A stretch of DNA of 39,675 nt, taken from positions 1 through 39,675 of the forward strand of contig JAUNOP010000023.1 of the NCBI GenBank assembly GCA_030537135.1, written 5' to 3'. The notes under the pieces are model-generated. The model did no database searches. It had not been told where the DNA came from and was given only the letters and a program-made list of their open reading frames with translations. This DNA comes from Eubacteriales bacterium (GTDB lineage Bacteria > Bacillota > Clostridia > Lachnospirales > Lachnospiraceae). The position numbers and the translations under genes are program-made. Shown here piece by piece: positions 1-39,675 of the stretch; positions within the stretch are counted from its first letter, which is position 1, and each line of letters begins with the position of its first letter.

Positions 1-2
1 AC

Positions 3-656
3 AGACTGCATCCGAAAAAATCCAGAGGTGTTGCAGAAACAAGAACCAATTATACACTGGCAAGACGCAAGAAACAGCCAGCACTGATGCTGTGTGCACA
101 CTGTGGTCATTGTCTGGTAAGAGAAACAGAACATCTGTTGAAATGTTCAGATGGACGTACCAGCGGTGACCATGTCTGCAAAAGCCTGGTGGTGAGACGT
201 GAGCCACTGGAAAAGAATATCATGGAACTTGTCCATCAGTTTGCATTTTCCATGCTGGAAAACCGGAAGATTGTTGAATCAAGGAACCAGAGCAAAGGTA
301 TGGAGACGAATGTTGCAGAATTGTTGAAACAGAGCCGCCAGTTGTCTTCTGAAAAAATGAAACTTTATGATGAGTACAAAGATGACCGTATTGACCGGGA
401 ATTGTACAAGCAGAAAGCGGGACAGATAGGCAGACAGCTGGAAGAAATCAGACGAAAGATAGCAGAGTCTGAACGTGATGCAAAGATTCTTGAGCAGAAC
501 AATACTGCGAAGGAAATGAAACTGGAAGAATTTCTGAGCATGGAGAAATTCGATACAGAGAAGTTACGGGAAATCATCAAGGTTATCCGGGTGCATAGCC
601 AGGAGGAAATCGAAATTGAATGGAATTTTGATGATGTATTTTTAGGGCAGAGATAA
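3..656 (+). CDS. Large serine recombinase, C-terminal part (5' end outside window)
   Basis: The reading frame is open from the first bases of the window, so the ATG at 87 is internal and the gene starts upstream. The visible part begins with a basic stretch, then a zinc-ribbon-like Cys pair (CAHC) with further Cys about 20-30 residues on, then a long Lys/Glu-rich coiled-coil region and a conserved-looking end (EKLREIIKVIRVHSQEEIEIEW). That order is the C-terminal half of large serine recombinases of the TnpX/TndX type carried by conjugative and mobilisable elements of Firmicutes. The N-terminal catalytic serine domain is not visible, so activity cannot be judged. Next to an integrase fragment, it suggests the decayed or hybrid end of an integrated element. 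Family is fairly sure; intactness unknown. Confidence 0.8.
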   Translation, partial: RLHPKKSRGVAETRTNYTLARRKKQPALMLCAHCGHCLVRETEHLLKCSDGRTSGDHVCKSLVVRREPLEKNIMELVHQFAFSMLENRKIVESRNQSKGMETNVAELLKQSRQLSSEKMKLYDEYKDDRIDRELYKQKAGQIGRQLEEIRRKIAESERDAKILEQNNTAKEMKLEEFLSMEKFDTEKLREIIKVIRVHSQEEIEIEWNFDDVFLGQR

Positions 657-712
657 AATGTTCTGGACAAGAGCGATTTTGTGGAAGATAATAAAAGTGC
701 TGGGGTACCTGA

Positions 713-961
713 TTGGAATGGTCAGGTACTATCCGGCAAGAAAAAAGAAATATTTTTTTTGTCCCATACTTGACACGTCCACATACGCTCCGCCATACAG
801 GATGTACTAGAATGGCAGAAGCAGGAATCGACCCGAAGGTATTACAGTACATCATGGGACACAGTAAAATAGCCGTGACGATGGAAGTGTATAATCATGT
901 ATCGACAGAGCGCAATCGAACAGAAATGGATAAAATCGAAAAAATGAAACTGATTGTGTGA
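713..961 (+). pseudogene. Tyrosine recombinase/integrase, C-terminal remnant
   Basis: From about 768 the translation carries the C-terminal catalytic boxes of Tn916-type phage integrases: HTLRHT (HxxR), then YIMGHSKI (the second His) and VYNHV (the nucleophilic Tyr). Everything upstream of HTLRHT is missing: an in-frame stop lies at 710-712 and the sequence before it is unrelated, including an 8-T run in a short linker. The frame can only begin at TTG 713 without a convincing ribosome site. A full integrase has about 380-400 residues, so this roughly 65-residue tail is a dead fragment. It lies 57 bp after the serine recombinase, so two unrelated recombinase types are joined here. Confidence 0.8.
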
Positions 962-963
962 AT

Positions 964-1040
964 TACTACTTCATTTACTACTTCAAATTTGTGAAAAATA
1001 TGAAGTAGTATGAGAAACTTTGAGAGAGTTCATATTTTTC
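964..1040. repeat. Nested inverted repeats beside the integrase remnant
   Basis: TACTACTTCA occurs at 964-973 and 976-985, and its reverse complement TGAAGTAGTA at 1001-1010, giving a perfect 10-bp stem with a 15-nt loop. Overlapping it is a second perfect 12-bp repeat, GAAAAATATGAA (993-1004) with TTCATATTTTTC (1029-1040). The two stems share bases 1001-1004, so they cannot both form fully. The position just after an integrase gene end fits recombinase arm sites or an attachment end (inference). Bases 1041-1100 show nothing recognisable. Confidence 0.6.
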
Positions 1041-1103
1041 AAAATTAGAGAAACCCTATAAAAATAAGGCTTTGAAGCATTATGAAAAAGTATTTTGAAA
1101 TTA

Positions 1104-1130
1104 TTAGCACTCACCACTTGACAGTGCTAA
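1104..1130 (+). promoter_or_regulatory. CIRCE operator (HrcA binding site)
   Basis: TTAGCACTC, nine bases, then CAGTGCTAA. This matches the CIRCE consensus (TTAGCACTC-N9-GAGTGCTAA) with one mismatch in the right arm; the dyad extends a further three bases each side. It overlaps the -35 box of the clpB promoter, so bound HrcA should block RNA polymerase. CIRCE is the heat-shock operator of groESL and dnaK operons in Gram-positive bacteria; here it places clpB in the HrcA regulon. Confidence 0.92.
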
Positions 1131-1146
1131 TAATTTGTGTTATATT
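1118..1146 (+). promoter_or_regulatory. Sigma-A promoter of clpB
   Basis: A perfect -35 TTGACA (1118-1123), a 17-bp spacer and a -10 TATATT (1141-1146). The predicted start point is near 1153. The -35 lies inside the CIRCE dyad. Confidence 0.85.
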
Positions 1147-1152
1147 CCATCT

Positions 1153-1357
1153 ATAACAAGCGAACATGAGGGTTCAGGAAAATACAGATAACCCTCACGC
1201 TCTGCTGCATGTCATTAACAAAAACAATTCATAAGTCAGGCTAAAAGGTCTGTGGTCAGCCACATACAGGAACACAGCTCTGACAGCATGACTTATCATT
1301 GCATTTATAAGTTCACAGTAGGAAATACAACAATTGTTATAGATAGGAGGGCAATGT
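1153..1357 (+). other. Long structured 5' leader of clpB
   Basis: About 205 nt separate the predicted start point from the clpB ATG, with no convincing gene. It contains TGAGGGTT (1167-1174) paired with AACCCTCA (1190-1197), and an outer stem ATAAGTCA (1231-1238) with TGACTTAT (1289-1296) enclosing a small hairpin TGTGG-TCAG-CCACA (1251-1264). The ribosome site AGGAGG follows near 1345. No T-rich terminator is present, so any control would act on translation or stability (inference). I do not recognise the fold as a known riboswitch class. Confidence 0.5.
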
Positions 1358-3949
1358 ATGAATATCAGTAAATTCACACAGAAATCTCTTCAGGCAGTCC
1401 AGGAATTGGAGAAGACGGCCATGGAATTTGGCAATCAGGAGATAGAGGAGGAGCATCTGCTCTATAACCTGCTCCATCAGGAGGACAGCCTGATTCTCAA
1501 GCTTATTGAGAAGATGGAAATAAATAAAGAACATTTTCTGGCAAATGTGGAGCGCGTTCTCAATGCCAGAACAAAGGTATCAGGAGGGCAGCTCTACATT
1601 GGACAGAGCCTCAATAAGGTTCTTGTCAGCGCAGAGGACGAAGCAAAGGCAATGGGAGATGAATATGTATCTGTAGAGCATCTCTTCCTTGCCATGCTGA
1701 AGTACCCGAACAATGGAGTTTCCAGGATTTTCAAGGAGTATGGCATTACAAAGGAGCGCTTCTTGCAGGCGCTTTCCACAGTGCGCGGAAACCAGAGAGT
1801 AACCAGCGATAATCCAGAGGCTACCTATGATACCCTGAACAAATATGGTCAGGATTTGGTAGAAAAGGCAAGAAATCAGAAGCTTGACCCTGTTATCGGA
1901 AGAGATGCGGAAATCAGAAACGTTATCCGTATTCTTTCCAGAAAGACCAAGAACAACCCGGTGCTTATCGGTGAACCTGGCGTTGGCAAGACCGCCGCTG
2001 TGGAAGGACTTGCGCAGAGAATTGTGCGCGGAGATGTGCCGGAGGGGCTGAAGGATAAGAAAATCTTTGCTCTGGATATGGGCGCTCTGGTGGCAGGAGC
2101 CAAATACAGAGGTGAATTTGAGGAACGTCTGAAGGCGGTTCTTGAGGAAGTGCGAAAGAGTGAGGGAAAGATTATTCTCTTTATTGATGAGCTGCATCTG
2201 ATCGTAGGGGCGGGCAAGACAGAAGGCGCCATGGACGCCGGAAACATGCTCAAGCCCATGCTTGCAAGGGGCGAGCTGCACTGTATCGGTGCTACGACTC
2301 TGGATGAGTACAGACAATATATTGAGAAGGACGCTGCTCTGGAGAGGCGTTTTCAGCCTGTTATGGTAGACGAGCCGACTGTGGAGGATACGATTTCCAT
2401 TCTTCGTGGATTAAAGGAGCGCTATGAGGTGTTCCACGGCGTGAAGATTACAGACGGAGCGCTGGTGGCTGCTGCCACACTGTCTCATCGCTATATTTCA
2501 GACAGATTTTTGCCTGACAAGGCGATTGACCTGGTGGATGAGGCGTGCGCTCTCATTAAGACAGAGCTGGATTCCATGCCGACAGAGCTGGATGAGCTGA
2601 ACCGGAAAATCATGCAGCTCCAGATTGAGGAGGCTGCTCTTAAGAAAGAGACAGATTCTCTGAGCAGGGAGCGGCTTGCAGACCTTCAGAAGGAGCTTGC
2701 CGAGTTAAATGATGAGTTCCACACCCAGAAAGCACAGTGGGAGAACGAAAAGCATTCTGTAGAAAACCTACAGAAGCTCAGAGAGCAGATTGAGGATGTT
2801 AATCGCCAGATAGAGAAGGCACAGCATAATTATGATTTGAATGAGGCCGCGCGTCTTCAGTATGGAGAGCTTCCCCGTCTTCAGAAGGAGCTTGAGGCAG
2901 AAGAGCAGAAGACAAAGAGCAGTGATCTGCGCCTGGTTCATGAGGCAGTCACAGATGACGAAATTGCCAAAATCATTTCCAGATGGACAGGAATCCCGGT
3001 CTCCAAGCTGACAGAGGGAGAGAGAGTTAAGATTCTCGGACTTGAGGAGGAGCTTCACAAGAGAGTGATTGGACAGGATGAGGGAGTACGCAGAGTGACG
3101 GACGCCATTCTTCGCTCCAAGGCAGGAATCAAGGATCCAAGCAAGCCTATCGGCTCCTTTTTGTTTCTGGGACCTACTGGCGTCGGTAAGACAGAGCTGG
3201 CAAAGACGCTGGCAGCGACACTTTTTGATGACGAGCAGAATATGGTTCGTATTGATATGAGCGAATACATGGAGAAATATTCTGTGTCCAGATTAATCGG
3301 AGCACCTCCAGGATATGTAGGCTATGAGGAGGGCGGACAGCTCACAGAGGCAGTGCGCAGAAAACCGTACAGTGTGGTATTATTTGATGAGATAGAAAAG
3401 GCTCATCCAGATGTATTCAATGTGCTGCTTCAGGTGCTGGATGACGGACGAATCACCGACTCTCAGGGAAGAACCGTGGACTTTAAGAACACAATTCTGA
3501 TCATGACCTCCAATATTGGATCTCCGTATCTTCTGGAAGGCATTGATGAAAAGGGAGAAATTCGTCCAGAGGCAGAGACACAGGTAATGAATGACCTGCG
3601 CGCGCACTTCCGGCCGGAATTTTTGAATCGTCTTGATGAAACAATCTTATTTAAACCTTTGACAAGAGAGAATATTGGGCATATAGTAGATTTACAGATG
3701 AAAGAGCTGAATCAGAGACTTGCTGACAAGGAGCTTTCTCTGGAACTCACCCCAGAGGCCAAGACCTTTGTCACAGAGAATGGCTATGATCCGGTTTATG
3801 GTGCGAGACCGCTTAAGCGCTATTTGCAGAAGAATGTGGAGACGCTGGCAGCAAAGCGCATTCTGGCCGGAGCGCTTCATTCGGGCAGCACACTGGTCAT
3901 TGATGTGGAAAATGGGGAATTTATAACGAAAGTGAAGGAAAGTGCCTGA
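1358..3949 (+). CDS. clpB: ATP-dependent disaggregase ClpB
   Basis: Hexameric cytoplasmic AAA+ chaperone that, with DnaK, pulls polypeptides out of aggregates after stress. At 863 aa it matches the family (about 860). Visible in order: Clp N-domain repeats (1 to about 150), NBD1 with Walker A GEPGVGKT at 205-212 and Walker B FIDELH, the Lys/Glu-rich coiled-coil middle domain (about 400-525), then NBD2 with Walker A GPTGVGKT at 605-612 and [11 protein letters not shown]. The middle domain separates ClpB from ClpC/ClpA. The ATG at 1358 has an AGGAGG site about 7 nt upstream. CIRCE at its promoter predicts heat induction through HrcA. The stop codon overlaps the start of the next small gene, so the two are probably one transcript. 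Confidence 0.97.
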
Positions 3950-4122
3950 TGATTCCAAAAGACCCGGTGATACTGTTAAGCTATGTGAATACGCAGCTTC
4001 GAGATTACTATGAATCTCTGGAAGCCCTTTGTACCTGCCGCGGACTGAACCGCAGGGATTTGGTAGAGAAGCTGGCATCCATTGATTATGAGTATGACGA
4101 GAAGACGAATCAGTTTATCTGA
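3949..4122 (+). CDS. DUF4250 domain-containing small protein
   Basis: A 57-residue protein starting [19 protein letters not shown] and ending YEYDEKTNQFI, which I recognise as the DUF4250 family of small Firmicutes proteins; the function is unknown. No signal peptide or membrane segment. Its ATG shares the final A of the clpB stop (TGATG arrangement), there is no separate promoter, and a GC-rich hairpin follows seven bases after its stop, so it should be cotranscribed and translationally coupled with clpB. A role beside the disaggregase is only a guess from position. Confidence 0.82.
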   Translation: MIPKDPVILLSYVNTQLRDYYESLEALCTCRGLNRRDLVEKLASIDYEYDEKTNQFI

Positions 4123-4128
4123 GGCAGA

Positions 4129-4173
4129 CAAAGCCCCCCCCCGGCAGCAAATAAAAAGCTGCCGGGGGGCTTT
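4129..4173 (+). terminator. GC-rich terminator-like hairpin after clpB-DUF4250
   Basis: AAAG, nine C, GGCAGC, then a 9-nt loop and GCTGCC, six G, CTTT. Twelve strong pairs plus AAAG/CTTT around a three-C bulge. Only three T follow, so it is a weak intrinsic terminator by the usual rule. The nine-C run is also a place where a sequencing or replication slip could have happened. Confidence 0.6.
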
Positions 4174-4221
4174 GCAGTGTTGGAAAATCAGGATGATTTA
4201 TCTGCCGCAGCTTTGCAGTGT
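4169..4221 (+). repeat. 12-bp direct repeat GCTTTGCAGTGT
   Basis: GCTTTGCAGTGT occurs at 4169-4180, where it includes the base of the terminator stem, and again at 4210-4221. Both copies are preceded by CTGCCG-like sequence. It looks like a partial duplication of the terminator end; no function is evident. Confidence 0.4.
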
Positions 4222-4320
4222 CTCTTCCTGTCAAAAAAATAAAGATTAATCGACAAATTAATTTTTTGAAAAATAATCCTTATTAAATTCTTAAAAAAGT
4301 ATAAAATTCACAATTTACTC

Positions 4321-4368
4321 TTGAAAAATTAGAAATAAATACTATCATATTAATTAGCCAACAAATTA
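4321..4368 (+). promoter_or_regulatory. Candidate promoter and MarR operator
   Basis: TTGAAA (4321-4326), 16 bp, TATCAT (4343-4348) is a plausible promoter. Just downstream TTAATT and AATTAA flank eight bases (4350-4369 region), and the sequence ACAAATTAA also occurs about 100 bases upstream near 4253. AT-rich dyads overlapping the start point are typical of autoregulated MarR genes; the exact operator is inference. Confidence 0.4.
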
Positions 4369-4385
4369 AAAAGGAGGGATAGAAT

Positions 4386-4850
4386 GTGAAGAATACAGGC
4401 AGTGAGGATTCTATACAGATTCTGGTAGCGAAGATTTCACATGCCTATTGCGGCCTTTTGTTTCACCAGATGGCAGACGCAGGAATCCATCCTGGCCAGG
4501 TACCGATTATCAAGCTTCTCTATGAAGAAGAGAACCTGAGTCAGAAGGAAATTGCGGCTAGACTGCATGTAAAGCCTCCGACAGTGAATGTCTCTATACG
4601 CAGGCTGGAGCAGGCAGGAATGGTGAGCCGAAGTACAGACACGCAGGACCAGAGAGTGACGAGGATTCATCTGACAGAAAAAGGAAGAGAGCTGGAGGAT
4701 AGAATCCGCCGAACGCTTCAGGAGAGTGAGAAAATCCTCCTGAGCGGTTTTTCAGACACAGAGCTTTGTCTGGCAAAGCGCTTCCTGGAGCAGATGCTTG
4801 AGAATCTCAGGTCTGTACCAGGAAATGACTGGCCTTTTGACAAAGTATAG
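4386..4850 (+). CDS. MarR family transcriptional regulator
   Basis: A 154-residue winged-helix dimeric repressor. The helix-turn-helix is at about 51-76 (LSQKEIAARLHVKPPTVNVS) and the wing at about 77-97 with DQRVTRIHLTEKG, the standard MarR signature. It starts with GTG at 4386, eight bases after AGGAGG; the overlapping ATG at 4384 is followed at once by a stop. The gene is 25 bp upstream of two ABC half-transporter genes, the usual arrangement in which MarR represses an exporter operon and is released by a ligand of the exporter. The ligand cannot be read from the sequence. Confidence 0.9.
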   Translation: MKNTGSEDSIQILVAKISHAYCGLLFHQMADAGIHPGQVPIIKLLYEEENLSQKEIAARLHVKPPTVNVSIRRLEQAGMVSRSTDTQDQRVTRIHLTEKGRELEDRIRRTLQESEKILLSGFSDTELCLAKRFLEQMLENLRSVPGNDWPFDKV

Positions 4851-4875
4851 AATCACTTATAAAAGGAGAACAGGA

Positions 4876-7041
4876 ATGCTCAAATTAATGAAGTATTTGA
4901 AAAAATCAGCAGGCTACATTGTCTGTATTGTGGCTCTCTTATTTTTACAGGCATATTGCGACCTGTCCCTGCCGGATTATACCTCAAAAATCATCAATGT
5001 AGGAATCCAGCAGCAGGGAATCGAGGACGGTGTACCTGAGAAAATCCGCACCTCCTCTATGGAGAGCTTATACCTTTTTATGGATGAAGAGGACAGAAAA
5101 ACAGTCGAAAGCGCTTATGCCAAAGACGGGGAGGTCTGTACCCTTCAGAAAATAAATAAAGAGGAGAGAGAAGAGCTTAACCAGATTCTGGGAAAAGCCA
5201 TGCTCCTTACAGAGGGACTTTCTGAAAATCAGGAAATGGGTAGCAGCCTTGCGGAGCGTATGCAGCTTCCGGAAGGAACGAATCCCCTCGAAGCAGCAGC
5301 CATGCTTCCTGAGGATGCGCGTATGCAGATAAAGGAGGAAATGGAAAAGCAGCTTGACAAAATGCCGGAATCTATTGTTACACAGGCAGCGGTTGCCTAT
5401 GTGAGAGCAGAATATGAGGCAATGGGCGAAAATGTGGACGCAATACAGATGAACTATCTGATTGTCTCAGGGCTTCGCATGATAGGTATGGCGCTTATTA
5501 TTATGCTGGCGGCAGGAACCGTCACCTTCCTTTCGGCAAGGGTGGCAGCCTCCTTTGGCCATGATCTCAGAAGCTCTGTGTACAAGAAGGTTATTGGATT
5601 TTCCAGCGGAGAATATCACCGCTTTTCCACAGCATCGCTGATTACCAGAAGTACAAATGATATTCAGCAGGTACAGCTTACCACAGCCATGATGCTTCGT
5701 ATGGTTCTGTATGCTCCCATCCTGGGAATCGGTGGTGTGATGAAGGTGCTGCAGACAGATGCCTCCATGACCTGGATATTGGCTCTGGCAGTGATCTTGA
5801 TTTTGATGGTGATTTTTGTTCTGTTCCGGGTTGCCATGCCGAAATTTACAAAGCTCCAGACGCTGATTGACAAGTTGAACCTGGTAACTCGTGAATTTCT
5901 TACAGGAACATTGGTTATCCGTGCCTTCAGCAGAGAGCGCAGGGAAGAGGAACGCTTTGAGGAGGCAAATGCAAACCTCATGCGCACCAATCTGTTTGTC
6001 AATCGCTGCATGACCTTTATGATGCCGGTCATGATGTTGATTATGAACGGAGTTTCTGTTGCAATTATCTATTTTGGAGCCCATGCTGTGGATAATGGAA
6101 GCATGCAGGTCGGAAATGTCATGGCATTTATTCAGTATGCTATGCAGATTATTATGTCCTTCCTTATGATTACTATGATGTCTATCATGATTCCAAGGGC
6201 AAATGTTGCAGGAAAACGTATTCAGGAGATTCTGGAGACACAGGAGTCGATTCAGGATGCAAGGGAAACCAGAGAGCCAATGGAGAGCCAGAGGGGAACT
6301 GTGGAGTTTGATCATGTGACCTTTGCTTATCCTGGAGCTGACGGAAATACTTTGGAGGATATCAGCTTTACAGCTCACAGAGGCGAGACAGTTGCTATTA
6401 TCGGAAGCACAGGAAGCGGAAAATCTACGCTTGTTAATCTGATTCCCCGGTTTTATGATGTGACAGCAGGTTCTGTCCGCGTGGATGGAGTGGATGTGCG
6501 CGAGCTTTCTCAGAAGGAGCTTAGAAACCGTCTCGGCTATGTTCCGCAGAAGGGAATTCTGTTCTCAGGAACCATTTCCTCCAATATTCTCTATGGAGCT
6601 GAAAATGCAGGAGAGAAAAAGATGGAGGAGGCTGCTATTGTAGCTCAGGCAGAGGAGTTTATCAAGACCAAAAAACAGGAATATGAAGCTCCGATTTCTC
6701 AGGGAGGAAGCAATGTCTCAGGAGGACAGAAGCAGAGACTTTCTATTGCCAGAGCAATTGCCAAAAATCCTGAAATCTATATTTTTGATGACAGCTTTTC
6801 TGCATTGGATTATAAGACTGATGTGCAGCTGCGCAAGGCTCTGAAGGAATATACAAGGGATGCAACGACCATTATTGTTGCACAGAGAATCAGCACCATT
6901 TTGCATGCAGACAGGATTCTTGTGCTGGATGAAGGAAGATTAGCCGGTCAGGGAACTCATAAGGAGCTGATGAAGAAATGCGAGGTATACAGGCAGATTG
7001 CCATGTCACAGTTGTCAGAGGAGGAATTGGCCGATGAGTGA
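4876..7041 (+). CDS. ABC exporter half-transporter, degenerate-site subunit with large extracytoplasmic insertion
   Basis: A 721-residue membrane-NBD fusion. TM1 is at about 11-30 and TM2 at about 195-222; the roughly 165 residues between them are hydrophilic and acidic and should lie outside the membrane, whereas most exporters have a short loop there. NBD: Walker A GSTGSGKST 510-518, Q-loop Q558, intact signature VSGGQ 614-618. After Walker B the catalytic Glu is Asp (D639), and the switch His is Gln (Q670). These changes mark the degenerate-site partner of heterodimeric exporters (BmrCD, LmrCD, TM287/288 type). I chose ATG 4876 because AAGGAG lies 7-8 bases upstream; the frame also opens at 4798 but that would overlap marR. 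It overlaps the partner gene by 8 bases. Substrate unknown; drug or peptide export is likely. Confidence 0.92.
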   Translation: MLKLMKYLKKSAGYIVCIVALLFLQAYCDLSLPDYTSKIINVGIQQQGIEDGVPEKIRTSSMESLYLFMDEEDRKTVESAYAKDGEVCTLQKINKEEREELNQILGKAMLLTEGLSENQEMGSSLAERMQLPEGTNPLEAAAMLPEDARMQIKEEMEKQLDKMPESIVTQAAVAYVRAEYEAMGENVDAIQMNYLIVSGLRMIGMALIIMLAAGTVTFLSARVAASFGHDLRSSVYKKVIGFSSGEYHRFSTASLITRSTNDIQQVQLTTAMMLRMVLYAPILGIGGVMKVLQTDASMTWILALAVILILMVIFVLFRVAMPKFTKLQTLIDKLNLVTREFLTGTLVIRAFSRERREEERFEEANANLMRTNLFVNRCMTFMMPVMMLIMNGVSVAIIYFGAHAVDNGSMQVGNVMAFIQYAMQIIMSFLMITMMSIMIPRANVAGKRIQEILETQESIQDARETREPMESQRGTVEFDHVTFAYPGADGNTLEDISFTAHRGETVAIIGSTGSGKSTLVNLIPRFYDVTAGSVRVDGVDVRELSQKELRNRLGYVPQKGILFSGTISSNILYGAENAGEKKMEEAAIVAQAEEFIKTKKQEYEAPISQGGSNVSGGQKQRLSIARAIAKNPEIYIFDDSFSALDYKTDVQLRKALKEYTRDATTIIVAQRISTILHADRILVLDEGRLAGQGTHKELMKKCEVYRQIAMSQLSEEELADE

Positions 7042-8860
7042 AAAGCGTAGAATGGGAGGACATCCGGGCGGCGGCGCCCGCGCCGGAGAAAAGGCAAAGG
7101 ATTTCAAGGGCTCCATGATAAAGCTGTTTGGCTATATGGAGCGCTACAGACTGCGTTTTGCCCTTATGTTTGTGTTTGCAGTGGCAGGAACTGTTTTTAA
7201 TATTGTGGGGCCAAAGATTCTTGGAAAAGCAACCACAGAGCTGTTCAATGGTCTTATTGCAAAGGTAAACGGTACAGGAGGCATAGATTTTGGAAAAATA
7301 GGAACCATATTGCTATGGACACTGGGACTGTATCTGGTGAGTGCCTGCTTTTCATTTGTACAGGGCTGGGTAATGTCAGGAATTTCCAATGATGTGACCT
7401 ATCAGCTCCGTAAGGACATCTCAAAGAAAATCAATCGCCTGCCTCTCAATTATTTTGAGAGCAGAACAAATGGAGAGATTCTTTCCAGAGTGACGAATGA
7501 TGTGGATACGCTTCAGAATGGTCTGAATCAGAGCCTCACGCAGCTGATTACCTCTACAACCACTCTTATAGGAGTTTTAATTATGATGCTCTCTATTAAT
7601 GTGTGGATGACTCTGGCTGCACTTTTGATTCTTCCGGTTTCCATGGGAATCATCGGAAATGTGATGAAACATTCCCAGAAATATTTCCGGGATCAACAGA
7701 AATATCTTGGAAAAGTGAATGGGCAGATTGAGGAAAACTATGGAGGACATCAGGTAGTAAAGGTATTTAATAAAGAAGAAAGCGTTCTGAGAGAGTTTGA
7801 GAAGGATAATCAAAAGCTCTATGAATCTGCATGGAAGTCTCAGTTTTTCTCTGGAATTATGATGCCTGTCATGCAGTTTGTGGGAAATCTGGGTTATGTG
7901 ATGGTTGCTCTTCTGGGAGGAATCTTTGCTATCAGAGGAAGCATTGAGGTTGGAGAGATTCAGTCCTTTTTCCAGTATATCCGAAACTTTACGCAGCCGA
8001 TTCAGCAGATTGCTCAGGTAATAAATATGCTGCAGTCCTCGGCAGCTGCTTCCGAGAGAGTTTTTGAATTCCTGGAAGAGGAAGAGGAAGTTCAGAATGC
8101 TGCCGATCCTGTGAAGGTCGAGGGACTTTCCGGGGCAGTACAGTTTGACCATGTGCGCTTTGGCTATAAGCCGGATAAGATGATTGTTCATGACTTTTCC
8201 GCTGATATAAAAGACGGACAGAAGGTGGCGATTGTCGGCCCTACAGGAGCCGGAAAAACAACAATGGTCAAGCTTTTGATGCGCTATTATGATGTGAACG
8301 GAGGCTCCATCAAAATTGACGGACACGATGTAAAGGAATTCAACAGAAGTCAGCTCAGAGAGATGTTTGGCATGGTGCTTCAAGATACCTGGCTGTTCTC
8401 TGGAACGATTATGGAAAACATCCGATATGGGCGTCTGGAGGCCACGGACGAGGAGGTGATTGCTGCTGCAAAGGCAGCGCATATCCATAACTTCATCAAG
8501 AACCAGCCAGGAGGCTATCAGATGGTACTCAATGAAGAGACCAGCAATATTTCTCAGGGACAAAAGCAGCTCCTCACCATAGCCAGAGCCATTCTTGCAG
8601 ATAACAAGATTATGATTCTGGATGAGGCGACTTCCTCTGTGGATACTCGCACAGAGATGCAGATTCAGGAAGCGATGAATTATCTTATGAAGGGCAGAAC
8701 CAGCTTTGTGATTGCACACAGGCTTTCTACTATCAAGGACGCAGACCTCATCCTGGTTATGAAGGACGGAGACATTATTGAGCAGGGAAATCACCAGGAG
8801 CTTTTAAAGAAGAACGGTTTCTATGCACAGCTCTATAATAGCCAGTTTGCCAGAGGCTGA
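7034..8860 (+). CDS. ABC exporter half-transporter, catalytic-Glu subunit
   Basis: A 608-residue partner of the preceding protein. A Gly/Arg-rich cytosolic N-terminus is followed by six membrane segments (about 40 to 325) and an NBD: Walker A GPTGAGKTT 402-410, Walker B plus catalytic Glu ILDE with E531, switch H562. Its signature is altered to ISQGQ (506-510). In the head-to-tail dimer its Walker A and Glu pair with the partner's intact VSGGQ to make the competent site, while its ISQGQ faces the partner's Asp/Gln site. The two genes are therefore complementary and must act together. ATG 7034 overlaps the upstream stop by 8 bases with AGGAGG about 9 bases before it. The short intergenic region after it shows no clear terminator. 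Confidence 0.94.
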   Translation: MSEKRRMGGHPGGGARAGEKAKDFKGSMIKLFGYMERYRLRFALMFVFAVAGTVFNIVGPKILGKATTELFNGLIAKVNGTGGIDFGKIGTILLWTLGLYLVSACFSFVQGWVMSGISNDVTYQLRKDISKKINRLPLNYFESRTNGEILSRVTNDVDTLQNGLNQSLTQLITSTTTLIGVLIMMLSINVWMTLAALLILPVSMGIIGNVMKHSQKYFRDQQKYLGKVNGQIEENYGGHQVVKVFNKEESVLREFEKDNQKLYESAWKSQFFSGIMMPVMQFVGNLGYVMVALLGGIFAIRGSIEVGEIQSFFQYIRNFTQPIQQIAQVINMLQSSAAASERVFEFLEEEEEVQNAADPVKVEGLSGAVQFDHVRFGYKPDKMIVHDFSADIKDGQKVAIVGPTGAGKTTMVKLLMRYYDVNGGSIKIDGHDVKEFNRSQLREMFGMVLQDTWLFSGTIMENIRYGRLEATDEEVIAAAKAAHIHNFIKNQPGGYQMVLNEETSNISQGQKQLLTIARAILADNKIMILDEATSSVDTRTEMQIQEAMNYLMKGRTSFVIAHRLSTIKDADLILVMKDGDIIEQGNHQELLKKNGFYAQLYNSQFARG

Positions 8861-8937
8861 TAAAACCGAAAATCTTCCTTGTTACACTTTTTTCAGGATT
8901 CCTTCACACTATTTTCACAATCCGTCAAGAAATAACG

Positions 8938-8966
8938 TTGACAGTCCAGTGGGAAAAATGTAAAAT
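8938..8966 (+). promoter_or_regulatory. Sigma-A promoter of the lipoprotein gene
   Basis: TTGACA (8938-8943), 17-bp spacer, TAAAAT (8961-8966); start point near 8973, giving a leader of about 34 nt with AAGGAGG before the ATG. The lipoprotein is therefore transcribed separately from the ABC exporter. Confidence 0.8.
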
Positions 8967-9006
8967 ATGTCGTAAGGACTGTTATTAAGTCAGTAAGGAG
9001 GATATT

Positions 9007-10266
9007 ATGAAGAATAAGAAAATAATCGTTCTGTTAGCGATGGCTGTTACAGCAGTTACCATGCTCAGTTCGTGTGGATTATTCGGAAAAGACGATGAGG
9101 AACCAGATCAGATAGTTGTTCCGGAGACCCCGACGCCGGCTCCCACAGTTGCGCCTGTAGCAACTCCGACGCCTGTTCCGCAGACAACAAAGTATACTTC
9201 CTCTGATAATAGTATTTCTATTGATTTGCCGGACAGCACATGGAGCAACCGGATGGACGAGGGAGATACCATCAGCTTTGAATCTACAAATGGAGATCGT
9301 ATTTTGATTCTTCACGGTGAGGGAGAGGAGGCCATGTCCCAGGCTGTACTTCCAGATACCAGAGATAATGCGGCAGCGCTCACTGCTACTTCTGATGTGG
9401 TGGAGGGTACAGATTTTGAAATCCAGGATTATCAGTCTCAGAAAATCAGCGGCGTAGACGTATATACCTACACAGTGCGATATACCAATGCAGAGAAGGG
9501 CGGCGGCTATGTGGCAGTGGAGAATTATGTGATTGCAGACAGCAATGAATTTTACAGCATCGCCGGCTCTGTTAAGGAGAACTCTACCCTGGAGAAGGTA
9601 CAGGCTTCTCTTAAGACCTTTAAGATTCTGGGAGAGGATTCTGCACTTGGCTCGGCGACAGGAACCTCTGCTTCTGGTACAACGGCTCAGGGAAGCGATG
9701 ACGACGAAGGCACAGACAGTGGAGAGAGCGGAACCTCAGGAGACGCCAGCGGCACAGGCACAGCCGGCACTTCAGACACCGGTGCAAGTACAGATACAGG
9801 AACAAGTACAGATACAGGAGCAAGTGACTATGGAAGCACAGACAATACCAATACCTCTGCAGGCGGAAGCTATGTAGATGGAAGCGCTATGGATCTGTAT
9901 ACCAGTGGGGGAGTCGCATTCCGAATTTATCAGGACGGAAGCGGCAACTGGATTGACGGAGACGGCAATACCTTTACCTTTGGCACAGACGGCGGCGCAT
10001 ATGACCAGTATGGTAATTACTATAGTCAGGCATATTCTTATAGCTATGATAATAATAATGATAACAGCTATAATTATGATTCCGGTTACACAGATAACAG
10101 CGGAAGCTATGGCGGAAGCAGAGACCTATATACCAGCTCAGGAGTGGCCTTTGGAGTATATCAGGATGCAAACGGCAACTGGATTGATGGAGACGGTAAT
10201 ACCTTTACCTTTGATGAAAATGGAGTAGGCTATGACCAGTATGGAAATGCTTATAATCCAGGATAA
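9007..10266 (+). CDS. Predicted lipoprotein with two copies of a C-terminal module
   Basis: A 419-residue exported protein of unknown function. A lipoprotein signal peptide ends in the lipobox LSSC with C23 as the lipidation site. A Pro/Thr linker (about 36-60) leads to a globular domain at about 60-205 (starting YTSSDNSISIDLPDSTW). A low-complexity Gly/Ser/Thr/Asp stretch follows (about 210-290), then two related modules of about 45 residues beginning DLYTS at D296 and D373. Both contain the words GNWIDGDGNTFTF and YDQYGN, separated by a Tyr/Asn/Ser-rich spacer. It is probably anchored to the outer face of the membrane with the modules reaching into the wall. The gene has its own promoter and is closed by a strong terminator. 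I do not recognise the modules. Confidence 0.85.
   Translation: MKNKKIIVLLAMAVTAVTMLSSCGLFGKDDEEPDQIVVPETPTPAPTVAPVATPTPVPQTTKYTSSDNSISIDLPDSTWSNRMDEGDTISFESTNGDRILILHGEGEEAMSQAVLPDTRDNAAALTATSDVVEGTDFEIQDYQSQKISGVDVYTYTVRYTNAEKGGGYVAVENYVIADSNEFYSIAGSVKENSTLEKVQASLKTFKILGEDSALGSATGTSASGTTAQGSDDDEGTDSGESGTSGDASGTGTAGTSDTGASTDTGTSTDTGASDYGSTDNTNTSAGGSYVDGSAMDLYTSGGVAFRIYQDGSGNWIDGDGNTFTFGTDGGAYDQYGNYYSQAYSYSYDNNNDNSYNYDSGYTDNSGSYGGSRDLYTSSGVAFGVYQDANGNWIDGDGNTFTFDENGVGYDQYGNAYNPG
9892..10257 (+). repeat. Duplicated segment encoding the lipoprotein C-terminal modules
   Basis: Bases from 9892 and from 10123 are near-parallel copies of about 130 bp. Both keep the run encoding GNWIDGDGNTFTF with mainly synonymous differences, which suggests an old duplication kept under protein-level selection. 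Confidence 0.75.
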
Positions 10267-10301
10267 GAATGACTGCGCTTTGTATAAGAACACAGCTTGG
10301 G

Positions 10302-10320
10302 CTCTCTGATGCTCAGAGAG
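10302..10320 (+). terminator. Small hairpin upstream of the main terminator
   Basis: CTCTCTGA, loop TGC, TCAGAGAG: an 8-bp perfect stem 30 bp before the strong terminator. No T tract follows. It may protect the 3' end after processing. Confidence 0.4.
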
Positions 10321-10349
10321 TCGGGCACAATATATCTGATATTAGATCT

Positions 10350-10395
10350 AAAAAACGGTATAGTCAGATGCAGAGACTATACCGTTTTTTCTTTT
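10350..10395 (+). terminator. Strong intrinsic terminator
   Basis: A perfect 16-bp stem (10350-10365 with 10375-10390) whose core is ACGGTATAGTC, nine-base loop, ending in six T then CTTTTT. The A tract on the left arm means it could work in both directions. It closes the lipoprotein transcript. Confidence 0.93.
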
Positions 10396-10460
10396 TAACG
10401 TATCAAGCAAGTAGCGAGGCGGACATCGTACCCTGTGGGTATTGCGAATATCCGCTTGAC
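10395..10460 (+). repeat. Dispersed palindromic repeat, copy 1
   Basis: The core runs from GGCGGACATCG to CGAATATCCGCTTGAC. Its ends are imperfect inverted repeats (AAGCGGA-type against TCCGCTT), so a hairpin is possible. The same sequence recurs at 14896-14953, in part at 15948-15966, and inverted at 11440-11486. This copy lies between the terminator and yitT. Small dispersed palindromes of this kind resemble REP/MITE-type elements (inference). Confidence 0.75.
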
Positions 10461-10507
10461 GCATACATGCTGCTGAAATGCTTTTAGAAAAAGGAAAGGA
10501 GAGTCTT

Positions 10508-11371
10508 GTGGAGCAATTAAAAAAAATAAAATTAAAAAATATACTCATGCTGACGCTGACAGGTATTATCAATGCGACAGGTGTTACGCTGTTCTTGTCG
10601 CCGGTAAAGCTGTATGACAGCGGAATATCAGGAACAGCCATGCTTTTGGGACAGATAACGCCTATACCGCTTTCTGTGTTTTTGCTTTTGCTGAATGTGC
10701 CGCTGTTCTTATATGGACTCAAGAAGCAGGGAACGCTTTTTACCTGTTACGCTATCTATGTGGTTGCCGTCTACTCGATAGTTGCCGGGCTGATCACAGA
10801 TGTTTTGCCGATAGATGTCAGCACTGCCTCTCCTCTTGCAGGTAAGGATCTGCTGCTCTGCGCTCTGTTCGGCGGTATGATTTCCGGTATTGGAAGCGGT
10901 CTGGCCATTCGCTTTGGGGGAGCAGTGGACGGCATTGAGGTTATGGCAGTGATTTTTGCCAAGCGTCTGGGAATTACAGTGGGAACTTTTGTCATGATAT
11001 ATAATGTTGCGCTTTACATTATCTGCGGGATAGTGATGCAGAGCTGGATTCTGCCGCTGTATTCGATTGTTACATATGCGGCTGCACTGAAAACACTGGA
11101 CTTTATTGTGGATGGTCTTGACAGAGCAAAATGCGCAATAATTGTCACAGTCTGTCCGGATGAAATCTGTACAGCGCTTTCACAGGCCTTTGAAAGCGGT
11201 ATGACAAAGCTCAGTGCAACAGGCGGCTATTCTAATATGGAAAAGACAATGATATATTTTGTAGTCAACCGTTTTCAGGTTACAAGAATGAAGGATATGG
11301 TACATGAGATAGATCCGACAGCCTACATCACAATCAGTGAGGTTGCAGACGTATTCCCGGCAAACAAGTAA
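10508..11371 (+). CDS. YitT family membrane protein (DUF2179 C-terminus)
   Basis: A 287-residue protein with five to six hydrophobic segments (about 12-190), including the family-typical stretch with GGMISGIGSGLAIRFGGAVDG, then a soluble C-terminal domain (about 205-285) of the DUF2179 type (ATGGYSNMEKTMIYFVV). YitT proteins are common in Firmicutes; some are proposed transporters but the substrate is unsettled. I start at GTG 10508 because AAGGAG lies six bases upstream; an in-frame ATG at 10478 has no ribosome site. The gene stands alone, bounded by inverted copies of a dispersed repeat at 10395 and 11440. No promoter is obvious beyond a TTGAC at the end of the upstream repeat. Confidence 0.88.
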   Translation: MEQLKKIKLKNILMLTLTGIINATGVTLFLSPVKLYDSGISGTAMLLGQITPIPLSVFLLLLNVPLFLYGLKKQGTLFTCYAIYVVAVYSIVAGLITDVLPIDVSTASPLAGKDLLLCALFGGMISGIGSGLAIRFGGAVDGIEVMAVIFAKRLGITVGTFVMIYNVALYIICGIVMQSWILPLYSIVTYAAALKTLDFIVDGLDRAKCAIIVTVCPDEICTALSQAFESGMTKLSATGGYSNMEKTMIYFVVNRFQVTRMKDMVHEIDPTAYITISEVADVFPANK

Positions 11372-11439
11372 GTTTTCTGCAAAGGGCAGATCGGGGATTG
11401 AACAATAACATTTACAAAGGATTTACGGCAAAAGAAGTC

Positions 11440-11486
11440 AGGCGGATATTCACAATACCCACAGGGGACTTGTTTGATACGTTAAA
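11440..11486 (-). repeat. Dispersed palindromic repeat, inverted copy downstream of yitT
   Basis: Read on the minus strand this is nearly identical to copy 1, with the same left flank (TTTAACGTATCAA) and the same right half (CCTGTGGGTATTG then GAATATCCGC), but about 18 bases of the left palindrome arm are missing. With copy 1 it forms an inverted pair around yitT. The shared flank shows that the repeat unit is longer than the palindrome alone. Confidence 0.65.
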
Positions 11487-11493
11487 AAATCTT

Positions 11494-11522
11494 TTGACAA
11501 ACCAAAGAAAACGAGTTAAAAT
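11494..11522 (+). promoter_or_regulatory. Sigma-A promoter of the MATE transcript
   Basis: TTGACA (11494-11499), exactly 17 bp, TAAAAT (11517-11522). The predicted start near 11529 falls at the base of the first terminator stem, so the RNA would begin with that hairpin. Confidence 0.8.
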
Positions 11523-11526
11523 AAGT

Positions 11527-11579
11527 ATAACGAGTGGCGATATGCGTAAATCCAGTTTTCGCCACTCGTTATTTTTTTT
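11527..11579 (+). terminator. Leader terminator 1 (attenuator) of the MATE gene
   Basis: ATAACGAGTGGCG (11527-11539) pairs perfectly with CGCCACTCGTTAT (11560-11572), followed by a T tract to 11579. The 20-nt loop contains GCGTAAATCCAG (11544-11555). Lying directly at the start point of the MATE promoter, it should end most transcripts after about 50 nt unless it is overridden. Confidence 0.85.
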
Positions 11580-11616
11580 GAAACAAAATAAAAAACAAGA
11601 AAAGTGTGTGGCCTGA
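11542..11616 (+). CDS. Possible 24-codon leader peptide
   Basis: ATG at 11542, inside the loop of terminator 1, opens a 24-residue frame (MRKSSFRHSLFF, then a Lys/Gln-rich end, KCVA) that stops at 11614-11616, just inside the left arm region of terminator 2. A ribosome on it would cover the right arm of terminator 1 and then the left arm of terminator 2, which is the geometry of ribosome-mediated antitermination known from antibiotic-resistance genes. The ribosome site is weak and only about 13 nt of RNA precede the ATG, so translation is uncertain. Confidence 0.35.
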   Translation: MRKSSFRHSLFFLKQNKKQEKCVA

Positions 11617-11656
11617 GCAGGCGTAAATCCAGCTCTATTGTGCCTCACACTTTTTT
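11600..11656 (+). terminator. Leader terminator 2 directly before the MATE ribosome site
   Basis: AAAAGTGTGTGGC (11600-11612) pairs with GCCTCACACTTTT (11642-11654) with one mismatch, followed by T residues to 11656. The loop again holds GCGTAAATCCAG (11621-11632), the same 12 bases as in terminator 1. AAGGAGG starts seven bases later, so the structure could affect both termination and translation start. Confidence 0.75.
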
Positions 11657-11674
11657 GTGTGTAAGGAGGAAGCT

Positions 11675-13105
11675 ATGGAACAAAAATCAAACACTTTTTT
11701 GGAAACAGAAAAAATAGGAACCCTTATGCGGAAATATTCGATTCCCTGCATTATTTCTCTGCTGGTTGCCGCGCTCTACAATATCGTAGACCAGATTTTT
11801 ATTGCCAATGCAGATTATCTGGGCTCCTATGGAAATGCAGCCAATACGGTTGTATTTCCTCTGACAGTGGTGGCGCTTGCGATTGCCGTTATGATTGGAG
11901 ACGGGTGCTGTGCTTTTGTCAGCATCAGTCTGGGGGCAAACCGCAAAAAGGACGCCCATCAAAGTATTGGGAATGCCATTGAGCTGTGTATAGTCAGCAG
12001 CATCATACTTACGGCCGTTTACCTGCTTGCAATGGAGCCGATTTTGACATTTTTCGGTGGAAAGGTGAATGCAGACACGTTTGCAAATGCAAAGGAATAT
12101 TTCTTTTGGATTGCCCTTGGCGTGCCGTTTTATATGTTCGGGCAGGCAATGAACCCTATTATCCGTTCAGATGGAAGCCCCAAATTTGCAATGGTCTCCA
12201 CAGTAGCTGGCGCAGTTGCTAATATTATCTTTGACCCGATTTTGATTTATCCCCTGCACATGGGAATGAAGGGGGCTGCTGTTGCGACGGTTGCCGGACA
12301 GGTGCTGACAGCGGGCTTGTCTGTCTGGTATCTTTTTCACATGAAGGCGATAAAGCTGGAAAAAAGCAGTTTTTCCCTGCAAGGAAGCTTACTTCGCCGC
12401 TTTTTGACCCTTGGCGTCACAAGCTTTCTTGCGCAGGCTTCTCTTGTGGTGTCTATGGCAGCGGTTCAGAATATGTGTACCAAATACGGTGCGCTTGATC
12501 CGGTGTTTGGTCAGATAGAATATGCGCAGATCCCTCTGGCAGTGCTTGGAATTGTTATGAAGTTTTTCCAGATTGCCATTTCGGTCGCAGTGGGCATGGC
12601 AGCTGGATGCATCCCGATTGTCGGGTACAATATCGGCGCGAAACGAAAGGATCGTGCAAAGCAATTATTTACTTATCTGCTCACAGGGGAGGCAGCAGTC
12701 GGTCTGATTGCATTACTTATTGTAGAGGTATTTCCGAGACAGCTTATCGGCATTTTCGGGGCAGCCAATGAGAGCGCTTATTATACTACATTTGCAGTAA
12801 AAAGCTTCCGCATCTATCTGTGCATGATGGTGCTGGCAACTGTAAATAAGGGAACTTTTATTTATCTGCAGGCATTGGGAAAAGCTGTACAGTCTACTTT
12901 GATTTCCCTGACAAGGGAAATTATTCTGGGAGTGGCTCTGCCGATAATTCTTCCGATTTTCTTTGGGCTGGACGGACTTTTATATTCTTTCCCGGCAGCA
13001 GACATCCTCACATTTATCGTGGCTGTCATTATTATCAGAAAAACCTATGCAGAACTGAAGGAAGACAAAAAGCAAGTGTTTGTTACAAAGGAGGCAGGCT
13101 TATGA
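11675..13105 (+). CDS. MATE family efflux transporter
   Basis: A 476-residue polytopic protein with about 12 membrane segments and the two-fold MATE pattern. The N-half has ALYNIVDQIFIA, GDGCCAFVSISLGA and NPIIRSDGSPKFAM; the C-half has GMAAGCIPIVGYNIGAKRKDRAK. MATE proteins export cationic drugs or metabolites by Na+ or H+ antiport in the cytoplasmic membrane. I start at ATG 11675, five bases after AAGGAGG, rather than the frame opening at 11657, which lies before the ribosome site. Expression appears to be gated by two leader terminators. The stop overlaps the next gene by four bases (ATGA). Substrate unknown. Confidence 0.93.
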   Translation: MEQKSNTFLETEKIGTLMRKYSIPCIISLLVAALYNIVDQIFIANADYLGSYGNAANTVVFPLTVVALAIAVMIGDGCCAFVSISLGANRKKDAHQSIGNAIELCIVSSIILTAVYLLAMEPILTFFGGKVNADTFANAKEYFFWIALGVPFYMFGQAMNPIIRSDGSPKFAMVSTVAGAVANIIFDPILIYPLHMGMKGAAVATVAGQVLTAGLSVWYLFHMKAIKLEKSSFSLQGSLLRRFLTLGVTSFLAQASLVVSMAAVQNMCTKYGALDPVFGQIEYAQIPLAVLGIVMKFFQIAISVAVGMAAGCIPIVGYNIGAKRKDRAKQLFTYLLTGEAAVGLIALLIVEVFPRQLIGIFGAANESAYYTTFAVKSFRIYLCMMVLATVNKGTFIYLQALGKAVQSTLISLTREIILGVALPIILPIFFGLDGLLYSFPAADILTFIVAVIIIRKTYAELKEDKKQVFVTKEAGL

Positions 13106-13710
13106 GCAGCAGAATCATTACAATCAGCAGGGAGTTTGGCAGCGGCGGCCGTACAATCGGAAAGGCGGTTGCCCAGAGACTCAAAATCCCTTGCTATGAC
13201 CAGGAGCTGATTGAAAAAATCGCTTCAGAAACAGGATTTAATGTTGACTATATCAAAGAACAGGGAGAATATGCGCAGCATAAGAGCAGATTTGCGAATG
13301 CATTTGCAGCGCGTGACCGTAAGGGAACGTCCATGCAGGATCATCTGTGGAGGATGCAGTATCAGATTATTCTCAATCTGGCGCAAAAAGGAGCATGTGT
13401 GATTGTTGGCCGGTGTGCAGACTATATTCTCAGAGACCAGGCGCCTGTTTTGTCGGTATTTATTCATGCTGGTCAGGGATACAGGGCAAAGCGTATTGTA
13501 GAGGTTTACGGAGAGAGAGCAGAAACTCCTGAAAAGCGTGTGAAAGACAAGGACGAGCGGCGGAGGGCGTATTATCAGCATTATACGGATATGGAATGGG
13601 GAAATGCCTCCAACTATCATATTGCTCTTGACAGTGGAGTCCTGGGGCTTGATACCTGCACAGAGACCATTGTCCAGCTTTACAAAGCTATGGAAACTAA
13701 TCAAAGATGA
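13102..13710 (+). CDS. Cytidylate kinase-like family protein
   Basis: A 202-residue predicted P-loop protein. The N-terminus IITISREFGSGGRTIG carries the GSGG-R/K-T/I type phosphate loop at about 13-20, as in cytidylate-kinase-like proteins; canonical Cmk has GSGKST, so the Lys is replaced by Arg here. Further family features are CVIVGRCADYIL and the Arg-rich YRAKRIVEVYGERAETPEKRVKDKDERRRAYY. This family lacks the full Cmk sequence and its substrate is not established. ATG 13102 overlaps the MATE stop by four bases with AAAGGAGG upstream, so the two are translationally coupled and probably act together. A convergent terminator follows. Confidence 0.85.
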   Translation: MSSRIITISREFGSGGRTIGKAVAQRLKIPCYDQELIEKIASETGFNVDYIKEQGEYAQHKSRFANAFAARDRKGTSMQDHLWRMQYQIILNLAQKGACVIVGRCADYILRDQAPVLSVFIHAGQGYRAKRIVEVYGERAETPEKRVKDKDERRRAYYQHYTDMEWGNASNYHIALDSGVLGLDTCTETIVQLYKAMETNQR

Positions 13711-13758
13711 GCATAGGCTGTCTGATCCACAATGCTTAATACGAAATATGCATGCATT

Positions 13759-13778
13759 ATCCGATCTTTATATCGGAT
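13759..13778 (+). repeat. Small inverted repeat after the kinase-like gene
   Basis: ATCCGAT, six bases, ATCGGAT. No T tract follows, so it is not a convincing terminator; it may stabilise the 3' end. Confidence 0.35.
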
Positions 13779-13857
13779 GCAGGAGAAATATGCTGCTATT
13801 TGTGGGTCAATGTCAGTTGCTAAGCTACAAAACCAAATCTCATGTTCAAAAATGTGC

Positions 13858-13902
13858 GGCCGCTTTTGCTGCTGATTGTTTTTTCAGGCAGCAAAAGCGG
13901 CC
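13858..13902. terminator. Convergent (two-way) terminator
   Basis: GGCCGCTTTTGCTGC (13858-13872) pairs perfectly over 15 bp with 13888-13902; the 15-nt loop is T-rich. On the minus strand a run of five T follows soon after the stem; on the plus strand the T run is poor. It sits between the convergent kinase-like and K+ channel genes and probably serves both. Confidence 0.75.
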
Positions 13903-13932
13903 CTTCATCGTTTTGCAGGTATTTGGGTGATT

Positions 13933-14733
13933 TCATCTATGTTTTCTGTTTTTGCGTCCTTTTTCATCTTTTTGTTTTTTTTGACTTATTGTCCTCTTGT
14001 GCTTCATGGCCTTTAAAAGAGTGTAAATTTCATCTATATCTGAATCTGTTAATTCATCAAAATGTGTAAGCTGCTCCTGTATCATTTCAAGAGTTTTATC
14101 ACGGACGGTTTTGGAGGGACTCTGCATAAAATAGGAAGTTAAAGTACTGGTAATGCTTCCAAGCAAGCCAATGCCCACAAGCATAAGAACCATGGCAATG
14201 ATTCTTCCATAGAAGGAGTGGGGAGAAATATCTCCGTAGCCGACAGTGGTAGCCGTGACAAAGGCCCACCAGATTCCGTCCTCAAAGCTCATGTTTTCTG
14301 CAAAATGGATCATCACACCTCCTGCCAGAATGGTGAGAGTTGTGATGAATATCATATATTTGAAGCCGTTTGTGTTCAGAAAACGAGCGGCTTTTTTTAA
14401 CGGACGGCACAAAAACGCCAGAATTCTTCCAAGATTCAGAAGTCTCAGCAAAGAATCTATTCCTTTAACAGGGCAGCAGGGAAAAATCCCGTGAAAGGGC
14501 AAAAGCGCAGCCAGATCCCATATATTGTGAACAAAAAATCTCTCCTTATAAGGCGCTTTGATAAGCCGTGTCACATAATCTAATATAAAAATCAGCCATA
14601 TTCCGCGGTTAAGAGCAAGCTGCCAGGGGCTTAGATGCTCTGAGTAATCGATGAGAATCAGAATAACAGCGGTTACTGCAGAGGCGCCGCTGATGATATC
14701 ATATAATAAATGTCTTTTTGTAATTTTCAGCAT
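13933..14733 (-). CDS. Voltage-gated-type potassium channel subunit
   Basis: A 266-residue six-TM channel of the cytoplasmic membrane. The S1-S4 part (about 10-120) ends in an S4-like helix with spaced basic residues (R97, R103, R110, K113, K114, R117). The pore loop has the K+ filter TVGYGD at 163-168, then S6 (about 177-203) and a charged C-terminal tail, partly coiled and very Lys/Arg-rich at the end. Ion selectivity for K+ is secure from the filter; gating is inference. I use ATG at 14733, with GAGG seven bases upstream; a TTG start at 14832 would add 33 residues that look unlike the family and has no ribosome site. The gene is monocistronic on the minus strand. Confidence 0.9.
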   Translation of the reverse strand: MLKITKRHLLYDIISGASAVTAVILILIDYSEHLSPWQLALNRGIWLIFILDYVTRLIKAPYKERFFVHNIWDLAALLPFHGIFPCCPVKGIDSLLRLLNLGRILAFLCRPLKKAARFLNTNGFKYMIFITTLTILAGGVMIHFAENMSFEDGIWWAFVTATTVGYGDISPHSFYGRIIAMVLMLVGIGLLGSITSTLTSYFMQSPSKTVRDKTLEMIQEQLTHFDELTDSDIDEIYTLLKAMKHKRTISQKKQKDEKGRKNRKHR

Positions 14734-14780
14734 GTTTAGTCCTCGTGACGTACTCTCACTGTTTAAGAAGCGGGGATTGT

Positions 14781-14816
14781 CACTCAAGAACTCAATGAGT
14801 TCTGTATCAATGAGTG
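14781..14816. promoter_or_regulatory. Palindrome cluster upstream of the K+ channel gene
   Basis: AGAACTCA-A-TGAGTTCT (14787-14803) is a perfect 17-bp palindrome. It is enclosed by CACTCA (14781-14786) and TGAGTG (14811-14816). It lies about 50-80 bp upstream of the channel start on the minus strand and looks like a repressor operator or a leader hairpin. No regulator gene is adjacent. Confidence 0.4.
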
Positions 14817-14895
14817 AATCCTGTTCGTCCAACGGTTTTTACAAACGATGTTTCAGTCATATCGTGGATATTTTACGCACAGAGGGAGGCTTGGT

Positions 14896-14953
14896 TATGA
14901 GCAAGCAGCAAAGCGGACATCGTGTCATGTGGGTATTGCGAATATCTGCTTGA
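14896..14953 (+). repeat. Dispersed palindromic repeat, copy 3
   Basis: It matches copy 1 from GAGCAAGCAGC through GCGGACATCGT, TGTGGGTATTGCGAATAT and CTGCTTGA, with a handful of differences mostly in the loop. The arms pair imperfectly, as in copy 1. It lies in the divergent intergenic region, in no gene. Confidence 0.75.
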
Positions 14954-15139
14954 AATTTTCTGTGCAGTCTTATATATCCGGTTATGAATGATTGCGTTTA
15001 GTATAGCAACATTTGCAGAAAAAAGCAAGCGCCGCGAAATGCGGCATTTCTGTGAAGCGCAAAGCGTACTGCTGTGAAGGAGGTAAACAGCAGGCACCAG
15101 CCAGTACTCAGGTGCTGCCTGGAACTTAAGCTTCATGGC

Positions 15140-15168
15140 TTGTTTTGTATTTTGAGACATGCTACAAT
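15140..15168 (+). promoter_or_regulatory. Promoter of the glycerol-phosphodiester gene cluster
   Basis: TTGTTT (15140-15145), 17 bp, TACAAT (15163-15168). The start point near 15175 gives a short leader with AGGAGGAGG before the ATG at 15195. Confidence 0.65.
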
Positions 15169-15194
15169 AAAAAATAAACAGGAGGAGGAAAGCT

Positions 15195-15938
15195 ATGAAA
15201 ACAAGGGTATGGGCACACAGAGGAGCCAGCGCTTATGCTCCCGAAAATACGCTGGAGGCCTTTGAATTGGCATGGGAGATGGAGGCGGACGGCGTAGAGC
15301 TGGACGTGCAGATGTCAAAGGACGGGGAGTTGATTGTTCTTCATGACGAGACTCTGGAGCGCACTACAGATGGGAAGGGCTTTGCAAAGGATTATACGCT
15401 TAAGGAACTTAAGCAGCTTCGGGCAGGAGGAGGAAGACCTCATTATGAGGCGGCCAGAATTCCAACGCTGAAGGAGGTTCTGACTCTTCTTGAGCCTTCG
15501 GATATGGAAGTGAATATAGAGCTGAAGACAGGCATTTTCTTTTATCCCGGAATCGAAGAAAGGGTTATGGAGCTTGTCAGAAAATTAAAAATGGAGGATA
15601 GAATCTGGTATTCCTCGTTTAATCATGCGTCGCTTAGAAAAATCAAAGAAAGAAGGGCAGATGCCAGAACTGGGATTTTATATGCAGACGGCTGGCTTGG
15701 TGTGCCGGAATATGCAAGGCGTCTGGGCATGGATGCGCTTCATCCTGCTCTTTATAATCTTCAATATCCGGGCTTTGTCCAGGAAGCCAGAGAGAGAGGC
15801 CTAAGGCTCCATGTGTGGACTGTTAATGAGAGGGTATATATGGATAAGCTCATAGAAGCTGGAATAGACGCTATTATTACAAATTATCCGGATACAGCGC
15901 AAAAGGCAGTAAGAGCGTATAAAAGCACCCATGCATAG
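15195..15938 (+). CDS. Glycerophosphodiester phosphodiesterase
   Basis: A 247-residue cytosolic GDPD-type TIM barrel that hydrolyses glycerophosphodiesters to glycerol-3-phosphate and an alcohol. The catalytic motifs are all present: HRGASAYAPENT with H8, R9 and E17, VELDVQ with E35 and D37, and H50 in LIVLHDETLERTTDG. The second half has VNIELKTG and the ending LHVWTVNERVYMDKLIEAGIDAIITNYPD. No signal peptide, so it acts inside the cell (UgpQ-like rather than secreted GlpQ). It starts the cluster, with the glycerol-3-phosphate dehydrogenase genes following within 50 bp, a direct product-to-enzyme link. Confidence 0.93.
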   Translation: MKTRVWAHRGASAYAPENTLEAFELAWEMEADGVELDVQMSKDGELIVLHDETLERTTDGKGFAKDYTLKELKQLRAGGGRPHYEAARIPTLKEVLTLLEPSDMEVNIELKTGIFFYPGIEERVMELVRKLKMEDRIWYSSFNHASLRKIKERRADARTGILYADGWLGVPEYARRLGMDALHPALYNLQYPGFVQEARERGLRLHVWTVNERVYMDKLIEAGIDAIITNYPDTAQKAVRAYKSTHA

Positions 15939-15947
15939 CAAGAAGGC

Positions 15948-15966
15948 TTGCGAATATCCGCTTGAC
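15948..15966 (+). repeat. Partial copy of the dispersed repeat
   Basis: Nineteen bases ending ATCCGCTTGAC are identical to 10442-10460 of copy 1, preceded by AGCAAG as in copy 3. The left palindrome arm is missing. It forms most of the short gap between the phosphodiesterase and the GlpA-like gene, ending near the ribosome site of the latter. Confidence 0.6.
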
Positions 15967-15984
15967 GAGAGAGGAGACGGGAAT

Positions 15985-17442
15985 ATGTACGATGTGATAA
16001 TTATAGGCGCGGGCGTGACAGGCTGCGCCATTGCCAGAGAGCTGTCCAAATATGAACTGAAAATCGCTGTGCTGGACAAGGAGGAGGATGTATGCTGCCA
16101 GACCTCCAAGGCAAACAGCGGAATTGTTCATGCCGGCTTTGACGCAAAGCCTGGTTCTCTGAAGGCGCAGATGAATATCAGAGGAAGCCAGATGATGGAA
16201 GAGCTTTCTGTGAAGCTGGATTTTCCATACAAGAGAAACGGCTCTCTGGTTGTGTGCTTTGATGAGAGCGGAAGAGAAAAGCTTCAAAAGCTTTTGATGC
16301 AGGGCAGGGAGAACAAGGTAGAGGGACTTGTGATTCTGGAAAAGGAACAGCTTCTCTCCATGGAGCCTGGGCTTTCTGATGAAGTGGTGTGCGCTCTGTA
16401 TGCGCCTTCTGGAGCAATTGTCTGTCCGTTTGGACTTACCATTGCTCTGGCTGAGAATGCAGCTGCAAATGGAGCAGAGTTTTTCTTTAACACAGAGGTT
16501 TTGGACATACAGCGAATGCAGGCTGCGCAAAGGGGCTACCTTGTACGCACCTCAAAGGGAGATATGAAGGGACTTTCCATCGTAAATGCTGCCGGCGTCT
16601 ATGCAGATATCTTCCACAATATGGTAAGCAGAGACAAAATCCACATCATTCCCAGAAAGGGAGAATATTGTCTGTATGACCACAGGGCAGGAGACATGGT
16701 AAAGCACACGATTTTCCAGCTTCCTACAGCCATGGGAAAGGGAGTTCTGGTAACTCCGACTGTGCATGGAAATCTGCTGACAGGACCGACTGCCTGCGAC
16801 ATTTCAGATAAGGAGGATACCTCCACAACTGCCGAGGGTCTGAACTTTATGCTTCAATCTGCTGCAAGGAGCGTCCGAGAGCTTCCGACCCGCCAGATTA
16901 TTACCTCCTTTTCAGGTCTGCGAGCGCATGAGGATGGAAACGACTTTATAATTGGAGAAGTATGGGATGCACCGGGCTTTTTTGACGCGGCAGGCATTGA
17001 ATCACCTGGTCTTACCAGTGCGCCTGCAATCGGCGAGAGGCTGTCAGAGTTGGTGACAGCGTATTTGAGAGGACTTAGCACAAATGCCCCTGTCAGGAGA
17101 AAGTCTTCCTTTATTGACACAAGAAAGGGAATTTCCCAGATTTCTCTCGCTTCTCCAGAGGAGCTGCGCCGTCTGGTTGCCGAAAATCCGGCCTATGGAG
17201 CGGTTGTATGCAGGTGCGAGACTGTGACAGAGGGAGAAATCATAGACGCCATCCGCCGCCCCCTGGGCGCGCATTCCCTGGATGGAATCAAGCGGCGCAC
17301 CAGAGCAGGGATGGGCAGATGTCAGGCGGGCTTTTGCTCAGTAAGGGTGATGGAGATTTTGCACAGAGAGCTTGGAATCCATATGGAGGAGATTACCAAA
17401 TCAGGAGGAGGCTCCAGGATGCTGACAGGAGGACGGGAATAA
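15985..17442 (+). CDS. GlpA-like FAD-dependent glycerol-3-phosphate dehydrogenase subunit
   Basis: A 485-residue FAD oxidoreductase. The N-terminal dinucleotide fold is YDVIIIGAGVTGCAIA (G8, G10, G13), followed by DAO-family motifs (TSKANSGIVHAGFD). The C-terminal domain is BFD/Fer2-like, with C409-x-C411 and C446-x4-C451, expected to hold an Fe-S cluster. This domain order is that of GlpA in anaerobic glycerol-3-phosphate dehydrogenase (G3P to dihydroxyacetone phosphate). Start ATG 15985 has GAGGAGACGGGAAT before it; an upstream in-frame opening at 15931 would overlap the previous gene. The neighbours (phosphodiesterase, GlpB-like, DUF1667) support the role. L-2-hydroxyglutarate-oxidase-like annotation is possible from the N-domain alone. 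Confidence 0.87.
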   Translation: MYDVIIIGAGVTGCAIARELSKYELKIAVLDKEEDVCCQTSKANSGIVHAGFDAKPGSLKAQMNIRGSQMMEELSVKLDFPYKRNGSLVVCFDESGREKLQKLLMQGRENKVEGLVILEKEQLLSMEPGLSDEVVCALYAPSGAIVCPFGLTIALAENAAANGAEFFFNTEVLDIQRMQAAQRGYLVRTSKGDMKGLSIVNAAGVYADIFHNMVSRDKIHIIPRKGEYCLYDHRAGDMVKHTIFQLPTAMGKGVLVTPTVHGNLLTGPTACDISDKEDTSTTAEGLNFMLQSAARSVRELPTRQIITSFSGLRAHEDGNDFIIGEVWDAPGFFDAAGIESPGLTSAPAIGERLSELVTAYLRGLSTNAPVRRKSSFIDTRKGISQISLASPEELRRLVAENPAYGAVVCRCETVTEGEIIDAIRRPLGAHSLDGIKRRTRAGMGRCQAGFCSVRVMEILHRELGIHMEEITKSGGGSRMLTGGRE

Positions 17443-18737
17443 TGGAGAATACAAAAGTATGCACACTGGCAGTCATCGGAGGAGGACCTGCCGGACTTGC
17501 AGCAGCACTCGCAGCAAAGGAGGCGGGCTGCACGGATATTTTGATTCTGGAGAGAGATAAGGCGCTTGGAGGAATTTTGAATCAGTGTATTCATAATGGC
17601 TTTGGACTTCATACCTTTCAGGAGGAGCTGACAGGACCAGAGTATGCAGCGCGCTTTATAGAGAGAGTAAGAGAAGCCCAGATACCCGGTCTTTTAAATA
17701 CCATGGTTCTTGACATAGCTCCTGACAGGGATGGAAAGTGGGTTCTCACAGCCATGAACAGGGAGGAAGGACTTTTTACCCTTCGGGCAGAGACCGTGAT
17801 TCTTGCCATGGGCTGCCGGGAGAGGCCAAGAGGAGCGCTTAATATTCCAGGCTTTCGCCCGGCAGGAGTCTATTCGGCGGGAACGGCTCAGCGTCTGGTA
17901 AATATAGAAGGCTTTCTGCCGGGAAGGGAGGCTGTGATTCTCGGCTCAGGAGATATTGGCCTCATTATGGCGAGAAGGCTGACTCTGGAAGGTGCGAAGG
18001 TAAAGGCAGTGGCAGAGCTGATGCCTTATTCCGGGGGACTTAGGAGAAATATTGTACAGTGCCTTGAGGACTATGGAATCCCACTCCTTTTGTCTACAAC
18101 TGTGACGCAGGTTCATGGAAAGGAACGGGTAGAGGGTGTGACGCTCTCCAGGGTGGATGAGACAAGAAGGCCGATTCCAGGAACAGAGCAGTTTATTTCC
18201 TGCGATACGCTGCTTTTGTCTGTGGGACTTATCCCGGAAAATGAGCTTTCAGAAAAGGCGGGCGTGGCTATCTCACCTGTAACAGGAGGCCCCCTTGTGG
18301 ATGAGAGCATGGAGACCAGCAAAATAGGAATCTTTGCCTGCGGGAATGTCCTCCATGTGCATGACCTGGTGGACTATGTGAGCCAGGAGGCGGCAAAGGC
18401 AGGAACAGCGGCAGCCAGATATGTGCTGGAAGGGGAAAAGAGCAGATTCAATGCAGAGAAAGGAGTGATTGTTGTCTGTGGGCGAGATGGTGTGCGCTAT
18501 ACAGTGCCGTCCAGGATTCACAGAGACAGAATGGAGGAAGAGCTTCTGATTCGCTTCCGCGTGGGAGACGTGTATCGAAACCGATATCTGAGCGTATATT
18601 TTGATGAAAAAAGAGTTCTCCGAAGAAAAAAGCGAGTGATGGCGCCAGGAGAAATGGAACAGCTTATTCTGAAAAAGGAGGAGCTTTTGAAATATGGGGA
18701 TGTCAAAGAAATTATTCTCTGCACAGAGGAGGAATAG
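17442..18737 (+). CDS. GlpB-like FAD/NAD(P)-dependent oxidoreductase
   Basis: A 431-residue pyridine-nucleotide-disulfide-type flavoprotein. FAD motif VIGGGPAGLAAALAAKEAG at the N-terminus, NAD-type motif LGSGDIGLIMARRL (168-173 for GSGDIG), and the end motif IFACGNVLHVHDLVDYVSQEA. It probably passes electrons from the GlpA-like subunit onwards. Its ATG shares one base with the upstream TAA (TAATG), with AGGAGG nine to ten bases before, so the two subunits are coupled. The frame opens far upstream at 17208, but that part lies inside the GlpA-like gene and is not used. The DUF1667 gene follows after three bases. Confidence 0.88.
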   Translation: MENTKVCTLAVIGGGPAGLAAALAAKEAGCTDILILERDKALGGILNQCIHNGFGLHTFQEELTGPEYAARFIERVREAQIPGLLNTMVLDIAPDRDGKWVLTAMNREEGLFTLRAETVILAMGCRERPRGALNIPGFRPAGVYSAGTAQRLVNIEGFLPGREAVILGSGDIGLIMARRLTLEGAKVKAVAELMPYSGGLRRNIVQCLEDYGIPLLLSTTVTQVHGKERVEGVTLSRVDETRRPIPGTEQFISCDTLLLSVGLIPENELSEKAGVAISPVTGGPLVDESMETSKIGIFACGNVLHVHDLVDYVSQEAAKAGTAAARYVLEGEKSRFNAEKGVIVVCGRDGVRYTVPSRIHRDRMEEELLIRFRVGDVYRNRYLSVYFDEKRVLRRKKRVMAPGEMEQLILKKEELLKYGDVKEIILCTEEE

Positions 18738-18740
18738 AGG

Positions 18741-19118
18741 ATGGAAATCAAAGAGCTTATCTGTATTGGCTGTCCTATGGGCTGCTCTCTGAAGGTGCTT
18801 ATGGAAAATGGGGAGGCAGTCCGGGTGGAAGGAAATACCTGCAGAAAAGGAGAAGAATACGGAAAAAAGGAATGTACGCATCCCATGCGCACTGTGACCT
18901 CCACCATCACACTTGAGGGAGGAATTCTTCCAAGAGTGCCGGTGAAGACAAAAACAGAGATTCCAAAGGAAAAGATAAGGGAATGTATGGAGGCAATCCA
19001 CACAGCCAGGGCAGCGGCGCCTGTGACAATCGGACAGTGCCTGATTGAAAATATCGCCGGCACAGGCGTGGATATTGTAGCCTGCAGAGACATAAAGCGC
19101 AGCGAAACAGATGCATGA
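18741..19118 (+). CDS. DUF1667 domain-containing Cys-rich protein
   Basis: A 125-residue protein. The N-terminus has CIGCPMGC (C8, C11, C15) with further Cys at C34 and C45, a pattern fit for an Fe-S cluster. DUF1667 proteins regularly follow GlpA-like and GlpB-like genes in clostridia and are presumed to be an electron-transfer subunit taking the place of GlpC; this is context knowledge, not seen in the sequence. The C-terminal half (PVKTKTEIPKEKIRECMEAI) is typical of the family. Three-base gap to the previous gene, AGGAGG present, terminator just after the stop. Confidence 0.9.
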   Translation: MEIKELICIGCPMGCSLKVLMENGEAVRVEGNTCRKGEEYGKKECTHPMRTVTSTITLEGGILPRVPVKTKTEIPKEKIRECMEAIHTARAAAPVTIGQCLIENIAGTGVDIVACRDIKRSETDA

Positions 19119-19135
19119 TGTTTTTATGCGCAAAG

Positions 19136-19174
19136 AAAGCTTTCACTCAGAACAGACGGGTGAAAGCTTTTGTC
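19136..19174 (+). terminator. Terminator of the glycerol-phosphate cluster
   Basis: AAAGCTTTCAC (19136-19146) pairs perfectly with GTGAAAGCTTT (19160-19170), then TGTCTCTTCTT. Eleven-bp stem, moderate T tract. Confidence 0.75.
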
Positions 19175-19214
19175 TCTTCTTACAATACTTTGACTTTACG
19201 CAGAAGAGGCTCTG

Positions 19215-19223
19215 TGCTATGAT
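19215..19223 (+). promoter_or_regulatory. Extended -10 promoter before the methyltransferase
   Basis: TGCTATGAT is a TGn-extended -10 element; a weak -35 (TTTACG) lies 17 bp upstream. Start point near 19230, leader about 45 nt. Confidence 0.5.
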
Positions 19224-19274
19224 AAAAAAACAGAGTCTTGAGAAGAAGGCTTATGCAGAAAGGAAAAAACAGAG

Positions 19275-20030
19275 ATGGAAGCATATGCAGAATTTGCAAG
19301 GGTCTATGATATGTTCATGGATAATATTGACTATCCGGCGTGGAGCGAATATGTTGTCAGTCTTTTGGAAGACTATGAGATAAGAGATGGACTTGTTCTG
19401 GAGCTGGGCTGCGGAACTGGAAGCATGACAGAGCTTCTGGCAGAGAGAGGCTATGATATGATTGGAGTGGATAATTCTGAGGAAATGCTTGCAGAGGCAA
19501 TGGAGAAGCGGGCAGAGTCAGGAAAGGATATTTTATATCTGCTCCAGGATATGAGAGAATTTGAGCTGTATGGAACCGTGAGGGCGGTTGTGAGTATCTG
19601 TGATTCCATGAACTATATTACAGAGGAAGAGGATCTGCTTACTGTGTTTCGCCTGGTAAATAATTATCTGGATCCAGGAGGAATTTTCATTTTTGACTTG
19701 AATACAGTCTATAAATATGAGAAAATCTTGGGGCAGAATACGATTGCTGAGAACCGTGAAGAGGGAAGCTTTATCTGGGATAATGATTATGACCCGGAGA
19801 CTGGGCTGAATGTGTATGAGCTGGCTCTGTTTCTTCCAAGGCAGGATGGGCTTTATGAAAAATATGAGGAGCTTCATTATCAGAGAGCCTATGCGCTGGA
19901 TACAGTGAAAAGGCTTCTTTTACAGGCTGGACTTGTGTTTGAAACAGCCTACGACGCTTTTACAAGGAATACTCCCAGAGATGACAGCGAGCGCATTTAT
20001 GTGATTGCAAAGGAACACGGAAAAAATTGA
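19275..20030 (+). CDS. Class I SAM-dependent methyltransferase
   Basis: A 251-residue cytosolic Rossmann-fold methyltransferase. Motif I is VLELGCGTGS (41-50), followed by the acidic D in MIGVDNSEEML, then LLQDMREFEL and the post-motif IFIFDLNT. The N-terminus YAEFARVYDMFMDNIDYPAWSEYV is typical of a widespread Firmicutes group with unknown acceptor. ATG 19275 follows AAGGA. It is 67 bp upstream of hslO with no clear terminator, so methyltransferase, hslO and nadE may be cotranscribed. The substrate cannot be read from the sequence. Confidence 0.9.
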   Translation: MEAYAEFARVYDMFMDNIDYPAWSEYVVSLLEDYEIRDGLVLELGCGTGSMTELLAERGYDMIGVDNSEEMLAEAMEKRAESGKDILYLLQDMREFELYGTVRAVVSICDSMNYITEEEDLLTVFRLVNNYLDPGGIFIFDLNTVYKYEKILGQNTIAENREEGSFIWDNDYDPETGLNVYELALFLPRQDGLYEKYEELHYQRAYALDTVKRLLLQAGLVFETAYDAFTRNTPRDDSERIYVIAKEHGKN

Positions 20031-20039
20031 ATTTTGCGA

Positions 20040-20067
20040 GCTGCTGTGAACACAGGCGAACAGCAGC
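20040..20067 (+). repeat. Hairpin between methyltransferase and hslO
   Basis: GCTGCTGT, 12 bases, ACAGCAGC. No T tract, so it is more likely an RNA processing or stability element than a terminator. Confidence 0.4.
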
Positions 20068-20097
20068 GCAACAAGCACAAAGAGAGAAGGACACACA

Positions 20098-20988
20098 ATG
20101 AGCGAATATAAAGATTATATTGTAAGAGCTACAGCGGCAGACCGCCAGATTCGCGCCTTTGCCGCGACAAGCAGAAACCTGGTGGAAAAGGCGAGGAAAG
20201 CGCACAACACCAGCCCAGTGGCAACGGCTGCTCTGGGACGGCTCCTCACAGGAGGAGCCATGATGGGAGTGATGATGAAGGGAGAGAAGGATCTTCTTAC
20301 TCTTCAGATAAAAGCAGGAGGTCCCTTAAACGGAATCACTGTGACAGCAGACTCTAAGGGAAGGGTCAAGGGCTATGTAGGAAATCCAGACGTGTGCATT
20401 CCTGCTAATGCCAAAGGAAAGCTGGATGTGGCAGGAGCCGTGGGATCGGGTTTTCTGAGCGTTATCAAGGACATGGGCTTAAAGGAGCCGTATAATGGTC
20501 AGGTAATGCTGCAGACCGGCGAGATAGCAGAGGATTTGACCTATTATTTTGCTGCCAGCGAGCAGGTTCCTTCCTCTGTGGGGCTAGGCGTTTTAATGAA
20601 CAAGGACAATACAGTGGCGCAGGCAGGTGGCTTTATTGTGCAGCTTATGCCGTTTGCAGAGGAGAAGGTGATTGAAAGGCTTGAGAAAAACATTGCAGGA
20701 CTTACCTCTGTGACCTCTCTCCTCGAGAAGGGACATACTCCTGAGAGTCTTCTCTCTATAGTGCTGGATGGCTTTGATATAGAATTGACAGATACAGTGG
20801 ATACAGAATTTTATTGCAACTGCAGCAAGAGTCGTGTGGAGAGAGCCCTGATAAGCATTGGACGCAAGGAGCTTGGAGAGCTGATTGCAGAGGGAAAGCC
20901 AGTGGAGTTGAACTGCCATTTCTGCAACACCGATTATACCTTTACAGTGGAAGAGATGAAGCAAATTTTAAAGCGCTGCACCAGATAG
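20098..20988 (+). CDS. hslO: Redox-regulated chaperone Hsp33
   Basis: A 296-residue cytoplasmic holdase that is switched on by oxidation. The C-terminal zinc site has the family pattern C240-x-C242 and C273-x-x-C276; oxidation of these Cys releases zinc and exposes the binding surface. The N-terminal domain shows ATAALGRLLTGGAMMG and LQIKAGGPLNGITVTADSKGRVKGYVGNP, both diagnostic. Length matches Hsp33 (about 290). ATG 20098 follows AGAGAGAAGG. It lies ten bases before nadE, giving a likely stress/redox-related pair in an anaerobe. Confidence 0.97.
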   Translation: MSEYKDYIVRATAADRQIRAFAATSRNLVEKARKAHNTSPVATAALGRLLTGGAMMGVMMKGEKDLLTLQIKAGGPLNGITVTADSKGRVKGYVGNPDVCIPANAKGKLDVAGAVGSGFLSVIKDMGLKEPYNGQVMLQTGEIAEDLTYYFAASEQVPSSVGLGVLMNKDNTVAQAGGFIVQLMPFAEEKVIERLEKNIAGLTSVTSLLEKGHTPESLLSIVLDGFDIELTDTVDTEFYCNCSKSRVERALISIGRKELGELIAEGKPVELNCHFCNTDYTFTVEEMKQILKRCTR

Positions 20989-20998
20989 GAGAAAGAGC

Positions 20999-22918
20999 AT
21001 GAGAGACGGATTTATCAAAACAGCGGCAGCCACCCCGGATATTCAGGTGGCAGACTGCAGGGCAAACGCAGATGCGATTTTGAAGCAGATTCACACGATG
21101 GCACAGAAGAAGGCAAAAATCATGGTCTTTCCAGAGCTTTGCATCACTGCCTACACCTGTCAGGATTTGTTCTGGCAGCCGACCCTTCTTAAAGCGGCAA
21201 GAGACGAGCTTTTGCGCATTGCAAGAGAGAGCGCACAGGTGGATGCCCTGATTTTTGTGGGGCTTCCCATAGAAAGCCAGGGAAAGCTCTTCAATGCGGC
21301 GGCTGTTCTAAGCAGGGGGGAAATTCTGGGAATTGTACCAAAAACCCATCTTCCTAATTATGCAGAATTCTATGAGCAGAGACATTTTTCCTCAGGTGAG
21401 GGAATGCTGGAATATATAGAACTCCAGGGAAAGAGGATTCCCTTTGGACCCGACCTTTTATTTGCCTGCCAGGAGGTTCCTCATCTCATAGTGGCAGCGG
21501 AAATCTGCGAGGATTTGTGGGTTCCCTGTCCGCCGAGCATTCGCCATGCAATGGCAGGAGCCACTGTGCTTGTCAATCTTTCCGCAAGCGATGAGGTTGT
21601 GGGAAAGGAGGCTTACCGCAGGCAGATGGTAACAGGACAGGCAGCGCGTCTGGTGTGCGGATATATTTATGCAAGCGCAGGAGAGGGAGAGTCTACGCAG
21701 GATTTGGTGTTCGGCGGACACAGCCTGATTGCAGAGAACGGAACTCTTCTTGCTGAGAGCGCCCGGTTCGAGAATGAAATTATCTATGGTGATCTGGACG
21801 TGGAGAGGCTTTCCCTTGAGCGTCTCAAAATGACTACCTATCCTCCGGCAGATGCGGGAGAGCATCTGTGCATTCCTTTCCATTTAGAGGTGGAAGAGAC
21901 CGCTCTGGACCGTCGCTTTGACCCCATGCCCTTTGTGCCTGCAAGCAAGCTGGACAGGGACAAGAGATGCAATGAGATCCTCAATATTCAGGCTCTGGGG
22001 CTTAAGAAGCGCCTCTCTCATGTACATGGAAGCTGTGCTGTTGTGGGACTTTCCGGAGGTCTGGATTCTACGCTTGCGCTTCTTGTAATTGCAAGAGCCT
22101 TTGACATGCTGAAGCTTGCGCGGAAAAATATTCAGTGCGTGACAATGCCATGCTTTGGAACAACGGACAGAACCTATCGAAACGCTTGCACTCTGGCAGA
22201 GAGAATCGGCGCGGATTTAAAGGAAATCAATATCAGGGAAGCAGTTCAGGTGCATTTTCGAGACATCCATCAGGATATGAACAAGCATGACGTTACGTAT
22301 GAGAATAGTCAGGCAAGAGAGCGGACGCAGATTCTTATGGATATTGCAAACCAGAAGGGCGCCCTTGTTGTGGGTACAGGAGACCTCTCAGAGCTTGCTC
22401 TTGGATGGGCGACCTACAATGGAGACCATATGTCCATGTATGGAGTGAATTCCTCAATACCAAAAACTCTGGTGCGCCATCTGGTGAGATATTATGCAGA
22501 TACCTGCGGGGATAAGAGGCTTACAGAGGTGCTTCTGGATATTCTGGATACGCCGGTGAGCCCAGAGCTTCTGCCTCCTGAGGACGGCGTGATTTCCCAG
22601 AAAACAGAGGATTTGGTCGGCCCATATGAGCTGCATGACTTTTTCCTGTATTATATGCTCCGGGCAGGCTTTGAGCCAAGGAAGGTGTACCGCACGGCCT
22701 GCAGCGCCTTTAAAGGAACATATGACAAAAGGATTATCTACAAGTGGCTCCGCACCTTTTACTGGAGGTTTTTCTCCCAGCAATTCAAGCGCTCCTGCCT
22801 TCCGGACGGTCCCAAGGTGGGAAGTGTGGCAGTATCTCCGCGAGGAGACCTTCGTATGCCGAGCGATGCCTGTGCTGCTCTGTGGATGAAGCAGCTCGAC
22901 GAGCTTGCAGCAGAATAA
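20999..22918 (+). CDS. nadE: Glutamine-hydrolysing NAD+ synthetase
   Basis: A 639-residue two-domain enzyme that makes NAD+ from nicotinate adenine dinucleotide using ATP and glutamine. The N-terminal nitrilase-type amidase has the triad E46 (FPELC), K115 (VPKTHLPNY) and C170 (EICEDLW). The C-terminal synthetase has the PP-loop SGGLDS (352-357), GTGDLSELALGWATYNGD and SSIPKTLVR. Length is normal for the bacterial glutamine-dependent form. Start ATG 20999 with AGGAGA six to seven bases upstream, ten bases after hslO. A hairpin-rich stretch follows. Confidence 0.97.
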   Translation: MRDGFIKTAAATPDIQVADCRANADAILKQIHTMAQKKAKIMVFPELCITAYTCQDLFWQPTLLKAARDELLRIARESAQVDALIFVGLPIESQGKLFNAAAVLSRGEILGIVPKTHLPNYAEFYEQRHFSSGEGMLEYIELQGKRIPFGPDLLFACQEVPHLIVAAEICEDLWVPCPPSIRHAMAGATVLVNLSASDEVVGKEAYRRQMVTGQAARLVCGYIYASAGEGESTQDLVFGGHSLIAENGTLLAESARFENEIIYGDLDVERLSLERLKMTTYPPADAGEHLCIPFHLEVEETALDRRFDPMPFVPASKLDRDKRCNEILNIQALGLKKRLSHVHGSCAVVGLSGGLDSTLALLVIARAFDMLKLARKNIQCVTMPCFGTTDRTYRNACTLAERIGADLKEINIREAVQVHFRDIHQDMNKHDVTYENSQARERTQILMDIANQKGALVVGTGDLSELALGWATYNGDHMSMYGVNSSIPKTLVRHLVRYYADTCGDKRLTEVLLDILDTPVSPELLPPEDGVISQKTEDLVGPYELHDFFLYYMLRAGFEPRKVYRTACSAFKGTYDKRIIYKWLRTFYWRFFSQQFKRSCLPDGPKVGSVAVSPRGDLRMPSDACAALWMKQLDELAAE

Positions 22919-22935
22919 AACAGCAAAAGATCTAT

Positions 22936-23091
22936 CGGATAGGGGAAGCCAGTTCCCCTATCCGCCGCGATACCGCGGGCAGCTCACAGTTCCCACTGTT
23001 CGCTGTCCGTTACCCGGCGAATGTCTGCTCATGTCCTAAAGGACTAGCTTCGCGTCCAAGGCATAGCAGCCGCTTGCCGGGCTTATTGCCC
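22936..23091. other. Cluster of five small hairpins after nadE
   Basis: In order: a perfect 12-bp stem CGGATAGGGGAA/TTCCCCTATCCG (22936-22964), CCGCG-ATAC-CGCGG (22965-22978), ACAGT-TCCC-ACTGT (22986-22999), GTCCT-AA-AGGAC (23033-23044) and GGGC-TTATT-GCCC (23079-23091). The stretch is GC-rich and no supported gene crosses it. No T tract follows the first stem. It may be a dispersed repeat element or a structured RNA; I cannot name it. Confidence 0.5.
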
Positions 23092-23093
23092 AG

Positions 23094-23128
23094 AAAAGGC
23101 GGAGAGTTTATCAGCTCTCCGCCTTTTT
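23094..23128. terminator. Two-way intrinsic terminator
   Basis: AAAAGGCGGAGAG (23094-23106), eight-base loop, CTCTCCGCCTTTT (23115-23127), perfect over 13 bp with T on the right and A on the left. It serves nadE on the plus strand and the minus-strand gene whose stop codon (23111-23113) lies in the loop. Confidence 0.92.
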
Positions 23129-23545
23129 CAGCGCTGTCTCAATGGCATTGAGAAGCAGCAGGGAGGTATATTTATTGTCCTCAGAATATGTGATATCCTC
23201 CAGAGACTGTTTCACATAAATCTGACTGGCAAGAGATTCCAGCGAAGGCTCCATGAGAGGAAACATGGCAGTTGTGGTTTCACTCAGGTTCTTGAGTCCG
23301 ATAGCCTTAATTCGGTCAGGATCCACTGTTACCTCCACGTCAAAGGTATTGTCATTGAGGACAACAGAGGTGCTGTATACACCGGGCTTATAACGCTGCG
23401 TGCTTTGCCCTTCTTCCTTATTGCCTCCGCCTGTTCCGAACATAAAGAACAGCACAATACCCAGGATAATGGCAAGCACAAGGAAGATGACTGTGTAAAT
23501 GACCTCTTTCATATGTAACACAATAATTTTCGTTTTTGCACTCAT
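23111..23545 (-). CDS. Membrane-anchored protein, possibly FMN-binding-domain-like
   Basis: A 144-residue protein with one N-terminal membrane segment (about residues 14-36, VIYTVIFLVLAIILGIVLFF) and an outside domain that begins YKPGVYSTSVVLNDNTFDVEVTVDPDRI. The pattern of a G-x-Y strand followed by V-x-V-T-V resembles small FMN-binding domains, but the match is weak and no flavin-attachment Thr motif is clear. Start ATG 23545 has GGAG close upstream; a GTG at 23560 is an alternative. On the minus strand it has a TATAAT at 23569-23574 but no good -35. It stands alone, converging on nadE. Function not established. Confidence 0.65.
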   Translation of the reverse strand: MSAKTKIIVLHMKEVIYTVIFLVLAIILGIVLFFMFGTGGGNKEEGQSTQRYKPGVYSTSVVLNDNTFDVEVTVDPDRIKAIGLKNLSETTTAMFPLMEPSLESLASQIYVKQSLEDITYSEDNKYTSLLLLNAIETALKKAES

Positions 23546-23623
23546 ATTCTCCGCCCCCACTTTTATTTATTATATCCTATTCTGGATAAGAGGGATTTAT
23601 GCGTTTCAGGAAATAGCTTTTTA

Positions 23624-23632
23624 TGTTATACT
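23624..23632 (+). promoter_or_regulatory. Extended -10 promoter of addBA
   Basis: TGTTATACT is a TGn-extended -10; a weak -35-like TTTCAG lies 17 bp upstream. The start point near 23639 leaves a leader of about 50 nt to the addB ATG. Confidence 0.55.
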
Positions 23633-23688
23633 GTTATCCAAAGGGCGATGCCTGTGTATGGAGAGAATAGAGAAGGGAGAATATATCG

Positions 23689-26600
23689 ATGTCTCTGAAT
23701 ATTATTATGGGAAATTCTGGCTCAGGGAAATCTTATTATATATACGAAAAAATCATAAAAGAGGCGTGGAAGCACCCGGACAAGAACTATTTTGTCCTGG
23801 TGCCGGAGCAGTTTACCATGCAGACGCAGAAGACGATTGTGGAGATGCATCCAGGAAAGGGCATCCTGAATATTGACGTTTTAAGCTTTGAGCGTCTGGC
23901 ATACCGGATTTTTGAGGAGGTGGGAGGAGACGAGAGAATTGCGCTTGAGGAGACCGGAAAGAGTCTGGTGCTTCAGAAGCTCGTGCAGGAGAACAGAGAA
24001 AAGCTTCCTTATTTTGGAAATCAGATGGGAAAGCCCGGGTATCTTGCACAGGTGAAATCCCTGATTTCGGAATTTATGCAGTATGATGTGGATGCAGAGA
24101 ACATGCAGAAAATCGTGGAGGACAGCAAAAACCGTGCGCTCCTCTATCATAAAATGCAGGACATGCAGGTTCTCTATACGGCTTACCGTGATTTCCTCAA
24201 GGGGCATTACATGACAGGGGAGGAGGTCCTTGATATTCTCTGTCAGGTGATCTCAGATTCAAAGAAAATCCGGGGAAGCGTTCTGGTTCTGGACAGCTAT
24301 ACGGGCTTTACGCCTATCCAGAACCGTTTGCTTGCCTGCCTTCTTGCGCTCTGTGAGAGAGTCTATGTCACGGTTACTCTGGACGCAAGGGAAGATCCTT
24401 ATCTTCAGGGAAGCCCGTATAGTCTTTTTTCTATGAGCAAAAAGATGATTCAAAAGCTCGTGAACACAGCCAGGGAGGTAAAGGGCTGCGTCATTGAGGA
24501 GCCTGTGCGCCTGAAAGCGGGCGGAAAGTCCCGTTTTGCCAGAAATGAGGCGCTTTCCTTTCTGGAGCAGAATCTCTTCCGCTACAGACAGCAAACCTTC
24601 ACAGGAAAGCAGAAGGCAATTCGCATCTATGCTGCTTCAAATCCCCGTGAGGAAATGGAGGAAACGGCAAGAAAAATCCTGGAGCTTGTCCGCGAGGAGA
24701 ATTTTCTGTACAGGGAAATCAGCATTGTTGCCGGCAATCTGCAGGAATATGCCAGTGTGACCAGACAGGTTTTTGAGGATGTGGGAATTCCCTGCTTTAT
24801 TGATGAGAAGCATTCTGTGCTTATGAATCCCTTTGTAGAATATATCCGCGCGGCCATGAATCTGGCTGTGGAAAATTACTCGTATGAGAGTGTGTTCCGG
24901 TATCTGCGCTGCGGAATGGGGAGCTTTTCCAGGGAAGAGATTGACAGACTGGAAAATTATGCCGTGGCTCTGGGAATCCGCGGAAAAAAGAAATGGAGAG
25001 AGGTGTGGACAAGGCTGTATCGAGGTATGAAGCCAGAAGAAATATCCCTCTTAAACGAACTCAGAAAGCGCTTTGTGGAGGAAACAGAGCCTCTTATGAC
25101 CTGTTTTTCAGGAAGAGAAAAGACCGTGGAGGAATATACCAGAGGCCTGTATGATTTTCTGGTAAAGGGGAATGCAGAGGAAAAATTAAGGCAGCAGGAG
25201 GCGCTTTTCCACGAAAGAGGAAATCTGGCAATGGAAAAGGAATATACGCAGATCTACGGCATTGTTATGGAGCTTCTTGACCGGATGACAGAGATTCTGG
25301 GAAAGGAGAAGGTAAAGCGCCAGGAATACCAGCAGCTTCTGGAAACAGGACTCTCTGAGGCAGAGGTGGCTCTGATTCCTCCAAGTGCAGACCAGGTGCT
25401 TGTCGGAGACATTGAGAGAACTCGCTTAAAGGGTGTGAAGGTGCTTTTCCTTGTAGGCGTAAATGACGGAAATATTCCAAAAAACACAGAGGCAGGAGGG
25501 ATTCTCACAGAGCTTGACAGGGAATTTCTGGAGGAGAGAGGAACAGAGCTTGCTCCGGGACCGCGGGAGCTGACAGCGCAGCAGAGGTTTTATCTGTATT
25601 TAAATCTCACAAAGCCCTCGCACAGGCTGTTTTTGTCCTACAGCCTCTCAAGCGCAAAGGGAGAGCCATTAAGCCCTGCCTACCTGATAGGAACACTGCA
25701 AAAGCTCTTTCCAGGGCTTTCTGTGGAGGAGGCGCATGGAGGGGAGGCTATGAGTCTTCTTCAGCATCCAGGAACCAGTCTGGAATATTTCCTGAAGGGA
25801 CTCAAGGCAGAGGGAGAGAGGGATCCTGTGTGGAGAGAGCTGTACTCCTGGTATCTTGAGAACCCGGAATATGGACAGACTGTGCGCCGCCTGGTGCAGG
25901 CTGCCTTTGTACACAATCCCGGCGACCGAATCAGCGCAGGAGCAGCAAAGGCTTTGTACGGACAGATTTCCCCTTATGGAGCCACAAAACTGGAAAAGTA
26001 TGCAGCCTGCGCATTTGCACATTTTCTTCAGTATGGACTTGGACTGGCAGAAAGGGAAGAATATGAATTTAAGCCCATGGACATGGGAAATGTGGTACAC
26101 AAGGCTCTGGAGAGCTTTTCCCAGACTCTGCAGAGGGAGGGAAAGCAGTGGAGAAATCTCACAGACAGCGAACGAAGCTCCTATGTGCAGGAGTGTCTTG
26201 CCAATGTTACGGCAGATTATGGAAACACCATTCTGCACAGTACAGCCAGAAATGAATTTCTGATTACCAGAGTAGGGGATATTTTGGAAAAGACGGTCTG
26301 GGCTTTGCAGCAGCAGCTTCAGAGAGGAAGCTTTGAGCCAGAGGGCTTTGAGGTCTCTCTGGCAGGAGGAAGAATTGACCGGGTGGATGTGTATGAGAAT
26401 GAGGACAAGGTTTATGTGAAAATTATTGACTATAAGACTGGAAATACCTCCTTTGATCTGGTAGCCCTTTATCATGGACTGCAGCTTCAGCTTGTGGTGT
26501 ATCTGAATGGAGCAATGGAAGCAGAGAAGACGAGACATCCAGGGAAAGAGATTATTCCTGCTGGTATTTTTTATTATAATGTCAAGGATCCGCTGGTCGC

Positions 26601-27018
26601 AGCTGAGATTGAGGAGGACTTAAGCGAGGTAGAGAAGAAGGTATTAAAGGAACTGAGAATGAAGGGCATGGTTCTTGCGGAAAAGGACACTGTGCAGAGG
26701 CTGGACTCTACGCTTGAAACGATTCCAGTATCCTATAATAAAGACGGAAGTCTTCGGAGGGGCTCCTCTGTGGCAGACAGGGAGCAGTTCACACTTCTTT
26801 CTGCTTATGTGAAAAAGAAAATTGAGAAAGCCAGAGGGGAGATTCTGGAAGGACATGCAGAGGCTTCTCCTTATCAGCTTGGGACAAAAAAAGCCTGTAC
26901 CTATTGTCCGTATATGTCGGTCTGTGGGTTTGACCAGAAGATTCCCGGCTATGAATTCCGCAGGCTGGCAAGGTTCTCTGACGAGGAAATCTGGAAGCTT
27001 ATGAAGGAGGATATGTGA
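23689..27018 (+). CDS. addB: AddAB helicase-nuclease, subunit AddB
   Basis: A 1109-residue subunit of the AddAB complex, which processes double-strand breaks for RecA and recognises the regulatory Chi-type sequence. N-terminal P-loop GNSGSGKS (8-15), then inactivated helicase-like domains. The C-terminal RecB-type nuclease has D897 (RIDRVD) and IIDYKTG with D914 and K916. The Fe-S staple Cys are C774, C1070, C1073 and C1079 (CTYCPYMSVC). All key residues are present. ATG 23689 follows GGGAG. addA begins four bases after the stop, so the two are made together. Confidence 0.96.
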   Translation: MSLNIIMGNSGSGKSYYIYEKIIKEAWKHPDKNYFVLVPEQFTMQTQKTIVEMHPGKGILNIDVLSFERLAYRIFEEVGGDERIALEETGKSLVLQKLVQENREKLPYFGNQMGKPGYLAQVKSLISEFMQYDVDAENMQKIVEDSKNRALLYHKMQDMQVLYTAYRDFLKGHYMTGEEVLDILCQVISDSKKIRGSVLVLDSYTGFTPIQNRLLACLLALCERVYVTVTLDAREDPYLQGSPYSLFSMSKKMIQKLVNTAREVKGCVIEEPVRLKAGGKSRFARNEALSFLEQNLFRYRQQTFTGKQKAIRIYAASNPREEMEETARKILELVREENFLYREISIVAGNLQEYASVTRQVFEDVGIPCFIDEKHSVLMNPFVEYIRAAMNLAVENYSYESVFRYLRCGMGSFSREEIDRLENYAVALGIRGKKKWREVWTRLYRGMKPEEISLLNELRKRFVEETEPLMTCFSGREKTVEEYTRGLYDFLVKGNAEEKLRQQEALFHERGNLAMEKEYTQIYGIVMELLDRMTEILGKEKVKRQEYQQLLETGLSEAEVALIPPSADQVLVGDIERTRLKGVKVLFLVGVNDGNIPKNTEAGGILTELDREFLEERGTELAPGPRELTAQQRFYLYLNLTKPSHRLFLSYSLSSAKGEPLSPAYLIGTLQKLFPGLSVEEAHGGEAMSLLQHPGTSLEYFLKGLKAEGERDPVWRELYSWYLENPEYGQTVRRLVQAAFVHNPGDRISAGAAKALYGQISPYGATKLEKYAACAFAHFLQYGLGLAEREEYEFKPMDMGNVVHKALESFSQTLQREGKQWRNLTDSERSSYVQECLANVTADYGNTILHSTARNEFLITRVGDILEKTVWALQQQLQRGSFEPEGFEVSLAGGRIDRVDVYENEDKVYVKIIDYKTGNTSFDLVALYHGLQLQLVVYLNGAMEAEKTRHPGKEIIPAGIFYYNVKDPLVAAEIEEDLSEVEKKVLKELRMKGMVLAEKDTVQRLDSTLETIPVSYNKDGSLRRGSSVADREQFTLLSAYVKKKIEKARGEILEGHAEASPYQLGTKKACTYCPYMSVCGFDQKIPGYEFRRLARFSDEEIWKLMKEDM

Positions 27019-27022
27019 GACA

Positions 27023-30000
27023 ATGGGAATGACATGGACAAAGGAGCAGGAGAAGGTCATTTGGCTCAGGGACAGAAATATTCTGGTGAGCGCGGCCGCT
27101 GGTTCAGGAAAGACAGCGGTTCTTGTGGAGAGAATTCTTCAGAAGCTCACAGACTCTCTGCATCCGGTGGATATTGACAAGCTGCTTATTATGACCTTTA
27201 CAAGAGCAGCAGCAGGGGAGATGAAGAGCAGACTTTCCAGGGCATTAGAGGATGCGCTTGGAAGAGATCCGGAGAATGTGCATCTTCAGAGACAGACATC
27301 CCTCATACACAATGCGCAGATTACAACCATTGACGGTTTCTGTTCTTATATTCTGAAGAATTATTTTCACCTGATAGGTCTGGACCCGGGCTATCGAATT
27401 GCAGACGAGGGAGAGCTTAAGCTTCTTAGAACAGATGTGGTGAGAGAGCTTCTGGAGGATGCGCACAGGGAGGGAAGAGAGGAGTTTGTGCGTCTTGTGA
27501 ATGCCTATGCTCCGGGAAAAACAGACGAGGCCATGGAGCGCATGATTCTAAGACTCTATGAATTTTCCACAAGCGCGCCCTGGCCAGAGGAATGGCTCAG
27601 AAAGAGTATTTGTGAGTATGAGTATGAGAATCTTCTGGATTCTAAATGGATGGAGCTTTTGTGGGAGGATACGAATAAGCGTCTTAAGGATATGTGGGAG
27701 CTTGCTCTTGAAAACCTGGCGCTTTGTCAGGAGGAGGACGGCCCGTCTGTGTATGGAGAGGCAGCCGCAGAGGATGAGGCGCTTCTTGGAAGACTGCGGC
27801 TTCTTGCAGAAAAAAGAGCGTTTGACGGCATGGCAGAGGCGCTTGGCGGCGTCAAATGGAAGGCTCTGTCAAGGAAAAAGGATGAGAACGCCTCTTTGCA
27901 GAAAAAAGAGGAATTTAAGGCAAAGAGAAGCCTCTTAAAGGATACGGTCGCAGACCTTAAGGATACTTATTTCTGCCATTCTCTTGAGAGCGTGAAAAAG
28001 GAGCTGGCAGGCAGCAGAGAGTCCATGGAAGAGCTTGTTTCACTGACACTGGAGTTTGGAAGGCGTTTTGCCAGGAAGAAGAGACAGAAGAATGTTCTGG
28101 ACTTTTCGGATATGGAGCACTTTGCCCTGCAGATTCTGGAAGAGAGGGATGAAAACCAGGTCATGCACCCCACAGAGGCTGCCAGAGAGCTTTCCGAAAA
28201 ATACGAGGAAATCCTGGTGGACGAGTACCAGGACAGTAATCTTGTGCAGGAAACACTCATGAATCTTGTCTCCGGCTGGGCAAAGAACAGGAAAAATCTT
28301 TTTATGGTGGGAGATGTGAAGCAGAGTATTTATCGCTTCCGTCTGGCGCGGCCTGAGCTTTTTATGGAAAAATTCCACACCTATACTCTCACAGACAGCA
28401 AGCAGCAGAGGATTGACCTGTCCAGGAATTTTCGGAGCAGGAGAGAGGTTCTGGATGCTGTAAACTATATATTCCGTAAAATCATGGGAGAGAGCCTTGG
28501 AGGAGTAGAATACGACGAGACCGCTGCCCTGTACCCAGGAGCCTGCTTCCCGGAAGGCGGCAATTCGGATTTTCCAGTAACAGAGGCTCTTGTGATTGAA
28601 AAGGATGCCTCTGAGCTTGAGGACGAGAGGAGCGCTCTTGCAGAGAGAGAGACAGAGGCTCTCGCGATTGCCATGAGAATCCGGGAAATCATGGAAAGGG
28701 AGAGCGTCTATGATAAGGATTTGGGAAAATACCGCCCAGTACAGTATGGAGATATTGTGATTCTTTTGAGAACTGTGTCAGGCTGGGCAGAGGATTTTGG
28801 CAAGGTTCTGGAGGGACAGGGAATTCCCGTGTATACAGCCTCAAGGACAGGATACTTTTCAGCGCTTGAGGTGGTGACAGTGCTGAATTATCTGCGCATC
28901 TGCGACAATTTCCGCCAGGAAATTCCCCTTGCAGCAGTTCTTCATTCTCCCTTTGGAGACTGTACCCTGGAGGAGCTTGCCTGCCTCAAAAACACCTATC
29001 CAGAGCTTCCTCTGTATGAACAGGCAGAGGCCTATGTAAGGGAAGAGAAGGAGAATACAGTGCTTTTGGAAAAGCTGCGCCGCTTCTTTGCAGGGCTTGA
29101 GGATGTGAGAGAACGCGCACCCTATACGCCCATTCACCAGCTTATTCTCTATGTGCTGGATAAGAGCGGTTATCAGGATTATGTGTGCGCCATGCCAGCA
29201 GGAGAGCAGAGAAAGGCAAATCTGAATATGCTGGTGGAAAAGGCCATGGAGTATGAGAAAACCAGCTACCGGGGACTTTTTAACTTTGTCAGATATGTGG
29301 AAACGCTTCAGAAATATGAGGTGGATTTTGGCGAGGTCAGTCTGTCCGGGGGAAGTCAGGCTGTGCAGATTATGAGCATCCATAAGAGCAAGGGACTGGA
29401 ATTTCCGATTGTTTTTGTGGCAGGAATGGGAAAGAAGTTTAACCTTCAGGATGTGAATGCCAGCATGCTTATCCATCCAGAGCTTGGGGTGGCGGCAGAC
29501 CTTGTGAATCTGGAGCGGCGAACCAAAAGCACCACCCTTTTAAAGAAGGTGATAGGAAAGAGGATCTTGGAGGAGAGCCTTGGCGAAGAACTCAGGATTC
29601 TCTATGTGGCCATGACTCGCGCTAGGGAAAAACTGATTCTCACAGGCACTCTCGGAAAGCTCAGGGATTATGTAGTATCTCTTCATGGGTATGCTGACAT
29701 GGAGAAAGAGAGACTTCCGTTTACCGTTCTGTCCGGGGCAAGAACCTACTGGGCATGGGTGCTTCCCGCTCTTGCAAGGCATCGCTCCATGGATAAGCTT
29801 TACCTGGAATACGGGATGAGCGGAAACTTTGGGGGAAGATTTTATGGAAAAGAGGGAGAATTTATTCTCCGCCATATTACGCCCGGAGAGCTTCTTGCTG
29901 GACAGATTGAGCAGCTCTCAGGAAGTGAGATCCGCAGGGAAGCTCTTGAAAACTGGAATAACAGGGAAGGAGACGCGAAAATCAGAGAGGAGCTTTGGAG

Positions 30001-30682
30001 GCGTTTTTCCTATGAATATCCTTATGCATATCTTTCTGAGATTCCAGTTAAGGTTACGGTATCTGAGCTTAAGAGGAGCCAGGGCTATGCAGAAGAGAGC
30101 ATGGCTCTCTATGAGCAGAGAGAAGCTGTGATACCGAGATTTGCCAGAGAAGACGAGAAGAGCGGAGGCGTATCAAGGGGAAATGCTTATCATAGAGTGC
30201 TGGAGCGCTTGGATTATGGGGAAGCAGAGTCTGAGGAGGATATTCGCCTGCAGCTTGACAGAATGCTTTTGGAGAAAAAGCTTGACCAGACAGAATATGC
30301 GTATGTGAGAGCAGGGTCTGTGTGGAGATTTGTTTCCTCTTCTCTGGGACAGAGAATAAAGAGAGCAGCCCTTCAGGGAAAGCTCAAGCGCGAGCAGCCC
30401 TTTGTAATCAGCTGTCCAGCATCTGCTGTCAGAGAGGAATGGAAAAGCGCAGAGAGAGTTTTGATACAGGGAATCATAGACGCCTATTTTGAAGAGGACG
30501 GCGAACTTGTAATTGTAGATTATAAGACAGATCGTGTGAGGCGGGGCGAGGAGGGAAGGCTTGTAGACTTGTATGGCCTTCAGCTTGCATATTATGGAGA
30601 AGCTCTGGAGAGAATGGCACGGAAAAGGGTGAAGGAGAAAATCATTTATTCCATCACTCTCCAAAAAGAAATCCCTGTGTGA
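27023..30682 (+). CDS. addA: AddAB helicase-nuclease, subunit AddA
   Basis: A 1219-residue UvrD/Rep-type superfamily 1 helicase with a C-terminal nuclease. Walker A SAAAGSGKTAVL with K30, MTFTRAAAGEMKSRL (motif Ia), the DEYQD box at 400-404, VGDVKQSIYRFRLARP (motif III), MSIHKSKGLEFPIVFVAG (motif V) and LYVAMTRAREKLILTG (motif VI). The nuclease motif is VIVDYKTDRV with D1166 and K1168. It supplies the motor that moves 3'-5' and one of the two nuclease sites. AAGGAGG lies about 12 bases before ATG 27023, a slightly long spacing; a second ATG follows at 27029. Length is normal. Confidence 0.97.
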   Translation: MGMTWTKEQEKVIWLRDRNILVSAAAGSGKTAVLVERILQKLTDSLHPVDIDKLLIMTFTRAAAGEMKSRLSRALEDALGRDPENVHLQRQTSLIHNAQITTIDGFCSYILKNYFHLIGLDPGYRIADEGELKLLRTDVVRELLEDAHREGREEFVRLVNAYAPGKTDEAMERMILRLYEFSTSAPWPEEWLRKSICEYEYENLLDSKWMELLWEDTNKRLKDMWELALENLALCQEEDGPSVYGEAAAEDEALLGRLRLLAEKRAFDGMAEALGGVKWKALSRKKDENASLQKKEEFKAKRSLLKDTVADLKDTYFCHSLESVKKELAGSRESMEELVSLTLEFGRRFARKKRQKNVLDFSDMEHFALQILEERDENQVMHPTEAARELSEKYEEILVDEYQDSNLVQETLMNLVSGWAKNRKNLFMVGDVKQSIYRFRLARPELFMEKFHTYTLTDSKQQRIDLSRNFRSRREVLDAVNYIFRKIMGESLGGVEYDETAALYPGACFPEGGNSDFPVTEALVIEKDASELEDERSALAERETEALAIAMRIREIMERESVYDKDLGKYRPVQYGDIVILLRTVSGWAEDFGKVLEGQGIPVYTASRTGYFSALEVVTVLNYLRICDNFRQEIPLAAVLHSPFGDCTLEELACLKNTYPELPLYEQAEAYVREEKENTVLLEKLRRFFAGLEDVRERAPYTPIHQLILYVLDKSGYQDYVCAMPAGEQRKANLNMLVEKAMEYEKTSYRGLFNFVRYVETLQKYEVDFGEVSLSGGSQAVQIMSIHKSKGLEFPIVFVAGMGKKFNLQDVNASMLIHPELGVAADLVNLERRTKSTTLLKKVIGKRILEESLGEELRILYVAMTRAREKLILTGTLGKLRDYVVSLHGYADMEKERLPFTVLSGARTYWAWVLPALARHRSMDKLYLEYGMSGNFGGRFYGKEGEFILRHITPGELLAGQIEQLSGSEIRREALENWNNREGDAKIREELWRRFSYEYPYAYLSEIPVKVTVSELKRSQGYAEESMALYEQREAVIPRFAREDEKSGGVSRGNAYHRVLERLDYGEAESEEDIRLQLDRMLLEKKLDQTEYAYVRAGSVWRFVSSSLGQRIKRAALQGKLKREQPFVISCPASAVREEWKSAERVLIQGIIDAYFEEDGELVIVDYKTDRVRRGEEGRLVDLYGLQLAYYGEALERMARKRVKEKIIYSITLQKEIPV

Positions 30683-30685
30683 TAT

Positions 30686-30711
30686 AAAAAAGCTTCCTTC
30701 CCAAAGGAAGC
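30686..30711 (-). terminator. Hairpin after addA, T tract on the minus strand
   Basis: GCTTCCTT-CCCA-AAGGAAGC (30692-30711) preceded by six A. On the plus strand no T tract follows, so readthrough from addA into guaD is possible; on the minus strand six T follow and it would stop antisense transcription of addA. Assigned minus for that reason. Confidence 0.45.
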
Positions 30712-30728
30712 CTTAATGGAGGAGTTTT

Positions 30729-32042
30729 ATGAATACATTTGCATTAAAAGGAAATATCTGCTTCAGCACGGACAGAGAACATCTCTCATTTTTTCCTCAC
30801 AGCTATGTCATATGCGACAATGGCGTCTGTGCCGGCGTATATCAGAAGTTTCCTGATAAATACATCGGCATTCCATGCATAGATTATAAGGACTGCCTGG
30901 TTCTTCCGGGCTTTACAGATCTTCATGTCCATGCTTCCCAATATGCCTTTCGGGGACTGGGCATGGATCTGGAGCTGATTGACTGGCTCAATACCCGTAC
31001 CTTTCCTGAAGAGCAGAAATACGAGGACCTGTCCTATGCCCGGAGAGCCTATGAAATTTTTGTTCACGATTTGCTTGAGGGAGCAACCACAAGAGCCTGC
31101 ATTTTTTCCACAGTCCATGAGGAATCCACGCTTCTTCTCATGGAGCTTTTGGAGCAGGCCGGCTTTCACGCCTATGTGGGTAAGGTGAGCATGGACAGGA
31201 ACTGTCCGGAACATTTATGTGAGAAGGGCGCTGAGGCTGCCGTCCAAGCAGCAGAGCATTGGATTCGCGCCTGCGCAGACAGGTTCCATAATATAAAGCC
31301 CATTCTGACTCCGCGCTTTATTCCTTCCTGCACAGACAATCTGATGAGAGGAATTGCCTTTCTGCGCGAAAAATATCATCTTTCTCTTCAGTCCCATCTT
31401 TCAGAGAACCTGGGAGAGATCGCGTGGGTGAAGGAGCTGTGTCCGGACGTGGGAGGCTATGGAGAGGCCTATGAGAAATTCGGAGTCCTTGAGGGCGACC
31501 GGCCGGTCATTATGGCTCACTGTGTGCACAGCACACCAGAGGAGGCAGAACTTCTGAAGAGACGGGGAGTCTTTGTGGCGCACTGTCCTCAGTCCAACAC
31601 AAATCTTGCCTCCGGGATTGCGCCTGTAAGAAAATATTTGGACATGGGCATACATGTGGGACTGGGAAGCGATATAGCTGCAGGCCACAGCCTTTCTATG
31701 TTCCGCATCATGGCTGAGGCCATTCAATGCTCCAAGCTCAGATGGAGACTTTCAGACCAGAGCCTGGAGCCTCTGAGAGTTGAGGAGGCTTTTTATCTGG
31801 CTACCAGAGGAGGCGGCGCGTTCTTTGGGAAGGTGGGAAGCTTTGAGAAGGGCTTTGCCTTTGACGCAGTGGTGGCAGATGACTCTGCCCTGCGCTGCCC
31901 CTGTCATCTTACGCTCAGGGAGCGCCTGGAAAGGCTTATTTATCTTGCAGATGACCGGCACGTAGCGGCAAAATATATTGTCGGGAGAGCGGTGAAGGGA
32001 CAGGCAGAAGGTTTGCCTTTGAGGAAAAATACTCTGGCTTAG
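30729..32042 (+). CDS. guaD: Guanine deaminase
   Basis: A 437-residue Zn amidohydrolase that converts guanine to xanthine for purine salvage. Metal and catalytic motifs: PGFTDLHVHASQY (H66, H68), QSHLSEN (H223, E226), MAHCVHS (H264) and GLGSDIAAGHSLSMF (D315). HVHASQY and HCPQSNTNLASG are characteristic of guanine deaminases rather than other amidohydrolases. GGAGGAG precedes ATG 30729 by five bases. It lies 46 bp after addA, separated by a hairpin lacking a plus-strand T tract, so partial cotranscription is possible. No purine riboswitch is present upstream. Confidence 0.92.
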   Translation: MNTFALKGNICFSTDREHLSFFPHSYVICDNGVCAGVYQKFPDKYIGIPCIDYKDCLVLPGFTDLHVHASQYAFRGLGMDLELIDWLNTRTFPEEQKYEDLSYARRAYEIFVHDLLEGATTRACIFSTVHEESTLLLMELLEQAGFHAYVGKVSMDRNCPEHLCEKGAEAAVQAAEHWIRACADRFHNIKPILTPRFIPSCTDNLMRGIAFLREKYHLSLQSHLSENLGEIAWVKELCPDVGGYGEAYEKFGVLEGDRPVIMAHCVHSTPEEAELLKRRGVFVAHCPQSNTNLASGIAPVRKYLDMGIHVGLGSDIAAGHSLSMFRIMAEAIQCSKLRWRLSDQSLEPLRVEEAFYLATRGGGAFFGKVGSFEKGFAFDAVVADDSALRCPCHLTLRERLERLIYLADDRHVAAKYIVGRAVKGQAEGLPLRKNTLA

Positions 32043-32086
32043 ACAGAAGGGTGAGAGGCTTTCTCTGAAAGCTCTCACCCTTCTGT
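32043..32086. terminator. Long hairpin between convergent guaD and rRNA methyltransferase gene
   Basis: CAGAAGGGTGAGAG then GCTTTC, loop TCT, GAAAGC then TCTCACCCTTCTG: about 20 pairs with one bulge, directly after the guaD stop. No T tract on either strand, so it may act as a 3'-end stabiliser or a factor-assisted stop. Bases 32087-32174 show nothing else. Confidence 0.5.
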
Positions 32087-32174
32087 GACTGCAGGGAGTG
32101 AACAATTGCGGATATTTCCTGCTGCGCGACACAAAATATGAAACAGATGAATTTATATCAGATAAATCAAATGC

Positions 32175-33575
32175 CTATACACATCTCCACCCGGGTGGAT
32201 ATTTATTCTTCAGCGCAGCTTTCACAAGCTTTCCCCAACCAAGAGGATAGCCTTCTACAGTCACCAGAACCCATCCTTTTCTGACACTTGTCTCCTCTGG
32301 CTCTACAGTCAGAGTTTCTCCCTTCAGATACCTCAAAATTCGCTCATCCGTCTGCTTCAGACAAAGCACTGCCCTGCATTCGTCTCTTCGAAGAGCCAGT
32401 GCAAAAGGCTGTGAGGGTTCAAAGCGTCCCTTTTTCAAATCTCCCAGATACACCCCGTTTCTAAGAAAGGTAATCCCTCGCACATTCAGTGAAACAGGAG
32501 GAAGAAGATACACCTTTTCCCCTCTTGCCTCGATAGGAGCCGTATTTAGAGAACGCCCTCCGATACACGAAATTCCTGTTTCCTTCAAAAACTCTTTTAC
32601 GAGCTTTTCTCCTTCTTTTGGAAGCCGAACTCTGGGCGCGCAGCTGCCAGAGGCCGCTGTTCCCGGCTTTCGCAGGAGCGAGAGAAAATGTCCCTCTCCG
32701 TTCATGCGGTGAGGAAAAATTCTTACGCATTTCTCAAGCCTTGTGTCTCCGTTTCCCCAGGCAGGTACTCCGGGAGAGAAGCCCTCATAAGGTGTAATAT
32801 CCATAATCTCCATCTCTGGTCTGTTTTCGAGAAGATAGGCTATAGTTCCCTCATCCTCCTCTGGGGCAAAGGTGCAGGTCGAGTACAGGAGCATCCCGCC
32901 CGGACGCAGCATATCTGCAGCCAGAAGAATCAGAGATCTCTGAACCTGGGCAAGCTCTCTGGATTTTTCAGGAGTCCAGTCTGCTGCCATGCTCTCCTCC
33001 TTTCGGAACATGCCCTCACCAGAACAGGGCGCGTCAAGAACAATCTTATGGAAAAATTCCGGAAAATATTCAGCAAGCCGCAGGGGAGGTTCATTGGTCA
33101 CAAGTGCATTGGTAATACCAAACAGCTCAATATTTCGAAGCAGGGCGCGGCATCTGGAGGCGCTGATATCATTGGCAACAAGAAGCCCCTGTCCTTTAAG
33201 ACGCGCTCCAAGCGCAGTCGCCTTGCCGCCCGGCGCCGCGCACATGTCAAGCACATAGTCTCCCGGAGTGATGGGGATTCTGGAAGCAGGAGTCATGGCG
33301 CTTGGCTCCTGGAGATAATAAAGCCCTGCCTGATAACAGGGATTTCTTCCAGGGCGTGCCTCCTCTTTATAGGAATAACCATTGTCCACCCAGGGAATTT
33401 TTGTGAGAGAAAAGGGAAGCAGGTGAGTCAGCTCCTCACAGGAGATTTTTTCGGTATTCACGCGAAGCCCGAATTCCCTGGGAGAATCATAGCTTTGAAG
33501 AAATTGTTCGTATTCCTTTTCTCCGAGCATTTGCTTCATACGGGAGCAGAAGGCTTCAGGAAGATGATGATTCAT
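32175..33575 (-). CDS. rsmF: rRNA (cytosine-C5)-methyltransferase, RsmF/NOP2-Sun family
   Basis: A 466-residue SAM enzyme that methylates a cytosine in rRNA. SAM motif I is LDMCAAPGGKA (110-118 region). The two conserved Cys of the m5C family are C184 in DAPCSGEGMF and C234 in YSTCTFAPEEDEG. The substrate-side phrase QEPSAMTPA is present. The C-terminal 170 residues form the RsmF-type extra domain ending GYPLGWGKLV. The exact target base cannot be told. I start at ATG 33575 with GAGG nine bases upstream; the frame opens at 33677, but those 34 residues are encoded in a promoter-like AT-rich region. It converges on guaD. Confidence 0.92.
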   Translation of the reverse strand: MNHHLPEAFCSRMKQMLGEKEYEQFLQSYDSPREFGLRVNTEKISCEELTHLLPFSLTKIPWVDNGYSYKEEARPGRNPCYQAGLYYLQEPSAMTPASRIPITPGDYVLDMCAAPGGKATALGARLKGQGLLVANDISASRCRALLRNIELFGITNALVTNEPPLRLAEYFPEFFHKIVLDAPCSGEGMFRKEESMAADWTPEKSRELAQVQRSLILLAADMLRPGGMLLYSTCTFAPEEDEGTIAYLLENRPEMEIMDITPYEGFSPGVPAWGNGDTRLEKCVRIFPHRMNGEGHFLSLLRKPGTAASGSCAPRVRLPKEGEKLVKEFLKETGISCIGGRSLNTAPIEARGEKVYLLPPVSLNVRGITFLRNGVYLGDLKKGRFEPSQPFALALRRDECRAVLCLKQTDERILRYLKGETLTVEPEETSVRKGWVLVTVEGYPLGWGKLVKAALKNKYPPGWRCV

Positions 33576-33642
33576 AATTAAAATCCTCGCTTTCTGACAG
33601 TAAAAGAAGTCTGGCACAGAAGAGTCTGTTTGACATTCCTCT

Positions 33643-33708
33643 ATTATAATGATGCTGGAGTCAAAAGAGAAACACATGACCTTTTAACTCTGGCATCATC
33701 ATTATAAT
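33643..33708. repeat. Inverted repeat in the rsmF/padR divergent region
   Basis: ATTATAATGATG (33643-33654) and CATCATTATAAT (33697-33708) are exact inverted copies 42 bp apart; inside them GAGT (near 33658) and ACTC (near 33687) add further pairing. Each arm contains ATTATAAT, which reads as a -10 box on both strands. It probably overlaps the rsmF promoter. Confidence 0.45.
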
Positions 33709-33727
33709 GGAACATAAAAAAATAAAA

Positions 33728-33767
33728 AATACTATTGACAAAACCATATTATATAATGTATAGTATT
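33728..33767 (+). promoter_or_regulatory. padR operon promoter with overlapping operator dyad
   Basis: TTGACA (33735-33740), 18 bp, TATAGT (33759-33764). The inverted repeat AATACTAT (33728-33735) and ATAGTATT (33760-33767) covers both boxes, as expected for an autoregulating repressor such as PadR. Confidence 0.65.
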
Positions 33768-33776
33768 AATAACAAA

Positions 33777-33804
33777 ATAATATTGATGAGTGATATAATA
33801 TTAT
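33777..33804 (+). promoter_or_regulatory. Second padR promoter (extended -10) with dyad
   Basis: TGATATAAT (33791-33799) is a TGn-extended -10. It lies within the inverted repeat ATAATATT (33777-33784) and AATATTAT (33797-33804). The predicted start point near 33806 is just before the ribosome site. Confidence 0.5.
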
Positions 33805-33827
33805 AAAACGGACAAGGAAGTGAGTGG

Positions 33828-34145
33828 ATGGTATTTAATACAGGAGCTGCCCTTCTGGATGCGATTGTTTTGGCTGTTGTCTCTAAGGATAAGGAGGGAA
33901 CCTATGGGTATAAGATTACCCAGGAGGTGCGTGGAGTTCTGGAAATCTCCGAATCCACCCTGTATCCGGTGCTTCGCAGGCTTCAGAAGGATGAGTGTCT
34001 GGAGGTGTATGATATGGCGTATGCAGGCAGGAACCGCAGGTATTACAAATTGACAGAGAAGGGTGAGGCGCAGCTTCGCCTCTATGAGGTAGAGTGGAAG
34101 AATTATTCCAGGAAAATTTCGCAGTTGTTCGAGGGAGGATTATGA
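33828..34145 (+). CDS. PadR family transcriptional regulator
   Basis: A 105-residue winged-helix repressor of the short PadR (s1) type. Typical motifs are LLDAIVLAVVSK, GTYGYKITQEV, ISESTLYPVLRRLQKD (recognition helix) and GRNRRYYKLTEKGEAQL (wing). ATG 33828 follows AAGGAA. Its stop overlaps the next gene's start region, so it is the first gene of a four-gene operon with DUF1700, DUF4097 and PspC proteins. It probably represses its own operon via the dyads upstream. The signal is unknown. Confidence 0.93.
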   Translation: MVFNTGAALLDAIVLAVVSKDKEGTYGYKITQEVRGVLEISESTLYPVLRRLQKDECLEVYDMAYAGRNRRYYKLTEKGEAQLRLYEVEWKNYSRKISQLFEGGL

Positions 34146-34147
34146 CG

Positions 34148-34888
34148 ATGAACAGGGCACAATTTTTGGAACAGCTATCCAGACTGCTCTCCGATATACC
34201 GGAGGCAGAACGCCGGGAGGCGCTGGATTATTACAGCAGTTATTTTGACGACGCAGGACCTGAGAATGAGGGCAAGGTGATTCAGGAGCTGGGAAGTCCG
34301 GGCAAGGTGGCTGCCATTATCAAGGCAGACCTCCAGGAAAATGGAAGCAGCTTTGGAGAATTTACAGAAAACGGCTACAAGGACAGCCGCACAGAGCCGG
34401 ATGGGGAGATGCCCGTGGAATATGAAAGCACCCCTGAGGAGGAGAAGGAGAGAAGACGCCAGAGAGGAGAGCGCTGGAGAAATTACACACGAGGGGATAA
34501 TAAGTCCCGATTAATTCTGGCGGTGATTCTTCTGATATTTCTGGCGCCTATTATCAAAGGAGTTCTGGGAGGAGCAGCGGGAGTGCTGGTAACTCTGATT
34601 CTTTTGTCATTCCTGCTCGCCTTTGGAGCAGGAGCCTGCGCACTTGGGCTTTTGATAGCAGGCATCTGTGTGGTTGGAGCTGGAATCGGAATCTGCGTGA
34701 CAAATCCTGCAGTTGGAATCCTTCTGATTGGAATAGGGTTTCTTCTTCTGACAGTTGGAGCGCTTTTTGCGATTGCTACTGTGTGGATGGGAGGCAAAGC
34801 AGTTCCCTGGTTTGTGAGAAAGGTCACCGATTTTCTTGACAGGTTCCTCCACAAAAGGAAGGGAGGGAAGCGATATGAAGAAATTTAA
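34148..34888 (+). CDS. DUF1700 family membrane protein
   Basis: A 246-residue protein. The cytosolic N-terminus begins MNRAQFLEQLSRLLSDIPEAERREAL and continues YYSSYFDDAG with ELGSP, the recognisable DUF1700 (HAAS-type) signature. An acidic/basic linker (about 75-120) is followed by about four membrane segments (about 122-225). I place the start at ATG 34148, nine bases after GGAGG; an ATG at 34142, overlapping the padR stop as ATGA, is the alternative but is only three bases from the site. DUF1700 proteins normally pair with PadR regulators and DUF4097 proteins. The molecular role is not established; envelope sensing is inference. Confidence 0.88.
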   Translation: MNRAQFLEQLSRLLSDIPEAERREALDYYSSYFDDAGPENEGKVIQELGSPGKVAAIIKADLQENGSSFGEFTENGYKDSRTEPDGEMPVEYESTPEEEKERRRQRGERWRNYTRGDNKSRLILAVILLIFLAPIIKGVLGGAAGVLVTLILLSFLLAFGAGACALGLLIAGICVVGAGIGICVTNPAVGILLIGIGFLLLTVGALFAIATVWMGGKAVPWFVRKVTDFLDRFLHKRKGGKRYEEI

Positions 34889-35786
34889 CAGGTTTCTCTT
34901 GATTTTGTCTGTTCTTTTTCTTATTATTGGAATAGGCTTTACGGTTGCAGGCTTGTCCATGGGAGCTACCTGGGAGAAGCTTCAGGCTGTGCAGGAGGAA
35001 GGAGGTCTGGAGAGCATTGGGAGACTGTGGATACAGGCGGATAGACTTCACACAGATAAGGAATGGGAGGAAGAGCTGGATGAGCTGGTCAAGAGCAGCG
35101 ATGCACAGGGAATCAGGCATATCTCCGGCGGAGGAGATGAGAACATCTATGAGGTGAGTGCAGACGAGGTGAAAGCCCTTATCATGGACGTCTCCTGCAA
35201 CTCTCTTGTTCTGGATGAGAATGGAAAGGGAGATGCTATTGTCATTACTGTGGAGGAAGGCTCCGGCGATAAGGTAACTGTGGCAAAGAAGGATTCTGCT
35301 CTTTTGATACAGGATAAGAGAAAGTTCTTCTATTCAGACGGAGAAATCACAATTTCTTATCCTGAAAACCTGACTCTTGACAGCATGGAGCTGAGTATGG
35401 ATGCAGGGGAGGCTGAGCTTTGGGGAAGCCTTCAGGCAGATACTGTGCAGGTAAGCATTGGAGCAGGAGAGCTGAATGGAAGCGGAAGAATCACTTGCAC
35501 AAGCAGCAAGTGGGAGGTTGGAGCAGGAAGCATCTATCTGGAGACTGTAGACAGCAGAGAGACACAGCTCAAGTGTGGAATCGGAGAACTGGATATCACG
35601 CTTTTTGGAAGAGAGAGCGATTATAATTATGAGCTGAAATGCGGAATCGGAGACCTGGAGGTGGGGAGAAATTCCTATGGAGGTTTCGGAGGAAGCAAGA
35701 GCATTGACAATGGTGCAGACAGAGCGGTAAAGGCTGACTGCGGAATTGGAGAGCTGAATATTGATTTTGAGGAGGATGAATCATGA
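34875..35786 (+). CDS. DUF4097 beta-strand repeat protein, membrane-anchored
   Basis: A 303-residue protein with one N-terminal membrane segment (about 6-30) and a long outside domain built of short repeating strands, for example CGIGELDITL, CGIGDLEVG and CGIGELNIDF near the C-terminus, the hallmark of DUF4097 adhesin-like beta-solenoid domains. Three such Cys-Gly-Ile-Gly turns are visible, each with Cys at the same place. ATG 34875 overlaps the DUF1700 stop by 14 bases with GGGAGGG before it. It is the probable surface-exposed partner of the DUF1700 protein. Ligand unknown. Confidence 0.87.
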   Translation: MKKFNRFLLILSVLFLIIGIGFTVAGLSMGATWEKLQAVQEEGGLESIGRLWIQADRLHTDKEWEEELDELVKSSDAQGIRHISGGGDENIYEVSADEVKALIMDVSCNSLVLDENGKGDAIVITVEEGSGDKVTVAKKDSALLIQDKRKFFYSDGEITISYPENLTLDSMELSMDAGEAELWGSLQADTVQVSIGAGELNGSGRITCTSSKWEVGAGSIYLETVDSRETQLKCGIGELDITLFGRESDYNYELKCGIGDLEVGRNSYGGFGGSKSIDNGADRAVKADCGIGELNIDFEEDES

Positions 35787-35977
35787 ACGATTTTAGAAAT
35801 AAGAGATTATATAAGTCATCTGTAAACTGCATGATTTGCGGCGTGTGCGGGGGAATTGCGGAATATTTTGATATTGACCCCACTCTGGTGCGCCTTGCAT
35901 GGATTGTTCTGACCTGCTTTGGGGGAGCTGGAATCTGGGCTTACATTATTGCTGCAATCGTGATTCCGAGGGGATAA
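35783..35977 (+). CDS. PspC domain protein
   Basis: A 64-residue protein consisting of a single PspC domain: KRLYKSSVNCMICGVCGGIAEYFDIDPTLVRLAW then a membrane helix (about 38-61) ending AAIVIPRG. PspC proteins are membrane components of phage-shock-type envelope stress systems. The ATG overlaps the DUF4097 stop by four bases (ATGA), so all four proteins of this operon are translationally linked. A weak hairpin without a T tract follows at about 35987-36014. Confidence 0.93.
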   Translation: MNDFRNKRLYKSSVNCMICGVCGGIAEYFDIDPTLVRLAWIVLTCFGGAGIWAYIIAAIVIPRG

Positions 35978-36095
35978 GAGAAGAGAGGCTTTGCCAGGGC
36001 TTCAGGGTAAAGCGGGAAAATACAACATTCGCTGCCTGATGCGTATAAATACTCGAAAAACTGCCAATACTCCACACAGAAAGGAGTGAGGCGTT

Positions 36096-36290
36096 TTGAA
36101 TAAGGAGAAGGAAATGGAAGCCTATAGAAATCAGGAGCTTACGCCAAGAGAACGGCTGAAATACGAAATCGCCGAGGAACTGGGACTTCTTGACCGTGTT
36201 CTTGAGAGCGGCTGGAAGAGCCTGTCTGCCAAGGAGACAGGACGAATAGGCGGCATGATGACAAGAAGAAAGAAACATACAAAGCAATAA
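36096..36290 (+). CDS. Small acid-soluble spore protein, alpha/beta-type-like
   Basis: A 64-residue protein. The segment LKYEIAEELGLLDRVLESGW followed by SLSAKETGRIGGMMTRRKK matches the two conserved blocks of alpha/beta SASPs, which coat and protect spore DNA. YEIAEELG contains the E-I-A site cut by the germination protease GPR. I start at TTG 36096, nine bases after AAGGAG in non-coding sequence; ATG 36114, six bases after an in-gene AAGGAG, is a real alternative (58 aa). A sigma-G-like promoter (GTATA at 36043, CAATACT at 36065) is only weak. It implies a spore-forming host with expression in the forespore. Confidence 0.82.
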   Translation: MNKEKEMEAYRNQELTPRERLKYEIAEELGLLDRVLESGWKSLSAKETGRIGGMMTRRKKHTKQ

Positions 36291-36293
36291 AAG

Positions 36294-36330
36294 AAAAAGG
36301 GATTCCTGCTGCTGCGGGAATCCTTTTTTT
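36294..36330 (+). terminator. Terminator of the SASP gene
   Basis: AAAAAGGGATTCC (36294-36306), ten-base loop, GGAATCC then seven T (36317-36330). GGATTCC pairs with GGAATCC and the A and T runs extend the stem. Strong intrinsic terminator. Confidence 0.88.
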
Positions 36331-36391
36331 CGGTGCGGCTAGGGGAACTGTTTTCCCCTATTCAATCTTATTTTATATTTTTTTCACTTTT

Positions 36392-36437
36392 CACAAAAAG
36401 CTTGACAGTTGCACTTTCCTCCACAAAAAGCTATAAT
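36392..36437 (+). promoter_or_regulatory. ABC operon promoter flanked by 11-bp direct repeats
   Basis: CACAAAAAGCT occurs at 36392-36402 and 36422-36432, exactly 30 bp apart, and each copy has CACTTT shortly upstream. The promoter is TTGCAC (36409-36414), 17 bp, TATAAT (36432-36437); an extra TTGACA at 36402-36407 is too far from the -10. Direct repeats about three helical turns apart suggest binding of a response regulator or similar activator. Confidence 0.6.
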
Positions 36438-36511
36438 AAACAGAAAAGAACGGAGAAAAGACAGGACGGCAGACATGCGGTTCTTATTATACACAGGAAA
36501 GGCGGGATGTC

Positions 36512-37219
36512 ATGGAAGAGGCATATGTGAAGCTGGATCATGTTTCAAAGATTTATGGTACCGGCGATGTGAAGATTAAGGCAGTGGACGAAATCAATTT
36601 TGAGATACAGAAAGGAGAATTTGTTGTTATAGTCGGTCCCAGCGGCGCAGGAAAAACGACGGTGCTGAATATCCTGGGAGGAATGGATCAGGCCAGCAGC
36701 GGCAGAGTCCTGGTGGACGGCGTGGATATTGCAGGCTACTCCGGGCGTAAGCTCACCTCCTACAGAAGAAATGATATTGGCTTTGTGTTCCAGTTTTATA
36801 ACCTGGTTCCCAATCTGACAGCACTGGAGAATGTGGAGCTGGCGCTTCAGATTTGTAAGGAGCCTATGGATGCACAGACAGTTCTTCGGGAGGTGGGGCT
36901 TGGAGACAGAATGAAAAACTTTCCGGCTCAGCTTTCAGGAGGAGAGCAGCAGAGAGTCTCCATAGCCAGGGCTCTGGCAAAGAATCCAAAGCTCCTTCTG
37001 TGCGATGAGCCGACCGGCGCTCTGGACTATCAGACAGGAAAGGCAATTCTAAAGCTTCTTCAGGACACCTGCAGGGAGAGAGGAATGACTGTGATCGTTA
37101 TTACCCATAACTCTGCGATTGCCCCCATGGCGGATCGGGTGATTAAGATTAAAAACGGAAAGGTATCCAGAATGACCTTGAACGAGAAGCCGGTTCCTGT
37201 AGAAGAAATCGAGTGGTAG
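36512..37219 (+). CDS. ABC transporter ATP-binding protein (MacB/LolD type)
   Basis: A 235-residue NBD. Walker [10 protein letters not shown] (42-50), Q-loop [10 protein letters not shown], signature [16 protein letters not shown] (141-147 for LSGGEQQ), Walker B with DEPTGALD (165-172), switch His in [21 protein letters not shown] and DEPTGALD are typical of the LolD/MacB/BceA group that works with FtsX-like permeases in mechanotransmission rather than classic transport. The ribosome site is modest (AAGGCGGG). The permease gene follows after nine bases with AGGAGG. No two-component genes are seen in the window, so regulation and substrate are unknown. Confidence 0.95.
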
Positions 37220-37228
37220 GAGGAGGCT

Positions 37229-39675
37229 ATGAAGAAAAAAAAGAAAAAGGCTCTGCACCAGGATTTCTGGATGGAGATACGAAAAAGCAAGGCGCGTTTT
37301 ATTTCCATATTTTTTATCGTGGCTCTTGGAGTGGCGTTTTTCTCTGGAATTCAGAGTTCTTCTCCTGACATGAGATATTCCGGGGACGCGTATTATGATG
37401 CAAACCGCCTGATGGATTTGAAGGTTGTCGGAACCATGGGGCTTTCAGAGCAGAACATCGCAGAAATTGAGGCTGTGTCTGGTGTGGAGAGTGCGACAGG
37501 CTCCTATGCAGAGGATGTGCTTTCAGAGGACGGGAATTCTGTTATCCATGTGGAGGCTCTCACACAAGGAATAAATGAGCTGACTCTTGCAGAAGGCGAG
37601 CTTCCTGCTCAAAAAGGCGAGTGCTTTGTGGACGACGCCTTTGCAGAGGCCAGGGACTATCAGATTGGGGACGTTATCCGTCTGCTGCCTGAGGAGGACA
37701 GCATTCTTGCTGATAAGGAGTTTCGGATTGTCGGAATCGGGAACAGTCCTATGTACATATCCTTTAACAGAGGAAATACGACCCTTGGCTCAGGAAAAAT
37801 TGATGCATATATCTATGTTACGCCGGAGAACTTTGACAGTGAGGTGTACACAGAGGCATTTATCCGGGTTCATGAGGCAGAGCTGCTTACCAGCTACACA
37901 GACGAATACACAGATCTGGTAAGCGAGATAGAAAGCAATATTGAAGGAATCGAGGAGGTTCAGTGCGAGGCGCGCTATCAGGAGGTTGTCGCAAAGGCAG
38001 AGGAAGAGCTTTCCGATGCAAGAAAAGAGCTGGAGGATGGAAAAAAGGAGGCAGAGGAAAAGCTTTCTGAAGCAGAGGAAGAGCTTCTGGACGCCAGGAA
38101 GCAGCTCGAAGACGGAAGAGCCGAATACGAGGATGGAAAGAAGCAGCTTGCCGATGCCAGGGAAGAACTCGCCAACGGCAAAAAAGAGCTTGCCAATGGA
38201 AAAAGGCAGCTTGAGGATGGAAAGAAAGAGCTTGCCGACGGCGAGGCAGAGCTGGAAAGCGCCAGAAGCGAGCTTGCTGACGGTGAAAAGCAGCTTGCCG
38301 ACGCCAAGGCGCAGGTAAGCTCTGGCTGGGCGCAGCTTACCTCTGCCAGAGAGGAGGTTCAGAGTGGAAAAACCCAGCTGGAAAGTGCCAGAGCGCAGCT
38401 TGTGGATGGAAGGAATCAGCTGGAAAGCGCCAGAGCCGAGCTTACGAATGGCTGGGCGCAGCTTACAGACGCCAGGAGAGAGACAGAGAGCGGCTGGGCG
38501 CAGCTTGATGGCGCCAAAGCACAGCTTGCAAGTGGGAAGAGAGAGCTTTTGGACGCAAAGGAGGAGGTTCAAAGTGGAAGGCTTCAGCTTAATGGCGCCA
38601 AGGCCGAGCTTGACAGCAGAAAGAGTCAGTTAAACGCAGCCAGGGAGGAACTGGAAAGCGGAAAGGAAGAGCTAAACGCGGCCAGGGAGGAACTGGAAAA
38701 CAGTCAAAATCAGCTTGCAGCGGCCAGGGAAGAGCTTGACAGCAAAAAGGAAGAGCTAAACGCGGCCAGAACGGAGCTTTCGGAGGGGCAGACGGCTCTT
38801 GTGCAGGCAGAGGAAGAGCTTTCAGAGGGAGAGGCGCTCCTGGAGCAGAGCCGAACAGAGCTTTCGGCAGGCTGGGCGCAGTATTATGAGAAGGAAGCGC
38901 TTCTTTCACAGGAGCAGCAGACCCTTGAACAGGCAGAGGCAGCTCTTGCCCAGAGCGAGGCAGCCCTTGCGGCCAAGGAGCAGGAGCTTGCAGGACAGAG
39001 GGCGGCATATGAGGCAATCCTTGCCGAGGCTGCGCAGGCAGAGGCGGCTCTTTCCGCGAGTCAGGACAATTGTGCGGCTCTTTCCGCGCAGTATGACGCA
39101 GCGAATGCTTTGGCGCAGAGTCAGAGACTTCAGTATGAACAGGCGATTGCACAAGGAGCCTCGCAGGAAGAGATCAATGCCCTTGCAGCGGCTCTTGCAG
39201 AGGCGGAGAACCAGGCGGCAGCTCTTAGCGACAAGCTTAGTCAGGCGCAGGCTGAGCTTGCAGCCCAGGAGAGCCTTTTAACGCAGAAGAGAGCAGAAGC
39301 GGACGCGGCTCATACCCAGCTGGAGTCGATGGAGCAGGCTCTTGAGGCAGAAAGAGGTGAGCTGTCGGCTGTAAGGGCAGAGCTTCAAAATAATCGGACG
39401 CTCTTTGAGGAGAATAGAAATGCTCTGAATGTGGTTCAGGCAGAGCTGAATGCTTCTCAGGCGGAATTTGATGCCAAGGAGCAGGAGCTTGGTGCTGCTC
39501 GTGAGACATTGAACTCCAGAAAGGAGGAGCTTGCAGCGGCGCAGGCAGCTCTGGAAGAAAATGAAGCAGCTCTTGTAAAGGCCGAGGCTCAGATAGAGGA
39601 AAATGAAGCAAAGCTTGCAGCAGCAGAGACTGAGATATCCGAAAACGAGGCAAAGCTTGCAGCCGCAGAGACCGA
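37229..39675 (+). CDS. FtsX-like ABC permease with giant heptad coiled coil (3' end outside window)
   Basis: At least 815 residues, open to the window end. Poly-Lys start, then KSKARFISIFFIVALGVAFF (membrane segment, about 20-40), then an outside MacB-type domain (about 45-250; YYDANRLMDLKVV and VVGTMGLSEQNI). From about residue 255 to the end it is an unbroken Glu/Lys/Ala/Leu coiled coil of over 560 residues. In its first half the sequence runs in strict seven-residue units of the form x-(E/Q)-L-x-x-(G/A)-(K/R/W). The remaining membrane segments must lie beyond the window. ATG 37229 follows AGGAGG by three to four bases. It partners the preceding ATPase. Related clostridial permeases have a coiled coil at this site; this one seems very long. 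Confidence 0.88.
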   Translation, partial: MKKKKKKALHQDFWMEIRKSKARFISIFFIVALGVAFFSGIQSSSPDMRYSGDAYYDANRLMDLKVVGTMGLSEQNIAEIEAVSGVESATGSYAEDVLSEDGNSVIHVEALTQGINELTLAEGELPAQKGECFVDDAFAEARDYQIGDVIRLLPEEDSILADKEFRIVGIGNSPMYISFNRGNTTLGSGKIDAYIYVTPENFDSEVYTEAFIRVHEAELLTSYTDEYTDLVSEIESNIEGIEEVQCEARYQEVVAKAEEELSDARKELEDGKKEAEEKLSEAEEELLDARKQLEDGRAEYEDGKKQLADAREELANGKKELANGKRQLEDGKKELADGEAELESARSELADGEKQLADAKAQVSSGWAQLTSAREEVQSGKTQLESARAQLVDGRNQLESARAELTNGWAQLTDARRETESGWAQLDGAKAQLASGKRELLDAKEEVQSGRLQLNGAKAELDSRKSQLNAAREELESGKEELNAAREELENSQNQLAAAREELDSKKEELNAARTELSEGQTALVQAEEELSEGEALLEQSRTELSAGWAQYYEKEALLSQEQQTLEQAEAALAQSEAALAAKEQELAGQRAAYEAILAEAAQAEAALSASQDNCAALSAQYDAANALAQSQRLQYEQAIAQGASQEEINALAAALAEAENQAAALSDKLSQAQAELAAQESLLTQKRAEADAAHTQLESMEQALEAERGELSAVRAELQNNRTLFEENRNALNVVQAELNASQAEFDAKEQELGAARETLNSRKEELAAAQAALEENEAALVKAEAQIEENEAKLAAAETEISENEAKLAAAET
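37991..39675 (+). repeat. Heptad-encoding DNA repeat region
   Basis: About 21-bp periodicity arises from repeated codon blocks such as GAGCTT, GACGGC and GCCAGA. GGCTGGGCGCAGCTT is repeated exactly at 38324, 38450 and 38492, and a fourth related copy lies near 38870. The region is prone to slippage and creates long open frames on both strands in other frames, which are not genes. Confidence 0.8.

Follow-up and report, generated by a model that had tools for sequence, protein, structure and literature searches.

The leader of the MATE-family efflux gene in the window (the whole stretch of DNA analyzed, 39,675 nucleotides) is probably a tandem, terminator-overlapping candidate ON riboswitch, as judged from comparisons of sequence. 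Its core is a hairpin of ~30 nt with a conserved internal loop (consensus ANYGNGURGC-(4-9 nt)-GCGUAARUCCRGYU), which occurs twice in the window and is apparently a small, widespread and undescribed RNA sensor. A hairpin that is conserved and covaries, excludes a terminator, lies at the predicted 5' end, is often doubled and precedes unrelated genes presents the anatomy of a terminator-platform riboswitch; a conserved, covarying, aptamer-like fold excluding a terminator was found in the 5' leader, though two of the five covariation measures did not exceed those of shuffled alignments. From this anatomy we infer the binding of a small molecule, activation of the gene upon binding and working terminators.

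Architecture of the MATE leader

All of the features described here are encoded on the plus strand. A sigma-70-type promoter, TTGACA-N17-TAAAAT (11494-11522), matches 11 of 12 consensus positions and shows the same promoter-to-hairpin spacing in relatives. Its expected start point (~11529) is the first base, or foot, of the first conserved hairpin, in agreement with an earlier sequence-only reading of this DNA that had proposed a promoter with its start at hairpin 1. This first copy (11529-11557), a candidate aptamer and antiterminator supported by covariation, comprises the pairs 11529-11557, 11530-11556, 11531-11555, 11532-11553, 11534-11552, 11535-11550, 11537-11545, 11538-11544 and 11539-11543, and its 3' strand, GCGTAAATCCAG, occupies conserved alignment columns (11544-11555). 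The second copy (11603-11634) comprises the pairs 11603-11634, 11604-11633, 11605-11632, 11606-11630, 11608-11629, 11609-11627, 11611-11622, 11612-11621 and 11613-11620, with exactly the same word as its 3' strand (11621-11632). The covariance model R1 matches the two copies with 37.8 and 39.6 bits, respectively, both copies being members of the training set of that model.

Each copy overlaps a terminator-like hairpin, to which it would lose its 5' strand, a layout termed type A. The first of these (11528-11579) has arms at 11528-11540 and 11559-11571, followed by T8 at 11572-11579, and the 5' strand of copy 1 lies within its 5' arm; the second (11600-11656) has arms at 11600-11612 and 11642-11654 with a T-run at 11651-11656. 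The earlier claims of two terminator-like hairpins in series ahead of the MATE gene and of one word common to both are confirmed at these coordinates. The word had been described as a shared loop and is indeed conserved, but it is not a simple loop; it forms one side of a hairpin whose folding competes with that of the terminator. The ribosome-binding site AAGGAGG (11663-11669) precedes the presumed regulated gene, which encodes a MATE-family efflux transporter of 476 aa (11675-13105); among solved relatives, BH2163 is the nearest to it by sequence. A gene for a cytidylate-kinase-like protein (PF13189; 13102-13710) overlaps the MATE stop codon and is probably co-transcribed with it.

The fold of the 197-nt leader is better by 3.9 SD than those of its shuffled counterparts, none of which (0/200) folded as well. 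A consensus terminator scan listed neither of the two window hairpins, which is no argument against them, as the scan was limited to loops of 3-8 nt. That the pair is beyond chance follows from the same word preceding homologous genes of other species within the same kind of hairpin. By nearest-neighbor energies, the conserved hairpin alone is unstable (+6.0 kcal/mol for copy 1 and +1.9 kcal/mol for copy 2) and would thus need a partner or strong non-canonical contacts, while the best folds of the same two stretches are the terminators, at -22.8 and -23.0 kcal/mol. The default state should therefore be OFF, and the ON state would need the hairpin to be held.

The sequence-only reading had further proposed ribosome-mediated attenuation, in which translation of a 24-codon leader peptide would open both hairpins in turn. 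The frame is real, running from the ATG at 11542 to the TGA at 11614-11616 and spanning both hairpins, and drug-resistance leaders governed by leader-peptide attenuation are known in general. Its suggested role is not supported, however, as the frame is not conserved among relatives and single-copy leaders exist: an ATG anywhere inside the hairpin is present in 37 of 168 first or single copies, and an open frame of at least 10 codons in only 18 of them. In the window, the predicted transcript carries ~13 nt with no Shine-Dalgarno word ahead of the ATG. Neither the covarying, conserved hairpin nor the existence of type B leaders would be explained by this mechanism, which is very improbable. 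An upstream complement of the word, GGATTTACG, does exist at 11419-11427 as reported, but it lies 5' of the promoter and is not conserved, an exact complement of a copy's own word at -200 to -30 having been found for one of 168 copies, namely that of the window; it was rejected as a part of the switch.

Conservation and covariation of the hairpin

Conservation had been set out in the sequence-only reading as a check, and both the word and the kind of hairpin recur in the leaders of relatives, with covariation. The word GCGTAAATCCAG was found in 75 instances from 57 sources (a count that includes the window and L002), usually preceded in relatives by G[ACT]G[TC][AG]GC. Alignment A1 contains 71 rows, of which 70 are distinct, and the pattern used for the selection of rows left columns 2-5, 13, 20 and 32-35 free; most core positions were specified by this pattern and are invariant by construction. 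Column pair 4/33 is GC in 35 rows, AU in 18, GU in 9, UA in 5 and CG in 3, and is unpaired in none of 70, while 5/32 is CG in 39, UG in 22 and UA in 8, with a single row unpaired. Pair 9/27 appears as UA (51), CG (8) and UG (8) with three rows unpaired, where the pattern allowed only T/C and A/G/T, respectively. Pair 3/34 has six mismatches, 2/35 fails in 34 of 70 rows and, within the inner stem 11-13/20-22, the outermost pair 13/20 fails in 21 of 69. Pairs 6/30, 8/29 and 12/21 never vary and are thus neither supported nor contradicted by covariation.

Taken over the whole of A1, 90.7% of cells are paired compared to 81.6% in shuffles (0/500 reach the observed value), and the best slid register attains 47.9%. 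The percentage paired, the number of double-change cells and the covariation score each lie above all 500 shuffles. The two remaining measures do not: double-change pairs were as high in 440 of 500 shuffles and further pair types in 94 of 500, with 481 and 90 of 500 in a separate shuffle run. The covariation counted in A1 is accounted for by nested pairs, and RNAalifold on this alignment returned the inner three pairs only. A larger set, collected by a sequence-only pattern, contains 182 distinct cores, 180 of them with a downstream T-run; many of these loci were fetched with R1, so the set is less independent than A1 and leans towards the model. Within the 180 cores, 4/33 is paired in 179 against 91.4 expected, with mutual information of 1.33 bits, and 9/27 in 172 against 156.9 expected. 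Where both columns 9 and 27 were left free, every C9 with a T-run met G27 (23/23).

Competition with the terminator and tandem arrangement

Of the 182 cores, 97 have a predicted terminator that captures the 5' strand of the conserved hairpin, 50 one that captures the 3' strand and 23 one that captures both; another relationship is seen in 7 and none in 5. The layout in which the 3' strand is captured sets GGCGUAAGUCC against GGACUUACGCC, as in L033 and, with A in place of G, in L071. Strand overlap amounts to 170 of 182 in all; when the 60 nt downstream were shuffled once, 75 of 182 still showed it. The coexistence of two opposite layouts with the same hairpin suggests that the hairpin, rather than the terminator, is what has been conserved. 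Terminators are common in leaders, and the pair in the window could on that account be ordinary duplicated terminators, without regulation, retained by common descent of the MATE leader. Such an account would have to accommodate compensatory changes on a hairpin that is not the terminator, the two terminator layouts and the unrelated downstream genes, and it is scarcely credible.

Promoters scoring at least 9/12 stand ahead of 133 of the 168 first or single copies, and in 120 of the 168 the -10 box ends 6-9 nt before column 3, a position from which the RNA probably starts at the hairpin. As a control, 18 of 462 positions scored at least 9/12 in the region 150-250 nt further upstream, with duplicates still included. 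Second copies have such promoters in only 2 of 27 cases, so that tandem copies seem to reside on one transcript. The 27 tandem pairs are spaced 54-163 nt apart and resemble tandem homologous riboswitches in their anatomy only.

The leader is envisaged as two serial copies of a single transcription-attenuating RNA switch. Each copy would fold its ~30-nt hairpin while leaving RNA polymerase, with an outer stem of 3/34, 4/33 and 5/32 followed by G6-C30, G8-C29 and Y9-R27, and then an asymmetric internal loop (R10 opposite GUAA) and an inner stem of 11/22, 12/21 and 13/20. A ligand, most likely a small molecule, would hold this hairpin so that the shared strand is occupied, no terminator forms and the polymerase reads on; without ligand, the far more stable terminator would win and transcription would stop. 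As the polymerase has to pass both copies, the tandem arrangement should keep leakage low and steepen the response. The product under control would be the MATE pump, whose presumed substrate is the signal compound itself or something accompanying it. Ions such as Na+ are possible as ligands as well, and are counted here under the riboswitch reading.

The predicted sign of the switch follows from the strand shared between hairpin and terminator, as a stabilized hairpin should prevent termination. A family of related alternatives holds that the same switch has the opposite sign, that it senses temperature or polymerase speed, or that the hairpin merely slows folding of the terminator. The sign is indeed read from anatomy, and the calculated energies make the terminator the default, but with a shared strand a stabilized hairpin should weaken termination, and these alternatives are improbable.

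Distribution and associated genes

The MATE loci surveyed were the best 80 of 406 relatives by protein homology, a selection blind to the leader, and derive mostly from gut and rumen Clostridia. With one mismatch allowed per strand, the motif is present in 61 of the 80, and twice in 25 of these. Among the 80, 31 carry one copy, 25 carry two, 5 combine a single copy with a second motif, 8 carry the second motif only and 11 carry neither; by this loosened pattern, 19 lack the motif, including L083, for which almost no upstream sequence is available. Mapped onto a tree of 81 MATE proteins, the types of leader require 22 changes compared to 41.5 in shuffles, and are thus clustered, yet have changed many times. 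The second-motif labels on this tree come from a narrower pattern (13 loci), where a wider one gives 18. A pattern scan for the second motif remained at chance level, the backward control matching at least as often.

The full hairpin was found by exact-word search of 98 genomes in one genome besides that of the window; one further genome matched, with no terminator seen by eye around the match. A plain pattern matched at 21 places, spread over 18 of 243 genomes and including three in the window's genome, against 2 for its backward control. Using R1, the motif was found in 72 of 200 genomes of the window's family, sampled at one per genus (E<=0.001), in 53 of 293 genomes of the class (E<=0.01) and in 15 of 398 genomes of the phylum (E<=0.001), 10 of the latter outside the class. 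The window's own genome has three matches with E<1e-6, namely the two copies in the window and one on contig 6, which lies ahead of a 79-aa frame with no Pfam match and a C_GCAxxG_C_C protein; a match at E 0.92 in this genome was left out.

The downstream genes were counted from 145 model matches in 129 loci, at one site each, with 16 further matches in counted loci, the window's duplicate loci L085 and L086, and L087 (E 0.92) dropped. Genes were predicted by script and named by Pfam from one or two members, with BLAST clustering for the rest. The first gene encodes a MATE protein in 79 of the 129 sampled loci, these falling into two groups with 40-81% and 24-30% identity to the window protein. 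Other first genes encode CarD-like proteins (6), MFS transporters (6), the 79-aa frame (5), a DUF2798-like family (5, with matches only below the Pfam cut-off), copper-amine-oxidase-N domain proteins (3) and cytidylate-kinase-like proteins (3, matched to the window's protein by eye, with two at a distance of ~500 nt). An ABC exporter, an HxlR protein, a flavin oxidoreductase, a BMC-domain protein and, as assigned by eye, a UvrA-like protein occur once each, and the remaining loci include 15 with unassigned or doubtful frames and 2 with no gene. No shared pathway was recognized among the downstream genes. Recurrence before MATE, MFS, ABC, CarD-like and HxlR genes is as would be expected of a portable cis-acting sensor.

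The main rival to the riboswitch reading is a trans-acting factor: the same hairpin could be held by a protein, or by a small RNA pairing with the GUAARUCC strand, with the signal sensed elsewhere. Antiterminator proteins of the LicT/SacY or PyrR kind serve as models, and small hairpins are of the size that such proteins bind. The conserved strand, the fit in hairpin size, the nearly constant internal-loop sequence across many genes (which is in part a product of the search pattern) and the lack of a known ligand are each consistent with this possibility. On the other hand, the motif crosses the classes of the phylum and precedes unrelated genes, no regulator gene was noticed as a regular neighbor, and a pairing RNA would not need a covarying outer stem. 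A trans-acting factor is accordingly held to be unlikely, though with more in its favor than any other alternative.

The candidate ON riboswitch may also represent something broader, for which the likelihood is judged a little short of even: a new riboswitch class of ~30 nt without a pseudoknot that senses a toxic or signaling compound widespread in anaerobic gut communities and turns on MATE, MFS and ABC exporters together with stress regulators. If the riboswitch reading is right, over one third of the genera sampled from the window's family (72/200) would carry an orphan RNA sensor, most often before efflux pumps, and its ligand would reveal both the substrates of the pumps and a chemical signal important to such bacteria. 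The two interchangeable terminator layouts, along with a second, unrelated hairpin that alternates with the motif before the same pumps, would then amount to a two-sensor RNA control of efflux. The RNA is very small and well bounded (~50 nt with its terminator), and its putative aptamer and terminator share a strand; as natural versions use either strand, strand competition in riboswitches would become directly testable.

Relationship to known RNA families

The sequence-only reading could name no leader type with such a duplicated loop, and Rfam 15 gave no match in the window at the curated gathering score. In 12 relatives, including 6 that have the motif, no match fell on it either. Permissive Rfam searches returned only sub-threshold matches to unrelated families; among these, Atu_C9 covered both strands of a perfect terminator hairpin, scoring 24 bits where the cut-off is 40, and was taken as chance. 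The open-licence main texts searched describe no such motif before MATE genes, though it may be in print elsewhere; the excerpts of PMC8632094 and PMC2965389 likewise contain none, and the terms MATE, efflux, multidrug, Lachnospiraceae and tandem are absent from PMC11109978. The motif is set apart from the guanidine-IV, Gd4v and thiS RNAs by their published descriptions rather than by Rfam comparison.

Guanidine-IV (GGAM-1, or mepA motif; PMC7736828, PMC11611296, PMC12186494) and the HMP-PP (thiS) riboswitch (PMC6478431) would be the closest precedents by working principle, their aptamers lying inside terminators, and the likenesses and differences given below follow excerpts of the cited papers. 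A reading of the motif as guanidine-IV or Gd4v has this to commend it: guanidine-IV is an ON switch in which the aptamer extends into the terminator, Gd4v is thought to act likewise, and both precede MATE genes (PMC7736828, PMC9788692). Gd4v is moreover an orphan motif enriched in gut samples (PMC9788692). In both, however, two hairpins are joined by a pseudoknot, a loop-loop interaction in guanidine-IV, and tested constructs measured 81-105 nt, whereas here a single hairpin suffices, as in 31 of the 80 MATE loci. In 120 of 168 first or single copies, the 5' end predicted from the promoter coincides with the hairpin, leaving no room there for a first hairpin of the guanidine-IV type. By the description in PMC9788692, Gd4v also bears an extra hairpin on the terminator, which was not found here, and its main gene encodes a transaminase.

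The conserved loop letters differ as well. The second loop of guanidine-IV follows G-N3-GU-N4-G, as taken from the 95 Lla mutants G62, G66, U67 and G72 (PMC7736828), whereas both window copies have C six positions past the G of GU; in the larger sets this C was itself specified by the search pattern and is not independent. Guanidine-IV is found mostly before sugE, while R1 had no match (E<=1) in 22 PF00893 loci from 18 of 118 genomes, 16 of these loci being over the cut-off and 7 of those strong. No SMR gene was recognized among the first genes of the 129 sampled loci (15 unassigned), nor was a guanidine-IV example found among the SMR loci of the class, of which four strong ones have leaders that we take to be guanidine-I-like. 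Membership in guanidine-IV was rejected on hairpin number, loop letters and SMR association, and a guanidine-IV or Gd4v-type reading is regarded as quite improbable.

The HMP-PP (thiS) riboswitch shares with the present candidate a compact form, conserved nucleotides within an intrinsic terminator, mutual exclusion of the two structures and action as an ON switch, and it occurs in series with TPP riboswitches (PMC6478431). It differs in having two stems with a possible pseudoknot and in preceding only thiamin-precursor genes, in contrast to the single hairpin before efflux and other genes described here. No thiamin gene was recognized among the 129 first genes (15 unassigned, and several named from one cluster member), and with 79 of these encoding MATE proteins, membership was rejected. 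The HRC-8-4 motif (PMC8632094), likened here by description, is a terminator with a conserved tip that has been proposed as a simple terminator-embedded aptamer, but it was found with cytochrome c operons and hvrB. For the tandem arrangement, the nearest parallel is offered by the tandem homologous, or pseudo-cooperative, riboswitches, in which one gene is preceded by two complete switches that each possess a terminator and are expected to sharpen its response (PMC9481103).

Leader elements of MATE efflux genes

A second leader element, distinct from the first motif (the conserved hairpin overlapping a predicted terminator), takes the form ACGAUAC-(stem)-GAUACGA-N-AC and occurs, for example, in L005 (1874-1912). 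By pattern count, it is found in 18 of 80 MATE leaders, these being the best 80 of 406 protein relatives, with further carriers including L007, L010, L011, L013, L014, L027 and L052, among others. The complement UGUAUCGU lies no more than 60 nt downstream of the element in half of these leaders (9 of 18), and the order of a single first-motif copy followed by the second element is seen in five MATE leaders. An Rfam search of three second-element loci (L005, L013 and L082) returned nothing reaching the curated gathering cut-off. With both patterns combined, one or other motif is present in 74 of the 80 MATE leaders.

The related MATE leaders of L035 and L040 lack both motifs, and another terminator-like hairpin, around GAAGUUGGCAGACGAACUCCGUUGGAAGACAACUCC, occurs immediately 5' of the MATE start in each. 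A terminator-like hairpin is also found within approximately 100 nt upstream of the MATE start (1643) in L006; judged by eye, this hairpin (GUGCAGC...AGUCCAAC) resembles a degenerated first-motif copy, and a clear match to that motif's covariance model (39.8 bits) lies at another place in this locus, at 787-819.

Genomic surroundings of the first motif

Besides the two window copies, the covariance model locates one more strong first-motif copy in the genome that the window comes from, making three in all; it is on contig 6 at 11869-11901 (L084:1501-1533). Downstream of it lie a 79-aa frame, to which a Pfam search assigned no family, and a redox-like protein bearing C_GCAxxG_C_C. Related frames of the 79-aa type occur 3' of the motif in four more sampled loci, and by eye such a frame sits between two first-motif copies in L058 and L066.

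A Clostridiales-1 RNA (RF01699; 89.5 bits), truncated by the locus end, was matched by Rfam on the minus strand of a relative's locus (L009:1-141). Within the window, a YitT/DUF2179 membrane protein gene (10478-11371) lies directly 5' of the MATE leader, its end 303 nt from the MATE start codon.
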